NCBI GenBank assembly: GCA_001871595.1
Contig: MNVH01000018.1
Coordinates: 1 to 48,284, forward strand
Length of the DNA: 48,284 nt
Direction: 5' to 3'
From: Candidatus Micrarchaeota archaeon CG1_02_55_22
Lineage (GTDB): Archaea; Micrarchaeota; Micrarchaeia; Norongarragalinales; UBA97
Shown here: one piece after another, positions 1 through 48,284 of the stretch
How positions within the stretch are numbered: position 1 is the first letter of the stretch
Layout of the letters: each line of letters begins with the position of its first letter
Translations under genes and position numbers: made by a program
The notes under the pieces: model-generated
Databases searched by the model: none
What the model saw: the letters and a program-made list of their open reading frames with translations, nothing else
Told to the model about the DNA's origin: nothing

Positions 1-2
1 TG

Positions 3-2417
3 ATAAACATCGGCCTGCCCATTCCCGACGGTTTTTGCGTCAGCGCGCAAGCCTTCCATCACTTCATCGAGAGCAACTCGCTCGAACAAGTCATATCCGA
101 CCACACTGCCTCGCTCGATGTGAACGATTCGCAGGCACTGCAAGCCGCCAGCGACGCGATAAAACAAGCGATTATGGCGGGCCGTATCCCTGGCGATATT
201 CGTTCCGACATCGTCAGGTCGTACAACAAGCTCTGCGGGGTAGATCTCATCCCTGCTATCGACCAGGAAAAACTCGTCGCCGTGCGTTCGAGCGCTACTG
301 CCGAGGATTTGCCTGAAGCAAGCTTTGCCGGCCAGCAGGCGACTTTCTTGAATGTCCACGGAGCCGAAGATTTGGTTAAGGCGGTAAAAGCGTGTTGGGC
401 ATCGCTCTTCGAGGCGCGCGCAATCTATTACCGGAACGAGAACAATTTCGAGCACCTCAAAGTCGGCCTTTCAGCTATAGTCCAACTCATGGTGCAGAGC
501 GAATCCAGCGGAATCATGTTCACCGTAGACCCAATATCACAGGAACGCGACAAGCTCGTCGTCGAAGCCGGTTTCGGCCTAGGCGAGGCGATTGTGAGCG
601 GTGAAATCACGCCCGACCACTACGTCGTGTCAAAGGACTCGATGGACATACTCGACCGCCAAGTGAGCCATCAGGACCGAATGATTGTATTGACTGAGCA
701 GGGTAACGAGTGGCTCGAGGTGCCGGAAGAGTTGCGTGAGTCGCGCAAAATCTCGGACGAACAGCTCCTTGAACTCGCAGCGCTGGGCAAGCGTATAGAG
801 GAGCACTACGGGCGGCCTCAAGACATCGAGTGGGCAATCGACCGAGAAGGAATGTTCATCGTGCAGAGCCGCGCAATAACCACGCTCAAGAAGGTTACCG
901 CGCAATCTGCGCCCGCTTCGGTAGCCGCGTCGTCCATGGACTTATTCAACCAACCCGCACAATCAGTATCATCGGATTCAACCGCATCGCTCGAAATGCC
1001 TTCGTTCAACGTGGTACGCCACGGCCATGAAGACGAATCAATCAAAGAGGTGAAATCCGTGTCCAACGAAACCGCTCTTGCAGCTGCCGCGCCAGTGGCC
1101 GCCGCCAACGCCGCCGTCCTGTTACAGGGCATGGGTGCTTCGCCCGGCATCGCTTCCGGACCAGTGCGTTTGGTTCACGACCCGAAAGAAATTTACAGGG
1201 TAAAGAAAGGTGACGTGCTCGTTACAGAGATGACTACGCCCGACTTTGTTCCGGCAATGAAGCGCGCGGCAGCAATAATAACAAACGAGGGCGGTTCGAC
1301 GTGCCATGCCGCAATCGTCTCGCGCGAGCTCGGAATTCCGTGCATCGTCGGTACACGCACTGCCACGCAGGAGTTGACTGAAAACCAGATTGTCACGGTT
1401 GATGCCAAGCGTGGAGTCGTCTACGACGGTGCCGTGCAACTGGAGCAAGAGCACAATGAAGCGGCTTCAACTGGTTCGGCGGGAGGGGCTTCGGCCTCGT
1501 CCCCGATTACGGGCACGAAGGTCTACGTTAATCTAGCAGAACCCGAACTCGCGGATATTGTTGCAGCCAAGGACGTTGACGGCGTTGGGTTGTTGCGTGC
1601 CGAGTTCATGATAGCTGGTTTAGGAAAGCACCCGAAAGCCCTGCTAAAACAGGGCCGCGGCGACGAATTCGTCGAGGCGCTCGCGCGTGGTTTGCGCAAG
1701 GTGTGCGCCGCGTTCTATCCCCGGCCAGTTATTTACCGTGCCACTGACTTCAAGACCAACGAGTACAAGAACCTCGAGGGCGGCGCCGAGTTCGAGCCGC
1801 ACGAGGAAAACCCGATGATTGGCTTCCGCGGCTGTTTCAGGTACATAAAGGATCCCGAAGTGTTCAACCTCGAGCTTGAGGCGATAAAGAAGGTGCGTGA
1901 GCAGTACGGCATGAAGAATTTGCACCTCATGATTCCGGTTGTGCGTACAGTTCACGAGTTCAAGCTCGTCAAAAAGCTCACTGAAGAAGCGGGCTTGTAC
2001 AAGAGCCGTGACTTCAAGCTCGGAATCATGTGCGAAGTGCCTAGCACGGTGATTCTCGCCGAAGAGTTCTGCAAGGCGGGTGCCGACTTCTTTAGTATTG
2101 GCAGCAACGACCTCACGCAACTTACGCTGGGAATCGACCGAGACAACCCAATTGTTGCAGAAGAGTTCGACGAGCGCGACCCCGCAATCTACGAGTCCAT
2201 CCGCCGCGTCATCGAGTCGTGCCACAAGTACGGTGTGAAGGTCGGTATCTGTGGACAAGCGCCGAGCGTTTATCCCGAATTTGCGGAGAAGCTCGTCGAG
2301 TACGGCATTGATAGCATCAGCGGTAATCCTGACGTCATCAATTCTCTTCGCCGCAGCATCGCTTCGGCGGAGATGAGGGTGCTGCTCAAGCGGTCGGCCG
2401 ATAGTGCGAGGCAATAG
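3..2417 (+). CDS. ppsA: Phosphoenolpyruvate synthase (5' end outside the window)
   Basis: Converts pyruvate, ATP and water to PEP, AMP and phosphate, for gluconeogenesis. The frame is open to the left edge, and the first codons (GLPIPDGFCV) match the family near residue 40, so roughly 40 residues are missing; the GTG at 120 is internal. Domains in order: ATP-grasp to about nt 890; an Ala/Ser-rich linker to about 1120; the swivelling domain with the phospho-His motif GGSTCHAAI (His codon 1305-1307); a second Gly/Ala/Ser linker (about 1440-1500); and the C-terminal PEP/pyruvate TIM barrel with GVGLLRAEF and the ICGQ cysteine (codon 2250-2252). The linkers look longer than usual. The identity is secure; the 5' end cannot be seen. 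Confidence 0.95.
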   Translation: MNIGLPIPDGFCVSAQAFHHFIESNSLEQVISDHTASLDVNDSQALQAASDAIKQAIMAGRIPGDIRSDIVRSYNKLCGVDLIPAIDQEKLVAVRSSATAEDLPEASFAGQQATFLNVHGAEDLVKAVKACWASLFEARAIYYRNENNFEHLKVGLSAIVQLMVQSESSGIMFTVDPISQERDKLVVEAGFGLGEAIVSGEITPDHYVVSKDSMDILDRQVSHQDRMIVLTEQGNEWLEVPEELRESRKISDEQLLELAALGKRIEEHYGRPQDIEWAIDREGMFIVQSRAITTLKKVTAQSAPASVAASSMDLFNQPAQSVSSDSTASLEMPSFNVVRHGHEDESIKEVKSVSNETALAAAAPVAAANAAVLLQGMGASPGIASGPVRLVHDPKEIYRVKKGDVLVTEMTTPDFVPAMKRAAAIITNEGGSTCHAAIVSRELGIPCIVGTRTATQELTENQIVTVDAKRGVVYDGAVQLEQEHNEAASTGSAGGASASSPITGTKVYVNLAEPELADIVAAKDVDGVGLLRAEFMIAGLGKHPKALLKQGRGDEFVEALARGLRKVCAAFYPRPVIYRATDFKTNEYKNLEGGAEFEPHEENPMIGFRGCFRYIKDPEVFNLELEAIKKVREQYGMKNLHLMIPVVRTVHEFKLVKKLTEEAGLYKSRDFKLGIMCEVPSTVILAEEFCKAGADFFSIGSNDLTQLTLGIDRDNPIVAEEFDERDPAIYESIRRVIESCHKYGVKVGICGQAPSVYPEFAEKLVEYGIDSISGNPDVINSLRRSIASAEMRVLLKRSADSARQ

Positions 2418-2712
2418 TTTCTTGGCCGAAGTCGTCTTCAAGGGACGGGGGGACTATTCCGCGCTCAAGTCCGGACTTGAAGGAAGCGGCCACCGGCTGA
2501 CTCATTTGGATGCCGGAGGCGGTCACGCGTATATTACCGTGCACGGCAAGAGCACGTGGCAGCTCGGCGTAATGCACCTGGTTGACGGGCGGCCCAAGAG
2601 CTTGGAGCTCAATGAATCCGTCCCCGACGAGGACCAGTCGGCTCACTTGGCCGAAGTCGGGAGGCTTGCCGAACTCGTCAAAACGCACTACCCGCGCTCG
2701 GTGCGGCGTTGA
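2404..2712 (+). CDS. Hypothetical protein, about 102 aa, overlapping the end of ppsA
   Basis: I do not recognise this family. The GTG start at 2404 overlaps the last codons of ppsA by 14 nt, which suggests translational coupling; a TTG at 2422 just after the ppsA stop is the alternative. The product is soluble, with no signal peptide or membrane segment. It has a Gly/His-rich patch (DAGGGHAYITVHGKS) and a C-terminal amphipathic helix. It ends 8 nt before the convergent sod gene, so it fills the gap exactly, which supports a real gene. Confidence 0.55.
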   Translation: MRGNSFLAEVVFKGRGDYSALKSGLEGSGHRLTHLDAGGGHAYITVHGKSTWQLGVMHLVDGRPKSLELNESVPDEDQSAHLAEVGRLAELVKTHYPRSVRR

Positions 2713-2719
2713 ACTGGGG

Positions 2720-3328
2720 TTACTTCATCGTTTCTTCAAAACGCTTGGCGGCTTCGCTCCAGTTCACTACGTTCCACCACGCGGTAATGTAGTCGGGGCG
2801 GCGGTTTTGGTAGCGAAGATAGTGCGCGTGTTCCCATAAGTCGAGGCCTAGCAGGGGAGTCTTGCCTTGCGATAGGGGCGTGTCCTGGTTGGCGCTTGAT
2901 TCGATTGCGAGTTTGCCTTTGTCGACTACTAGCCACGCCCACCCGCTACCGAAGCGCGTCTTGGCTGCGGCCTCGAATTTTTCCTTGAACGCGGCGAAAG
3001 AGCCGAAGTCTTTCGTAATCGTCTCGGCCAGTCTGCCGTCGGGTTCCCCGCCCGCGTTGGGTGCCATTACCTTCCAGAAGAGCGAGTGGTTGGCGTGGCC
3101 GCCGCCGTGGTTGCGCACCGCGGTGCGGATTGCTTCGGGCACCGCGTCAAGGTCTTTGAGCACTTCCTCGACCGCCTTGCCTTCGAGCGGTGTTCCGGCG
3201 ACGGCCTTGTTGTAGTTGTCGATGTATGCCTGGTGGTGTTTAGTGTGGTGGATGCGCATCGTCTGCTCGTCGATGTACGGTTCCAGCGCGTTGTAATCGT
3301 AGTCTAGCTTTGGTAATTCTACTGCCAT
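2720..3328 (-). CDS. sodA: Superoxide dismutase, Mn-type (Mn/Fe family)
   Basis: Dismutates superoxide to oxygen and peroxide in the cytoplasm. The 202 aa length is normal for the family. Metal ligands are visible: His27 (HHTKHH region), His81 (NHSLFW), Asp163 and His167 (DLWEHAHY). The second-sphere pattern, Gly77 with Gln in ANQDTPL (residue 148), is what Mn enzymes carry; Fe enzymes usually have the Gln near position 69-77 instead. Cambialistic use cannot be excluded. The ATG at 3328 is preceded by GAGGTAG. A peroxiredoxin starts at the other end of the window, so the organism appears to handle oxygen stress. Confidence 0.96.
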
Positions 3329-3418
3329 TCAAATCTACCTCAAAGTTTATGGTAACTATTAGGTTCGTGCAACTTAAAGGCGTTTGGTGGTGTTACGCGT
3401 TGCCGCGTAGCTCGTGGT

Positions 3419-3784
3419 TTAGATTACCGTTGTTCCGGGGAGTCCTGTGAAGTCGTTGTCGCGCGTGATTAGTTCGAGCTTGTTCAGTTGTGCGGTGGCG
3501 TAGATGAGTGAGTCTATCGAGGCTAGCTTTTGCGCCAGGTGCGGCGTTGCGGCGGCCTCGCAAATTTCGCGCGTCGGTGGCAGTACGTCAAATTCTGTCA
3601 GTACGGGTTTAACGTCTTCGAGTTGTCTGGATTTGCCGGCCAATGCATAGTAGCGGCACACTTCGTAGTAGGTGAGCGAGGATATGGCTTGGCGTTCGCT
3701 TCGAATCTTCTTCCGCCATTCTTCCGAGAGCGTTCCCTTGAGGAGCGAGATTATTACCGACGAGTCAACCAATCTTCCGGTCAT
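3419..3784 (-). CDS. vapC: VapC-type PIN-domain ribonuclease toxin
   Basis: A PIN-domain toxin of 121 aa, expected to be a Mg-dependent RNase. The acidic active-site set is present: Asp7 (LVDSSVII), Glu41 (TYYEV), Asp91 (ASIDSLIYATA) and Asp109/Asp111 (ITRDNDF). It overlaps the upstream antitoxin by 20 nt, the usual antitoxin-first arrangement. Expression is probably controlled through the dyad in front of the antitoxin. The target RNA cannot be told from sequence. Confidence 0.9.
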   Translation of the reverse strand: MTGRLVDSSVIISLLKGTLSEEWRKKIRSERQAISSLTYYEVCRYYALAGKSRQLEDVKPVLTEFDVLPPTREICEAAATPHLAQKLASIDSLIYATAQLNKLELITRDNDFTGLPGTTVI

Positions 3785-3965
3785 GTTTATCCCTCGTGAA
3801 TTCGGGTGCGTCCGTGAGCGAACCTGCCAACTTCTCTAGTTCGGTGAACGCATTGCGTTTCGCCAGTTTCTGTAGCGTCTCATCATAGGTTGTTGCGCCT
3901 AATTCTGCCTTCCTTTTGTCAATGAGTTTCTTGGTTTCCGGCTTTACCGGAATCGTCACATACAT
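3765..3965 (-). CDS. vapB: VapB-like antitoxin
   Basis: A small antitoxin of 66 aa partnering the downstream PIN toxin. The N-terminus MYVTIPVKPETKK followed by helices looks like a short DNA-binding (ribbon-helix-helix-like) head, and the basic C-terminal tail would wrap the toxin. The ATG at 3965 has GGTGG about 6 nt upstream and is preferred. A GTG at 3974 in the same frame is possible, and would be leaderless given a TATA-like TTTTATCC near 4000-4006. The start codon lies inside one arm of the palindromic operator, consistent with autorepression. Confidence 0.8.
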   Translation of the reverse strand: MYVTIPVKPETKKLIDKRKAELGATTYDETLQKLAKRNAFTELEKLAGSLTDAPEFTRDKHDRKIG

Positions 3966-3996
3966 TACAACCACCGTTATAACTGTTATTGTAATG
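3963..3996. promoter_or_regulatory. Concentric palindrome, probable vapBC operator
   Basis: The outer arms CATTACAA (3963-3970) and TTGTAATG (3989-3996) are a perfect 8-bp inverted repeat. An inner perfect palindrome GTTATAAC (3976-3983) shares the same centre (3979.5). The site lies between a TATA-like TTTTATCC (about 4000-4006) and the antitoxin start. Binding of the VapBC complex here is inference from position and symmetry. Confidence 0.7.
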
Positions 3997-4043
3997 AGTG
4001 GATAAAAGGCTTGCGGAGGCGGACTGCCGGAACGATGGTGGTA

Positions 4044-6260
4044 TTATTTTCGTTCGGCGACTTCTTTTTCTAGTCGTTCGGCGAATTCTGCGAGTTTCAC
4101 GTCTTTCTCTACCTTGCCGTCGCGCGTCCTTATTGATACGGTGCCGTTTTGCTCTTCTTGTACGCCGATTACTAGCGTGTACGGGATTTTGTGGAGCTGG
4201 CTGTTTCGGATGCGTGATTCGAGCGTGCTGCGCGAGTCCTCTACCGATGCCCGCAAGCCGTGTTTTTTCAGTGTTTCTAGGACTTTTTCTGTGTAGGCGT
4301 CTTGGTCTTGCGTCATTGGTAATATTAGTGCTTGTTTGGGCGCGAGCCACGCGGGGAATTCCCCGGCATAGTGTTCGATGAGTACTCCGAGGAAGCGTTC
4401 GAAAGAGCCGAGGACGACGCGGTGCAACATGACGGGGCGTTTGCGTTTGCCGTCGGCCGCCTCGTAGTATAAGTCGAATTTTTCTGGCATCTGGAAGTCT
4501 AGTTGAATCGTTCCGCACTGCCACTTGCGTCCTATTGCATCGGAGAGCTTGAAGTCGAGCTTGGGCCCATAGAAAGCTCCGTCGCCCTCGTTGATTTCGT
4601 ACTTTACCTTAGCAGTGTTAAGCGCTTTCTTGAGCGTGTCTTCGGCCTTGTCCCACATTTCTTTGGAGCCCATTGCCTTTTCCGGCCTTGTTGAGAGTTC
4701 GACTTCGTACTTGAAGCCGAAAGTCTTGTAGAAGCGGTCGAAGAGCTTTATTAGTTGTATTACTTCGCCCTCGATTTGTTCTTCGGTGACGAACAAGTGT
4801 GCGTCGTCCTGCGTGAAGGCTCGCACGCGGAATAATCCTGATAGTACTCCGGAGAGTTCGTGGCGGTGTACTAGGCCCATTTCAGCGATTTTGAGCGGGA
4901 GTTCTCGGTAGCTGTGCACGCCGTTCTTGTACACGAGTATTGCGCCGGGGCAGTTCATGGGCTTTACTGCGTAAGGTTTAGAGTCGATTTGCGTGAAGTA
5001 CATGTTTTCCTTGTAGTGGTCCCAGTGACCGCTTTGGCGCCAGAGGGATTCGTTTAATATGATTGGCGTCTTTATCTCGAGGTATCCTTCCTTTTCGTGT
5101 TCCTCGCGCCAGTACTTTTCTATCGCGTTGCGCAGTATCATTCCGTTCGGGTGGTAGAACGGCATTCCCGGTGCCTCTTGTTGTACTGAGAAGAGGTCGA
5201 GCTGTTGGCCGAGTTTGCGGTGGTCGCGGCGCTCGGCTTCAACCGCCAGTTTCTCGTACTCTGTTTGTTGTGCTAGCGTCTTGAATGCGCGGGCGTAGAT
5301 GCGCTGGAGTGATTTTGCGCCTTCCTTTCCGGCTAGGTACGCGCCGCCGTGCGTTTGTACGAGTACGGATTGGATTGATTTGGTTAACGCTTCCACCGAG
5401 CCGAGCGAGAGCATGGCGTACGCGCCGTCGGAAATAATCTTGGGTTTGCTAATCTTTGATGCGAGGAGTGCTTGGAACGCTTCGCCCTTGGCCTCGAACT
5501 CTTTCACGAGCGCCTTTGATGATTCTTCCTTCTCCGAAAGCTTGGTTCCCGACTCGATTGTTTCGGATATTGTTTTAGTTATTTCCGCGAGCTCTTTCTG
5601 GCCTATTGATTGGCATTCGAAGTCAGCGTAGAATCCGTCTTGGGAGAGCGTTACTTCGACGAGCCTGCCGCCCAGAACGCTTCTGACGGCTTTGGCTAGG
5701 ATGAATGCGCCCGTGCGCTGGATTTTCTCGTGTTCCTTGCCCGCTTTAGTGTTCTCTATTTTTTTGGCTGCGGCGAGGGCGAATTCTTCGAGAACGTTGC
5801 CCGCGTCTTGTTTGGGCGCCTTCTTTTCCGCTAGGGTCTCCGCGTTGATTGTCTTGCTTAGTTCGCTTAACGGGTGGCCCTTGCACTTGAGCTCGAACGC
5901 CTTGTACCAGCCGAACGGGCTTTTTTGTGCGGTAGGTGCGAACGCGCGGACTTCGTCGAGGAGTGAGTTGAGCGTTGATACGGCTTCGCCGGGTGGGGCG
6001 AGGTTGCTTGACAAGTGGGCGTACGGATACAAGAGAACGTTTTGCGCTTTTACTTCGTCAAAATTCTTCTTGATTTCTTGCGCGGTGCGCTTGGTTACGG
6101 CGTCGTTGTCTCCTTGCTCGACGCTGCAGAAAACCACTAGGCAGTTCTCCATGCGTTTCTCTTTGCCTTTTTCTTCCGGGGCTATTTCTTCGGCTGCCTT
6201 GAACGCTTTCTGGCGCGCTGAATAGTTAACGTAGTCGACGTGCAATTCCAAGATTCTCAT
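4044..6260 (-). CDS. thrS: Threonyl-tRNA synthetase, archaeal editing domain fused to a bacterial-type core
   Basis: Charges tRNA-Thr. It has 738 aa, longer than usual for archaeal enzymes. Residues 1-145 are the archaeal D-aminoacyl deacylase-like editing domain with the expected active-site residues (His82, Tyr119, Lys120, Glu133 in PYAHLSS, FGWYKAF and KGHPLSEL). Residues about 175-325 resemble the bacterial N2 editing domain (DGFYADFE, then GAYLAGKEG...LQRIYARAF), but its HxxxH is absent (RTGAF at 182-186) and so are the later Cys/His residues. Residues 340-738 are a bacterial-type class II core with zinc ligands Cys437, His488 and His613, and an anticodon-binding domain. SD AGGTG precedes the ATG. 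The domain mixture is what I see; its evolutionary origin is inference. Confidence 0.95.
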   Translation of the reverse strand: MRILELHVDYVNYSARQKAFKAAEEIAPEEKGKEKRMENCLVVFCSVEQGDNDAVTKRTAQEIKKNFDEVKAQNVLLYPYAHLSSNLAPPGEAVSTLNSLLDEVRAFAPTAQKSPFGWYKAFELKCKGHPLSELSKTINAETLAEKKAPKQDAGNVLEEFALAAAKKIENTKAGKEHEKIQRTGAFILAKAVRSVLGGRLVEVTLSQDGFYADFECQSIGQKELAEITKTISETIESGTKLSEKEESSKALVKEFEAKGEAFQALLASKISKPKIISDGAYAMLSLGSVEALTKSIQSVLVQTHGGAYLAGKEGAKSLQRIYARAFKTLAQQTEYEKLAVEAERRDHRKLGQQLDLFSVQQEAPGMPFYHPNGMILRNAIEKYWREEHEKEGYLEIKTPIILNESLWRQSGHWDHYKENMYFTQIDSKPYAVKPMNCPGAILVYKNGVHSYRELPLKIAEMGLVHRHELSGVLSGLFRVRAFTQDDAHLFVTEEQIEGEVIQLIKLFDRFYKTFGFKYEVELSTRPEKAMGSKEMWDKAEDTLKKALNTAKVKYEINEGDGAFYGPKLDFKLSDAIGRKWQCGTIQLDFQMPEKFDLYYEAADGKRKRPVMLHRVVLGSFERFLGVLIEHYAGEFPAWLAPKQALILPMTQDQDAYTEKVLETLKKHGLRASVEDSRSTLESRIRNSQLHKIPYTLVIGVQEEQNGTVSIRTRDGKVEKDVKLAEFAERLEKEVAERK

Positions 6261-6338
6261 GAGCGATAAACACCTGTGGAAATTATTGGCCGGAAAAGTA
6301 GTTAAAAGGCTGCGGTCGAGGTCATGGATTGCGGTAAG

Positions 6339-6527
6339 TTACGTTATCTTCATTCCCGTCTTCTTCTCGAACCCGGCGGCGGAGTAAGTGCGTTGCTTTC
6401 CCGACTTGATTTTCCACTCGATGCGCTTGCTTTCGGCAATATCTTCCTCGTCTTCGAGTTGTTCGAGAAGCTTATACTGGTGGTCGAGCGCTATCAGGCT
6501 TAGTCGTATGGTGTCAGTCTTAGGCAC
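6339..6527 (-). CDS. Hypothetical 62-aa basic protein coupled to ftsY
   Basis: The GTG start overlaps the ftsY stop as TAGTG, a one-base overlap implying translational coupling. The product is charged and helical, with a central acidic run (EQLEDEEDIAESKRIEW) and a basic C-terminus (KIKSGKQRTYSAAGFEKK). I do not recognise it. In many archaea ribosomal protein L18Ae/LX lies in this neighbourhood, and this protein is near that size, but its sequence does not convince me as LX. It ends 79 nt before the thrS start. Confidence 0.55.
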   Translation of the reverse strand: MPKTDTIRLSLIALDHQYKLLEQLEDEEDIAESKRIEWKIKSGKQRTYSAAGFEKKTGMKIT

Positions 6528-7792
6528 TACGCGGCGAAGACGTTGTCGACTATCCAGTCGACGTCGAACGGCCTTAGGTCGCCGTATTCTTGGCCAATTC
6601 CCATGAAGAGTATTGGGAGCTTGGTCTCGTAGGCGACGCTGAAAGAGCCGCCGCCCTTGCCATCGCAATCCATCTTAGTCAAAATAATTCCGTCGAGCTT
6701 TATTGCCCCGTGGAATGCCTTGACTTGTTCAACGAGAGAGTTTCCGGCGATTGCTTCGCCGATGAATATCTTGAGGTGAGGTTTTATTACCCGTTCAATC
6801 TTCTGCATCTCACGCACGAGGTTGTAATTCGTTTCCTGCCTCCCCGCAGTGTCGATGAGCACGACGTCTATCTTGCTTGCTTTGGCGGCTGCCACGGCGT
6901 CGAACGCTACTGCGGTCGGGTCGGCGCCGTAGCCGTGCTTTACCACGCGCACGCCGAGCTTCTCGCCGTGAATCGAGGCCTGTTCAATAGCGGCCTTGCG
7001 GAACGTGTCGCCCGCAGCGATGACGCTCGAAAAACCGTTTTCATTCAAGTGTTGTGCCAGTTTGGCAATGGTTGTTGTCTTTCCAGCGCCGTTGGGGCCG
7101 ACGAACAATAGCACTGCCGGTTCGCCTGACGCTTTCTGCGCGGCCACGAAGTTGGCGAGGTTGAAAGAGTCGGTTGAAAACAAGGCGGTGAACGCGTTTC
7201 TGACTTCGGCGTTTAGCTCGTTTTGCACGTTTCCGCGGCGCACTTTTTTACCGATTATGCGGGTTTTCAAGTCTTCTACTAGGTGGTCGGCGGTGTCGAG
7301 CGACACGTCGCTTTCGAGGAGCGCGATTTGGAGTCCGTCGAAGAATGGTTCTGCTTCGGCAGGGGTTATTTCGTATTCTTGCGTGATGAGGCTCTTTACT
7401 TTGGAGAGTATGTTGAAGCGGGGGGCGATGTCACGTTGTTCCTCTTGCTTGGGCGGGCTCGTTTGTCGTGGAATGGTTGGCTGTTTCTTTGGCAAGAGTT
7501 TGTCTTCAACCGGCTTTGCAGGAGGGGCGTGCACGGTTTTTTGGGGTTTGCTTGGTTTTTCCGTTGGAGTTACAGGCGGTTGAACGGCGGGTGCGGTTAG
7601 GGGTGTTATTGTCGGTTCGGCTGCCGGTTCATTCACCGCTATTTCTTCAACTTTCTTCTGCTCTTCTTTCAGCTCTGGCGCTGGTTGAATTGGTTTTTCG
7701 TCGGGTGTTTGTGGTTCGGCGAGTTTTTCTTCTTGTTTGCCGGCGAGTCCGCCGATGAACGACGCGACTTTCTTTTTTAGTATGTCGAACAT
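6527..7792 (-). CDS. ftsY: Signal recognition particle receptor FtsY (SRP-alpha homologue)
   Basis: Docks SRP-ribosome complexes at the membrane; an SRP GTPase of 421 aa. The C-terminal NG domain (from about residue 125) has the P-loop GPNGAGKTTT, DTFRKAAIEQ, DTAGRQETN and TKMDCDGKGGG. The N-terminal 120 residues start with an amphipathic segment (MFDILKKKVASFIGGL) followed by a long Pro/Lys/Glu-rich low-complexity linker, a variable A-domain likely to touch the membrane. It lies directly downstream of prefoldin alpha, 1 nt apart, as in many archaea. Confidence 0.97.
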   Translation of the reverse strand: MFDILKKKVASFIGGLAGKQEEKLAEPQTPDEKPIQPAPELKEEQKKVEEIAVNEPAAEPTITPLTAPAVQPPVTPTEKPSKPQKTVHAPPAKPVEDKLLPKKQPTIPRQTSPPKQEEQRDIAPRFNILSKVKSLITQEYEITPAEAEPFFDGLQIALLESDVSLDTADHLVEDLKTRIIGKKVRRGNVQNELNAEVRNAFTALFSTDSFNLANFVAAQKASGEPAVLLFVGPNGAGKTTTIAKLAQHLNENGFSSVIAAGDTFRKAAIEQASIHGEKLGVRVVKHGYGADPTAVAFDAVAAAKASKIDVVLIDTAGRQETNYNLVREMQKIERVIKPHLKIFIGEAIAGNSLVEQVKAFHGAIKLDGIILTKMDCDGKGGGSFSVAYETKLPILFMGIGQEYGDLRPFDVDWIVDNVFAA

Positions 7793-7793
7793 T

Positions 7794-8195
7794 TTACTGC
7801 CTTAGCTTCTCAAGTTTTCCTGCAGCGGCTTCGGCCTTGCTTGATATGCGGTTGAGTTCGTCGCCGATCTTTTTGAGTGCTTCGTCGATTCGTGCCGCGC
7901 GGTTAGCAAGGATTTTCTTGGCTTCTTCGCGTGTTTTCTCCGCCACTACGCCTGCTCCGAGTTCTATTAGTACCTTGTCGCCCTGGGTTGTTGCGGGCAA
8001 GTAGGCTCCCGCGCCTACGGGAAACATTTTCTTCCCGCTTGCTGCGGTACCTTCTATTGCGGCGGTTGCTGAGTCTATTTCTTCCCGCGCGCCCTTTAAT
8101 GCGTTGAGCTGGCGTTGGCCTTCCTGTGACTGGGCTTCCAGCATCTGGAGTTCCATGTAGAGTGACTGAGCTTCGCGTTGTTTGTCTTGTTCCAT
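7794..8195 (-). CDS. pfdA: Prefoldin alpha subunit
   Basis: Part of the archaeal prefoldin hexamer (two alpha, four beta) that hands unfolded proteins to the thermosome. The 133 aa show the family plan: N-terminal coiled coil (REAQSLYMELQMLEAQ...), central beta hairpins around VGAGAYLPA and VLIELGAGVVAEKT, and a C-terminal coiled coil. The ATG at 8195 has GGGTGA about 9 nt upstream. A GTG at 8207 overlapping the aIF6 stop by 4 nt is an alternative. It lies between aIF6 and ftsY, the conserved order but without LX. Confidence 0.92.
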   Translation of the reverse strand: MEQDKQREAQSLYMELQMLEAQSQEGQRQLNALKGAREEIDSATAAIEGTAASGKKMFPVGAGAYLPATTQGDKVLIELGAGVVAEKTREEAKKILANRAARIDEALKKIGDELNRISSKAEAAAGKLEKLRQ

Positions 8196-8203
8196 TATAC
8201 TTT

Positions 8204-8857
8204 TCACCCGAAGAGTGTTTCGTAGATTCTCTGCATCTCGTAACCCGTCGTTTCTCTTCCGACGAGTGCGCCGTTGCTGTTGGCGACTATGCCTAGTGAG
8301 TTGAATGGGACGCCGAAGTTTGTCGTGCCAACGCGGGCGTAGACTCCGAACATCTTGGCGAGGTGTTTGAGTTCGGTTTCGGTGAGTTCGTTGTATGCTA
8401 GTATTCCTTTGTTAGTCAGGGCGCTCGTGGTTGCTGCCGAGCCTAGGCCGGAAAAGCGTTGTGTGAACACTTCGACTCCGAGTGTTTCGCCGATTTTTTT
8501 TGCGGTTGCAGTGGGAATGTGCGTGCTGGTAAGCGCGGCCTTGTCGTTGCATACTATGGTGTTGCCGGGCGCGTAGGTATCGAGCTTGTAGACGTTGAGC
8601 CCGTGTTTCTTGAATATTTTTTCTTCTTTCGACGTGGAGGGTAGTATTACTCCGTTTGAGTTCATTGCGGTGTAGACGCCGACTAGGTGTGATTCGGAGA
8701 TGAAAGTCTTTTCGACGGGCGTGCCAAGCGCTTCGCGTGCGGCGTCAACGAATTTCTGGTGGCAGTTGCCTGCCACTATGGCGAGTTTATCGCTAGCCCG
8801 CGCGTAGAGCCCGATGAACGGGTTGTTGAAATAAGCTGTTGGTATTACGCGCGGCAA
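8204..8857 (-). CDS. eif6: Translation initiation factor aIF6
   Basis: Binds the large ribosomal subunit and prevents premature joining with the small subunit. The 217 aa fit the family, a five-fold pseudosymmetric pentein. Repeated short motifs around FIGLYARASD, LVGVYTAMNSNGVILP and NTIVCNDKAALTS are typical. The start is TTG at 8857, preceded by GGGGGCG and close behind the L31e stop, so it is part of the ribosomal-protein operon. Confidence 0.96.
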   Translation of the reverse strand: MPRVIPTAYFNNPFIGLYARASDKLAIVAGNCHQKFVDAAREALGTPVEKTFISESHLVGVYTAMNSNGVILPSTSKEEKIFKKHGLNVYKLDTYAPGNTIVCNDKAALTSTHIPTATAKKIGETLGVEVFTQRFSGLGSAATTSALTNKGILAYNELTETELKHLAKMFGVYARVGTTNFGVPFNSLGIVANSNGALVGRETTGYEMQRIYETLFG

Positions 8858-8872
8858 ACGTTAAACGCCCCC

Positions 8873-9313
8873 TTAATTGGCTTTTGGTAGGCTCACCGTC
8901 AGCACGCCGTCGCCGTCCTTCTGTAGGAGGACTTTGATGGTCTTGGCGGGTCGGTTGTGGGCTTGGCCTACAACTGCGTGGCTGACTTCTGGTAGTATGA
9001 TTACTTTGGTTGCCTTCGCGTTGCGTGCGGCGTGGGCGCGGAGCAGCCTCATGGCGACTCGGCCCTTCTTTGTTCGCGGCTTGGCGTGTGCGTCTATAAG
9101 TGAGAGTGTTGCGACGCGTTCGAGGACGAATTTCTTTTTCTCCTCTTTTTTCGCGGGCTTTTCCTCCTTCTTTGCCGCTGGTTTCTCGGCCTTGCTTTCC
9201 TTCTTTGCTTCGGCGGCCTCGGTCTTGGCTTCAACTGCGGCTTCGGATTGTTTTTCCTGCTTGAGCTTGACTTCTAGCTCTTTTCTTTCAATTATCGATT
9301 CATTCTTGTCCAT
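8873..9313 (-). CDS. rpl31e: Ribosomal protein L31e with a long charged N-terminal extension
   Basis: Large-subunit protein near the polypeptide exit. The conserved domain occupies the last ~85 residues (from KKFVLERVATLSL through RAHAARNAKATKV to the C-terminus). The first ~60 residues are an extra Lys/Glu/Ala-rich, probably helical extension (AEAKKESKAEKPAAKKEEKP), absent from ordinary L31e of about 90 aa. The extension is in frame, with a start at 9313 preceded by GAGTGAT, so it is probably translated rather than a wrong start. Confidence 0.92.
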   Translation of the reverse strand: MDKNESIIERKELEVKLKQEKQSEAAVEAKTEAAEAKKESKAEKPAAKKEEKPAKKEEKKKFVLERVATLSLIDAHAKPRTKKGRVAMRLLRAHAARNAKATKVIILPEVSHAVVGQAHNRPAKTIKVLLQKDGDGVLTVSLPKAN

Positions 9314-9320
9314 TAGTGTA

Positions 9321-9485
9321 TCACTCTACCTTGAGGTCCAGATTGTGGCGGCGCCAGTTGCGTTGCAGTGGGTTACGTCGCACCTTGCGTTTTGTCTTTG
9401 CTATTGCGAATATTGGTACACGCCTGTTGCGTACGTTTATGTGGGCTAGGGCTGCCTTCTTTTCCTTCGACTTATTTCGTGCCAT
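9321..9485 (-). CDS. rpl39e: Ribosomal protein L39e
   Basis: A 54-aa highly basic protein of the exit tunnel. The signature segment NRRVPIFAIAKTKRKV followed by NPLQRNWRRHNL is diagnostic. The start is the ATG at 9485, which has GGAAGTGA upstream and lies 4 nt after the PDCD5 stop; an upstream in-frame start would overlap that gene by 56 nt. Confidence 0.96.
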   Translation of the reverse strand: MARNKSKEKKAALAHINVRNRRVPIFAIAKTKRKVRRNPLQRNWRRHNLDLKVE

Positions 9486-9489
9486 TTTT

Positions 9490-9792
9490 TCACTTCCTTG
9501 AAAACGATATCTTTGTCTCCCGCCTTTGCGAGAGAACCTTCCCAATTATGAGCTTGAGTTGTTCTTCCGTTACCTTGCCGCGCAATTGCCCTTGCCGTGC
9601 TGCGTAGAGCACGAACGAGGCGACTTGCTCGTACAGTTCCGCGTTGGATAGCTTGACGTTGGCGAGGCGTTCGAGCGCTGCGGGCTCCATCGCCTGCTTC
9701 AACGCGGACTTGATTGTTGCTTCGCGCTCTTGCGCGGCCTGCATTTCGGCAAGCTTTTTTTGGTAAATTTCGTTTTGTTCTTCTTCGGGCAT
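9490..9792 (-). CDS. PDCD5-like DNA-binding protein
   Basis: A 100-aa member of the archaeal PDCD5/TFAR19-like family: an acidic N-terminus, a long helix (IYQKKLAEMQAAQERE) and a three-helix core with LERLANVKLSNAELYEQV and VTEEQLKLIIGKV. Homologues bind DNA in vitro; their cell role is unclear. It sits between S19e and L39e, the conserved archaeal position. Confidence 0.92.
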   Translation of the reverse strand: MPEEEQNEIYQKKLAEMQAAQEREATIKSALKQAMEPAALERLANVKLSNAELYEQVASFVLYAARQGQLRGKVTEEQLKLIIGKVLSQRRETKISFSRK

Positions 9793-9800
9793 GATGATGC

Positions 9801-10202
9801 TTACTCTGCCTTTACTGCTTTTTCCATGAACGAGATGCCTGCGGGCGAGACTGTGCGTCCAGTCTTCTCTTTCTTGATGAAGCCAGCTTTTTCAAGCTGT
9901 TGTAATGCTAGTCTGATGATTTTGCCGCCAGCCTTGCGGTGGTGGTGTCCGCCCACGGTGTGCGTGGTGCGGCCGCCGTACTTGTTGCGGAGGCGCTGGA
10001 CGCCGGAGGGGCGCTTTGATAGGGAGAGCAATAGTGATGCACAGCGTTTGAACCAGAATCCTTCCTCGTCGGGCGTGCGTTCTGCGTGGCTGCCGGTTTT
10101 TACTGCGTTGACCCATTCGGGTGCCTTTATTTCAGCATTGCTTTCTAGTTGTTTTGCTACCGCTTCGATTACGTCGTTTGCGGGCAGAGTCCAAGCCTTC
10201 AT
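9801..10202 (-). CDS. rps19e: Ribosomal protein S19e
   Basis: Small-subunit protein needed late in 30S maturation. The 133 aa have the winged-helix core with WVNAVKTGSHAERTP, WFKRCASLLL, LRNKYGGR and the C-terminal IIRLALQQLEKAGFIKK. The ATG at 10202 is preferred (GGTGAT 4 nt upstream) over an in-frame codon at 10223. The 115-nt space upstream holds a TATA-like TTTTTAAG (about 10303-10310, minus strand) and about 75 nt of leader in which I see no gene. Confidence 0.95.
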   Translation of the reverse strand: MKAWTLPANDVIEAVAKQLESNAEIKAPEWVNAVKTGSHAERTPDEEGFWFKRCASLLLSLSKRPSGVQRLRNKYGGRTTHTVGGHHHRKAGGKIIRLALQQLEKAGFIKKEKTGRTVSPAGISFMEKAVKAE

Positions 10203-10317
10203 TTTATCACCAATAAATTCCAAGGCTAAATCGTTGCTAGTAGCCTAGAAACAGCCAAACGTCCTATTGGGCGTTCGCAACAATAATAGTGCGCCAGATT
10301 GCTTAAAAACCCTTCGA

Positions 10318-10905
10318 CTAGCGTCTGCTTTTGGGTCTGGGGCCGGTCATTTTAGGCTTTGGTTTGGGTTGCGGGCCGGGCTTTGAGGTCGGTGGCGCGT
10401 ATGCTTGGAAGTGCGTTCTCCACGCTGACCGCAGGTTAGTCGCACCTTTTGCGTCTCTGAGTAAACTGAGTTTTCGCGCGGTTGCAAGCGCGGCCTTAAT
10501 GGCATTGCTTTCTTCTAGTTGCGAGATTTCTCTTGGTGCCAAGCCGCGGCCGTTTGCTGCGTGTATTTTGAGCAGGTGTGCTTCTTTTGCTGAAAGCACC
10601 CTTAACATTACTAGACCTTCGATTACTCCTGTTTTTGGGGCCGGTCGGTCTTCTGGGTATGCTTTTAGGAACTTTACCCATGGTTTAGAGTAAGTCAGTG
10701 ACTTAGCAGTAATTCTAACAAGACCTAATCGTTCGGCTTTCTCAAGCGCGCTTGGAAGTGTGCGTGCAGTCTGTGAATCCAGTAGTCCTGCAATCTTTTG
10801 TCTGCGTGCGTTGTTCTGTACGCGTCCGTGTCCTGCGTGGGTTGCTAGTGCTCTTGCCTCGGCGTGTGAGAACAGTCCTGCTTGAACCAGTACTTGAATC
10901 GGCAT
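10318..10905 (-). CDS. Hypothetical 195-aa protein with an internal duplication and basic tail
   Basis: Family not recognised. Two diverged copies of a ~65-residue unit are visible: residues ~10-82 (LFSHAEARALATHAGHGR...WVKFLKAY) and ~102-170 (VLSAKEAHLLKIHAANGR...WRTHFQAY). Each reads like a small helical or winged-helix fold. The last 25 residues are Pro/Lys/Arg-rich (KPGPQPKPKPKMTGPRPKSR), suggesting RNA or DNA contact. The ATG at 10905 follows the rpp21 stop by 2 nt with GGAGGAATAA upstream. In other archaea the RNA-binding YhbY gene often occupies this place between rpp21 and S19e; this protein is not YhbY but may have a related role (inference). Confidence 0.75.
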   Translation of the reverse strand: MPIQVLVQAGLFSHAEARALATHAGHGRVQNNARRQKIAGLLDSQTARTLPSALEKAERLGLVRITAKSLTYSKPWVKFLKAYPEDRPAPKTGVIEGLVMLRVLSAKEAHLLKIHAANGRGLAPREISQLEESNAIKAALATARKLSLLRDAKGATNLRSAWRTHFQAYAPPTSKPGPQPKPKPKMTGPRPKSRR

Positions 10906-10907
10906 AC

Positions 10908-11222
10908 TTATTCCTCCTTTTTCTTTTGTCTTGAGTACCCGTAGGCGGCTTCGGCTTGGCAGTGCTTGCATTTGTAGAGCACGCGCTTGTTCTTCGAGTC
11001 GATGCGTACGGTGACGGTGCGGTCGGGCACGAATACGGTGTAGCATTTTTTGCAGTACGAGCGGTTGCCGAGGGGGAAGCGGTGGCCCATGGCTATTGCG
11101 CGGGCGATTTTTACGTAGCGTCGCGCCAGTGCGGGGTCGTCGGTAGTGGTTTTTGTCGCTAGCGCCAAGAGCTTTTTGCACCGGTCTTTGGCGATTGATT
11201 TTGAATCGATTTGTTTACTCAT
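10908..11222 (-). CDS. rnp4: RNase P protein component 4 (Rpp21/Rpr2)
   Basis: A protein subunit of archaeal RNase P, helping cleave the tRNA 5' leader. Of its 104 aa, the N-terminal helices (RCKKLLALATK, ALARRYVKIARAIAMGHRF) are followed by a zinc ribbon with two CxxC pairs, CKKC and CKHC. The ATG lies inside the end of nep1 (8-nt overlap), so both are co-translated. Confidence 0.94.
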   Translation of the reverse strand: MSKQIDSKSIAKDRCKKLLALATKTTTDDPALARRYVKIARAIAMGHRFPLGNRSYCKKCYTVFVPDRTVTVRIDSKNKRVLYKCKHCQAEAAYGYSRQKKKEE

Positions 11223-11883
11223 CTGCTACCTCGCAAGCGGCTATGGCGTCGGCAAGCACGGTCCACGCGCACAGTTCGATGTCGGAAATGGATGCTTTAG
11301 GGAGTTTCTTTAGTTCGGGTGAGTCGAAGACTCCGTGCGGAAAACCGCCCAGAACGAAGCACACGTTCTTGTCCTTGATTTTCTTTGATAGTTTGGTGAG
11401 CGTCGTCTTTTCGCCCGACGCGTCGAGTACGATTACAAGCGTCTTTTTCGGTAGTTCTTTGAGCAGCTTTCCAACAGTCTTGTCTTCGAGTTCTAGCAGC
11501 GTCTTGCCCTCGTATTCGATGTGCTTGCGTCTGAAGAGGTCTTGCATCAGGCCGCAGAACCTGTTGTATACTCGGGGGATGCGCACGCCGGGGTCGAACT
11601 TGACGACGCGGTCGTTTATAGTGTGAACGTAGAGGTGTAGTTTTCCTGATTGGTTGAGTTTCGAGTCGAGGGCGAGCAGCGCGCAGAAGTGGGCGATGTC
11701 GGGCCTGCCTCGCTTGTGCCAGTCTTTGAGCTTGCGCATTGCCGCGAGGTGGCGCGACGAGTCGAGTAAGAGCTCGCCGGGCTTTCTCTTCAAGCGCTTG
11801 GCTTCCGCAGCAATTGACGCGTCGCCCCAGAGTTCTTTCGGAACGGTTTCGAGCGCGCTCTCTGCGAGGATGAACGTGTACAT
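11215..11883 (-). CDS. nep1: Nep1 (Emg1), rRNA pseudouridine N1-methyltransferase
   Basis: A SPOUT-class SAM-dependent methyltransferase acting on small-subunit rRNA during ribosome assembly. The 222 aa contain the family signatures RPDIAHFCALLALDS, LYVHTINDRVV, GVRIPRVYNRFCGLM and the SAM-knot region (CFVLGGFPHGVFD). The ATG at 11883 lies about 25 nt after AATTAAAAC (11906-11916, minus strand), so the transcript may be leaderless. It heads the rpp21-ribosomal protein block. Confidence 0.94.
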   Translation of the reverse strand: MYTFILAESALETVPKELWGDASIAAEAKRLKRKPGELLLDSSRHLAAMRKLKDWHKRGRPDIAHFCALLALDSKLNQSGKLHLYVHTINDRVVKFDPGVRIPRVYNRFCGLMQDLFRRKHIEYEGKTLLELEDKTVGKLLKELPKKTLVIVLDASGEKTTLTKLSKKIKDKNVCFVLGGFPHGVFDSPELKKLPKASISDIELCAWTVLADAIAACEVADE

Positions 11884-11943
11884 TACAAAGTTATTTGCCG
11901 GCCGGGTTTTAATTAGTGTGGCTTGCGCTGGCGTTTGTTGAAG

Positions 11944-11962
11944 GTGGGCCTGGAGGGATTTG
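11944..11962. repeat. Copy of the tRNA-Ile 3' end (direct repeat, possible att scar)
   Basis: GTGGGCCTGGAGGGATTTG is identical to 12193-12211, the acceptor and T-arm 3' end of the tRNA gene, in the same orientation. Weaker similarity continues for another ~10 nt toward the variable loop (GGTC retained, T-stem 5' strand lost). This is either an attachment-site duplication or a decayed tRNA copy. Confidence 0.7.
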
Positions 11963-12041
11963 GAACAGACCTTTTTATGCGCCGTCATTCCGTTACTCCG
12001 GCACATTAAAAGCTCGACCAAAAGTTGCGTTCGCGGGGGGT

Positions 12042-12177
12042 CTGAATGTCGACTTTCAGCACAACCCGCGGGTTGTGTCTGATTCATCAGCCTCGGGCTG
12101 ATGAACATTCAGGGGGGCGAAGCCCTCCTATGCCTGTTGGCCGCGGCCAACGGCACGCGCAAAGCCCGTGGCTTTGC
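12042..12177. other. Cluster of five strong hairpins beside tRNA-Ile
   Basis: Five adjacent inverted repeats lie in this gene-free stretch. CACAACCCGCGGGTTGTG (12060-12077) is a perfect palindrome. TTCATCAGCC-TCG-GGCTGATGAA spans 12083-12105. GGGGGGC-GAA-GCCCTCC spans 12112-12128. GTTGGCCGCGGCCAAC (12136-12151) is a perfect palindrome. GCAAAGCC-CGT-GGCTTTGC spans 12159-12177. An outer stem CTGAATGT (12042-12049) with ACATTCAG (12105-12112) encloses the first two, giving a three-way junction. No credible reading frame covers it. Confidence 0.8.
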
Positions 12178-12193
12178 TTGCGAGAAGCCGGAG

Positions 12194-12310
12194 TGGGCCT
12201 GGAGGGATTTGAACCCTCGACCACCTGTTGTCTTAGGCGCTTTGACGCAACTCCTAACGGGGTTGCGCGTCATATAAGACAGGCGCTCTACCAGACTAAG
12301 CTACAAGCCC
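12194..12310 (-). tRNA. tRNA-Ile (anticodon UAU) with a 43-nt intron
   Basis: The acceptor stem GGGCTTG/CAGGCCC, D-arm GCTT...GAGC, T-arm GAGGG-TTCAAAT-CCCTC and discriminator A all pair; CCA is not encoded. The anticodon stem is CCTGT/ACAGG. The 5' exon is 12310-12273, the intron 12272-12230 and the 3' exon 12229-12194 (mature 74 nt). A bulge-helix-bulge supports splicing after position 37: central helix CTTA/TAAG with bulges TA|T and AC|A. The spliced loop is CTTATAA, anticodon UAU for AUA. The body resembles archaeal tRNA-Ile. A TATA-like TTTTTAAC lies at about 12336-12344 (minus strand). Confidence 0.92.
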
Positions 12311-12317
12311 AACTAAT

Positions 12318-12345
12318 AGTTTTTATTGCTTGGAAACGTTAAAAA
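12318..12345. promoter_or_regulatory. Overlapping divergent TATA boxes for tRNA-Ile and pssA
   Basis: TTTTTATT (12319-12326, plus strand) lies about 28 nt before the pssA ATG at 12353. CTTTTTAACG read on the minus strand (12336-12345) lies about 26-35 nt before the tRNA 5' end. The two core promoters interlock within 30 bp. Confidence 0.55.
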
Positions 12346-12352
12346 GCGTACT

Positions 12353-12841
12353 ATGAAACTCCTTGCTGTGAAGGATTGTTTGACTCTGCTTAATCTGGCG
12401 GCGGGTTTTGCCGCGCTTGTAGCTGCGCTTCGCGGCGAGTTTTTATTTGCCGGCGGGTTCATCGTGCTCGGCTTGGTTTTCGATGCTCTCGACGGGCGTG
12501 TTGCGCGTGCGGTGCGCGGGGGCGATAATTTTGGGCGCGAGTTGGATTCGCTCGCCGACGTGGTCTCTTTCGGCGTCGCGCCTGCTTTTTTGGCCGTTGC
12601 GTTGTGGGGCGGTGCGTGGGTCGCGGCGTGCGGTGCGTTGTATGCGTGCGCTGCAGCGGTGCGCCTCGCCAAGTTTAACATTCAGACCGCTAAAGGCGTT
12701 TTCTTTGGTTTGCCGTCTCCCGTCGCGGCGGTGGTAGCGGTTGCGGTAACGTTGTTTTCGTCGGTGTGGTTTGTCGTTGCTGGCGCGTTGTTTGTTTTGG
12801 CGTTTGCTATGCTGGCCGATTTTCGCGTGCCCAAAATCTAG
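12353..12841 (+). CDS. pssA: CDP-alcohol phosphatidyltransferase, probable archaetidylserine synthase
   Basis: A membrane enzyme attaching an alcohol, probably serine, to CDP-archaeol. The 162 aa carry the CDP-alcohol motif from DALDGRVARA through GRELDSLADVVSFG, with the DG..AR and D...D residues intact, and several hydrophobic segments. Serine as substrate is favoured by the LDSLADVVSFGVAPA context typical of PssA; other head groups are possible. The ATG at 12353 is preferred over an in-frame TTG at 12326, which overlaps the TATA box. It overlaps the convergent nadM by 4 nt. Confidence 0.88.
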   Translation: MKLLAVKDCLTLLNLAAGFAALVAALRGEFLFAGGFIVLGLVFDALDGRVARAVRGGDNFGRELDSLADVVSFGVAPAFLAVALWGGAWVAACGALYACAAAVRLAKFNIQTAKGVFFGLPSPVAAVVAVAVTLFSSVWFVVAGALFVLAFAMLADFRVPKI

Positions 12842-13353
12842 TACTTGTCTTCTGCAACGATGTCCATGCGGTGGGCGCCGTCGATTCTTTCTAGTACGGT
12901 TATAACGCTCTTCGGGACGAGGCCGTCAGGGTTCTCGCCGTTCGACAACGCGTTGCGTACTGCGGTGCTCGAGTACTTTTCGCGTTCGAAGTCCGGGAAG
13001 CTCTTGACCGGGACGTTCCACGAAGAGAAGATGTCTGCTATGACCGAGCGGTTGGTGTACACGGTGTCGAACGCTGGACAGGCCATGCGCAAGTTCGCTG
13101 CGGTACCCTTGTAGGAGTCGGCGTCCGGGACTTGCACTATCAGGCATTTTCCCAACAGGCCTGCTTCTTTAAGCATTTCTTTTAGCATGAGCGTGCGTTC
13201 GCCGCCTGAGAACGGGTTGCGTTCGGTGTGGCTTTGCAGGGACGAGCCTATTGCTACTATGAGTTCGTCGCACTCTCCGAGGATGTGGCGTATTACTGCC
13301 AAGTGGCCCGTGTGGGGTGGGTTGAATCTGCCCCAGTAAACTGCGGTTGTCAT
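12838..13353 (-). CDS. nadM: Nicotinamide-nucleotide adenylyltransferase (archaeal NadM type)
   Basis: Makes NAD from NMN and ATP. The 171 aa fit the archaeal family: N-terminal GRFNPPHTGHL with the HxGH nucleotidyl-transfer motif, and a C-terminal KYSSTAVRNAL corresponding to the ISSTxIR motif. With NnrD further along, it points to NAD(P) synthesis and repair in this region. Confidence 0.94.
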   Translation of the reverse strand: MTTAVYWGRFNPPHTGHLAVIRHILGECDELIVAIGSSLQSHTERNPFSGGERTLMLKEMLKEAGLLGKCLIVQVPDADSYKGTAANLRMACPAFDTVYTNRSVIADIFSSWNVPVKSFPDFEREKYSSTAVRNALSNGENPDGLVPKSVITVLERIDGAHRMDIVAEDKY

Positions 13354-13434
13354 ACTTTACTTAGAATGGCCAATGCTTTAAATCTCCGTGCCGTAAAGGC
13401 AAACGCTTTAATCCAGTTGTTTCGTGACATTCTA

Positions 13435-14748
13435 ATGAAGTTCATATTGCTTTTCACGCTCTTGCTTGCGCCGCTGGCGTGGGCAGTTCCAGCTTCGAGT
13501 TTTCTGCCCGTCGGCGAATCGCTTGCCGCAGAATACAATTTATCGCTCGGCGCGAGCCAGTACGCGCTCGTGATTGGCTCCAACGGTACGGCGTACTTCT
13601 TTGATGGCGCTACTGTTGTGGGTTCTCTAACGCTCGCCGCGCGGCTGGAGTCTGCGGCATCCGTTGTCGGTAGCGAGTCGACTGGCCGTGCGTCCGCATC
13701 CGTAGCCGAGTTCAAGGATTCTGTTTCTGCATGCAGCGACGCGTATGCCGATTTTGTGTCGAGCAAGTACGTCTGTTACGACGATTCGTACCACAAGTAC
13801 CAGTGCACTTACTTGTGGGATCAAGGTTTTTGGCGTGAAATACTGCCGTTCGACATTTCAATCGTTCGGCGCGACGTAGAAGCATCTTTACCGGTGTTGA
13901 AAGACGCGGCGGACCAAGCAGTTTCGTTTTCCACTGCCGGCGATTATGCCGGCGTTGCCGCGGGCTTGCGTGCGTCTGCCGGCGCGGCGGAAAACTTCTC
14001 GGCAGCCAACAAAATCATGCTTTCTTACCGTCCGTTCCGCGTTGACGCCCGTCTTTCGCGGTGCGCGTTTAATTCGAGCGTGCTTGAGTCAGCGCTTGCC
14101 GATGCTTCGGTGGCGTCGGCTTTCTCTTCCGGTCTTGCGGACAAATCGGTTGCTTTCGCCGTGTCGGTGGCCGGAGAGCCAGGCCCTGCCGCGATAGCCA
14201 ACGCGCGTGCTCGGTTGTCGTCCTATTTGTCCGAGGCTTCATTGATTAACGCGTCGGTTGCCGAGGCGAACCGTACGTTCTTGTTGTTTTTGGAGCAGGA
14301 TTTTGAGCGGGTCAGCTTGTCGCTCGAGCGGTTGGAGGACGAGCCCTTGCCCGTTAACCAGAAGTCGTTCAACTCGACTCTCGCCGAGGCGGTTTCGCGC
14401 GTCAAACGGGCTGGCGACGTTGCCGAGGCGTACGTTGAGGCAACGCAGTCGCTTTCGCTGTTGGCCGGCATGCTTGCTGAAGCGCCGGATGAGGCGTCTT
14501 CCGCGGCCTTCAACTCCACTGCAAAGCAGTACTACGCGTTGGAGTCGGCGCTCGTTCTAGGTTCCATTCCGCCCAAAAGCGATTTTGAGGCAGTCAAAAC
14601 AGTCGCGGATTCGGCGATGAGGCGTCTCGCGGATTTGGCAATCGAGCGCAAGCGGGATAACGGCATTCCGGCGTGGCTCATTGCTGGCGCGCTCATCGGC
14701 ATTGCGCTCATATTCGGGTTTGCTGCGTACCTGCGCAAGCGCAGTTAG
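13435..14748 (+). CDS. Secreted, membrane-anchored helical protein of unknown function
   Basis: Begins with a clear signal peptide (MKFILLFTLLLAPLAWA, cut near VPASS) at the ATG 13435 and ends with a transmembrane anchor (IPAWLIAGALIGIALIFGF) and basic tail (RKRS). Between them are about 390 residues, rich in Ala/Ser/Val and predicted helical, with a Cys/Tyr-rich patch near residues 100-120 (CSDAYADFVSSKYVCYDD). Such signal-plus-anchor architecture occurs in archaeal envelope proteins; I recognise no domain. GCTTTAATCC about 27 nt before the ATG may be the promoter. Confidence 0.8.
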   Translation: MKFILLFTLLLAPLAWAVPASSFLPVGESLAAEYNLSLGASQYALVIGSNGTAYFFDGATVVGSLTLAARLESAASVVGSESTGRASASVAEFKDSVSACSDAYADFVSSKYVCYDDSYHKYQCTYLWDQGFWREILPFDISIVRRDVEASLPVLKDAADQAVSFSTAGDYAGVAAGLRASAGAAENFSAANKIMLSYRPFRVDARLSRCAFNSSVLESALADASVASAFSSGLADKSVAFAVSVAGEPGPAAIANARARLSSYLSEASLINASVAEANRTFLLFLEQDFERVSLSLERLEDEPLPVNQKSFNSTLAEAVSRVKRAGDVAEAYVEATQSLSLLAGMLAEAPDEASSAAFNSTAKQYYALESALVLGSIPPKSDFEAVKTVADSAMRRLADLAIERKRDNGIPAWLIAGALIGIALIFGFAAYLRKRS

Positions 14749-14758
14749 GCAGGCTAAC

Positions 14759-14944
14759 TTGCGGCTTAGCCCAGAATATGCAGTCTCAAGCCTTTCTCAG
14801 AAAGGGTCCGGGATTTTGGGTTATGCGTTTGACGTGACCGACGAATTGTTTGAAGCTGCGGTATGTGCGTGGCTTTGGGAAGATGACGTTGAGCCTCGCG
14901 TTTTCCTCGCCAATAACCCGGGTTTTCACGTTTTGCTTTGGTAG
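14759..14944 (+). CDS. Possible small protein, 61 aa, TTG start
   Basis: Fills the gap between the preceding secreted protein and pyrG. The TTG at 14759 has GCAGGC upstream and starts 11 nt after the previous stop. The peptide has ordinary protein-like composition (DVTDELFEAAVCAWLWEDD, PRVFLANNPGF) with an acidic helix and an aromatic C-terminus. No family recognised, so it is a candidate only. Confidence 0.4.
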   Translation: MRLSPEYAVSSLSQKGSGILGYAFDVTDELFEAAVCAWLWEDDVEPRVFLANNPGFHVLLW

Positions 14945-14974
14945 TGGGCCTAGTTAATTGTTGCGCAGGCGCAG

Positions 14975-16585
14975 CTAGCGTTTTCCTTGTTTTTCTTTCG
15001 CCGCTGCCACGAATCCGTTGAATGCCGGCTCCGGCTTTTCGAGGCGGGAATCGAATTCGGGGTGGAACTGGGTTCCGAAGAAGAACGGGTGGTCCTTCAG
15101 TTCAAGTATCTTCATGATGTTCTGGTTGGGTTCCATGCCGCTGAACACCGCGCCGGCGTCTTCGAGGCGCTTGATGTATTCTGGGTTGACTTCGTAGCGG
15201 TGCCGGAAGCGTTTGGAAATCTTGTCGCTTCCGTAAAGCTTGTACGCGAGCGTGCCTTTGACTACTGAAACGTCGCGTGCACCGAGCCGCATGGTTCCGC
15301 CCTTGTCTTCAACGTTTTTTTGTTCGGGTAAGAGGTCGATTACCGGGTGTTTGAGGTCGGGGTTGTTTTCGCTCGTGTTTGCGTCTTCGAGTTTCGCGGC
15401 GTTGCGGGCGAACTCTATTGTCGCGAGCTGCATGCCGTAGCACAAGCCTAGATAAGGCACCTTGTTCTCGCGAGCGAAGCGTATCGCGGTGATTTTGCCT
15501 TCGACTCCGCGTCCGCCGAATCCGCCTGGCACTAGTAATCCGTCGTATTTGTCTAGAGTGCCTTTTCCTTTCTCTATTGCCTCGCTGTCGACGAGTTCGG
15601 CGTCAATCCGCACGCCGTTGTGGATTCCGGCGTGGTTGAGCGCCTCAAACACGCTCATGTAGGCGTCCTTCGCGACGGCGTACTTGCCGATTACGCCGAT
15701 GCGTACTGCTGGTGCAGTGCTGAGTTTCTTGGTTTTTTCGGTGAGTGCTTCCCATTCGGCTAGGTTTGGTGTGAAGGAGATGCCCATCCTTTCGGCTAGG
15801 CGTTCGTGCAGGTTTTGTTTTACTAGTTCGAGGGGTAGTTCGTAAATGCTTTCAAGCGTTGGGGAACAGAAGACGTTTTCTTCGCGTACGTTGCAAAACA
15901 GGGCGATTTTTTCACGCAAGGCTTTTGGTACCATGACGTCCGCGCGGGCGATGAGCATGTTGGGCGTGATTCCGCGGGACAGTAAGGCTTTCACGCTGTG
16001 CTGGATTGGTTTGGTCTTGAGTTCACCGGTAATTATTGTCGGGACGAGTGCGAGGTGGATGAAGGTGGTTGATTGCGGGGGTTCTTCGAAGTTCATCTGG
16101 CGTACGGCTTCGAGCACGATGTCGCTCTCCAAGTCGCCTACCGTTCCGCCGATTTCGACGACGAGCACGTCTGCGGCGGTTGTCTTGGCTGCTTTTCGTA
16201 TCTGGGTTTTTATCTCGTTGGTGGCGTGGGGGATGAGCTGCACGGTCTTGCCTAAATAGTCTCCTTTGCGTTCTTTTTCGGTGACGGCGCGGTAGACGCT
16301 GCCCATCATGAGGTTCTGTTCCTTGACTGCGAAGGTGTTGGTGTAGCGTTCGTAGTTGCCCACGTCCAGATCGCATTCGAATCCGTCGCGGGTGACGAAG
16401 ACTTCGCCGTGTTCGAACGGGTTGAGCGTGCCGGCGTCGCAGTTGAGGTAGGGGTCGATCTTCATTATCGAGGCCTTGATTCCCCCTGAACGCAAGATTT
16501 TCGCGAGTGATGCTGCAAAAATGCCTTTGCCGAGCGAGCTTAGCACTCCGCCGGTAACAAAAATATACTTAGTCATGTTCAACAT
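14975..16585 (-). CDS. pyrG: CTP synthase
   Basis: Makes CTP from UTP, ATP and glutamine. It has 536 aa. The N-terminal amidoligase domain starts TKYIFVTGGVLSSLGKG and continues with KIDPYLNCDAGTLNPFEHGEVF. The C-terminal glutamine amidotransferase domain has the oxyanion strand VPGGFGGRG, the catalytic Cys in LGLCYGMQLA and the His-Glu pair in FHPEFDSR. The start is the ATG at 16585 (GGGGCG just upstream); an ATG three codons in (16576) matches the usual family start MTKY. A TATA-like TTTTTTTAAGC lies at about 16633-16644 (minus strand). Confidence 0.97.
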   Translation of the reverse strand: MLNMTKYIFVTGGVLSSLGKGIFAASLAKILRSGGIKASIMKIDPYLNCDAGTLNPFEHGEVFVTRDGFECDLDVGNYERYTNTFAVKEQNLMMGSVYRAVTEKERKGDYLGKTVQLIPHATNEIKTQIRKAAKTTAADVLVVEIGGTVGDLESDIVLEAVRQMNFEEPPQSTTFIHLALVPTIITGELKTKPIQHSVKALLSRGITPNMLIARADVMVPKALREKIALFCNVREENVFCSPTLESIYELPLELVKQNLHERLAERMGISFTPNLAEWEALTEKTKKLSTAPAVRIGVIGKYAVAKDAYMSVFEALNHAGIHNGVRIDAELVDSEAIEKGKGTLDKYDGLLVPGGFGGRGVEGKITAIRFARENKVPYLGLCYGMQLATIEFARNAAKLEDANTSENNPDLKHPVIDLLPEQKNVEDKGGTMRLGARDVSVVKGTLAYKLYGSDKISKRFRHRYEVNPEYIKRLEDAGAVFSGMEPNQNIMKILELKDHPFFFGTQFHPEFDSRLEKPEPAFNGFVAAAKEKQGKR

Positions 16586-16681
16586 CGCCCCGATTCTTAG
16601 AAAATTCGAATTGACAATGGGATGAGAACGCTTAAAAAAACTTGCCCACCAAAATTAGTTGTAACTAGGTAGTGGTGTCGG

Positions 16682-16816
16682 ATGAATACAGTTATTGATT
16701 ACTTGATGGTCGTGGTAGATTACCTAGTGCTAATCGTGTGGAACCCGGCAATAGATGTGGAGAACGTCGTTCTCGCCCTGCTAGCGATATTGGCGTTCCT
16801 CTCTTTCGCCAACTAG
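16682..16816 (+). CDS. Membrane microprotein, 44 aa
   Basis: A short frame, ATG 16682 to TAG 16814-16816, encoding two hydrophobic helices: VIDYLMVVVDYLVLIVW and VVLALLAILAFLSFA, separated by a short acidic turn (NPAIDVEN). A TATA-like CTTAAAAAAA (about 16631-16640) lies 40-50 nt upstream, and a purine-rich GGTGTCGG lies just before the ATG. It ends 5 nt before the convergent end of the membrane-protein operon. The composition is strongly membrane-like, which random short frames rarely show. Confidence 0.5.
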   Translation: MNTVIDYLMVVVDYLVLIVWNPAIDVENVVLALLAILAFLSFAN

Positions 16817-16821
16817 CGCGT

Positions 16822-17112
16822 CTATTTAGCGAGTAGGACTTGCCTTCCCGAGCCGATAACCATTCCGCGGTGGTCGTACATCTGCCAGTAATAGATTGAG
16901 CCTGCGAAAGCCACGGCGGCGAGCAAGGGCTGCACAAAGAGGAAGTAAATGCCTACTAGTGCCAGCAATACGCAGTATGCGCGGTAGCGGATGCGTTGCT
17001 TCCAGAACGGGTAGTACGTCTTGATGTACGCGTACCTGTTGTTCATCTTCAGGAATGGGCGCGTCGCGTCGGTAACGACGGTCGTCGAACGAATGTCAGG
17101 GTATTGTGCCAT
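16822..17112 (-). CDS. Small membrane protein A of the six-gene cluster (96 aa)
   Basis: Last gene of the minus-strand cluster. Its soluble N-terminus is followed by RYAYIKTYYPFWKQRIRYR, then two closely spaced hydrophobic helices (AYCVLLALVGIYFLF, LLAAVAFAGSIYYW) and a C-terminal GRQVLLAK. It is clearly related to the next gene upstream: both share R[YW]xYxxxYxPFW, IRYRxY and PLLxxxAFAG. A strong GGAGGTG precedes the ATG. Function unknown. Confidence 0.82.
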   Translation of the reverse strand: MAQYPDIRSTTVVTDATRPFLKMNNRYAYIKTYYPFWKQRIRYRAYCVLLALVGIYFLFVQPLLAAVAFAGSIYYWQMYDHRGMVIGSGRQVLLAK

Positions 17113-17161
17113 TTTATTCCACCTCCAATTTCTTTGTGTCTTGTGCTTACTCCTTGCGTTA

Positions 17162-17446
17162 CTAATTCAGCTGTATCAGGCGCCTCTTGCTCGACGCCAC
17201 GCCCGTATAGAACGGTGACATGCGGTAGAAGTACATTGCTCCGGCGAACGCGAGCACGGACAAGAGCGGCAGGGTGAAGAGCAAGAAAATGCCGGCAATG
17301 CCTAGCGCCAGTGCGTAGGTGCGGTAGCGGATGCCTTGCAGCCAAAAGGGCTGGTAACGCATGAAGTAGTCCCAGCGCTTTCCTTGTGCGAGCAGGGGCG
17401 CTCCCTTCTCGACCGTAATGGTTTGCCTTCCGCTTATGTTTGACAT
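17162..17446 (-). CDS. Small membrane protein B of the six-gene cluster (94 aa)
   Basis: Paralogue of protein A: KRWDYFMRYQPFWLQGIRYR followed by two membrane helices (LALGIAGIFLLFTLP, LLSVLAFAGAMYFYR) and a C-terminus KRRLIQLN. AAGGTGAAAG is 4 nt before the ATG and abuts the stop of gene C (11 nt between genes). About 50 nt separate it from gene A, the widest gap in the cluster. Function unknown. Confidence 0.82.
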   Translation of the reverse strand: MSNISGRQTITVEKGAPLLAQGKRWDYFMRYQPFWLQGIRYRTYALALGIAGIFLLFTLPLLSVLAFAGAMYFYRMSPFYTGVASSKRRLIQLN

Positions 17447-17457
17447 TTTCTTTCACC

Positions 17458-17865
17458 TTAAGCCGTGTGGATGAGCGGCCTTCCGCCGTACCACTTGACT
17501 GCCCACGCGTAGTTGACGACGCGGTCGCTCCAGTACTTTCCTGTAAGGAACGCGAATACTGCCGCTATGTAGTGGTTAACCCAGAAGAATGTTACTATTG
17601 TGAGCACTAGGCACACTACGAAGTAGAATGCTGCCTTGTAGACCGAGGCGGCGTTGCCTTCCTTGGTGTTGGGTGCGCTGAAGTAGCTGTTGAGGAAATC
17701 TTTACGGCTCATCCAGTCCGCGGCACGGATTGGCAGTCCGTCTCCCATCTTTTCGCCCGTATCGCCGATGGGCATGAATACCGACATCTGTTCCGGCGAG
17801 GGCTTCGCTGTGTCGGCGAACTTGAGGTCTTTCGCCTGCCTGCGGAGTTGCGTTATGGTCGTCAT
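17458..17865 (-). CDS. Membrane protein C of the six-gene cluster (135 aa)
   Basis: A hydrophilic N-terminal ~75 residues (MTTITQLRRQAKDLKFADT; MSVFMPIGDTGEKMGDGLP) precede two hydrophobic helices (AAFYFVVCLVLTIVTFFW, IAAVFAFLTGKYW) and a C-terminus with GGRPLIH. The plan matches the other cluster proteins, with a larger cytoplasmic head. The ATG at 17865 is chosen because TAGGTG, overlapping the stop of gene D, lies 8 nt upstream; an in-frame upstream extension would run into gene D. Confidence 0.78.
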   Translation of the reverse strand: MTTITQLRRQAKDLKFADTAKPSPEQMSVFMPIGDTGEKMGDGLPIRAADWMSRKDFLNSYFSAPNTKEGNAASVYKAAFYFVVCLVLTIVTFFWVNHYIAAVFAFLTGKYWSDRVVNYAWAVKWYGGRPLIHTA

Positions 17866-17876
17866 TCTATTTACAC

Positions 17877-18107
17877 CTATATTCCGAACTTGCCTGACGC
17901 GAGCGCCAGGACTAGTATTACTATGATGAGCACGTCGATTGCCTTGTCGGGAATGCCCATGCACTTCTGGTTGAGCGCTTTATTGAAGTCGTACTCGGGG
18001 CCGAACATGGGTTTGAATATGCCAACGTCTTCAACGAGGGACATGAGCTGCACTATGGGGTCGATTTCTTCGGCCCTTTTTGAACCAAGTCTCGTGTCGA
18101 AAGCCAT
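17877..18107 (-). CDS. Small membrane protein D of the six-gene cluster (76 aa)
   Basis: The shortest member. A soluble N-terminus (RAEEIDPIVQLMSLVEDVG; FKPMFGPEYDFNKAL) is followed by a single C-terminal membrane helix (AIDVLIIVILVLALASG). Unlike its neighbours it has one membrane segment and no arginine-rich pre-membrane motif. AGGTGAAC follows directly on the stop of gene E. No family recognised; it could be a regulatory or pilin-like subunit (speculative). Confidence 0.75.
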   Translation of the reverse strand: MAFDTRLGSKRAEEIDPIVQLMSLVEDVGIFKPMFGPEYDFNKALNQKCMGIPDKAIDVLIIVILVLALASGKFGI

Positions 18108-18117
18108 TTTTGTTCAC

Positions 18118-18471
18118 CTAGTTTAGCAGTACGAGCGCCCTCGAGCGACCGAACTTCGTTGCGACTCCTTGTCCCCACCACGCGATGTTCTGGTAGCGGC
18201 CTGAAAGCGCGAAGAGCAGCATCGCGCCGAGCGGCACGGAGTTAATGACGAGCAACCCTAGCACGGCGTAGACGAGTGCCATTACCTGAGCTTTCTTGCC
18301 AACCATCCAGAACTCGTAAATGTACTCTTTAAGGTACTCCCAGCGGTTGTCTTGCTTGAACAGTGGGGGCACCTTCGGGTCAAGCTGCAGCGGCATGAAT
18401 GTGGTCTGGTCTACCGGGCCCGTGTTTGGGGAGCCGCCCGCGACAATCTGTTGGTTTATTGTGTTCGCCAT
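18118..18471 (-). CDS. Small membrane protein E of the six-gene cluster (117 aa)
   Basis: Shares the pre-membrane motif with A and B: DNRWEYLKEYIYEFWMVGKK. Two helices follow (MALVYAVLGLLVINSVP, LGAMLLFALSGRY) and then a C-terminus with GRSRALVLLN. The N-terminal ~40 residues are polar (NQQIVAGGSPNTGPVDQ). SD AAGGTAAA lies beside the stop of gene F. Relatedness to A and B is by eye. Confidence 0.8.
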   Translation of the reverse strand: MANTINQQIVAGGSPNTGPVDQTTFMPLQLDPKVPPLFKQDNRWEYLKEYIYEFWMVGKKAQVMALVYAVLGLLVINSVPLGAMLLFALSGRYQNIAWWGQGVATKFGRSRALVLLN

Positions 18472-18482
18472 TTTGATTTACC

Positions 18483-18845
18483 TTATTTGGTCCACAAGAG
18501 GTCACGCCTCTTGAGAATCATGTTTATCGTGAAGTTCGCTTTGATGTGTTCTCCGTACGCCCACGCCGCGGCGATTGCGCCCGCGATGGTGAGGTAGATG
18601 CTGATTCTAAGCCAGAGTACCGCGATGAGCGCGAGAACGATTGAGAGCAAGCGGTAGAAGTGCCAGTTGCGCCAGAGCTTGATGTTTTCGTCCAAGAATT
18701 TTTGACGGGTCGTCACCTCGATTACTGCCTTGTTGGCCGATTTGGTGGGCAGAAACATGGGGATGTGCTCCCACTTCTTTGCCTCCGGCTCGTCGGCCTT
18801 GACTATGCCGAGTTTCTTGAATTGCGTCGGAGTAACATTCTGCAT
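18483..18845 (-). CDS. Small membrane protein F, first gene of the cluster (about 120 aa)
   Basis: Promoter-proximal gene. A polar N-terminus (MQNVTPTQFKKLGIVKADE) leads to ENIKLWRNWHFYRLL, two hydrophobic helices (IVLALIAVLWLRISIYL, AGAIAAAWAYG) and KRRDLLWTK at the C-terminus. The ATG at 18845 is preferred; a GTG at 18854 in frame is possible. A TATA-like TTTATATATAA (18885-18895, minus strand) lies about 30-40 nt upstream. Its C-terminal [KR]R..L pattern recurs in genes A, B and E. Confidence 0.8.
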   Translation of the reverse strand: MQNVTPTQFKKLGIVKADEPEAKKWEHIPMFLPTKSANKAVIEVTTRQKFLDENIKLWRNWHFYRLLSIVLALIAVLWLRISIYLTIAGAIAAAWAYGEHIKANFTINMILKRRDLLWTK

Positions 18846-18881
18846 ATTTACCACTTTGTCGTTGTAACATTAGTGTAGATG

Positions 18882-18895
18882 ATTATATATAAACT
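18882..18895. promoter_or_regulatory. Near-symmetric TATA box serving both directions
   Basis: ATTATATATAAAC can be read as a TATA box on both strands. It lies about 30-40 nt before the start of membrane protein F on the minus strand. It lies upstream of the plus-strand membrane protein at 18972, so the two transcription units may be linked through one core promoter. Confidence 0.5.
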
Positions 18896-18971
18896 TGCCG
18901 GTAGTAACACAGTGTACGCTGGTTGCCGTAATGGCCGTAAGCAATTAAAGGGGGTGGCGTGTTATGGTTGC

Positions 18972-19541
18972 GTGGCCACCAAAAACCGCCCTCGCGCCCG
19001 CCGAGAGTACCTTTCCTCATTCCACCAGCCCGTGGCAGTCTTGGCCGTTCTAGCCGGTCTGCTCGTGCTTTCCGGCGTCTTTTACGCCTTCAGCGGCCTT
19101 GCTACAACCGGGTTTGCAGCCTCTCGTGGTTCGACTGGCGGGGCAAGCGTGGACGGGGTACTAGAATCCGCTAACGTGCCGTTGGCATTACTTTCAAGCG
19201 CCGACGGCGACTACGCTGCCCTTGACTCTTCTTCGCCGCTTCAATTCTCCTTCTCCGTGCCAGCGAGCAAGCTCCTCTTGACGTCCCGACGGTTCTCCCT
19301 AGAATTCTCGGCTCTTTTACAGGGTACGGGGACGGCTTCAGTCGAAGTCTTTACCGGTGACGGTTTCAAGACCGCTTGCGCTGGAGCCGTTTTATCCGAA
19401 TCCTTGGCCGAAGCCTCTTGCGATCTTACTCCCTTGCTTTCGCCTGACGGCTCGATTCCGTCCCTCGTTACGGTGAGGCTCTCAGTCACCCGTGTTGCGC
19501 GCGTTGACCGGGCTGCGCTTAAAGCAATAATAATCAAATGA
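18972..19541 (+). CDS. Single-pass membrane protein with extracytoplasmic Ser/Ala-rich domain
   Basis: A GTG start at 18972 is chosen because AAAGGGGGTGG lies ~15 nt upstream; the ATG at 18879 overlaps the TATA box and cannot be the start. The product has a basic N-terminus (KNRPRARREY), one membrane helix (VAVLAVLAGLLVLSGVFYAF) and ~140 residues of beta-rich sequence with two Cys residues in TACAGA and ASCDLTP. Topology would be N-in. No domain recognised. It overlaps nnrD by 4 nt (ATGA), so the two are co-translated. Confidence 0.65.
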   Translation: MATKNRPRARREYLSSFHQPVAVLAVLAGLLVLSGVFYAFSGLATTGFAASRGSTGGASVDGVLESANVPLALLSSADGDYAALDSSSPLQFSFSVPASKLLLTSRRFSLEFSALLQGTGTASVEVFTGDGFKTACAGAVLSESLAEASCDLTPLLSPDGSIPSLVTVRLSVTRVARVDRAALKAIIIK

Positions 19542-20344
19542 ATCTTTGCCGTGCCAGCGACGTCGCCGCGCTCAAGAAACCTGCAAAGGGTTCGCGCAAG
19601 GGCGAGAACGGCGTGCTCTTGGTAGTAGGCGGCAGTAAAGAGTATTTCGGCGCGCCCATCCACTCGCTTCGCGCCGCATCTTTCTTTGTTGACCTCGCCT
19701 TCTTTTCGCCTTTCCCCGAAAACAATTCCCTTGCTAGAAAAGTGAAAATCGCGAACCAGGACGTTATTGTAGTAAGCGATTGGCGTAAAGCAGCAGAGCG
19801 CGCTGATGCGTTATTGGTCGGGCCCGGACTTGCCGTCGGAGCAAGGGAAAAAAGTTTAGTTGATTACTGTGTTGGGCTTGGCAAGCCCGTTGTTTTGGAT
19901 GCAGGCGCGATAAAACTCGTTAGCAAGGATAAGTTGCATTCTCGCGTTGCTCTCACACCGCACGCGGGCGAGTTCAAGAATGCATTCGGTTTAACTGTTC
20001 CTAAAGGCGTTGCCGCGGCGCCCGTTGTCAAGCGCGTGGCTACCGAGTCGGGTTGTAATATTTTGCTGAAAAATGCGGGTATTGATTTGATTACCGACGG
20101 CAAACAAGTTTTTCTGAATAAGAGCGGTATTCCTGCAATGACTAAGGGTGGTACTGGCGACGTGTTGGCCGGCCTAGCCGCCGCGTTCGCCTGCAGGAAC
20201 GACTTGTTGTTGTCCTTGCGTGCTGCGGCGTACTTGAACGGTGCTGCGGCGCGCGAGTTGGAGAAAAAGCGTGGTTGGGCGTTCACCGCAACTGACTTGG
20301 CGGAATCAGTTCCGGACGCTTACGCTGGATTGTTGAAAAAATAG
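19538..20344 (+). CDS. nnrD: ADP-dependent NAD(P)H-hydrate dehydratase
   Basis: Repairs hydrated NAD(P)H. The 268 aa are a stand-alone ribokinase-like domain (YjeF C-terminal type). Visible motifs are LLVVGGSKEYFGAPI, LLVGPGLAVG, VVLDAGAIKLV, ALTPHAGEFK and the nucleotide-binding NKSGIPAMTKGGTGDVLAG. The epimerase domain that is fused in many prokaryotes is absent. ATGA overlap with the upstream gene. Confidence 0.95.
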   Translation: MNLCRASDVAALKKPAKGSRKGENGVLLVVGGSKEYFGAPIHSLRAASFFVDLAFFSPFPENNSLARKVKIANQDVIVVSDWRKAAERADALLVGPGLAVGAREKSLVDYCVGLGKPVVLDAGAIKLVSKDKLHSRVALTPHAGEFKNAFGLTVPKGVAAAPVVKRVATESGCNILLKNAGIDLITDGKQVFLNKSGIPAMTKGGTGDVLAGLAAAFACRNDLLLSLRAAAYLNGAAARELEKKRGWAFTATDLAESVPDAYAGLLKK

Positions 20345-20354
20345 TCCGAGTGGA

Positions 20355-20384
20355 AAGGGAGGTCCCACCCGCGTGTCCTCCCTT
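20355..20384. terminator. Possible hairpin between convergent nnrD and radA
   Basis: AAGGGAGG (20355-20362) and CCTCCCTT (20377-20384) form an 8-bp perfect stem with a 14-nt loop in the 74-nt space between two convergent genes. No T-tract follows on the plus strand, so termination is plausible rather than shown. Confidence 0.4.
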
Positions 20385-20418
20385 GTCCCTCCCCCGGAAA
20401 TCTGTGTCTAGGTGAGCT

Positions 20419-22992
20419 TTACTCCGCGTCCTCGATGCCGTTTTCGGTTACGATGAAGATGCATTCGCCGTCGGGCAGGTTTGGCGAGTCCACGAGTTTT
20501 GCGATGCGGCGCGTTTCCTTGCTGCGACGCAGGTACACGCGGTAGGTGCACAAGTGTCCTAACACGTTTCCTCCAACGGGTATTGTGGGGTCGCCGAAGA
20601 GAATGTCCGGTCGGTCGATGACTTGGTTGGTAACATAGATTGCTAGGTTGAACATGTCGCTCAATCTTTGCAGTACGTGAATGTGTTTGTTGAGCTTCTG
20701 CTGTCGTGCTGCGAGTTCGCCCCGGCCCACGTAATCACCGCGGAACGCTGAGGTGAGCGAGTCCACGATAACCAGTTTGATGTTGTTCTCGCGGACTAGC
20801 TCTTCAGCCTTTTCAGCGAGAATCGTTTGGTGGTCACTGTTGTAAGCGCGCGCGACGAAAATGTTTTTTAGTACCACGTCGGGGTCAAGTCCTTTGGCAA
20901 CAGCGATTTGTGCTACGCGCTCGGGCCGGAAAGTCGCTTCCGTGTCAATGAACAACACGTTGCCGTTCAAGCCACCTTGCTCTGGCGGCAACTGCGCGTT
21001 AACGCATAACTGGAACGCGATTTGCGTGTTGTGCAGCACGGTTGGCATGACGCCACCGACGAAAGTGTGGCCATCGGGCACGACGAAGTCGTACACCGGG
21101 CCGTCGTGTGGAACCCTCGCCGTTTCTGAGACTTTATCCCAGTTTAGTGACGCGATTATCCTTAGTTGTTCGGCCGCCTCGTGGCTTGCCTTTGACCGCG
21201 CGCCAAGCTCTTCCGCGATTGTCGTCGCTATCTCGCTGGCGTGTTCTGGCGGCACGCCGCGCTTGACATAGTTCTGCAAACTGCCTTTAGACAAACCGAG
21301 TTTTTGCGCGAGGCTGTTGAGTGCGAATGGCAGGCTGCAAGCGTATTCCTCGAACTCTTGCGGGCTCATAGCAGGTACAGTGGTGGCGCGTTCCGAAAGC
21401 TCGTCTAGCTGGGCTTCGCCGGATTGGAAGAAAGATATTGCTTTAGCCATCGTCTCCGGGCCAATGCTTTGGTTTGGCGTCATTGCGAAGAGGCCGTAGA
21501 GCGTTGTAGAGCCGTTGTTCTTTTTGCCGTACTCTTTTGCGTGCCTGCCGCGGTTGCCGCCCAGTGTTTGTTTATAATACTTTTTGAGAAGTTTGTTTAT
21601 TGCTTGAGGGTAGCCGTGCGCTGAAGCAGTAGTGCTGCCGTTCCACGCCTTGAGCTTGAACGGGAGGCTGCCTATCTTTTCGCGGTCGAATCCGGTGACG
21701 CTGATGCGGACGTACTGTTTGCCTGCCGAGCGCGTGGCGCGCCGCGTGGCCGCGATACCGACTGTTGAGAGGAGGTAGGATAGCTCTCTGGCCAGACGCG
21801 TGCTTTTAGTGGTGGCGGAAACGCCTGATTCCGTCAGGCAGCCGTCACCCTCTAAATACCCAGCAAGGAACGATTTTGCCGCGCTTTTGCCGGCGGTGAA
21901 CACTACGGCCGGAACGAACTTGGTTGCCGAATTTGTTTTTTCCAAGCCTTCGAGGAGTGGGTGGGCGGCGTTCTTGATTAGTATGGTGTAAACGGTTCTC
22001 TTGCCTGGCAAGTTTCTTTCTCGCACCGTTGGCTCGAAGTCGAACCGCGCTTTGAGGTAGTTTGAGAGCCAGTCACGCAACACTGTGTCGGACGTGCTTA
22101 TCGAGCAGGGGTTGGCAGTGCCTTCGGCGGCGAAGAGGCCGAGGAAGTATGCATCGTCGTCGCTCACCGTACCCGTTTGCGGGATTGGGATGGAGTTGGG
22201 CGTAGCAATGCTGTCGCCAGACTGGATTTCTGCCGCGGGCTTCCACTGTAGCCCGTCTTCGTTGGCGACGAGGAGCTTGTGCGGCAAGGTAATGCGAAGC
22301 GAGCGCCCGCGCTTGGTCGTTAAATGCACTAGCTCGTCGGCGTGGCCCTTGTAGATTGCTGCGGGAACGGCTTGCGTGATGCCGGCGTCGTTGAACGCGA
22401 AGACCTTGACGCACGGTGCCTTTACTACGGTGCCGCCGTCGAACGCCTCTTCGCCGAACTTTGCGGCGTATTTATCGTAAATGTGTGACATGGGTTCAAG
22501 GTGGAACTCCTCGTCGTTCGTGTACGCCGCGTGCTCCTCCGGCGCAACGCACTTGCTGCTACCATACTTGCCAAAGCACTCGGTTATTGCTTGGGTTTCA
22601 ACGCCGCCTCCGATGAGGTTGTCGAGCTCTACCGAGCCCGTGCTTATCCTGCCGATGACTTTTCTTTTTTCGAGTATGATGTCGCCGGTCTCGAAACCCA
22701 TTTCCATGGCTTCGCGCGCGGCCGCAATAATCTTTTCAGCAGTAGCTTCACCAATGCTAGCAACTTCAGCTAGTTCGACGGCCATGCTTGTAGCAAGTTT
22801 CTCGAAAGAATCGTAGCCCGCTGCTTTCAGTTTTTTAGCGGTAGTTTCACCAACGCCGGGAATCTCTTCAATAGACTCGATTTTTTTCTTCCGGCTGGCC
22901 TTCTTTTCTATCTTTACTACGGCGTCGTTGCCGTTAACTACTTCGAACTCCTTGTCTGCAACAGCTTCTTGCGAAGCATTTTCGCTTGCCAT
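20419..22992 (-). CDS. radA: DNA recombinase RadA interrupted by an intein
   Basis: The archaeal RecA/Rad51 homologue that builds filaments for homologous recombination. The N-extein has the helix-hairpin-helix domain (EEIPGVGETTAKKLKAAGY) and ends at the Walker A motif (GKYGSSK). The C-extein resumes with TQIAFQLC and continues through the Walker B region (IKLVIVDSLTS), L1/L2 and the ending LVDSPNLPDGE. Removing the 508-aa intein leaves about 350 aa, the normal size. The Walker A glycine before Lys is Ser here (GSSKT). The ATG at 22992 is preferred; a GTG three codons earlier (23001) is possible. Confidence 0.95.
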   Translation of the reverse strand: MASENASQEAVADKEFEVVNGNDAVVKIEKKASRKKKIESIEEIPGVGETTAKKLKAAGYDSFEKLATSMAVELAEVASIGEATAEKIIAAAREAMEMGFETGDIILEKRKVIGRISTGSVELDNLIGGGVETQAITECFGKYGSSKCVAPEEHAAYTNDEEFHLEPMSHIYDKYAAKFGEEAFDGGTVVKAPCVKVFAFNDAGITQAVPAAIYKGHADELVHLTTKRGRSLRITLPHKLLVANEDGLQWKPAAEIQSGDSIATPNSIPIPQTGTVSDDDAYFLGLFAAEGTANPCSISTSDTVLRDWLSNYLKARFDFEPTVRERNLPGKRTVYTILIKNAAHPLLEGLEKTNSATKFVPAVVFTAGKSAAKSFLAGYLEGDGCLTESGVSATTKSTRLARELSYLLSTVGIAATRRATRSAGKQYVRISVTGFDREKIGSLPFKLKAWNGSTTASAHGYPQAINKLLKKYYKQTLGGNRGRHAKEYGKKNNGSTTLYGLFAMTPNQSIGPETMAKAISFFQSGEAQLDELSERATTVPAMSPQEFEEYACSLPFALNSLAQKLGLSKGSLQNYVKRGVPPEHASEIATTIAEELGARSKASHEAAEQLRIIASLNWDKVSETARVPHDGPVYDFVVPDGHTFVGGVMPTVLHNTQIAFQLCVNAQLPPEQGGLNGNVLFIDTEATFRPERVAQIAVAKGLDPDVVLKNIFVARAYNSDHQTILAEKAEELVRENNIKLVIVDSLTSAFRGDYVGRGELAARQQKLNKHIHVLQRLSDMFNLAIYVTNQVIDRPDILFGDPTIPVGGNVLGHLCTYRVYLRRSKETRRIAKLVDSPNLPDGECIFIVTENGIEDAE
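21028..22551 (-). other. Intein in RadA Walker A, with LAGLIDADG endonuclease and C-terminal HTH-like segment
   Basis: Coding segment of 508 codons. It starts with Cys (CVAPEEHAAYTNDEEF), has a block B histidine in RITLPHKLLV, two LAGLIDADG helices (YFLGLFAAEGTA and SFLAGYLEGDGCL) and ends with VYDFVVPDGHTFVGG...VLHN before Thr. A helix-turn-helix-like LAQKLGLSKGSLQNYVKRG precedes the last block. From memory, its N-terminal block resembles the mini-intein of Pyrococcus horikoshii RadA at the same site, but here the endonuclease domain is present. Splicing residues look intact. Confidence 0.92.
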
Positions 22993-23078
22993 TCTAACCA
23001 CGTCCGCCGGGGACGCCTACAGTCAGGCGCCGTGTATCCAGCCAAACACTTATACTCGCCGGGTTTAAAAAGCGCGGC

Positions 23079-23112
23079 AGAGTGGCTTGCCGCATGCTTC
23101 CGCTTGCTCGAA
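23079..23112 (+). repeat. 34-nt promoter-linked repeat, copy 1
   Basis: Reads AGAGTGGCTTGCCG, 12 variable bases, then TGCTCGAA. Copy 2 is 24463-24496 on the opposite strand with the same spacing, and a close relative is at 48099-48130. Each sits just upstream of a TATA box (here GTTTTTATAC at 23115-23124). Internally it looks like GCTTGCCGC / GCTTCCGC / GCTCG at about 11-bp steps, i.e. one helical turn, as an activator site might be. Confidence 0.5.
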
Positions 23113-23145
23113 TTGTTTTTATACGTCTTTGGTTTAAAGAGGGGT

Positions 23146-23808
23146 ATGCGTTCAAGCGGTTCTGGCAATATTCATCCCGATTTTAGTGAGACTTTTAGAG
23201 TCCTCGAGCACGGAGCTGCCGCAGAGCGTACTGCTGCAGCGGTAGACCTTTCACGCAAGTTCCGCGACCTAGCTGACTCCGGGCACCGTTTTTCCGGCGA
23301 TGGTTTTACCGCGATGGTGCCTGAATTGAAGCGGTATTCAACTGATGATGAGTTGCTGGTTCGAAGCAACGCAATAGAGGCGCTTGGCTGGCTCAAACCA
23401 GACGGAATAACTCTGTTATTACGCCGTCGGTTGGTGTCAGAGCACGATGCGGACACTAAGGTAAGCATTCATTTCGCGCTCGCTCGTTTGGGTGATGCCG
23501 CTTCGCGTGACTCGATTAAGAGCTGGGTGAATCACCACGACAAAGGCACGCGTCACGCCGCCATTGTTCACGCGAGCAACCTTGGCTTAGTAGAAGTATT
23601 GCCCGCTCTTGAAGAACATGCTTCACCCGACAAGGATTATGAGGACCGCATGCACGCTATTTACGCAATCGGTCGCCTCGGCAGGCGCGTTCACCCGGTC
23701 ACTAGGGTAAAGCTTTTGGCCGTGCTTAACAAGTATCGTCAAGACGCTGACGAAGACATCGCGAACGAAGCAAGAATCGCGCTCAATCGCCTGCGCAACG
23801 AACGCTAG
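23146..23808 (+). CDS. HEAT-repeat protein
   Basis: 220 aa of alpha-helical HEAT/PBS-lyase-like repeats: AMVPELKRYSTDDELLVRSNAIEALGWL, ALARLGDAASRDSIKSWV and RMHAIYAIGRLGRRVHP are successive units (each seen as a helix pair with small residues at the turn). Such proteins are adaptors for protein-protein contacts. The ATG at 23146 has GAGGGG upstream and a TATA box at 23115-23124. The partner cannot be told; it is divergent from radA, which suggests but does not prove a link to DNA maintenance. Confidence 0.8.
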   Translation: MRSSGSGNIHPDFSETFRVLEHGAAAERTAAAVDLSRKFRDLADSGHRFSGDGFTAMVPELKRYSTDDELLVRSNAIEALGWLKPDGITLLLRRRLVSEHDADTKVSIHFALARLGDAASRDSIKSWVNHHDKGTRHAAIVHASNLGLVEVLPALEEHASPDKDYEDRMHAIYAIGRLGRRVHPVTRVKLLAVLNKYRQDADEDIANEARIALNRLRNER

Positions 23809-24410
23809 CGTTTCTTTATCGCTAGTAGTGTGGCCTCGAAAGATTTGGGTAGTTCGGCGTCGAGCACGCTTCCTTGCGTCAAGTCGCGTGACGTGAAGAG
23901 TTGGCGCAGCGAGGAGCGGCAGTTGGTTGCGCTCACGAACGAGTAGTGGCTCAAATTGACTCTCGCGTGGCTTTTTTCGAGTGACGCGGTGCGCGTTGCC
24001 ACGCCGTCGCCCTCGTCGTACTCGTACGTGAAGCGGAATGAGCCGTCGCCTTCCCACGCTAATTCTTTGAGGCGGTGGCCCCTCGCCGTCATCGACGCGG
24101 CAAGCATTCGCAGCTCGGGTTGTGACGCCATTTCTTTGGCGAGCGTATTCTTCACGGTGTAACCGCCGCAGTCCGGCCTTTTTGAGAGCACGCGGGAGGC
24201 CGCGTTGTACAATGCAGTGGTTGGCGTGTTGTCGGGGGATAAGTAGGTGTCCCCGTATTCGATGGATAAGCGTTTGCGGTGGCTTCCGAGCGCGTAGCCG
24301 TGCTTGCCGGCCTGCCGGTGGAGTGAGAGGTTGTTTGCGGCGCGTTGTACGTGGTAGCTGCGGGGCGGTGTTGGCACTGAAACGCCGGTGACAAAAGGTA
24401 GGTATTCCAC
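23805..24410 (-). CDS. Hypothetical protein, 201 aa
   Basis: No family recognised. Soluble, mixed alpha/beta, rich in Arg and Ser, with FRFTYEYDEGDGVATRTASLEK and a lone Cys in YSFVSATNCRSSL. The start is GTG at 24410, about 30 nt after CTATTTGAAT, so it may be leaderless. It overlaps the convergent HEAT gene by 4 nt. Confidence 0.6.
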   Translation of the reverse strand: MEYLPFVTGVSVPTPPRSYHVQRAANNLSLHRQAGKHGYALGSHRKRLSIEYGDTYLSPDNTPTTALYNAASRVLSKRPDCGGYTVKNTLAKEMASQPELRMLAASMTARGHRLKELAWEGDGSFRFTYEYDEGDGVATRTASLEKSHARVNLSHYSFVSATNCRSSLRQLFTSRDLTQGSVLDAELPKSFEATLLAIKKR

Positions 24411-24462
24411 GAGTAGCTCACGCTCTCTCCATTCAAATAGGTTGCGCTTCCCCTAATCGACG

Positions 24463-24496
24463 TTCGAGCATCCGGCAACCACCGGCAAGCCACTCT
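24463..24496 (-). repeat. 34-nt promoter-linked repeat, copy 2 (inverted)
   Basis: On the minus strand it shares AGAGTGGCTTGCCG and TGCTCGAA with copy 1 at identical 12-nt spacing. Copies 1 and 2 are inverted and flank the 1.4-kb HEAT/hypothetical gene pair. It lies 8 nt before the plus-strand TATA box of the minigene (24505-24514). Confidence 0.5.
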
Positions 24497-24552
24497 CGGC
24501 CTTTGTTTTTATACTCTGCAAGGCAAGCTTACTGTCCGAGAGGTGTTGTGTT

Positions 24553-24678
24553 ATGAAGATTGATGTTACTCGCATTGGGTACGGAGACGTCAGAAAGACG
24601 CTTGGCTTGTCCGTAAAGCGTTTTGGTGGTTTCCACCGAGTGGGCGAAAAAGTCTTTTTAGAAGTTATTACGTGTTAA
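24553..24678 (+). CDS. Minigene encoding a 41-aa basic peptide
   Basis: Has every part of a stand-alone gene: TATA box GTTTTTATAC (24505-24514), GAGAGGTG 8 nt before the ATG, 41 sense codons and TAA, then a perfect hairpin. The peptide (MKIDVTRIGYGDVRKTLGLS...) ends with KVFLEVITC. It is basic, with no membrane segment. The KIDVTRIGYGDVRKTLGLSV part could be a short DNA-binding or toxin-like peptide, but I recognise no family. Confidence 0.55.
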   Translation: MKIDVTRIGYGDVRKTLGLSVKRFGGFHRVGEKVFLEVITC

Positions 24679-24686
24679 TGTTTTTT

Positions 24687-24704
24687 TGGGCCGTTTTCGG
24701 CCCA
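24687..24704 (+). terminator. Perfect hairpin after the minigene
   Basis: TGGGCCG-TTTT-CGGCCCA forms a 7-bp perfect stem directly preceded by seven T residues (24681-24687), 8 nt after the minigene stop codon. It looks like a transcription end or insulator in front of smc. Confidence 0.55.
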
Positions 24705-24783
24705 CTCTTCCCCTCTAATCTTCCCGTAGGGTATTAAAACGTTGCCGCAGTAATCTCGAAAGAATCCTTCAGGGGAGTTACCG

Positions 24784-27700
24784 ATGCACGTAAGCGAAAT
24801 CCATTTACGCAACTTCAAGAGCTTTGGCAGCTCCAAGGTCAAGCTCTCGCCGGGCTTCAACGCAATAGTGGGCCCAAACGGCAGCGGCAAGTGCTTGAGG
24901 GGTGATTCCCGCATCCTTCTAACCGACGGAACTAGGCTTTCAATAAAAGAGCTGGTTGATGGTGCGCTGTCTTCTAGTACGGATAATCAGGTTCTAGGTG
25001 ATGGAATATTAACGCTTCAGAACTCGTCCGGAGCTGCAGTGTTCTCGCTGAATCCGTTGACGGGTAAGATTGAGTCAAGCCGCGTGCAGGCGTTCGTCAA
25101 GCGCAAGAGTCCTGAGAGTCTGGCGGAAATAGTGACTCGGAGTGGTCGCAGGATAGTCACTACAACGTATCATCCGCTTATTACGATTCGTGACGCGGAA
25201 ATCGCGGCGGTCAAGGCCGAAGACTTGCGAGTAGGTGAATTTGTCGCCCTGCCGAGGGGTTTGCGGCTTCCTGAAAGCAAAATCAATCTTCCCTTGGAAT
25301 TAGCTCGTCGTTTGACTCGCCTTTACTTAGGGGATTCGTGTGTTGAACTCCGTAGGTTAATTGCCGAGAAGAAGCTTAATTCCGAAAAGACTTGGCGGCA
25401 GGTCAGCGTTGATTCCGGCGTGATTGAGACGGAACTACGTGGACTGGCTTCAGGTCAAAGCATTCCTTTACACAGCGCTTTTCGCTTAACCCAATGGCTC
25501 GGGCTCTCTGAACTTGAAGCTTCGAAAATCCTTTCGCGGGTAAAAGCCAAGAACCAGCATATCGTTACTGCCATTCCGTTGACTTTGGACTGCGCGCTCG
25601 CCAAGTTCCTCGGTTACTTGATTTCTGAGGGCCGTCTAGTAAAGAACGAAGCGTTCTTTTTCAATGACTCGCCGGAAATACGCGACGACTTCAGTGCATC
25701 GTGCAAGGCTGCATTCGGACTCTCGCCAACGCCGTGTTTGAATGGTAAAAAGACGTTCCTCGTGTTACCGTCTGCTGCTGTTGCCGCGCTTCTTGAACAT
25801 GTTTTTGGCATGCCGCCTTATTCACACTCGCGGGACAAACGCATTCCCCCGCAATTATTGAGTGCTCCGTTGAACTCGGTAATGGCTTTCCTTTCGGCAC
25901 TCTACGATGGCGACGGCAGCGTTTCACAGCCTGGAAGTTCGAAAGTATGTGTTGAATATGCTACTGCAAGCAGGGCGCTGGCTGACGACCTTGCAACGCT
26001 TCTCCTGCGTTTCCAAATACATTCAAGAATATCTGCCGGAGGAAAATTCGCGTCGAACACCGTCGCAAAGACGCGCCGGACTTATTACCGTGTTAATATT
26101 TACGGGCTTGAAGATGCTGAAAAGCTGTCAGGCGCAATTCATTCAAGTATCCTCAAGCGTCCAGCTATCCTGCGTGTGCTCGAAAAACATTCCGGAGTCA
26201 AGCGTGGAACCGCCGTTGACGTGATTCCAAATTCAAATGGTTTTATCAACTCTGCCCTCAGGAAAGCTGGTTACACTAGCCGACGACTCAAGGGCGAGGC
26301 GCCCGCACGAATACGCGCTTACTTTGAGGATAGGTGCCTACCGACGCGCAAAGGCCTTGTCGAGGTGGCAACGTTGGTCAATAAACAGCACGCTGCCCAG
26401 TTGTCAGTCTTGGCTGAAAGCGAAGTTTTTTGGGATGAAATCGCACAAATTCGCGCCGTGCCCGGAGAGGAATGGGTTTACGATTTATGCGTCGAAGGTA
26501 ACCACAACTTTTTGGCGGAAGGCGTCTTCGCGCATAATAGCAACATTATCGACGCGCTAGTCTTCGCTTTCGGTGAGTCCTCGCTCAAAAGCATGCGTGT
26601 CAAGAAGAGTACCGACCTAATTTTATCCAACAACAAGGTCGCCGAGGTGTCGCTGCACTTGACCGACGGCAAGGCCAACAGCACTGTGGGCCGCATGGTG
26701 AACCGCGACGGCAAGACCAAGTACTCGATGGACGGCAAGCGCACCAAGAAGTATGGTATAGAGAACTTCCTCACGCACCACGCCCTTTCCTTGACGAACG
26801 TCATCAAGCAAGGCGAAGTCCAGCGAATAGTAGAGATAAACTCGAAGGAAAGACGCCACTTGATTGACGTTGTCGCCAATGTTGCTGAGTACGAGGACAA
26901 GAAGCGCGAGGCGCTCAACGAGCTCGCCCGCGTGGAAGAGCACTTGCGCGAGGCTAGTACTGTGTTGGGCGAGCGCGAAGGCTACTTGAGGGAGTTGGAG
27001 AACGAGCGCTCGAACGCGTTGAAGTACCGCGAACTCAAAAGCGAGCTCGACGCGATAAAGGCAACGCTGGCCTCGCTTGAAGTCGCTTCCAAGACGAGAG
27101 AATTCGAGGCACTAATTAATGCTGACGTTGATTACCAGAACAAGCTCGAGGCGCTCGACGCCAAGGTAAGGGAAATCGAGGCCGCGATTCTTGCGAAGAA
27201 CGGCGAGAAGGACGAGATAAACAAGCAAATCTTTGCCCGCGGCCAAGGCGCTGAGGCCGACTTGCAGCGCGAAATCGATTCGTTGACGAACGCTGTTGAG
27301 AATGCCCGCAATGCAATCGCCGAGAAGCAGGCGCAGCTCGCGGTGCTGGCTAAGAAGATTCACGAGCAGAAGCTCGACAAGCAGCGTGCCGGCGACGAGG
27401 TCAAGGGCGCGGACAAGCAGAAAATCGATTTGGAGAAAGAGCTCGCCGAAACTAATCTCGTGCTTGGCGAGAAACGGGCGGGGTACGAGTCGATTATCGG
27501 CGCGTCAGACAAGTTTTCCCAGAAGTTTCACGAGTCCCGCGCCATGGTCGAGCGCGCTGGAGACGACATGCTGCAGGCAAAACAACGTCTCTCCGAGTTG
27601 CAGGCAAGCGTTTCTTCGAGCGAGGAAATAATCCGGTTAAAGCAGAAAGAAATCGAGCGCTTGAAGGACGGCAATACCGCGGATTATTCGCCGAAACTCG

Positions 27701-29883
27701 CCCAGCTTTCAAGCGAGGAAAAGACTTCCAAGGTAGAGTTGGCCAACGCACAAAAACAGCTTGACGCCTTGTTCGAGCGCGAAAAGCGTTTGAACGAACA
27801 GGTGCCCGTGCTCGAAGACCTCATACTTGCGGCGCGCGAGAAAGTAGTTGAAATCTCGGGCCGTGTGCGTATGGCCGCCGACTCGCCCGCCAGCAGCAGC
27901 GTGGAAGCCGTGCTGGCACTGAAGGAGAAGACTAGTGGTATTTACGGTACGGTGGAAGAACTCGTTTCTTATCCGTCAAAGTACGCCGTGCCCATCCAGA
28001 CTGCGCTCGGCCCCCGTGCATCGTTCGTTGTCGTTGACTCGGTGAAGACTGCTTCAAAGGCGATAGATTTTCTCAAGTCGAAGAAGCTCGGCCGCGTGTC
28101 TTTTATTCCGCTCGACAAGATTCGTTCGTCTTCCATAAGCGCCGAGGACCGCAAGCACGCGAGTGGCAAGGGTTCGCACGGTTTCGTGCTCGACCACTTA
28201 GAGTACGATGCGGAGCACGCCGCCGCAATAGAGTTCGTCTGTGGTAGCACGATTATCATGGAATCGTTGGCCGAAGCAGAGCCCATTATCGGCAAGATTC
28301 GTTTGACGACGATGGACGGCGAGCTCGTCGAAGGCAGTGGCCTCATTTCCGGCGGGTCTTTCAAGGTAAAGGTTAACCTCGCCGGTGAGCGAAAACAGTT
28401 AGAAGAGTGGGAACGCAAGCATGACGTTGCGAAGGAAGAGAAGGACAAGCTCTTTGCCGATTTAACCGTGTTGCGTGAAGAGACGAGTGAAGCGAGAAAA
28501 CGCAAGGCCGACGCCGAACTCGCCCTCAGGAGCGTTGAAATCCAGTTATCACACTTGTCAGAGCAGGAGCGTTCCGAGGCGGCCAAGCAATCCAATGTCA
28601 AGGGCGCGGTTGCCAGTCTTGAAAGCGAGATTGTTGAGGCGCGCAAGCAAATCGAGGCGGGCGACACCGAACGGCGCGAGCTCATCCGCCGCCTGTCGGA
28701 GTTGAATTTACAGATTCTTGAGGCCAAGCAGTTCCTCGACGTCGAGAAAGAGGCGAATTACGGCAACAAGGTAAAAGAGCTCGAGCGCGCCATTGGTGAC
28801 TTGAAGGTGCGTGTTGCCGAGCAGGACAATTCGTTGAAGACTGCGGTGACGCAGTACACGCTTTACTCTAAACAGTTCGACTCTGCGTCGAAAGCTCTCG
28901 CCGAACTCGAAGTCGAGGACGCGGCGTGCCGCGAGGCCGTTGATGCAGCGGACAAGACCATTAAGGATAGCCAGGTTTTGTTGAAGGTAAAGCTCGTCGA
29001 ACAAAAACAGTTGTCGGGCAAGTTCATGGACCTCATCAACAAGCGCGAGAAGCTCGACGGAGAGATCCACAAGCTCGCCAACGAGTCTGGCAAGATGGGT
29101 TTCGAGAAGGAGAAGCTCGACCGCCAGAAGGGCGACTCGCGCGTCAGGCGCGCCGTCATCGAGGAACAGCTGCGCAACGCGAAAGTCGCGCTCGAAGAGC
29201 ACGCCGGCGTCGCCGTCATCGAAGGCAAGACTCTCGAGGACAAGCCCGAACTCCTCGCCCGCAGCAAAATTCTTTCCGGCAGCATGGGCGAGCTTGGCAA
29301 CGTGAATTTGCGTGCAATCGAGTTGTACGACAAGCGCCTCGCCGAGTACAAGGACCAACAGGAAAAAGTCCAGCGCCTCTTCAACGAGAAGGAAGCAGTC
29401 ATAGGAATAATAACAGAAATTGAGGGCAAGAAGATAGCCACCTTCATGAACACGTTCAACGTCATCAACGAGAACTTCAAACGCGTCTTCTCCCAGATCT
29501 TCCAAGGCGACGGGCACCTCTTCCTTGAAAACCCTGAGAAACCGTTCGACGCTGGACTAACTATAGAGGTCAAGCTATCAAACAAGGAAGTCAAGTACCT
29601 TGAACTGATGAGCGGCGGCGAGAAAAGCTTGATTGCATTGATTTTCCTCTTCGCCATTCAGAGCGTTAACCCGTCCGGAATATACATTCTCGACGAGGCC
29701 GACGCCGCGCTCGACGCCGAAAACTCGCGAAAGCTCGCCCAACTCGTCAAAGTGCTTAGCGCGGACACGCAGTTCATCGTCGTCTCGCACAACCAGAACG
29801 TGTACAAGAACGCCGACACGCTCGTCGGAGTGGCGATGACGCGCGAAGGCAGCCGGCTGGTTGAAGTCAAGCTAACCGAGTGA
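24784..29883 (+). CDS. smc: SMC chromosome-segregation ATPase interrupted by an intein
   Basis: Structural maintenance of chromosomes protein, 1699 aa as encoded and about 1150 after splicing. The N-terminal head FKSFGSSKVKLSPG leads to Walker A GPNGSGK|S, split by the intein. Long coiled coils flank a hinge around nt 27930-28370 (SGIYGTVEELVSYPSKYA; TTMDGELVEGSGLISGG). The C-terminal head has the signature LMSGGEKSLIAL, Walker B IYILDEADAALD and the switch IVVSHNQ. Preceded by GGGGAG 6 nt before the ATG and TATTAAAACG near 24732. ScpA/ScpB partners are not in the window. Confidence 0.97.
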   Translation: MHVSEIHLRNFKSFGSSKVKLSPGFNAIVGPNGSGKCLRGDSRILLTDGTRLSIKELVDGALSSSTDNQVLGDGILTLQNSSGAAVFSLNPLTGKIESSRVQAFVKRKSPESLAEIVTRSGRRIVTTTYHPLITIRDAEIAAVKAEDLRVGEFVALPRGLRLPESKINLPLELARRLTRLYLGDSCVELRRLIAEKKLNSEKTWRQVSVDSGVIETELRGLASGQSIPLHSAFRLTQWLGLSELEASKILSRVKAKNQHIVTAIPLTLDCALAKFLGYLISEGRLVKNEAFFFNDSPEIRDDFSASCKAAFGLSPTPCLNGKKTFLVLPSAAVAALLEHVFGMPPYSHSRDKRIPPQLLSAPLNSVMAFLSALYDGDGSVSQPGSSKVCVEYATASRALADDLATLLLRFQIHSRISAGGKFASNTVAKTRRTYYRVNIYGLEDAEKLSGAIHSSILKRPAILRVLEKHSGVKRGTAVDVIPNSNGFINSALRKAGYTSRRLKGEAPARIRAYFEDRCLPTRKGLVEVATLVNKQHAAQLSVLAESEVFWDEIAQIRAVPGEEWVYDLCVEGNHNFLAEGVFAHNSNIIDALVFAFGESSLKSMRVKKSTDLILSNNKVAEVSLHLTDGKANSTVGRMVNRDGKTKYSMDGKRTKKYGIENFLTHHALSLTNVIKQGEVQRIVEINSKERRHLIDVVANVAEYEDKKREALNELARVEEHLREASTVLGEREGYLRELENERSNALKYRELKSELDAIKATLASLEVASKTREFEALINADVDYQNKLEALDAKVREIEAAILAKNGEKDEINKQIFARGQGAEADLQREIDSLTNAVENARNAIAEKQAQLAVLAKKIHEQKLDKQRAGDEVKGADKQKIDLEKELAETNLVLGEKRAGYESIIGASDKFSQKFHESRAMVERAGDDMLQAKQRLSELQASVSSSEEIIRLKQKEIERLKDGNTADYSPKLAQLSSEEKTSKVELANAQKQLDALFEREKRLNEQVPVLEDLILAAREKVVEISGRVRMAADSPASSSVEAVLALKEKTSGIYGTVEELVSYPSKYAVPIQTALGPRASFVVVDSVKTASKAIDFLKSKKLGRVSFIPLDKIRSSSISAEDRKHASGKGSHGFVLDHLEYDAEHAAAIEFVCGSTIIMESLAEAEPIIGKIRLTTMDGELVEGSGLISGGSFKVKVNLAGERKQLEEWERKHDVAKEEKDKLFADLTVLREETSEARKRKADAELALRSVEIQLSHLSEQERSEAAKQSNVKGAVASLESEIVEARKQIEAGDTERRELIRRLSELNLQILEAKQFLDVEKEANYGNKVKELERAIGDLKVRVAEQDNSLKTAVTQYTLYSKQFDSASKALAELEVEDAACREAVDAADKTIKDSQVLLKVKLVEQKQLSGKFMDLINKREKLDGEIHKLANESGKMGFEKEKLDRQKGDSRVRRAVIEEQLRNAKVALEEHAGVAVIEGKTLEDKPELLARSKILSGSMGELGNVNLRAIELYDKRLAEYKDQQEKVQRLFNEKEAVIGIITEIEGKKIATFMNTFNVINENFKRVFSQIFQGDGHLFLENPEKPFDAGLTIEVKLSNKEVKYLELMSGGEKSLIALIFLFAIQSVNPSGIYILDEADAALDAENSRKLAQLVKVLSADTQFIVVSHNQNVYKNADTLVGVAMTREGSRLVEVKLTE
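24892..26538 (+). other. Intein in SMC Walker A, LAGLIDADG type
   Basis: A 549-codon segment from Cys (CLRGDSRILLTDG) to the final His-Asn (NHNFLAEGVFAHN), followed by Ser as +1 residue. The block B histidine is in TTTYHPLITI. LAGLIDADG helices are KFLGYLISEGRL and FLSALYDGDGSV. Splicing residues are intact and the flanking exteins join as GPNGSGK-SNIIDAL, the normal SMC P-loop. Confidence 0.94.
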
Positions 29884-29887
29884 TTGT

Positions 29888-30154
29888 ATGGTGGAATCCG
29901 GACGAGACGAAAAGCTCTTGCAAGGACATTTAGCACACCTTAATAGTGATAGTGTAGAAACTACGCTGATGGGTGTAGTGGGCATCTCCCGCATGGCGCG
30001 TGACCGTCCTGAACTATTGCAGCACTTGCGTGACAAGCTGGAAAGCGGGCCGCACCCTCTAGTAGCCGAAAGCATTCAACGCGCGTTGAACCAACACTCA
30101 GGCAACACGGGTGCTGCAGCCGCACCCGAACGCCATCGGTCTAGCCGAACCTAG
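29888..30154 (+). CDS. Small HEAT-like protein downstream of smc (88 aa)
   Basis: Starts 4 nt after the smc stop with TGATTG before the ATG, so it is probably co-transcribed. Its helical sequence (VETTLMGVVGISRMARDRPELLQHLRDKLES; HPLVAESIQRALNQH) resembles one or two HEAT repeats. The last ~15 residues (AAAAPERHRSS) are low-complexity. It may overlap the next gene, depending on that gene's start. Confidence 0.55.
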   Translation: MVESGRDEKLLQGHLAHLNSDSVETTLMGVVGISRMARDRPELLQHLRDKLESGPHPLVAESIQRALNQHSGNTGAAAAPERHRSSRT

Positions 30155-30167
30155 CCGGGTTGAACAT

Positions 30168-31235
30168 TTGTCTAGGCGTGAACAGTTCTGTCGCGTTCTA
30201 CCATTCGTTTGTTTGGTCTTGATTGCTTTTCCTGCGCAAATGCTGGCTTTATTGACGGCAATTGTTTTAACCCGTGGTTTCGTAAATGTTCTTTTGATGA
30301 GTCTGCACCGAGCGCGCACTGAAAAGCTTTTAGAGCTCTGTGAGTCCCCGGCATTTTCGTTCTTTCGTGACACCGTTCTTTTAGGGTATGGCTCTGTAGG
30401 GCCTCGTGAGTCCATTCGTTCTAAGCGTATTGCGGTAAAGCTCTTGGATTTTGCCCGCTCGTGGGACGAAGGCCGTGTTCTCGACCGCGTGCTTTGCAGT
30501 TCCGATCATATGTGGTTGAATGAGTTCTATCGCCGGCACAAACTGCTTAAAAGCCGAAGGGTTGGTGCGGCAATCGAGCCCTTGGTGAATGGCCGTGTTC
30601 TTGATTTCGGTTGCGGTTCGGGGTTGCTAGCAAGAGAACCGGCTTCCCGCGGACTTTGCGTGCATGCACTTGACTTGTATGATTCGCGTGCGCCGGAGGC
30701 GGCTGGCTTAACTTTTACTGCGTTTGATGGTTCTGCCCTGCCTTTTCGGGACGGAGAGTTCGATTGCGTTCTGGCAATGCAGGTGCTTCACCACTTGCCC
30801 CCGCAAAAGATTGCGCCAGTGCTTTGCGAACTAGGGCGTGTGGCAAAACGAGTGGTCATAGGCGAGGATTGTTACCGGTTAGGCGAGGAGGGGTTGCTTG
30901 GGCGCGGTGAGCGGTTGCAAGCGTTCGGCAGGCTTTCGGAGTTAGACCAGTTCCGGTACTTGATGCTTATGGATTACTTTGGAAACGTGGTGGTCAAGGG
31001 CGCGGCGCAAATGCCTTTGCCTTACTCTTTCAAGACCGCACGGCAGTGGCGTGCTGCCTTCAAAGCATCCGGGCTGGCACTTCAAAAGACGGTAGTGGCG
31101 GGGTTTGAGCCGAAGAACCTGCATCAAGTGCCCTTGGTGTACTTTTCTCTGGATTCGGTGAATTCGTCGTCCGGCTTAGAACCCGTACGCCCGCAAGAGA
31201 TAGCCTATTGCGAGCGCCACGAGCACGGCTGCTAG
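30168..31235 (+). CDS. Class I SAM-dependent methyltransferase with N-terminal membrane segment
   Basis: The methyltransferase domain has motif I GRVLDFGCGSGLLA, an acidic strand end in VHALDLYDS and the post-motif FDCVLAMQVLHHLPP. An N-terminal hydrophobic stretch (VCLVLIAFPAQMLALLTAIVL) probably tethers it to the membrane. The C-terminal third (MPLPYSFKTARQWRAAF) is unrecognised; the substrate is unknown, and a lipid or membrane-linked one is possible. The TTG at 30168 avoids overlap with the upstream gene; a GTG at 30111 is the alternative. Its 3' end overlaps a convergent gene by 60 nt. Confidence 0.8.
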   Translation: MSRREQFCRVLPFVCLVLIAFPAQMLALLTAIVLTRGFVNVLLMSLHRARTEKLLELCESPAFSFFRDTVLLGYGSVGPRESIRSKRIAVKLLDFARSWDEGRVLDRVLCSSDHMWLNEFYRRHKLLKSRRVGAAIEPLVNGRVLDFGCGSGLLAREPASRGLCVHALDLYDSRAPEAAGLTFTAFDGSALPFRDGEFDCVLAMQVLHHLPPQKIAPVLCELGRVAKRVVIGEDCYRLGEEGLLGRGERLQAFGRLSELDQFRYLMLMDYFGNVVVKGAAQMPLPYSFKTARQWRAAFKASGLALQKTVVAGFEPKNLHQVPLVYFSLDSVNSSSGLEPVRPQEIAYCERHEHGC

Positions 31236-31415
31236 GAAGAGCGTGGCGTAGGAAATCGCCTTGATTTCATGGACTTGCCGGGCTATGGCTGCTTCGACGC
31301 GTGCGTCCATTTCTTCGAAAGCCGTTATTTCACCCGCTAACTCGCGGATGCCGGGGTCTTCTTCCCGCGTTTGCCGCTTCGAGGTACGTGGTGCCGTTTT
31401 TCGTTTGTTCGCCAT
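31176..31415 (-). CDS. Small tail-anchored membrane protein (79 aa)
   Basis: A basic, Thr/Arg-rich N-terminus (KRKTAPRTSKRQTREE), an acidic helix (AGEITAFEEMDARVEAAIAR) and one C-terminal membrane helix (AISYATLFLAAVLVALAIGYLL). A TATA-like AATAATATAACC lies on the minus strand at about 31437-31448. Function unknown. Its last 60 nt overlap the convergent methyltransferase gene. Confidence 0.65.
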   Translation of the reverse strand: MANKRKTAPRTSKRQTREEDPGIRELAGEITAFEEMDARVEAAIARQVHEIKAISYATLFLAAVLVALAIGYLLRAYGF

Positions 31416-31571
31416 TTACGTGTTGTTCCCCAAAAAAGGTTATATTATTGGCTGGACTACTTTCTAGCCCGCAAACTAGAACGCTTGACGCGTTTATAAT
31501 GTTTGTGCGGCAAGCACGTCCCAGAAGAGTTATATGCTTCCGGCGGCGACTGAGTTGAGCGTGGGAGAAAA

Positions 31572-34500
31572 ATGGAGGTTCAAACAAAACACTTGCCCGA
31601 CGAGTCTTTAGCCTCGCGCTTCGACGACTTCTTCGAGAACCTTTTGCGTGATGACATAAACAAGCTACTCAGTTCGTATCCACAGACGAAGAGCCTTGAA
31701 GTCGATTTCCATTTGCTTGAACGGTTCGACCACCACCTCGCAGACAACGTATTATTGTATCCTGATGAGTACATTTCTGCAGCCGAGAACGCGCTTGCGT
31801 CAAGGCGCGAGGCAACGGCTCTCGGCGACGAGTTCAAGCCCTACGTGCGTTTCTATAACTTGCCGGCAACGAGCCAAGTCGAGGTATTGAATCTTGGCGC
31901 TGAGCACTTGGACAAGTTCATCACGCTTGAAGGCGTTGCCTCGTCGATAAGCGAGATAAAGCCGCGTATGACTATTGCGGTGTGGCAGTGCAATGCTTGC
32001 CAGCGCAAGTACCATTTGCCCGTCGGCAAGGTCGAGCCCCTCCAGCCCCCACAATTTTGCAGCGCTCCCGATTGCGGCGGCGCTTCCAAGTTTACGCTTT
32101 TAGAAAAGGGCAGCAATTTCACGGACATGCAGAGCCTTGGCATGCAGGATCCTGTTGAGAAGATGCACGGCAACATGCCTACCGTGCACGCCGAGTTGTG
32201 GTTGGAGGAAGACTTGACTAACACGGTTGCGCCGGGCGACAAGGTCCTTGTGACTGGCGTGCTCAGGCTCAAGCCCATAAACGAGGGTAAGGTCAAGAAG
32301 AGCATTTACCAGAAGTTCGTCGACGTGAACAGCATCCGGAAAATCGAGATTGATTTCGAGGAACTCAAGATCACGAAAGAGGAAGAAAAGCAGCTCGCCG
32401 AGCTAGCCCGCGACCCCAAGCTCTTCGATAAAATCGTTGCCAGCGTAGCGCCCAGCGTGTTCGGCTACAACGAGCTCAAGCAAGCCATTGCGCTCCAGTT
32501 ATTCGGCGGCACGCACGGCAAGGTATTGCCCGACGGAGAAGTCATCCGTTCAGATACGCATATTTTGATGATTGGAGACCCCGGTTGCCTTGTCGCCGGC
32601 GAACGGGTATTCTTGGGCAACGGAGCCGTAGCTCGAATCGATAGCATGGGCTCAACACATCTTCAAGCGCTCAACCAGCAAGTCTTGACCGGTCAAGGCC
32701 ATTCGCGCGCAATTGCAACTTGTTTCCACACTTACAAAAACCAACCCATACTAGAAATCGTGACCGAGTCGGGAAAATCAATCAAGGGAACATACAACCA
32801 TCCCTTGCGGGCAGTTGAAGGAATGACTTCTAAGTGGAAGCGCCTCGACGAAATACGGGCTGGCGATCGCCTCGCTACGGTTACGGGCGTGGAGTGTTCG
32901 ATTACTGCGCACGTGAAGACGGGTTGGACGCACATGCTTAGGCACTACGGTCCCCGAGCGAAATCCCGCCTCCCCAAAGAGCTCGACGCCGAACTCGCAG
33001 GATTGCTTGGTTACGTTGCCGGCGACGGCTGGGTAACTGCCACGCGCGTCGCAATGAACGTCAATCCAGCCGAACGCGATTTGATTCCGAAGCTTTCAAG
33101 CATAATCTCGAATCAGTTTGGTCTGGTGCCCAAGCTCGCCGAACGAAGGGCGGAGGGCAAGCAACCCATATTCATCTTGGAATTCCACGACGTTGACTCG
33201 GCCGCGTGCCTCTCCTTCCTGCGCGTCAAACGCGTTCCCGATCTCGTGTTCCGCTCGGGAAACAAGGTTGCCGCTAGCTATTTGTCGTGGCTGTTCGAGG
33301 CCGACGGATGCGTTTTCTCTAAAGGCCGTGGCAAGCGAGCAGTACAACTAAAGTCGAGCGATATAGAGTTTTTGCGCGACGTACAAAACCTGCTCTTAAG
33401 GTTCAGCATCCACTCGCGCATAAACGAACGAAACCTGACAATACGCCGCGCCGAGTCAATCCGCAAGTTCGCGAACGCGATAGGCTTCCAATCAGCCAAG
33501 AAGAAAACGCGAATGGAAAAGTTGGTCGCCGATTGCAGTAATTTGCACCACGAACGCGGCGGGCAACGAAGCGAGCGCGTCGTCTCTGTGCGTCCAGCCG
33601 GCGTTGCCGACGTGTACGACATCGAAGTGCCTAAAGGCCACCGTTTCATCGCCAACGGAATAATTTCGCACAATACTGCGAAATCCACCATGCTCGAGTA
33701 CGTCGCGCGCCTCGCGCCCAAGTGCATAATCGTGAGCGGTGGCGGAGCCAGTGGCGTTGGGCTTACCGCTTCGGCAGAAAAAAATGAAATCAGCGGGGGA
33801 TGGGTGCTCAAGGCGGGAGCAATGGTTCTAGCGAACGGCGGCTTGGTCGGTATAGATGAAATGGATAAGATGAAGGAAGAGGACCGCGCCGCAATCCACC
33901 AGGCAATGGAGCAACAAAAAATCTCTGTCGCCAAGGCCGGTATCGTCACCGAATTCCAATCCAAGACTGCCGTGCTCGCCGCAGCCAACCCTAAGCAAGG
34001 TCGCTTCGACCCCAACACGCCAATAGCATCACAGTTCGCTCTTTCGCCCACGTTGCTCTCGCGTTTCGACCTCATCTTTGCAATGAAGGATACCTTGGAC
34101 GAGAAACGCGACCGCGGTCTTGCAGAACATATTTTGGAGGGGCACCGTTACGCGGGTACGCGTGACAAGGGCGAGAGCCCCATAGTGCCGGTCATAGAGG
34201 CTGATTTGCTGCGCAAGTATATTGCTTACGCGCGCCGTACCGTGGCGCCAGAATTGACGCGCGAGGCGAGCGACAAAATCCGCGATTACTACGTTGAGTT
34301 GCGCCGGCAAGGAAAAGAACAGAACACTTTCACGGTTACGGCGCGTCAGATTGAGGGCCTTATCCGTATCTCTGAAGCGCACGCCAAGATGCGTCTCTCG
34401 CGTTACGTTGAGTTTCAGGACGCGCAGAAGTCGATTGACTTGGCCGACTTTGTCTTGCACGAAATCTATTTCGACCGCGAAACGGGCAGAATTGACAGCG

Positions 34501-34742
34501 ATATTGTTAATCTGGGCCAGGCGAAGAGCAAGCTCGACAAGATAAGGAATGTCTTGGGTATAATTGGTAACCTTGAAAAGGAGGTCGACCTCGTCGCGAT
34601 TGATGACGTGGTGCGCGAGGCGAGTTCTTTCGGCCTCGACGAAGCCTACACGCGCCGCCTCATCGACGAATTAAAGAGGCAAGGCGACTTGTACGAGCCC
34701 AAGCCCGGCCACATCAAGCAAGCGCGGGCGCGCGAGTGGTAA
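31572..34742 (+). CDS. mcm: MCM replicative helicase interrupted by an intein
   Basis: The hexameric 3'-5' helicase of the archaeal replisome; 1056 aa encoded, about 693 after splicing, the usual size. N-terminal domain with a zinc motif (CNAC at 140-143; FCSAPDC further on). AAA+ domain: Walker A GDPG|TAKST split by the intein, Walker B GLVGIDEMDKM, sensor 1 AAANPKQGRF and arginine finger LLSRFDLIF. A winged helix closes the protein. TATA AGTTATATGC (about 31526-31535), and GGGAGAAAA just before the ATG. Confidence 0.97.
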   Translation: MEVQTKHLPDESLASRFDDFFENLLRDDINKLLSSYPQTKSLEVDFHLLERFDHHLADNVLLYPDEYISAAENALASRREATALGDEFKPYVRFYNLPATSQVEVLNLGAEHLDKFITLEGVASSISEIKPRMTIAVWQCNACQRKYHLPVGKVEPLQPPQFCSAPDCGGASKFTLLEKGSNFTDMQSLGMQDPVEKMHGNMPTVHAELWLEEDLTNTVAPGDKVLVTGVLRLKPINEGKVKKSIYQKFVDVNSIRKIEIDFEELKITKEEEKQLAELARDPKLFDKIVASVAPSVFGYNELKQAIALQLFGGTHGKVLPDGEVIRSDTHILMIGDPGCLVAGERVFLGNGAVARIDSMGSTHLQALNQQVLTGQGHSRAIATCFHTYKNQPILEIVTESGKSIKGTYNHPLRAVEGMTSKWKRLDEIRAGDRLATVTGVECSITAHVKTGWTHMLRHYGPRAKSRLPKELDAELAGLLGYVAGDGWVTATRVAMNVNPAERDLIPKLSSIISNQFGLVPKLAERRAEGKQPIFILEFHDVDSAACLSFLRVKRVPDLVFRSGNKVAASYLSWLFEADGCVFSKGRGKRAVQLKSSDIEFLRDVQNLLLRFSIHSRINERNLTIRRAESIRKFANAIGFQSAKKKTRMEKLVADCSNLHHERGGQRSERVVSVRPAGVADVYDIEVPKGHRFIANGIISHNTAKSTMLEYVARLAPKCIIVSGGGASGVGLTASAEKNEISGGWVLKAGAMVLANGGLVGIDEMDKMKEEDRAAIHQAMEQQKISVAKAGIVTEFQSKTAVLAAANPKQGRFDPNTPIASQFALSPTLLSRFDLIFAMKDTLDEKRDRGLAEHILEGHRYAGTRDKGESPIVPVIEADLLRKYIAYARRTVAPELTREASDKIRDYYVELRRQGKEQNTFTVTARQIEGLIRISEAHAKMRLSRYVEFQDAQKSIDLADFVLHEIYFDRETGRIDSDIVNLGQAKSKLDKIRNVLGIIGNLEKEVDLVAIDDVVREASSFGLDEAYTRRLIDELKRQGDLYEPKPGHIKQARAREW
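32586..33674 (+). other. Intein in MCM Walker A, LAGLIDADG type
   Basis: A 363-codon segment (residues 339-701) starting with Cys (CLVAGERVFLGNG) and ending VYDIEVPKGHRFIANG...ISHN, followed by Thr. The block B histidine is in GTYNHPLRA. LAGLIDADG helices are LAGLLGYVAGDGWV and SYLSWLFEADGCVF. The joined exteins give GDPGTAKST, a normal MCM P-loop. Confidence 0.94.
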
Positions 34743-34780
34743 CCGGGCTTGTTTTAAAGCACTTTGCAGTATCATCTATC

Positions 34781-35581
34781 GTGAACAAGTACTTCGCGGT
34801 CTTCTGCGTTCTGGCTCTGGCGTTACTGGTTTCGGGGTGCGTTTCATTGCCGGGCTCGGATGCAGGTAAACTCAAAGTTGTTACCATTGGTTTTGATCCC
34901 TACTTGCCAATGATTGCAAGCGACGATTTCAAGGCCGAGGGCGTTGAGTACGCTGGCGCAATGATTCCATTGGTTGTTAATCCCGCTGCTCTCAAGGGCT
35001 TTGACGTAGTGATACTAAACGGCGCGAACTCTTGCAGCGCCGGCGGTTTCGAGTTATGTTCTTGCACCGACCCGAAACGCGAAAAGTTCCGTTCAACTAT
35101 TATTGACTACGTAAAAGACGGTGGAAAAGTCGTTTTCGTCGGTTTCCCGGTTTGCAACTCTTCTACTGGATTGCGCCGCGACGAGTTCGCCGAAATACTG
35201 CCCGTAACGTACTCGGGGCCTAACAAGACAATAACCTATTATGATAACACGCGCTTGAATAGTTCTTCTGGACAGCTTCCGTACTATGTACCTGGCCGGC
35301 TCGATCCCGCCGACACGACTAGCCTTGTTTTCGCCGGCGTCACCAACTTGAGCGTTACCCTCGAAGGTCGGCCTTTCGCGAGCCTCGCACCGGGCGCGAA
35401 CGCGCTCGCATATTTTGTTAGCTACAGCGGCACTCGGTCCCTCGCCGTAGCCGAGTCGGGTTCTGAACTCAAGGGCAAGGCAATATTTTTCGGCGGCGTC
35501 AACCCTGCCAAGATTGACCCCGTCGACGGGCGAAGCCTGTTGCTCAACACGTTGTTGTACCTGCACGACGCGAAAAACTGA
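34781..35581 (+). CDS. Putative lipoprotein with glutamine-amidotransferase-like fold
   Basis: The GTG at 34781 gives a lipoprotein signal (NKYFAVFCVLALALLVSGC) with a lipobox Cys. The mature part begins with strands and loops (VVTIGFDPYLPMI; FDVVILNGANSC; DYVKDGGKVVFVGFP) reminiscent of ThuA or class I amidotransferase-like folds, without a clear catalytic triad. Extra Cys residues (SCSAGGFELCSC) may form disulfides outside the cell. TTTTAAAG (34751-34758) is about 25 nt upstream. The fold is inferred by eye. Confidence 0.65.
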   Translation: MNKYFAVFCVLALALLVSGCVSLPGSDAGKLKVVTIGFDPYLPMIASDDFKAEGVEYAGAMIPLVVNPAALKGFDVVILNGANSCSAGGFELCSCTDPKREKFRSTIIDYVKDGGKVVFVGFPVCNSSTGLRRDEFAEILPVTYSGPNKTITYYDNTRLNSSSGQLPYYVPGRLDPADTTSLVFAGVTNLSVTLEGRPFASLAPGANALAYFVSYSGTRSLAVAESGSELKGKAIFFGGVNPAKIDPVDGRSLLLNTLLYLHDAKN

Positions 35582-35606
35582 ATAAGCCTTACTCTGTTAT
35601 TCTCTA

Positions 35607-36056
35607 ATGGCACTTCAATCTCCCGTCGACCTCGTTAAGGACCCGCACGCTGGCAAAATTCTGCCCGTCGTTACCGCAGCAATATTTCATCAAGGCAAAG
35701 TCCTTCTTTTTCGCCGCCGCAAGCCGCCTTACAACGGTTACTGGGAGCTCGCCGGAGGGTGCCTCGAGTTGAACGAGCGTCTTGAAGAGGCGGCGCGCCG
35801 GGAAGTCGAGGAAGAAGCCGGCTTTAGCTCGGGGGATGTCGAGCGCGTCGCTTTCGCTAGCTTGTTCGAGTTCCTTTTGCCGAATAATTACCACCGCATC
35901 CTCTTCTGTTACGCTTTCGAGGTGAGCCACGACAACGTTATCGTCACCGAGCACGACGAGTGCGAGTGGTTTAGCCCGGATAGTTTGCCTGAGCCGTTGA
36001 TTCCTTTTGTTAAAGAGGAAGTCGCAGCTGCAGTCAAGGTGCTCGGCAAGCACTAG
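35607..36056 (+). CDS. Nudix hydrolase
   Basis: A 149-aa Nudix-family hydrolase with a complete Nudix box (GGCLELNERLEEAARREV followed by EEEAGF). A nucleotide triphosphate or dinucleotide is the likely substrate; the exact one cannot be told. Two residues groups, FRRRKPPYNGYWELAGG and ECEWFSPDSLPE, match MutT-like members. It sits 25 nt after the lipoprotein gene. Confidence 0.92.
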   Translation: MALQSPVDLVKDPHAGKILPVVTAAIFHQGKVLLFRRRKPPYNGYWELAGGCLELNERLEEAARREVEEEAGFSSGDVERVAFASLFEFLLPNNYHRILFCYAFEVSHDNVIVTEHDECEWFSPDSLPEPLIPFVKEEVAAAVKVLGKH

Positions 36057-36093
36057 TTTTTATTTCCGCCGCGCTAATGATTGACGTGAATCC

Positions 36094-36972
36094 GTGAAGA
36101 AGCTCTTGTTACTGATGTTTGCTTCGTTCGTCTTCGCGCAGTTGCTCGCCGTGGCTGCTGGAACACAGTTCCTTGCGCAACCTGAAACCTACCAGCAGTT
36201 TGATAATCCGGGCGACGTTTCTCACTCGTTAGTATTCTTCGGTTACGTCCTCCTTTCAGCAGTGGTCCTGCTTCTTGTGCTGAAGTATTACCGCGGTAAC
36301 GCGTTCTTCCTCATCGTCGAACTATTCCTCTTATTCGTCTCATTGTGGATTCTCTTCGAACTCGCCCTTCCCTCAATGTACGCGCTCGGCATCGCTTTAG
36401 TCATAGTCGCCCTACGCCTTGCTTTCCCGCGTGCACGCGAATTCCTCCTCCTCATCGCCACCTCGGTCGTGGGCGCGCTCATTGGCACGTGGCTCGACTT
36501 ATTGCCAGCAGCGTTGTTCGCCGTGCTCCTCTCAGGGTATGACCTCGTCGCCGTCTTCTACACCAAGCACATGATTGCGCTTGCCAAGGGCCTTGATTCA
36601 AGGGGGGCGAGCTTCAGTATCCAGTTTTCTTCCGGCGAGGCGAGCAAGGTGCGCGTGGCAAAAGCGTCTTTGAGTGCTGCAACGGCCAAGCGCGTGCCTG
36701 TCCGCCGTTCTGAAGGAACGATAGAGCTCATCGAGCTTGGCACCGGGGACATCGTCATACCGGCAATGCTTACCGTTGCCGCCCTGAAGATTTCCTTTTA
36801 CGCTGCAGCAGCATCGCTCGCGGGTTCGGTGATAGGGATTCTGTTGTTGTTTTACTTGCTTGAAAAGCGGCGCGGTTATTGGCCTGCCCTGCCGCCAATT
36901 GCCGGTTGTACGCTCGCTGCAACCGTTCTCTACCTTCTTTACAGCGGTGGGCTCGCCGGCGTCTTGGGTTAA
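36094..36972 (+). CDS. Presenilin / signal-peptide-peptidase-like intramembrane aspartyl protease
   Basis: A 292-aa polytopic membrane protein with the two catalytic motifs of this family: YD (Asp150, in LLSGYDLVAVF) and GxGD (Asp219, in ELGTGDIVIP), plus the C-terminal PALP (264-267). About nine hydrophobic segments are visible; the loop 165-210 between the two aspartates is hydrophilic and basic. It is expected to cut transmembrane helices in the bilayer. The GTG at 36094 follows a TATA-like GTTTTTATTT at about 36056-36065. Confidence 0.9.
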   Translation: MKKLLLLMFASFVFAQLLAVAAGTQFLAQPETYQQFDNPGDVSHSLVFFGYVLLSAVVLLLVLKYYRGNAFFLIVELFLLFVSLWILFELALPSMYALGIALVIVALRLAFPRAREFLLLIATSVVGALIGTWLDLLPAALFAVLLSGYDLVAVFYTKHMIALAKGLDSRGASFSIQFSSGEASKVRVAKASLSAATAKRVPVRRSEGTIELIELGTGDIVIPAMLTVAALKISFYAAAASLAGSVIGILLLFYLLEKRRGYWPALPPIAGCTLAATVLYLLYSGGLAGVLG

Positions 36973-37080
36973 GCAAAGGTCTTAATAAGGGTGTCAGCGC
37001 ATAAAGAGTTTCGGACGCGTTAAATGCGTCAAGCGGCTTTTCGGCGTTAAAGCTTTGAGCCGTAGAAATGGTTCTTAAAA

Positions 37081-37488
37081 ATGGATTCGTACGAGTCGTT
37101 GCTTGAGCGTGCCTACGCGAAGATGCCAGCGCGGCAAGTTCGCGCCGAGCGTTTTGGAGTGCCCGCACCCGAGTCGCTTGTCACCGGCAGCCGTACGGTT
37201 GTCAAGAATTTTGATGCCATATGCAGTTACTTGCGCCGCAAGCCCAACGAGGTAGCAAGGTTTTTGCTTAAAGAGCTCGCCGTGCCCGGAGTAGTCGAGG
37301 GCCCGCGCCTTGTTTTGCAAGGCAAGTTTTCCCAGCGTTCCATAGCCGAGCGTTTGGCGGTGTACGTGAAGGAGCGCGTGATGTGCCGTGAGTGCAACCG
37401 CCCTGACACGAACTTGGTCCAGCTCGAACGCAATATTTTCGTGCTTAAATGCGAGGCCTGCGGTGCTTCAAGCCCCGTAAGGTCGTAG
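37081..37488 (+). CDS. eif2b: Translation initiation factor aIF2 beta
   Basis: Beta subunit of the heterotrimer delivering initiator tRNA. The 135 aa have the central alpha/beta domain (SRTVVKNFDAICSYLRRKPNEVARFLLKELAV) and a C-terminal zinc ribbon with two CxxC pairs (CREC, CEAC). The upstream 108-nt gap holds a small hairpin GACGC-GTTAAAT-GCGTC and no gene. It precedes aIF1A by 16 nt. Confidence 0.95.
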   Translation: MDSYESLLERAYAKMPARQVRAERFGVPAPESLVTGSRTVVKNFDAICSYLRRKPNEVARFLLKELAVPGVVEGPRLVLQGKFSQRSIAERLAVYVKERVMCRECNRPDTNLVQLERNIFVLKCEACGASSPVRS

Positions 37489-37504
37489 AGAGGAATGATG
37501 CCAA

Positions 37505-37825
37505 TTGAATAGTTACAGTCGTCGTCCGCCCACGCCCGGCGTAATCCCCGACCGCGTGCGCTTGCCGCGCCGTCACGAGGGAGAAATGTTTGCCATCGTT
37601 ATACAACAGATGGGTGGGTCGCGCATGACTGTGCAGTGCGAGGACGGAAAGCAACGCCTTGCTAGGATTCCGGGCCGCGTGAGGCGCAAGCTGTGGATAA
37701 AGGAAGGCGATTACCTCGTTATCAAGCCGTGGGAAGTGCAGGGCGACGAGAAGTGCGACCTCGAGTACCGTTATACTGCTGTTCAAGTCGAAGCGCTCAG
37801 GCGCAAAAACTTGTTGAAGATGTAG
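37505..37825 (+). CDS. eif1a: Translation initiation factor aIF1A
   Basis: An OB-fold factor of the 30S A-site region. The 106 aa show EGEMFAIVIQQMGGSRMTVQCEDGK, ARIPGRVRRKLWIKEGDYLVI and the C-terminal helix. The start is TTG at 37505, with GAGAGG upstream and only 16 nt after aIF2 beta; no ATG is available in this frame upstream. The end overlaps the probable start region of rio1. Confidence 0.95.
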   Translation: MNSYSRRPPTPGVIPDRVRLPRRHEGEMFAIVIQQMGGSRMTVQCEDGKQRLARIPGRVRRKLWIKEGDYLVIKPWEVQGDEKCDLEYRYTAVQVEALRRKNLLKM

Positions 37826-38598
37826 TCTTTGGTGTTTTCACGGCTCTAAGACTAGGAAAAAGAAAGCGTCCCAGCCGCGAGGACAAGCCGTACCACGAGC
37901 GCACCAAGATTGGCAGCTACGTTCTAGACGACCAGACCCTAATGACTTTAGTACACTTCCTTAACGCCAAACTACTCAAGAGCGTTGATTACCCGGTTAG
38001 CACTGGCAAGGAAGCCGTGCTTTTTCGCGCCACCGCGCCCGACGGTTCCTTCTTGGCAGTAAAGGTCTATAAGTACGAGACGAGCGCGTTTCACCACATG
38101 ATTGATTACATCGAGGGCGACCCTCGTTTTAGGGGGGTTAAACGCAAAATCCGTTCGCTCGTTCAGGCGTGGGCCCGCAAGGAGTACGCCAACCTGATTA
38201 AAGCCCGCCGGGGCCGCGTCCGCGTGCCCAAGGCAGTAGCCCACCGTCAGAACGTTGTAGTAATGGCGTTTGAAGGAGTGGACGGCGTGCCGTACGCGTT
38301 GTTGAAGGACGTTGTCTTATCAGACGCCAAACGCGTCTACCGTCTTCTTGTGGGTAATATGACGCGGCTCTACAAGCTCGGCCTCGTGCACGGTGATTTG
38401 AGCGAGTACAACGTCTTGATCGATTCGGCCGAGAAGCCAATAATAATCGACGTCGGGCAAGCCGTGCTCTTCGACCACCCGCGCGCCAAAGAATTCCTGA
38501 AAAAAGATTGCACTAATATTGCTCGCTATTTTGCCGGCTTGGGCGTCAAGACCTCGTTTGAAGACGTTTACGAGAAAGTCACCGGCGTAGCAGTCTAA
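37753..38598 (+). CDS. rio1: RIO1-type serine/threonine kinase
   Basis: An atypical kinase/ATPase acting in small-subunit maturation. Recognisable from about nt 37860: the P-loop region YPVSTGKEAVLF, catalytic LVHGDLSEYNVLI and the metal motif IIIDVGQAV. No ATG/GTG/TTG exists in frame between the aIF1A stop (37825) and the conserved region. The start must therefore lie inside aIF1A (GTG 37753 or 37729 or 37693) or be a non-standard codon. I chose 37753 as the least overlap; it is uncertain. Confidence 0.88.
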   Translation: MRPRVPLYCCSSRSAQAQKLVEDVVFGVFTALRLGKRKRPSREDKPYHERTKIGSYVLDDQTLMTLVHFLNAKLLKSVDYPVSTGKEAVLFRATAPDGSFLAVKVYKYETSAFHHMIDYIEGDPRFRGVKRKIRSLVQAWARKEYANLIKARRGRVRVPKAVAHRQNVVVMAFEGVDGVPYALLKDVVLSDAKRVYRLLVGNMTRLYKLGLVHGDLSEYNVLIDSAEKPIIIDVGQAVLFDHPRAKEFLKKDCTNIARYFAGLGVKTSFEDVYEKVTGVAV

Positions 38599-38872
38599 CC
38601 CGCGTTCTAGGCGCGTTGAACTGGAACGTGTGAATCGATCCCGTTTCGGGAGTGTGTACGGTAAAAAGCTGGACCGTCACTCGGCGCGGTTCGCCGAGTT
38701 CTACCGCCTGTTGCACGAGTTGTTGTACCGTAATCGTTGTTCCCGTTAAATGTTTTTGGCGTATTTCTACGCTGTTTCCAATTACCTTGGGCGGTTCGCG
38801 GAACGGTGCTATGCGTTCTTCCAGCATGCTTCCAACTCTTTCGGCGAATAATCTAGCTGTTTCTTTTGGCAA
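38579..38872 (-). CDS. Hypothetical protein, 97 aa
   Basis: Unrecognised. The TTG at 38872 has GAGAAGTGAT upstream and a TATA-like GTTTTTATGC at about 38903-38912 (minus strand). The product is soluble and basic at the end (PRTRVRLLRR), with EEIRQ-like helix VEIRQKHLTGTTITVQQLVQ. It interrupts the usual rio1-KH gene order on the opposite strand and overlaps the rio1 end by 20 nt. Confidence 0.55.
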   Translation of the reverse strand: MPKETARLFAERVGSMLEERIAPFREPPKVIGNSVEIRQKHLTGTTITVQQLVQQAVELGEPRRVTVQLFTVHTPETGSIHTFQFNAPRTRVRLLRR

Positions 38873-38970
38873 TCAATCACTTCTCTAAGCCTTCCGTGCG
38901 GGCGCATAAAAACCTTTCTTTCCAGAAGCCGCCCGAAGGGATTATTAGCCTTGCACGACCTAAGCTGGTT

Positions 38971-39501
38971 ATGAGAATAGTTGCACTGCCCGCCACACGG
39001 TTGGCGCGGTTGTTGAAGAATAGCTCTAAAGCGCTCAAGGACTTGGAGAAGAGGGCCGGCGTCGAGTTGCTTGAACGCGCCGAAGGCATCGAAATCCGGG
39101 GCGAGCCCGAGCCCGAGTGGGGCGCGGAGTTGGCGTTGAAGGCGATAGAGCTGGGCTTCGAGCCCAAGGATGCCTTCAAGCTCATCAAAGACGATTACTA
39201 CCTGGAAGTCATCGATATGAACTTGTTATTGCAGCGCAACGAGCGCGCAATCGAGCGCCTTACTGCAAGGGTCATCGGCATTGACGGCAAGGTCAAGAAG
39301 CGCATTCAAGAGTTCAGCCACGCTTCGATCGCTGTTGGTAACGATTCTATTGGCATTATCGGCAACTTCGACGACGTACAGGACGCGAAAGAAGCGGTTA
39401 CAAGGCTCCTAGAGGGTGCCCAGCACGGCGGCGTGTTCACGTGGCTCCGTGAACGCAAGCGGTTGCGCGACGCCCAGCGCATGGGCTTGAATTTGAGGTA
39501 A
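38971..39501 (+). CDS. KH-domain ribosome-biogenesis factor (Dim2/Pno1-like)
   Basis: 176 aa with two KH-like modules: MRIVALPATRLARLLKN... and a second with VIGIDGKVKKRIQEF and SIGIIGNFDDVQDAKEAVTRLLEG. Its C-terminus (HGGVFTWLRERKRLRDAQR) is typical of archaeal Pno1/Dim2 proteins, which act in 16S rRNA processing. It lies next to rio1 and top6B as in many archaea. The ATG at 38971 is preferred; upstream in-frame codons lie in the divergent promoter. Confidence 0.9.
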   Translation: MRIVALPATRLARLLKNSSKALKDLEKRAGVELLERAEGIEIRGEPEPEWGAELALKAIELGFEPKDAFKLIKDDYYLEVIDMNLLLQRNERAIERLTARVIGIDGKVKKRIQEFSHASIAVGNDSIGIIGNFDDVQDAKEAVTRLLEGAQHGGVFTWLRERKRLRDAQRMGLNLR

Positions 39502-39520
39502 AGTTTTAACTGTCTTTGTG

Positions 39521-39569
39521 CAGTATATACTTTTAGCCCACTAGAACTGTTTCACGCCGGCGTGCCGGC
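39521..39569 (+). promoter_or_regulatory. TATA box and GC palindrome in the top6B leader
   Basis: AGTATATACTTTT (about 39521-39533) is a TATA box. Just downstream, CACGCCGGCGTG (39553-39564) is a perfect 12-bp palindrome, and GCCGGC-GT-GCCGGC overlaps it (39556-39569). It may be an operator or a leader hairpin; the leader to the ATG would be about 65 nt. Confidence 0.5.
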
Positions 39570-39620
39570 TAGTTCGGCTTCTAACGGGTTTTCAAACGCT
39601 TAGAATGGTTTCAAGCTAAA

Positions 39621-41276
39621 ATGGCTAAGGGAAAGGAAGTAGTGGTTTCGCCCGACGATCTCAGCAAGGAGTTTAAAGAGTACTCTGTAGCCGAGTTCTT
39701 CAAGCGCAACCGCCAAATGCTTGGTTACACGGGAAAGGTACGCTCTCTCACTACTGTTGCCCACGAGTACGTCACCAACGCGCTCGACGCTTGCGAGGAT
39801 TCTAACGTCTTGCCCGAGCTGCTCGTCGAGATACAGGTCCTTGAGAACGGCCACGTCAAACTAATAACTGAAGACAACGGGACGGGTATTCCAAAGCAGA
39901 ACATCGGCCAAGCCCTCGGCAAGCTCTTAGCCGGTACCAAATTCATGCAGCGCCAGCAAAAGCGCGGCCAGCAAGGAATAGGTGCGGCTTACGCCACGCT
40001 CTTCTCGCAAATCACTACGGGCAAGGAGACGCACGTCAAAACCAGCGTGGGCGACGGTAAGGTAGTCGAGTGCGATGTAAGCATTGACATTAACAGCAAC
40101 GAGCCGGTGCTCCACAACGTGAAAGAGTATTCCGCCAAGTTCCGCGGCACCCGCATCGAAGTCGAGCTCGCTGAAGTCGATTACAACCGTTCGACTTACG
40201 GCGCCTTCGAGTACTTGCGGCGCACCGCGTTGGCGAACCCGCACTCGCAAATCACTCTTGTTGAGCCGAACAAGGAAATTACCGTGTTCCCGCGCGCCTC
40301 GAAAGACATTCCGGTCAAGCCCAAGAAAATCCAGCCCCACCCGCTCGGAATCACTACGAGCGACTTGATGGACATGGCCGGCATCTCGCAGGCCCGCAAA
40401 ATATCTTCAATGCTTCAGAACGAGTTCTCGCGCCTTAGTGCAGAGAAGGTCAAGGAAATCTCGTCCATGTGCCCCAATATCGACCTCGACCGGGCGCCCA
40501 AGAACCTGCAGTGGAGCGAGGCCGAGAAGCTCGTTGACGCTTTCAAGAGAATCAAGTGGATTGCTCCCGAGACGGACGCGTTGCAGCCCATTACCACTGA
40601 CCAGCTAAGAAAATCGCTCAAAAACCTGCTTGAACCAGAGGAGTTGCGCATCAGCGAGCGTCCCCCTAAAGTCTTTAGGGGAGGAATCCCGTTCATGGTT
40701 GAAGCCGCCATAGCCTATGGTGGCAAGGCGGGCGCCGTTGGTTCTGAGTCCAAGGGCGAGGCACTCCGCTTCGCCAACCGCGTGCCCCTGCTTTTCGACG
40801 CCGGTAACTGCGCCATTACCGAGGCCGTCAAGACGATTGATTGGGCGCGCTATGATTTGAAGGACTGGGAGAACATGCCTGTGAGCATCTTCGTGAACTT
40901 CACTTCCGTCTACGTCCCCTACACTGGTACGGGCAAGCTCGCAATCGCCGCCGAAGAAGAGATTGTTACGGAGATTCGCAACGCGCTCATGGAGTGCGCC
41001 CGCGGCATTTCTACATACATCCGCACGCTCAAGCGCGCCGCCGACCAAGAGGAGCGCAAGAAGATTTTCTTCAAGTACATTACCGAGGTTGCCCAGTGCC
41101 TTGACGAGATTACCGGCACGGACCGCAAGCAAATCGAGGAAAAGCTCCGCAAGATCGCGGTAGAGAAGACGAGCATTTTGGTGAGCGCCGACGAGGAGGA
41201 AGCCGAAAAGGATTTGGCCGAACTCGAAAAAGCGGCGGAAAAGGAAATGGTAGAAGACGGCGAGAGTGAAGAATAA
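39621..41276 (+). CDS. top6B: DNA topoisomerase VI subunit B
   Basis: The ATPase subunit of topoisomerase VI. 551 aa with a GHKL fold: YVTNALDACEDSNVLP (N-box), EDNGTGIPKQNIGQAL (G1) and GQQGIGAAYATLFSQ (G2), then the H2TH and transducer domains (FRGGIPFMVEAAIAYGG). The last 30 residues are a Glu/Ala-rich tail. Its stop codon overlaps the top6A start by one base (TAATG). Confidence 0.97.
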   Translation: MAKGKEVVVSPDDLSKEFKEYSVAEFFKRNRQMLGYTGKVRSLTTVAHEYVTNALDACEDSNVLPELLVEIQVLENGHVKLITEDNGTGIPKQNIGQALGKLLAGTKFMQRQQKRGQQGIGAAYATLFSQITTGKETHVKTSVGDGKVVECDVSIDINSNEPVLHNVKEYSAKFRGTRIEVELAEVDYNRSTYGAFEYLRRTALANPHSQITLVEPNKEITVFPRASKDIPVKPKKIQPHPLGITTSDLMDMAGISQARKISSMLQNEFSRLSAEKVKEISSMCPNIDLDRAPKNLQWSEAEKLVDAFKRIKWIAPETDALQPITTDQLRKSLKNLLEPEELRISERPPKVFRGGIPFMVEAAIAYGGKAGAVGSESKGEALRFANRVPLLFDAGNCAITEAVKTIDWARYDLKDWENMPVSIFVNFTSVYVPYTGTGKLAIAAEEEIVTEIRNALMECARGISTYIRTLKRAADQEERKKIFFKYITEVAQCLDEITGTDRKQIEEKLRKIAVEKTSILVSADEEEAEKDLAELEKAAEKEMVEDGESEE

Positions 41277-42403
41277 TGGCTACCAAGAAAACGGATGACA
41301 AGATGGGCCAGAGCCGCCAGCAAATCGGCAAGAAGATCGAGGAGCAGGCGACAGGCATAGTCGCCGACATCATGAAGGGTGCGGGTCCCAGCATCGCCAT
41401 TCCCGTGCGCGGCAGCCGCAACGTCGAATTTGATAAAGAGAAAAAGAAAATCGTCCTCGGCGACAAGATTGCTCATCGGTATTTGTTCAACGTCGGCCAC
41501 GCGCGAAAATTCATGCAAACCATGCTCGTCGCCTCCTACGTGAAGAAGGACTTGCTTGAAAACAATTTGACTGCAACGTTGCGAGACTTGTATTACGCTA
41601 AGAAGCACACGATTGCCGGAACGAAAGAGGACACGATAGACGACCAAAAGGAGTCCGACTTGGCAATCGTAGACTTCGAAGTCTCCCTCGACACGTTCCG
41701 CGAGAAACTCAACTTGCGTGCAGAGCCCAAGGGCCGCATGGCCGGAAGCGTTATCATCGAAGACCGCGTCCGCAACAAGGTTGACTCCATCGACTTGTCG
41801 CACATGGGTTCTGGCGGTTGGGCAGTGCCCTCGATAGTCGAACAAATCGAGTTCAAGAAAGTTGATGTCGATTACGTGCTCGTAGCCGAGAAGAACGCAA
41901 TATTCGACCGCCTCAACGAAGACGAGTACTGGGCGAAAAACAATTGCCTGATAATGACTACCGCAGGACAAGCCGCCCGCGGAGCCCGACGCCTCCTCCA
42001 ACGACTGAACGAGGAGCTCAAATTGCCCGTATACATCCTCACCGACGCCGACCCCTACGGTTGGTACATCTACTCGACGATGAAGTACGGTTCAATGGCG
42101 CTAGCGCACGAAAGCGACCGATTGGGCTGCCCGAACGCCAACTTTATTGGTATGAGCATCTCTGATATCGAGCACTATGACTTAAAGGCCGTGACGATAA
42201 AGGCTAAGGACGTCGACATCAAGCGCGCTGAAGAGATGAAGAAGTACGACTGGTTCAAGGCCAAGGAGTGGCAGCTGGAAATCAACAAGTTCCTCGAGAA
42301 AAAGATAAAGGCAGAAATTCAGTCCCTCTCTTCAAAGAACTTGCAGTATATCTCGAACACCTACTTGCCTGAGAAGATTAACAACAAGGACTTCCTTCCT
42401 TAA
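41276..42403 (+). CDS. top6A: DNA topoisomerase VI subunit A
   Basis: The Spo11-like cleavage subunit. 375 aa with the winged-helix 5Y-CAP domain carrying the catalytic tyrosine in LRDLYYAKKH (Tyr pair 106-107) and a Toprim domain (VAEKNAIFDRL; VYILTDADPYGWYIYSTMK). Translationally coupled to top6B by one base. The pair relaxes supercoils and decatenates DNA, complementing MCM, RadA and SMC nearby. Confidence 0.97.
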   Translation: MATKKTDDKMGQSRQQIGKKIEEQATGIVADIMKGAGPSIAIPVRGSRNVEFDKEKKKIVLGDKIAHRYLFNVGHARKFMQTMLVASYVKKDLLENNLTATLRDLYYAKKHTIAGTKEDTIDDQKESDLAIVDFEVSLDTFREKLNLRAEPKGRMAGSVIIEDRVRNKVDSIDLSHMGSGGWAVPSIVEQIEFKKVDVDYVLVAEKNAIFDRLNEDEYWAKNNCLIMTTAGQAARGARRLLQRLNEELKLPVYILTDADPYGWYIYSTMKYGSMALAHESDRLGCPNANFIGMSISDIEHYDLKAVTIKAKDVDIKRAEEMKKYDWFKAKEWQLEINKFLEKKIKAEIQSLSSKNLQYISNTYLPEKINNKDFLP

Positions 42404-42478
42404 GTTGCGGCGCCTACGTATTCCTAGCTCGCCAGCCATAGCCTTTTTATTCGTTCACTGCGGATGCATTAGCGGAAT

Positions 42479-45400
42479 ATGTATTTGAGAAACTTTGTCT
42501 TCTTAGTCGGTTTGGTAGTCATCTCGATTTCAGTCTTCGCCTCGGCTACCGTCGTATCGAACGGCGGTTTTGAGTCAGGCGCAACCGGGTGGACGCTGAA
42601 GAACGCCGGTACCGTCGTCGTATCCGGCGCTCCGTGCGACTCAGAATCGTGCCTCAAACTCCCCGCCTCGACCGGATCGTACGTGGGCTCCGTTGATCAA
42701 ATAGTCTCCCTTCAGCCCGGCCCGTACGAGCTTTCCTTCCGTTCAAAGTACGCCGCGTCAGTTCCGTACCTATTGTCAACCGGCGCGGTTTCATTCAAAT
42801 CTCTTTCCAGCTATGCCTCGGTCGTTGACGAGTCATGGAACCGTGCCTGTTCGCCCAAGCCCGGCAGGATTATGGCCGTGCTCTACAGCCGCGGGCGCGG
42901 CGAGTGGCAGCGCTACGGCGACACTTTCTTCGTGCCTGCGGTTGACGATTGCGGCGAACCCACTGCAACGCACTCATTCCGTCTTCTTTTAAACTACTCG
43001 GCCACAAGCATCATTCCCGCAAACGTTGATGCCGCAGTTGCGTACGTTGATGATGTTGCCGTAACGTCCTTGACGCATTCCGGCCACTCGCTTCCAGCGC
43101 AACTCGGCGGGGATGAACTTGAATCCGGTGAGTGGTACGGGTACTGCGTGCCAACCAATACGTCCCAACCATTTTTTGACTGTCCCCAAGAAGTACTGCC
43201 CCAGCCAGCGGAGCACGCCGGCCTCGACGGCATACTGGTGGCGGGAAACTCCACCCTCTCCGAATACCTGCGTCTGTCGGTGTCCGTCAAGCCTCTCACT
43301 ACTTACCTAATCCGCGTCAACTTCAGCATCGCCGACCGCAAGTGCGTCAACTACCTAGGCACCGGCTACTACAAGCTACCGAACCCCAACGGAATCGGTT
43401 GCGGCGAACTCTCCTTGAGCGTGAACGAGTCAGGCTCGCCGCCCGCCCTACGGCCGAGGCCGCCGCCCGCCGTGGACAACATTACCAATCCAGCTTATCC
43501 TATGATACTCTTCAATAACGGGTTTATAGGCGACTCGCCAATCTACGCTTCCGACCGCGACTGGTTCGAGGAATACCGCTACTTCAAGACGTCGAACGAA
43601 ACGTATTATTTGTGGTTCGACTTAGCCACAAGGGGTTTCGACGGCAAGTTTTACCTCTCGAACCTCTCTCTATCAGAAGTGCAGACCGTCGCCCCAGATT
43701 TCGCCATCGAAGTCCCAATAACAACCGGCTACGCCGACATGAAGATTGTCTCTTTTACCACCGCGCCCCTCTCAGTCGCAACCGGCGTCTCGCGCTTCGA
43801 CTTCGTTAACAACCAGATAAGGATGACTCGCGAAACCGAGGCAGGCCGGCTTGCCTTCCCGGACGGTTTCCTATCCGGCCTCTCGCGCACCGATTCAGGC
43901 CTGCAGGGCCTAGTAGTGCTTGAGAACGCCAACGCCAAGCTAGTAGTCGGCGCCGACTCATCCTTGATAGTCAGGCTCAAGCAACCCGCCCACGTCACGC
44001 TCAGCGGTCCGCCCGCGGCGTACTCGTGGTTCGAGTCCGGCGTGGTATTCCAGACCGATTGGAGCAAGGGCATACTATTCACGCAAATCAAGCCCGACAA
44101 CCTCGTCCTCCAATTACCTCGCACCTATGACCCCGCTTGGGACGAGTTCACTTACGACAAGCCCATCTCAGACCTGTTCATGCAGAGCCACGGCGCGCTC
44201 AACTGGAACGTCGAGAAGAACTTTTCATCCAATGGAATACCAAGGGATTGGCGCGTCGGCTATGACTTCGCGCCAGGCGATGCCTTCCTGGCAAGCGTCT
44301 TTCCGTCGAAGGACTACAACGAGACCGCCTTCTGCAAGCAACGCACCGCGACCGCGGCAAACGAGCAAGTCCGCGATTACGACCTCTCGCCGTACTACTT
44401 CGCACGCTTTGGTCAGACTCACTCTATTCTCAACCTGTGGATAAGCGCGTACGACCACTCGGTCAACAACCAGCCCCTGCCATTCGTCGTCCGGAACAAC
44501 TCGGCTTCAGGCGCGCCCTACATCGCCCAGTCCTCCTGCACGCTCAACACCACCAGCCCGTTGGCCAATGTTTCCTGCACCGAGTTCTACCAGTCTCGGT
44601 ACACTCAGTACGTGCCTACCGGCCAGTCCGCGTACAGCTCCCAAGGCGGTCCCTATTCAGTTGACTCCGCACGGCTCGACGGGCTCAAGCGCTCACTCCA
44701 AGCCGCCCACAGCCAAGGCGTCAAGGTAATAGCTTATACGACACCCGGTTACTACTATAATTCCGACCCGTCCGCCTTCGTCTTTGACCTCAAGCAATTC
44801 TCGGACGCCACCGGAATCGACGGCTTCTACTTCGACGGTTACCCGCCCGGTGTCTTGCGTTCCCTCGAACTCGCGCGCCGCTTCCGCAACGTCCTCCCGA
44901 ACGCCTACCTCTCCATGCACTCCTCACAAAACGTCGCCGTGCTACCCCGTACCGATAACCTCCGCAATCCCCTGCTCGACGCCTACGCTGACGATCTGCT
45001 CGTCGGCGAGTCCACAAAATTCGGGGACGACACATCGTGGCGCCTCGTGTTCTGCCAGCGCGGCATAAGCAATACGGTAACCACTGCAAGCATCGAGATG
45101 CGGGTTATCAATTACTCGGTATCATGGGCCGACAACCTCCCTACCCTGCTTGACTTGACCGAGCAGGGCGGCAAGTCGCTTGCCTGCGGAGGTCAAATCC
45201 GCTTCTGGCCATTCAGCACAAAGATCATCCGCCTGAGCGACCCCAGCTACCCCGGTCAAACGCTTGCCTCAGATTGGAGGCCTTACTTTAGCGCCTACAG
45301 CGACAAGTGCCTGCCGGTCACTTGCGGTGACTCGGTATGCGATTCGTACGAGTCGATTTACAACTGCCCCGCAGACTGCGCGCCACAACTCCCGCAATCC

Positions 45401-46693
45401 ACTGACGTTCGCGGCCTCGACGTGGGGCAGTGGCTTTCGCCTGCCGGGCCCCTCTACGCCATGCATTTCTCTTTCGACGGCGACCTCGTGCGCGACGACA
45501 GCGGTAACAAGCTTCAGACCGATGAACGCCTAGGTAGTCTTATCCCCGCGCCAGAACCCGTCGTCTTAGACGACCGCCGCGCCTACTGGTTCAACAGCAC
45601 GCAATCAGTCTTCGGCCCGTTCTTCGAGAACCTTGACTTCACCGGCCGCGCCGCATCCGTCTTCACTACCGTCAAGTTTGCCTTCATCAACCTTTCGGAC
45701 GGTGCTACACTCTACCGATTCATTAACGGCTCGGCCACGCTCTCGGCAATGACGCTCAAGAAGAATTCTACTGGCGTGTACGCTCGCGCGTTCGCCAACT
45801 CCTCGACCGGCCGGCCGGTATACCTAGAATCTTTGGCGCTTGCTGACGGGTGGCACTCGCTGGGCACGGTTTTCGACCCGGTTACAGGGGCAATCACGCT
45901 CTACGCAGACGGCTCTCCTGCGGCCTCAACCAGCCTGCCAGAAGGCCTGCAGGGCGGTAGTGGAGTCTACAACGGCTACTACACGGTCGGCGCCGACTCC
46001 TCAACCCCGGGTGCCTACAAGGGCTGGGACGGCAGGCAAATCTACACCTACTACGTTCCCTCGGTAAAGAAGCCCTTCATCGGCTTCATGGACGACCTTC
46101 TTTTGTCTTTCACCGAATTCACGCCCGGAATGGCGCGAGCTTACCACGTGGATGGCGGTAAATCGTTCGGCTTGACTGACGAGTCTTCAAGCAGTTACGG
46201 TTATACGGATGGCTGGCAACCCGTCTATTTGGATGACTACGGAAAGCCACGTGCTCTGCCTGAGAGCTGGATCACGCCCTTAAAGTACACTCTCTACTTT
46301 TCAGCCGGCCAGAACATGGTGTCCGTGCCCCTCACCAACGCGCACGTCGTCTCGTCCACTTGCGGCAATCTGATTACTTACCTTTACTCCCCTCGGTCTA
46401 ACTCCTATCAATACGTCGCCGACGCGAGCCTCCCGCTACTGAACGGGCGCGGCGCGTGGGTGTACTCGAGCAATGCGTGTAGTATGACTTTCTACGGTTC
46501 TTCATCAGCCTATGCGCCTTCAGTTAGTACGGGCTGGAACATTCTCGACGGCGTTGCGGTGGCATCGGTAAAGAACTGTGACGTCTACCCCGTCGTGTTC
46601 TCGTACTCGCCCGTGCTAAAGGATTACACGCGCTCGAACGCTACAAGCGCCGTCCCAGGAACCGCGTACTGGGCACTACTCTCGTGCGGTTAA
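42479..46693 (+). CDS. Giant secreted multidomain protein, hydrolase/carbohydrate-binding-like (1404 aa)
   Basis: Signal peptide MYLRNFVFLVGLVVISISVF is followed by a jelly-roll carbohydrate-binding-like start (GGFESGATGWTL). A TIM-barrel, glycoside-hydrolase-like region (about residues 730-900) contains GVKVIAYTTPGYYY and GIDGFYFDGY with a possible catalytic Asp786. A Cys-rich CGDSVCDSYESIYNCPADC motif comes near residue 950, followed by a LamG-like beta-sandwich (about 980-1220) and a C-terminal module (about 1270-1404) with GQNMVSVPL and GWNILDG. Many Asn-X-Ser/Thr sites suggest glycosylation. No C-terminal anchor is visible. TATA CTTTTTATT lies about 30 nt before the ATG. The enzyme role is inferred. 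Confidence 0.85.
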   Translation: MYLRNFVFLVGLVVISISVFASATVVSNGGFESGATGWTLKNAGTVVVSGAPCDSESCLKLPASTGSYVGSVDQIVSLQPGPYELSFRSKYAASVPYLLSTGAVSFKSLSSYASVVDESWNRACSPKPGRIMAVLYSRGRGEWQRYGDTFFVPAVDDCGEPTATHSFRLLLNYSATSIIPANVDAAVAYVDDVAVTSLTHSGHSLPAQLGGDELESGEWYGYCVPTNTSQPFFDCPQEVLPQPAEHAGLDGILVAGNSTLSEYLRLSVSVKPLTTYLIRVNFSIADRKCVNYLGTGYYKLPNPNGIGCGELSLSVNESGSPPALRPRPPPAVDNITNPAYPMILFNNGFIGDSPIYASDRDWFEEYRYFKTSNETYYLWFDLATRGFDGKFYLSNLSLSEVQTVAPDFAIEVPITTGYADMKIVSFTTAPLSVATGVSRFDFVNNQIRMTRETEAGRLAFPDGFLSGLSRTDSGLQGLVVLENANAKLVVGADSSLIVRLKQPAHVTLSGPPAAYSWFESGVVFQTDWSKGILFTQIKPDNLVLQLPRTYDPAWDEFTYDKPISDLFMQSHGALNWNVEKNFSSNGIPRDWRVGYDFAPGDAFLASVFPSKDYNETAFCKQRTATAANEQVRDYDLSPYYFARFGQTHSILNLWISAYDHSVNNQPLPFVVRNNSASGAPYIAQSSCTLNTTSPLANVSCTEFYQSRYTQYVPTGQSAYSSQGGPYSVDSARLDGLKRSLQAAHSQGVKVIAYTTPGYYYNSDPSAFVFDLKQFSDATGIDGFYFDGYPPGVLRSLELARRFRNVLPNAYLSMHSSQNVAVLPRTDNLRNPLLDAYADDLLVGESTKFGDDTSWRLVFCQRGISNTVTTASIEMRVINYSVSWADNLPTLLDLTEQGGKSLACGGQIRFWPFSTKIIRLSDPSYPGQTLASDWRPYFSAYSDKCLPVTCGDSVCDSYESIYNCPADCAPQLPQSTDVRGLDVGQWLSPAGPLYAMHFSFDGDLVRDDSGNKLQTDERLGSLIPAPEPVVLDDRRAYWFNSTQSVFGPFFENLDFTGRAASVFTTVKFAFINLSDGATLYRFINGSATLSAMTLKKNSTGVYARAFANSSTGRPVYLESLALADGWHSLGTVFDPVTGAITLYADGSPAASTSLPEGLQGGSGVYNGYYTVGADSSTPGAYKGWDGRQIYTYYVPSVKKPFIGFMDDLLLSFTEFTPGMARAYHVDGGKSFGLTDESSSSYGYTDGWQPVYLDDYGKPRALPESWITPLKYTLYFSAGQNMVSVPLTNAHVVSSTCGNLITYLYSPRSNSYQYVADASLPLLNGRGAWVYSSNACSMTFYGSSSAYAPSVSTGWNILDGVAVASVKNCDVYPVVFSYSPVLKDYTRSNATSAVPGTAYWALLSCG

Positions 46694-46738
46694 GACTTCA
46701 AAATGCTTATTATGCGTTTGCGCCCTACAAGCTAGTAT

Positions 46739-47374
46739 ATGGCTTTCGACGCCGTGTTATTGGATTTCGACGGTACTATTGTTGACACGAGCGAACACAT
46801 CTCCCGCGCCTTCCGTTACGCGCTTGCCGAGAAAGGGTATCCGGACATCACCAGCCACCAGATGGCGCTCTACGCCGGCAAGCCCCTCGCTTTCGTCTAC
46901 GAGGCCGTCACCGGCGCCGAGCAATCGGTAATCGCCGAGTTGCGGGCGCTGCACAAGCAGTGGCAGGACGAACACCTTTCCGTTGCCCGCCTCTTCCCCG
47001 ACACTCTAGCCGTGCTAGACGAACTCGAAACGCGGGGCGTGAAGTGGGGTATTGCAACCGCGCGCTACCGTTCGGGCACACTAAAACTAATTGATTATTT
47101 CGGGTTTAACCGCTACGACTTTCCGCTTTCCTGCGGCGACGACGGCTACCCGGCTAAACCCAATCCAGCAATATTCGCTCACATCGCCGAATCGCTCGGC
47201 GCCACTCCAACTAACTGCCTTGTAGTGGGCGACGGGGTTGCCGATATCATGGCCGGTAAAGCAATGCACGCGAAGACGGCGTGGGCCAAGTACGGCTACG
47301 GCGGGGCCGAGCCGTTGCCGCAGCCCGCGGATTATACGCTTGAAGACTTGAGCGGCGTGCTCGAACTCCTCTAG
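46739..47374 (+). CDS. HAD-superfamily phosphatase (phosphoglycolate-phosphatase-like)
   Basis: 211 aa with the HAD motifs: DAVLLDFDGTIVDTS (motif I nucleophile Asp), the cap domain, GIATARYRSG (motif II), KPNPAIF (motif III Lys) and VVGDGVADIMAGKAMH (motif IV). The overall order matches PGP/Gph-like enzymes that act on small phosphate esters; the substrate is not determined. TATA CTTATTATGC about 25 nt before the ATG suggests a leaderless transcript. It overlaps the convergent vapC by 4 nt. Confidence 0.9.
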   Translation: MAFDAVLLDFDGTIVDTSEHISRAFRYALAEKGYPDITSHQMALYAGKPLAFVYEAVTGAEQSVIAELRALHKQWQDEHLSVARLFPDTLAVLDELETRGVKWGIATARYRSGTLKLIDYFGFNRYDFPLSCGDDGYPAKPNPAIFAHIAESLGATPTNCLVVGDGVADIMAGKAMHAKTAWAKYGYGGAEPLPQPADYTLEDLSGVLELL

Positions 47375-47736
47375 TCCTTCGTGGCCTTGGCCAAGTCCGC
47401 GTCGAAGGTTACTAGTTCTTCGTTCAAGGACTTGGCTTGCGCTACTAGTACGGCGTCGGCCAAGCTCAATCTAGGGTAGTGGCGTTCAAATACGTGCGTG
47501 GCTGCTTGCAGATCTTGTTTTGTCACGATTGCCACTTGTGTTGAATCCAGCATGAGCTGCAGTGCCTTGACGACGGCGCCCTTATCGTGGACGTTTTTCT
47601 GCATCACGTTGGCGACTTCGTAGTAGGTTATCGCGTTGATGATTGAATTTGAGAAGTCTATATTATTTGTACGCGAGTGGTGGACGTCCCGGGCGTTGAA
47701 CCGGGCGATTAAGACGCTGGCGTCGAGCAGGGCCAT
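47371..47736 (-). CDS. vapC: VapC-type PIN-domain toxin (second pair)
   Basis: 121-aa PIN-domain RNase. Active-site acids are Asp5 (LLDASVLI), Glu40 (TYYEVAN), Asp94 (SLADAVLVAQA) and Asp112/Asp114 (FDADL). It shares the plan of the pair at 3.4 kb but the sequences have diverged. It overlaps the antitoxin by one base. Confidence 0.9.
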   Translation of the reverse strand: MALLDASVLIARFNARDVHHSRTNNIDFSNSIINAITYYEVANVMQKNVHDKGAVVKALQLMLDSTQVAIVTKQDLQAATHVFERHYPRLSLADAVLVAQAKSLNEELVTFDADLAKATKD

Positions 47737-47975
47737 CAGTAATCTTCCATCATTATTTCGTCAATTCGCTGGCTGAGGTCTTCGGTTCCAGGACCGAAGT
47801 CGAACGGTTTTATGTTGTTAAGGCTTCTCTTGAGTTTGGGCTTTCTAGCGAGGAGCATGATGCTCTCGCTGAATATCTCGCCAATGCGCTTGTCTTCCTT
47901 CACGGCGAGCATCTTTGCGGTTTTGTATGCATTCGCGTCCATGTTTTTTATGAAAACGTTGACCACGCCAACCAC
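47736..47975 (-). CDS. vapB: VapB-like antitoxin (second pair)
   Basis: The antitoxin partner. A GTG start at 47975 is preferred: a TATA box (ACAATATATA, minus strand 48001-48010) lies 26-35 nt upstream, so upstream codons in the same open frame (ATG 48059) precede the probable transcript start. Of the 79 aa, VNVFIKNMDANAYKTAKMLAVKEDKRIGE looks like a ribbon-helix-helix DNA-binding head, and the acidic tail (RIDEIMMEDY) would contact the toxin. Confidence 0.75.
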   Translation of the reverse strand: MVGVVNVFIKNMDANAYKTAKMLAVKEDKRIGEIFSESIMLLARKPKLKRSLNNIKPFDFGPGTEDLSQRIDEIMMEDY

Positions 47976-48000
47976 CCCGCTTTCGTTATGGTTTAGCTTG

Positions 48001-48010
48001 TATATATTGT
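48001..48010 (-). promoter_or_regulatory. TATA box of the second vapBC pair
   Basis: TATATATTGT on the plus strand reads ACAATATATA on the minus strand, 26-35 nt before the GTG at 47975. It decides the antitoxin start. Confidence 0.55.
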
Positions 48011-48098
48011 TATACCTATTGGTTTTGTCGTCCTTTTTCGTTAACAAAACGTTTGCCATGAAAGGCTAGTGGGTTGGTTGAAATATATTCGTTGTCCG

Positions 48099-48130
48099 GG
48101 CGGCTTGCCGCTCGCTTCCGCGTTGCTCGG
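48099..48130 (+). repeat. Promoter-linked repeat, copy 3 (diverged)
   Basis: GGCGGCTTGCCGC, then GCTTCCGCGTTGCTCG, closely matches copies at 23079-23112 and 24463-24496 (minus). It precedes a TATA-like CAATAAAAG (48136-48144) of the peroxiredoxin gene. A hairpin GCGGC-TT-GCCGC lies inside it. Confidence 0.45.
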
Positions 48131-48181
48131 CTAGCCAATAAAAGCCTTACCGGTCTAACTAGTTAACGGAGTTGGTTTTGA

Positions 48182-48284
48182 ATGGTTAGAGTCACTGAGG
48201 TTGTCCCAGATTACGAGTTCGACGCCTACCAGAAAGGCACGATAAGCAAGGCGAAACTATCCGACTTTCGCGGCAAGTGGCTTG
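48182..48284 (+). CDS. Peroxiredoxin, AhpC/TSA family (3' end outside the window)
   Basis: Only the first 34 codons are in the window: VTEVVPDYEFDAYQKG followed by KAKLSDFRGKWL, the usual start of 2-Cys and 1-Cys peroxiredoxins (PDF..A..G....LSD.RGKW). The peroxidatic Cys would lie just beyond the edge. GGAGTTGG precedes the ATG. With Mn-SOD at the other end it would remove the peroxide formed. Confidence 0.85.
   Translation, partial: MVRVTEVVPDYEFDAYQKGTISKAKLSDFRGKWL

Follow-up and report, generated by a model that had tools for sequence, protein, structure and literature searches.

Six small genes on the minus strand of the window (18845-16822, in the order F-E-D-C-B-A) probably encode the subunits of an obligate hetero-oligomeric assembly of the cytoplasmic membrane that is specific to the archaeal order Norongarragalinales and has a single dedicated TATA promoter. 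The window is the whole stretch of DNA that was analysed, i.e. one contig of 48,284 nucleotides from a genome of 1.19 Mb that is 82% complete. In the proposed arrangement the promoter would drive all six genes as one operon. F, E, C and A would each be a hairpin of two helices whose outer turn is tight and uncharged, and the disordered, variable N-terminal head and the basic C-terminal tail would both face the cytosol. D would be a small partner with one transmembrane (TM) helix, and B a recent additional copy of the A type.

F (18483..18845, 120 aa) is the first gene, its start being the ATG at 18845 and not the GTG at 18854. It is followed by E (18118..18471, 117 aa), D (17877..18107, 76 aa), C (17458..17865, 135 aa, with a longer N-terminal head), B (17162..17446, 94 aa) and the last gene, A (16822..17112, 96 aa). 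Orthologue alignments were made for all products (A4 for F, A1 for E, A3 for D, A5 for C, and A2 for B and A). An earlier reading of this DNA, made from the letters alone (the sequence-only reading), had described six minus-strand genes at this place, with Shine-Dalgarno (SD) sequences overlapping or next to the previous stop codon and a wide gap only between B and A. The ORF calls contain all six genes and the description of the spacing holds, the gaps being 11 nt (F-E), 10 nt (E-D), 11 nt (D-C) and 11 nt (C-B) versus 49 nt (B-A). SD-like AAGGT/AGGTG motifs overlap or abut the preceding stop codon (TAAGGT, TAGGTG, TAGGTG, TAAGGTG). The codon adaptation of the operon is ordinary (0.715, as compared to 0.69 for ribosomal proteins), so high abundance of its products is not indicated.

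The distribution of the operon was investigated in 29 genomes of the order and 266 others of the class (295 in total); the phylum sample of 301 genomes was made up of the 29 and 272 others. Genomes beyond the phylum were covered through a peptide-pattern scan, the family libraries and records of phages and plasmids. Of the 29 Norongarragalinales genomes, 26, from six of the seven families of the order, have the unit F-E-D-C-A with its genes in constant order; none of the 266 other class genomes has it, as determined with a profile of 26 E proteins over the 295. The 26 genomes matched by this profile all belong to the order's 29, and a single-sequence search with gene E gave the same tendency (26 out of 60 genomes searched, every one in the same order). 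All eight order genomes with a completeness of 90% or more carry the operon by the E profile, and the three genomes without it (G008, G021 and G025) are each 78-83% complete. In G001, one of the 26, the operon is divided between two contig ends. The A profile matched 27 of the 29 order genomes, the extra one being G008 with a divergent paralogue (H1, see below), and none of the 272 other genomes of the phylum sample. Gene D was found by profile in 25 of the 29 and by eye in G003 (L059 9634-9855). Gene B occurs in four of the five genomes of family f1 and in the f3 genome; it lies between C and A in the window and between D and C in the other f1 genomes with visible context.

All relatives in the named collection are MAGs labelled 'Candidatus Micrarchaeota archaeon', most of them from groundwater. 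The expectation of a DPANN host is borne out. Two of the operon carriers, NC_groundwater_1324_Ag_S-0.2um_56_85 and NC_groundwater_395_Ag_B-0.1um_58_13, were treated among Norongarragalinales by Rao et al. 2025 (PMC12892359), and it is through these two that we assign the order to Norongarragalinales. We note that the window's own genome bin also holds a second operon copy, together with an S-layer gene, on contig G000:C41 (L036, 1-5598). This is probably a contaminant contig and we treat it as such because it is 99.8% identical over its whole 5.6 kb to G017:C32, which is from a genome of another family.

We consider the operon to be more than a chance arrangement since the same genes in the same order are found in 25 further genomes and since close pairs mostly have a dN/dS of 0.04-0.36. 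The values rise to 0.42 in the most diverged pairs (L061/L060 and L048/L050), where dS is near saturation. In other words, the operon genes are under purifying selection. The sequence-only reading had viewed the products as subunits of one membrane assembly and had suggested a survey of gene neighbourhoods as a check. The survey gives a strong, conserved co-occurrence (F-E-D-C-A together in 26 genomes), and with the constant order and the near-universal single copy in the order, the putative assembly is well supported.

In Kyte-Doolittle windows A, B, C, E and F each have one broad hydrophobic region with two adjacent helices, whereas D has a single TM segment near its C terminus. About 2-3 Lys/Arg residues are found in the 18 residues ahead of the hairpin and about 2.4-4.1 in the tail, and the 9-residue turn between the helices carries at most 0.26 charged residues on average. 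The basic flanks and the nearly uncharged turn predict that both ends are inside (N-in/C-in). The single-chain AlphaFold models of E and C consist of a long helical hairpin (H43-75/H80-106 in E, H71-95/H98-128 in C) with a pLDDT of about 97 in the TM part and with disordered stretches in the heads (E 1-24, C 15-34, pLDDT <50); the global pTM is just 0.54 for E and 0.50 for C.

A, B, C, E and F form one family of two-helix membrane hairpins: iterated HMM searches seeded with any of the five recruit all hairpin classes. As such searches may respond to TM composition, profile-profile comparison was done as a check. It gave hhalign probabilities of 98% for A-F, 95% for A-C and 94% for E-C, with alignments that span the TR..(Y/F)L motif and the hairpin. 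D is not part of the family at a significant level (D-A 29%, D-F 11%), and it was rejected as a hairpin homologue. It has one TM segment in most families of the order and, in family f6, a second hydrophobic segment with a basic tail. The sequence-only reading had held several of the six proteins to be related and had described the motif R[YW].Y...Y..FW as common to A, B and E. The relatedness of A, B and E stands, with C and F to be added and D to be left out; the motif is intact in A and B, while E has one extra residue before FW. The C-terminal tails are basic as described, and C has the GGR variant.

The related motifs persist in alignments of 24-30 orthologues. An aromatic-x-Pro motif recurs, and F and C have its P without exception. 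TR..Y(L/F) has an R that does not vary in A/B, F and C, and the C-terminal tail has a near-invariant basic residue. The near-invariant residues of alignments A1-A5 include no Cys, no His and no acid within the membrane. For this reason we lean slightly towards a structural scaffold or pore of the cell envelope, as opposed to an enzyme or redox complex. We are fairly confident that the products would bind one another into a pseudo-symmetric ring or lattice.

Conserved operons can also contain functionally separate proteins, and the products could be membrane-shaping or membrane-anchoring proteins that act largely independently, e.g. in division or lipid organisation, and do not form one stoichiometric complex. 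Hairpins with variable, disordered cytosolic heads would suit shaping or docking, and at locus L052 (G013) an FtsZ-like protein, recognised by eye, is encoded 380 nt upstream of F on the same strand. However, this neighbour is seen in that genome alone, the TM helices of the E and C models are full length and not short wedges, and all five classes are retained jointly, in order and in single copy. We regard this alternative as unlikely and favour the single assembly.

Archaeal energy-converting complexes contain many small TM subunits, and operons of several small one- or two-TM proteins are typical for them. The operon could thus supply a membrane-embedded subcomplex for an enzyme of energy conversion or transport that has its catalytic subunits encoded at other loci, and the order has been characterised as metabolically rich (PMC12892359). 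The lack of Cys, His and membrane acids among the near-invariant residues speaks against it, as do the Pfam and NCBIfam searches, which gave no match, and the fact that no catalytic gene is linked in all loci among the neighbourhoods examined. We give such a subcomplex a small chance, and the scaffold or pore of the envelope is still the reading we prefer.

The separation of the hairpin classes was followed in a tree of 109 hairpins; as this tree is built on few columns and leaves many forks open, it was used for the class separation alone. Five classes are separated with four label changes, and fewer are not possible. E, C and B each come out as a single group (support 77, 89 and 95); two changes fall on F and two on A. 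This separation implies that the duplications predate the families of the order, and the four paralogue classes F, E, C and A thus appear to be older than these families. B (SH-aLRT 95) groups with A (96) and is apparently a lineage-specific, recent extra duplicate of the A type. The earlier suggestion of duplication followed by divergence is in accordance with both the profiles, which give one hairpin family, and the tree, in which the classes are separate.

The promoter lies ahead of F on the minus strand (18885..18909) and consists of TGTTACTACC (18909-18900), GGC-AAG, which is BRE-like, and the TATA box TTTATATAT (18893-18885), which is 48 nt before the start codon of F. It is conspicuous that the pattern TGTTACTACC-NNN-AAG-TTTATAWAT is nearly invariant ahead of F in 25 genomes; in the alignment of the 25 sites many positions reach the full 2 bits and the flanks fall almost to zero. 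When up to one mismatch was allowed, the pattern was found in 25 of the 29 order genomes, at the operon in each, and in one of the 266 other class genomes. G003 has a diverged copy that was read by eye. Matches away from the operon, again with no more than one mismatch, number three within the order, and the idea of a regulon was rejected on these grounds. We read the block as a BRE/TATA promoter with a putative dedicated activator site. The sites of the activator EarA in Methanococcus maripaludis are located directly upstream of the BRE/TATA of one large fla operon (PMC5512572). The likeness to this archaellum promoter is that the activator site would be immediately upstream of BRE/TATA in both; the differences are that the present operon has a single 10-mer, TGTTACTACC, and is unrelated to fla.

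Some further features were seen around the promoter. A 220-codon ORF (18879-19541, plus strand), divergent from F, resembles a membrane-anchored secreted protein and has no Pfam match; its real start is probably further downstream, as the called ATG sits at the TATA box of the promoter. At one f3 locus (L042:9196-9308, plus strand, G006) a 37-codon, highly basic ORF (MKKIVKKSKHKATKHKSK...) lies between the promoter and F, and it was not seen at other loci. A one-mismatch copy of the promoter is found on contig C58 of the window's own genome (L122:1155-1192, minus strand) ahead of a 100-codon hydrophobic ORF and near other ORFs for small membrane proteins. The contaminant contig aside, this is the sole other near-copy of the motif in that genome.

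Another one-mismatch copy, located about 20 nt before a gene named H1 in G028, led to a two-gene hairpin cluster, H1-H2, that is restricted to the order and occurs in G028 (L127:1849-2773), G008 (L128:743-1643), G025 (L134:2846-3848) and G016 (L135, near 4000-4870). Gene H1 is a relative of A, with an hhalign probability of 92% and a tblastn match to an A protein at E 2e-4, and the cluster may be a simpler or alternative version of the operon. After H1-H2, G025 and G028 have one more small ORF with two TM segments. The H2 protein of L127 has a sub-threshold Pfam match over the hairpin to the 8xMP octameric membrane protein (PF24838, 18.5 bits, cut-off 30). Going by the family name alone, the architecture would be comparable in that small TM proteins assemble as an octamer; on the other hand the match is below the curated cut-off, it concerns one sequence, and F, E, C, A and B have no such match.

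The sequence-only reading had not recognised the family, and the profile and fold searches likewise matched no known one. The six window proteins gave chance scores and nothing else against Pfam, NCBIfam, PHROGs and PADLOC. Orthologues searched singly (Pfam for A1-A5, NCBIfam for A4) gave sub-threshold families only; these were taken as chance because nearly every family was matched by a single member, and the match of two F orthologues to squalene synthase (E 0.031) was treated likewise. Profile searches of the PDB, those with the A, D and F profiles included, gave no credible relative. The matches of the A profile were mostly fusion constructs with BRIL (cytochrome b562), which look like helix-composition matches, and they were rejected. 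Foldseek gave nothing with E <0.3 for the models of proteins E and C against the PDB or for that of E against viral structures (BFVD). By tblastn, protein E had no match in 50,697 phage records or in viral_contigs, and among 72,556 plasmid records there was none for protein A. An origin from a virus or plasmid was rejected on these results and the chance PHROGs scores, and so was an anti-phage defence system, for which PADLOC gave just a chance match to Csn2 (E 0.02, 12 bits).

The sequence-only reading had also raised VirB3/VirB2-like secretion parts or a Ced-like DNA-exchange channel. The operon could accordingly be a highly diverged T4SS- or Ced-like channel for DNA or protein, its hairpins being VirB3-like or VirB2/CedA1-like and its ATPase encoded elsewhere. 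In the Ced/Ted system of Thermoproteota (CedA, CedA1, CedA2, CedB), CedA1 and CedA2 are small archaeal proteins with two predicted TM segments each, in complex with CedA (PMC9905601), and in this respect they are similar to the hairpins described here. The best sub-threshold NCBIfam match of F, IcmV of type IVB secretion (NF038219), points in the same direction (E 0.0044, 17.1 bits). However, that score is far under the cut-off of 100 bits, it was obtained for one of the 26 F orthologues, and other T4BSS components were not seen nearby, so that an IcmV identity is not supported. No ATPase of the VirB4/HerA type (CedB/TedB) and no VirB6-like channel (CedA/TedA) recurs in the flanks of the loci, which were followed for up to 9 kb, and no homology to the CedA1/TedC pilin was found with PDB profile searches (A, D and F) or Foldseek (modelled E and C). 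Ced is described as having one VirB2-like pilin and the non-conserved CedA2, whereas four hairpin paralogues, or five with B, are present here. A conjugative pilin also does not fit the predicted topology with its long cytosolic heads, basic tails on both sides and uncharged tight turn. The VirB or Ced identity is thus not upheld and such a channel is very unlikely. We call the operon one of a wholly new kind, as no known kind was matched in any library searched; its products may be a very diverged member of a known system.

The commonest neighbours of the operon are a CTP synthase gene downstream (12 loci), a RadA-like gene (9) and an S-layer gene (9, one of which is on the probable contaminant contig). 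The S-layer gene (PF05124) stands divergently beside F in eight of the nine operon-bearing genomes of family f4, and in the ninth (G019) the contig ends there. Outside f4 it is located elsewhere, though PF05124 is present in 27 of the 29 genomes; in the window's own genome it is on another contig. From the divergent arrangement in the one family we infer that the assembly might work together with the S-layer, which is rather doubtful: the link is no more than suggestive, as the gene is not adjacent in other families or in the window's own genome. An envelope function, as scaffold or pore and possibly with the S-layer, is our preferred guess. Further along the window, a RadA-like gene (20419-23001, minus strand), an SMC-like gene (24784-29883, plus strand) and an MCM-like gene (31572-34742, plus strand) each seemingly contain an intein, judged by eye from the ORF translations. 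A 44-codon hydrophobic ORF (16682-16816, plus strand), with a GGTAGTGGTG stretch just upstream, is convergent with gene A and has no homologue in the other operon loci.

The common gene order, the conserved promoter and the absence of the unit from everything else searched make one undescribed membrane structure probable. More tentatively, and with slightly less than even confidence, we suggest a previously undescribed multi-subunit machine of four to five ancient paralogous hairpins and a small partner that arose in the ancestor of Norongarragalinales, has since been kept as a single-copy operon, and is controlled by its own dedicated regulator via a site that occurs about once per genome. 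The promoter block of about 25 bp is a nearly invariant archaeal upstream element, order-wide and essentially confined to one locus, and it offers a handle for finding the regulator. The module is directly testable because of the strict co-occurrence of its genes, its four paralogue classes and a promoter specific to the operon. The operon is a membrane module that defines an order, and this Micrarchaeota order, which is known almost exclusively from metagenomes, has been proposed as potentially host-independent, having become less host-dependent. As no described family matches the products of the operon, it points to cell-envelope or membrane biology of DPANN archaea that is still unexplored.
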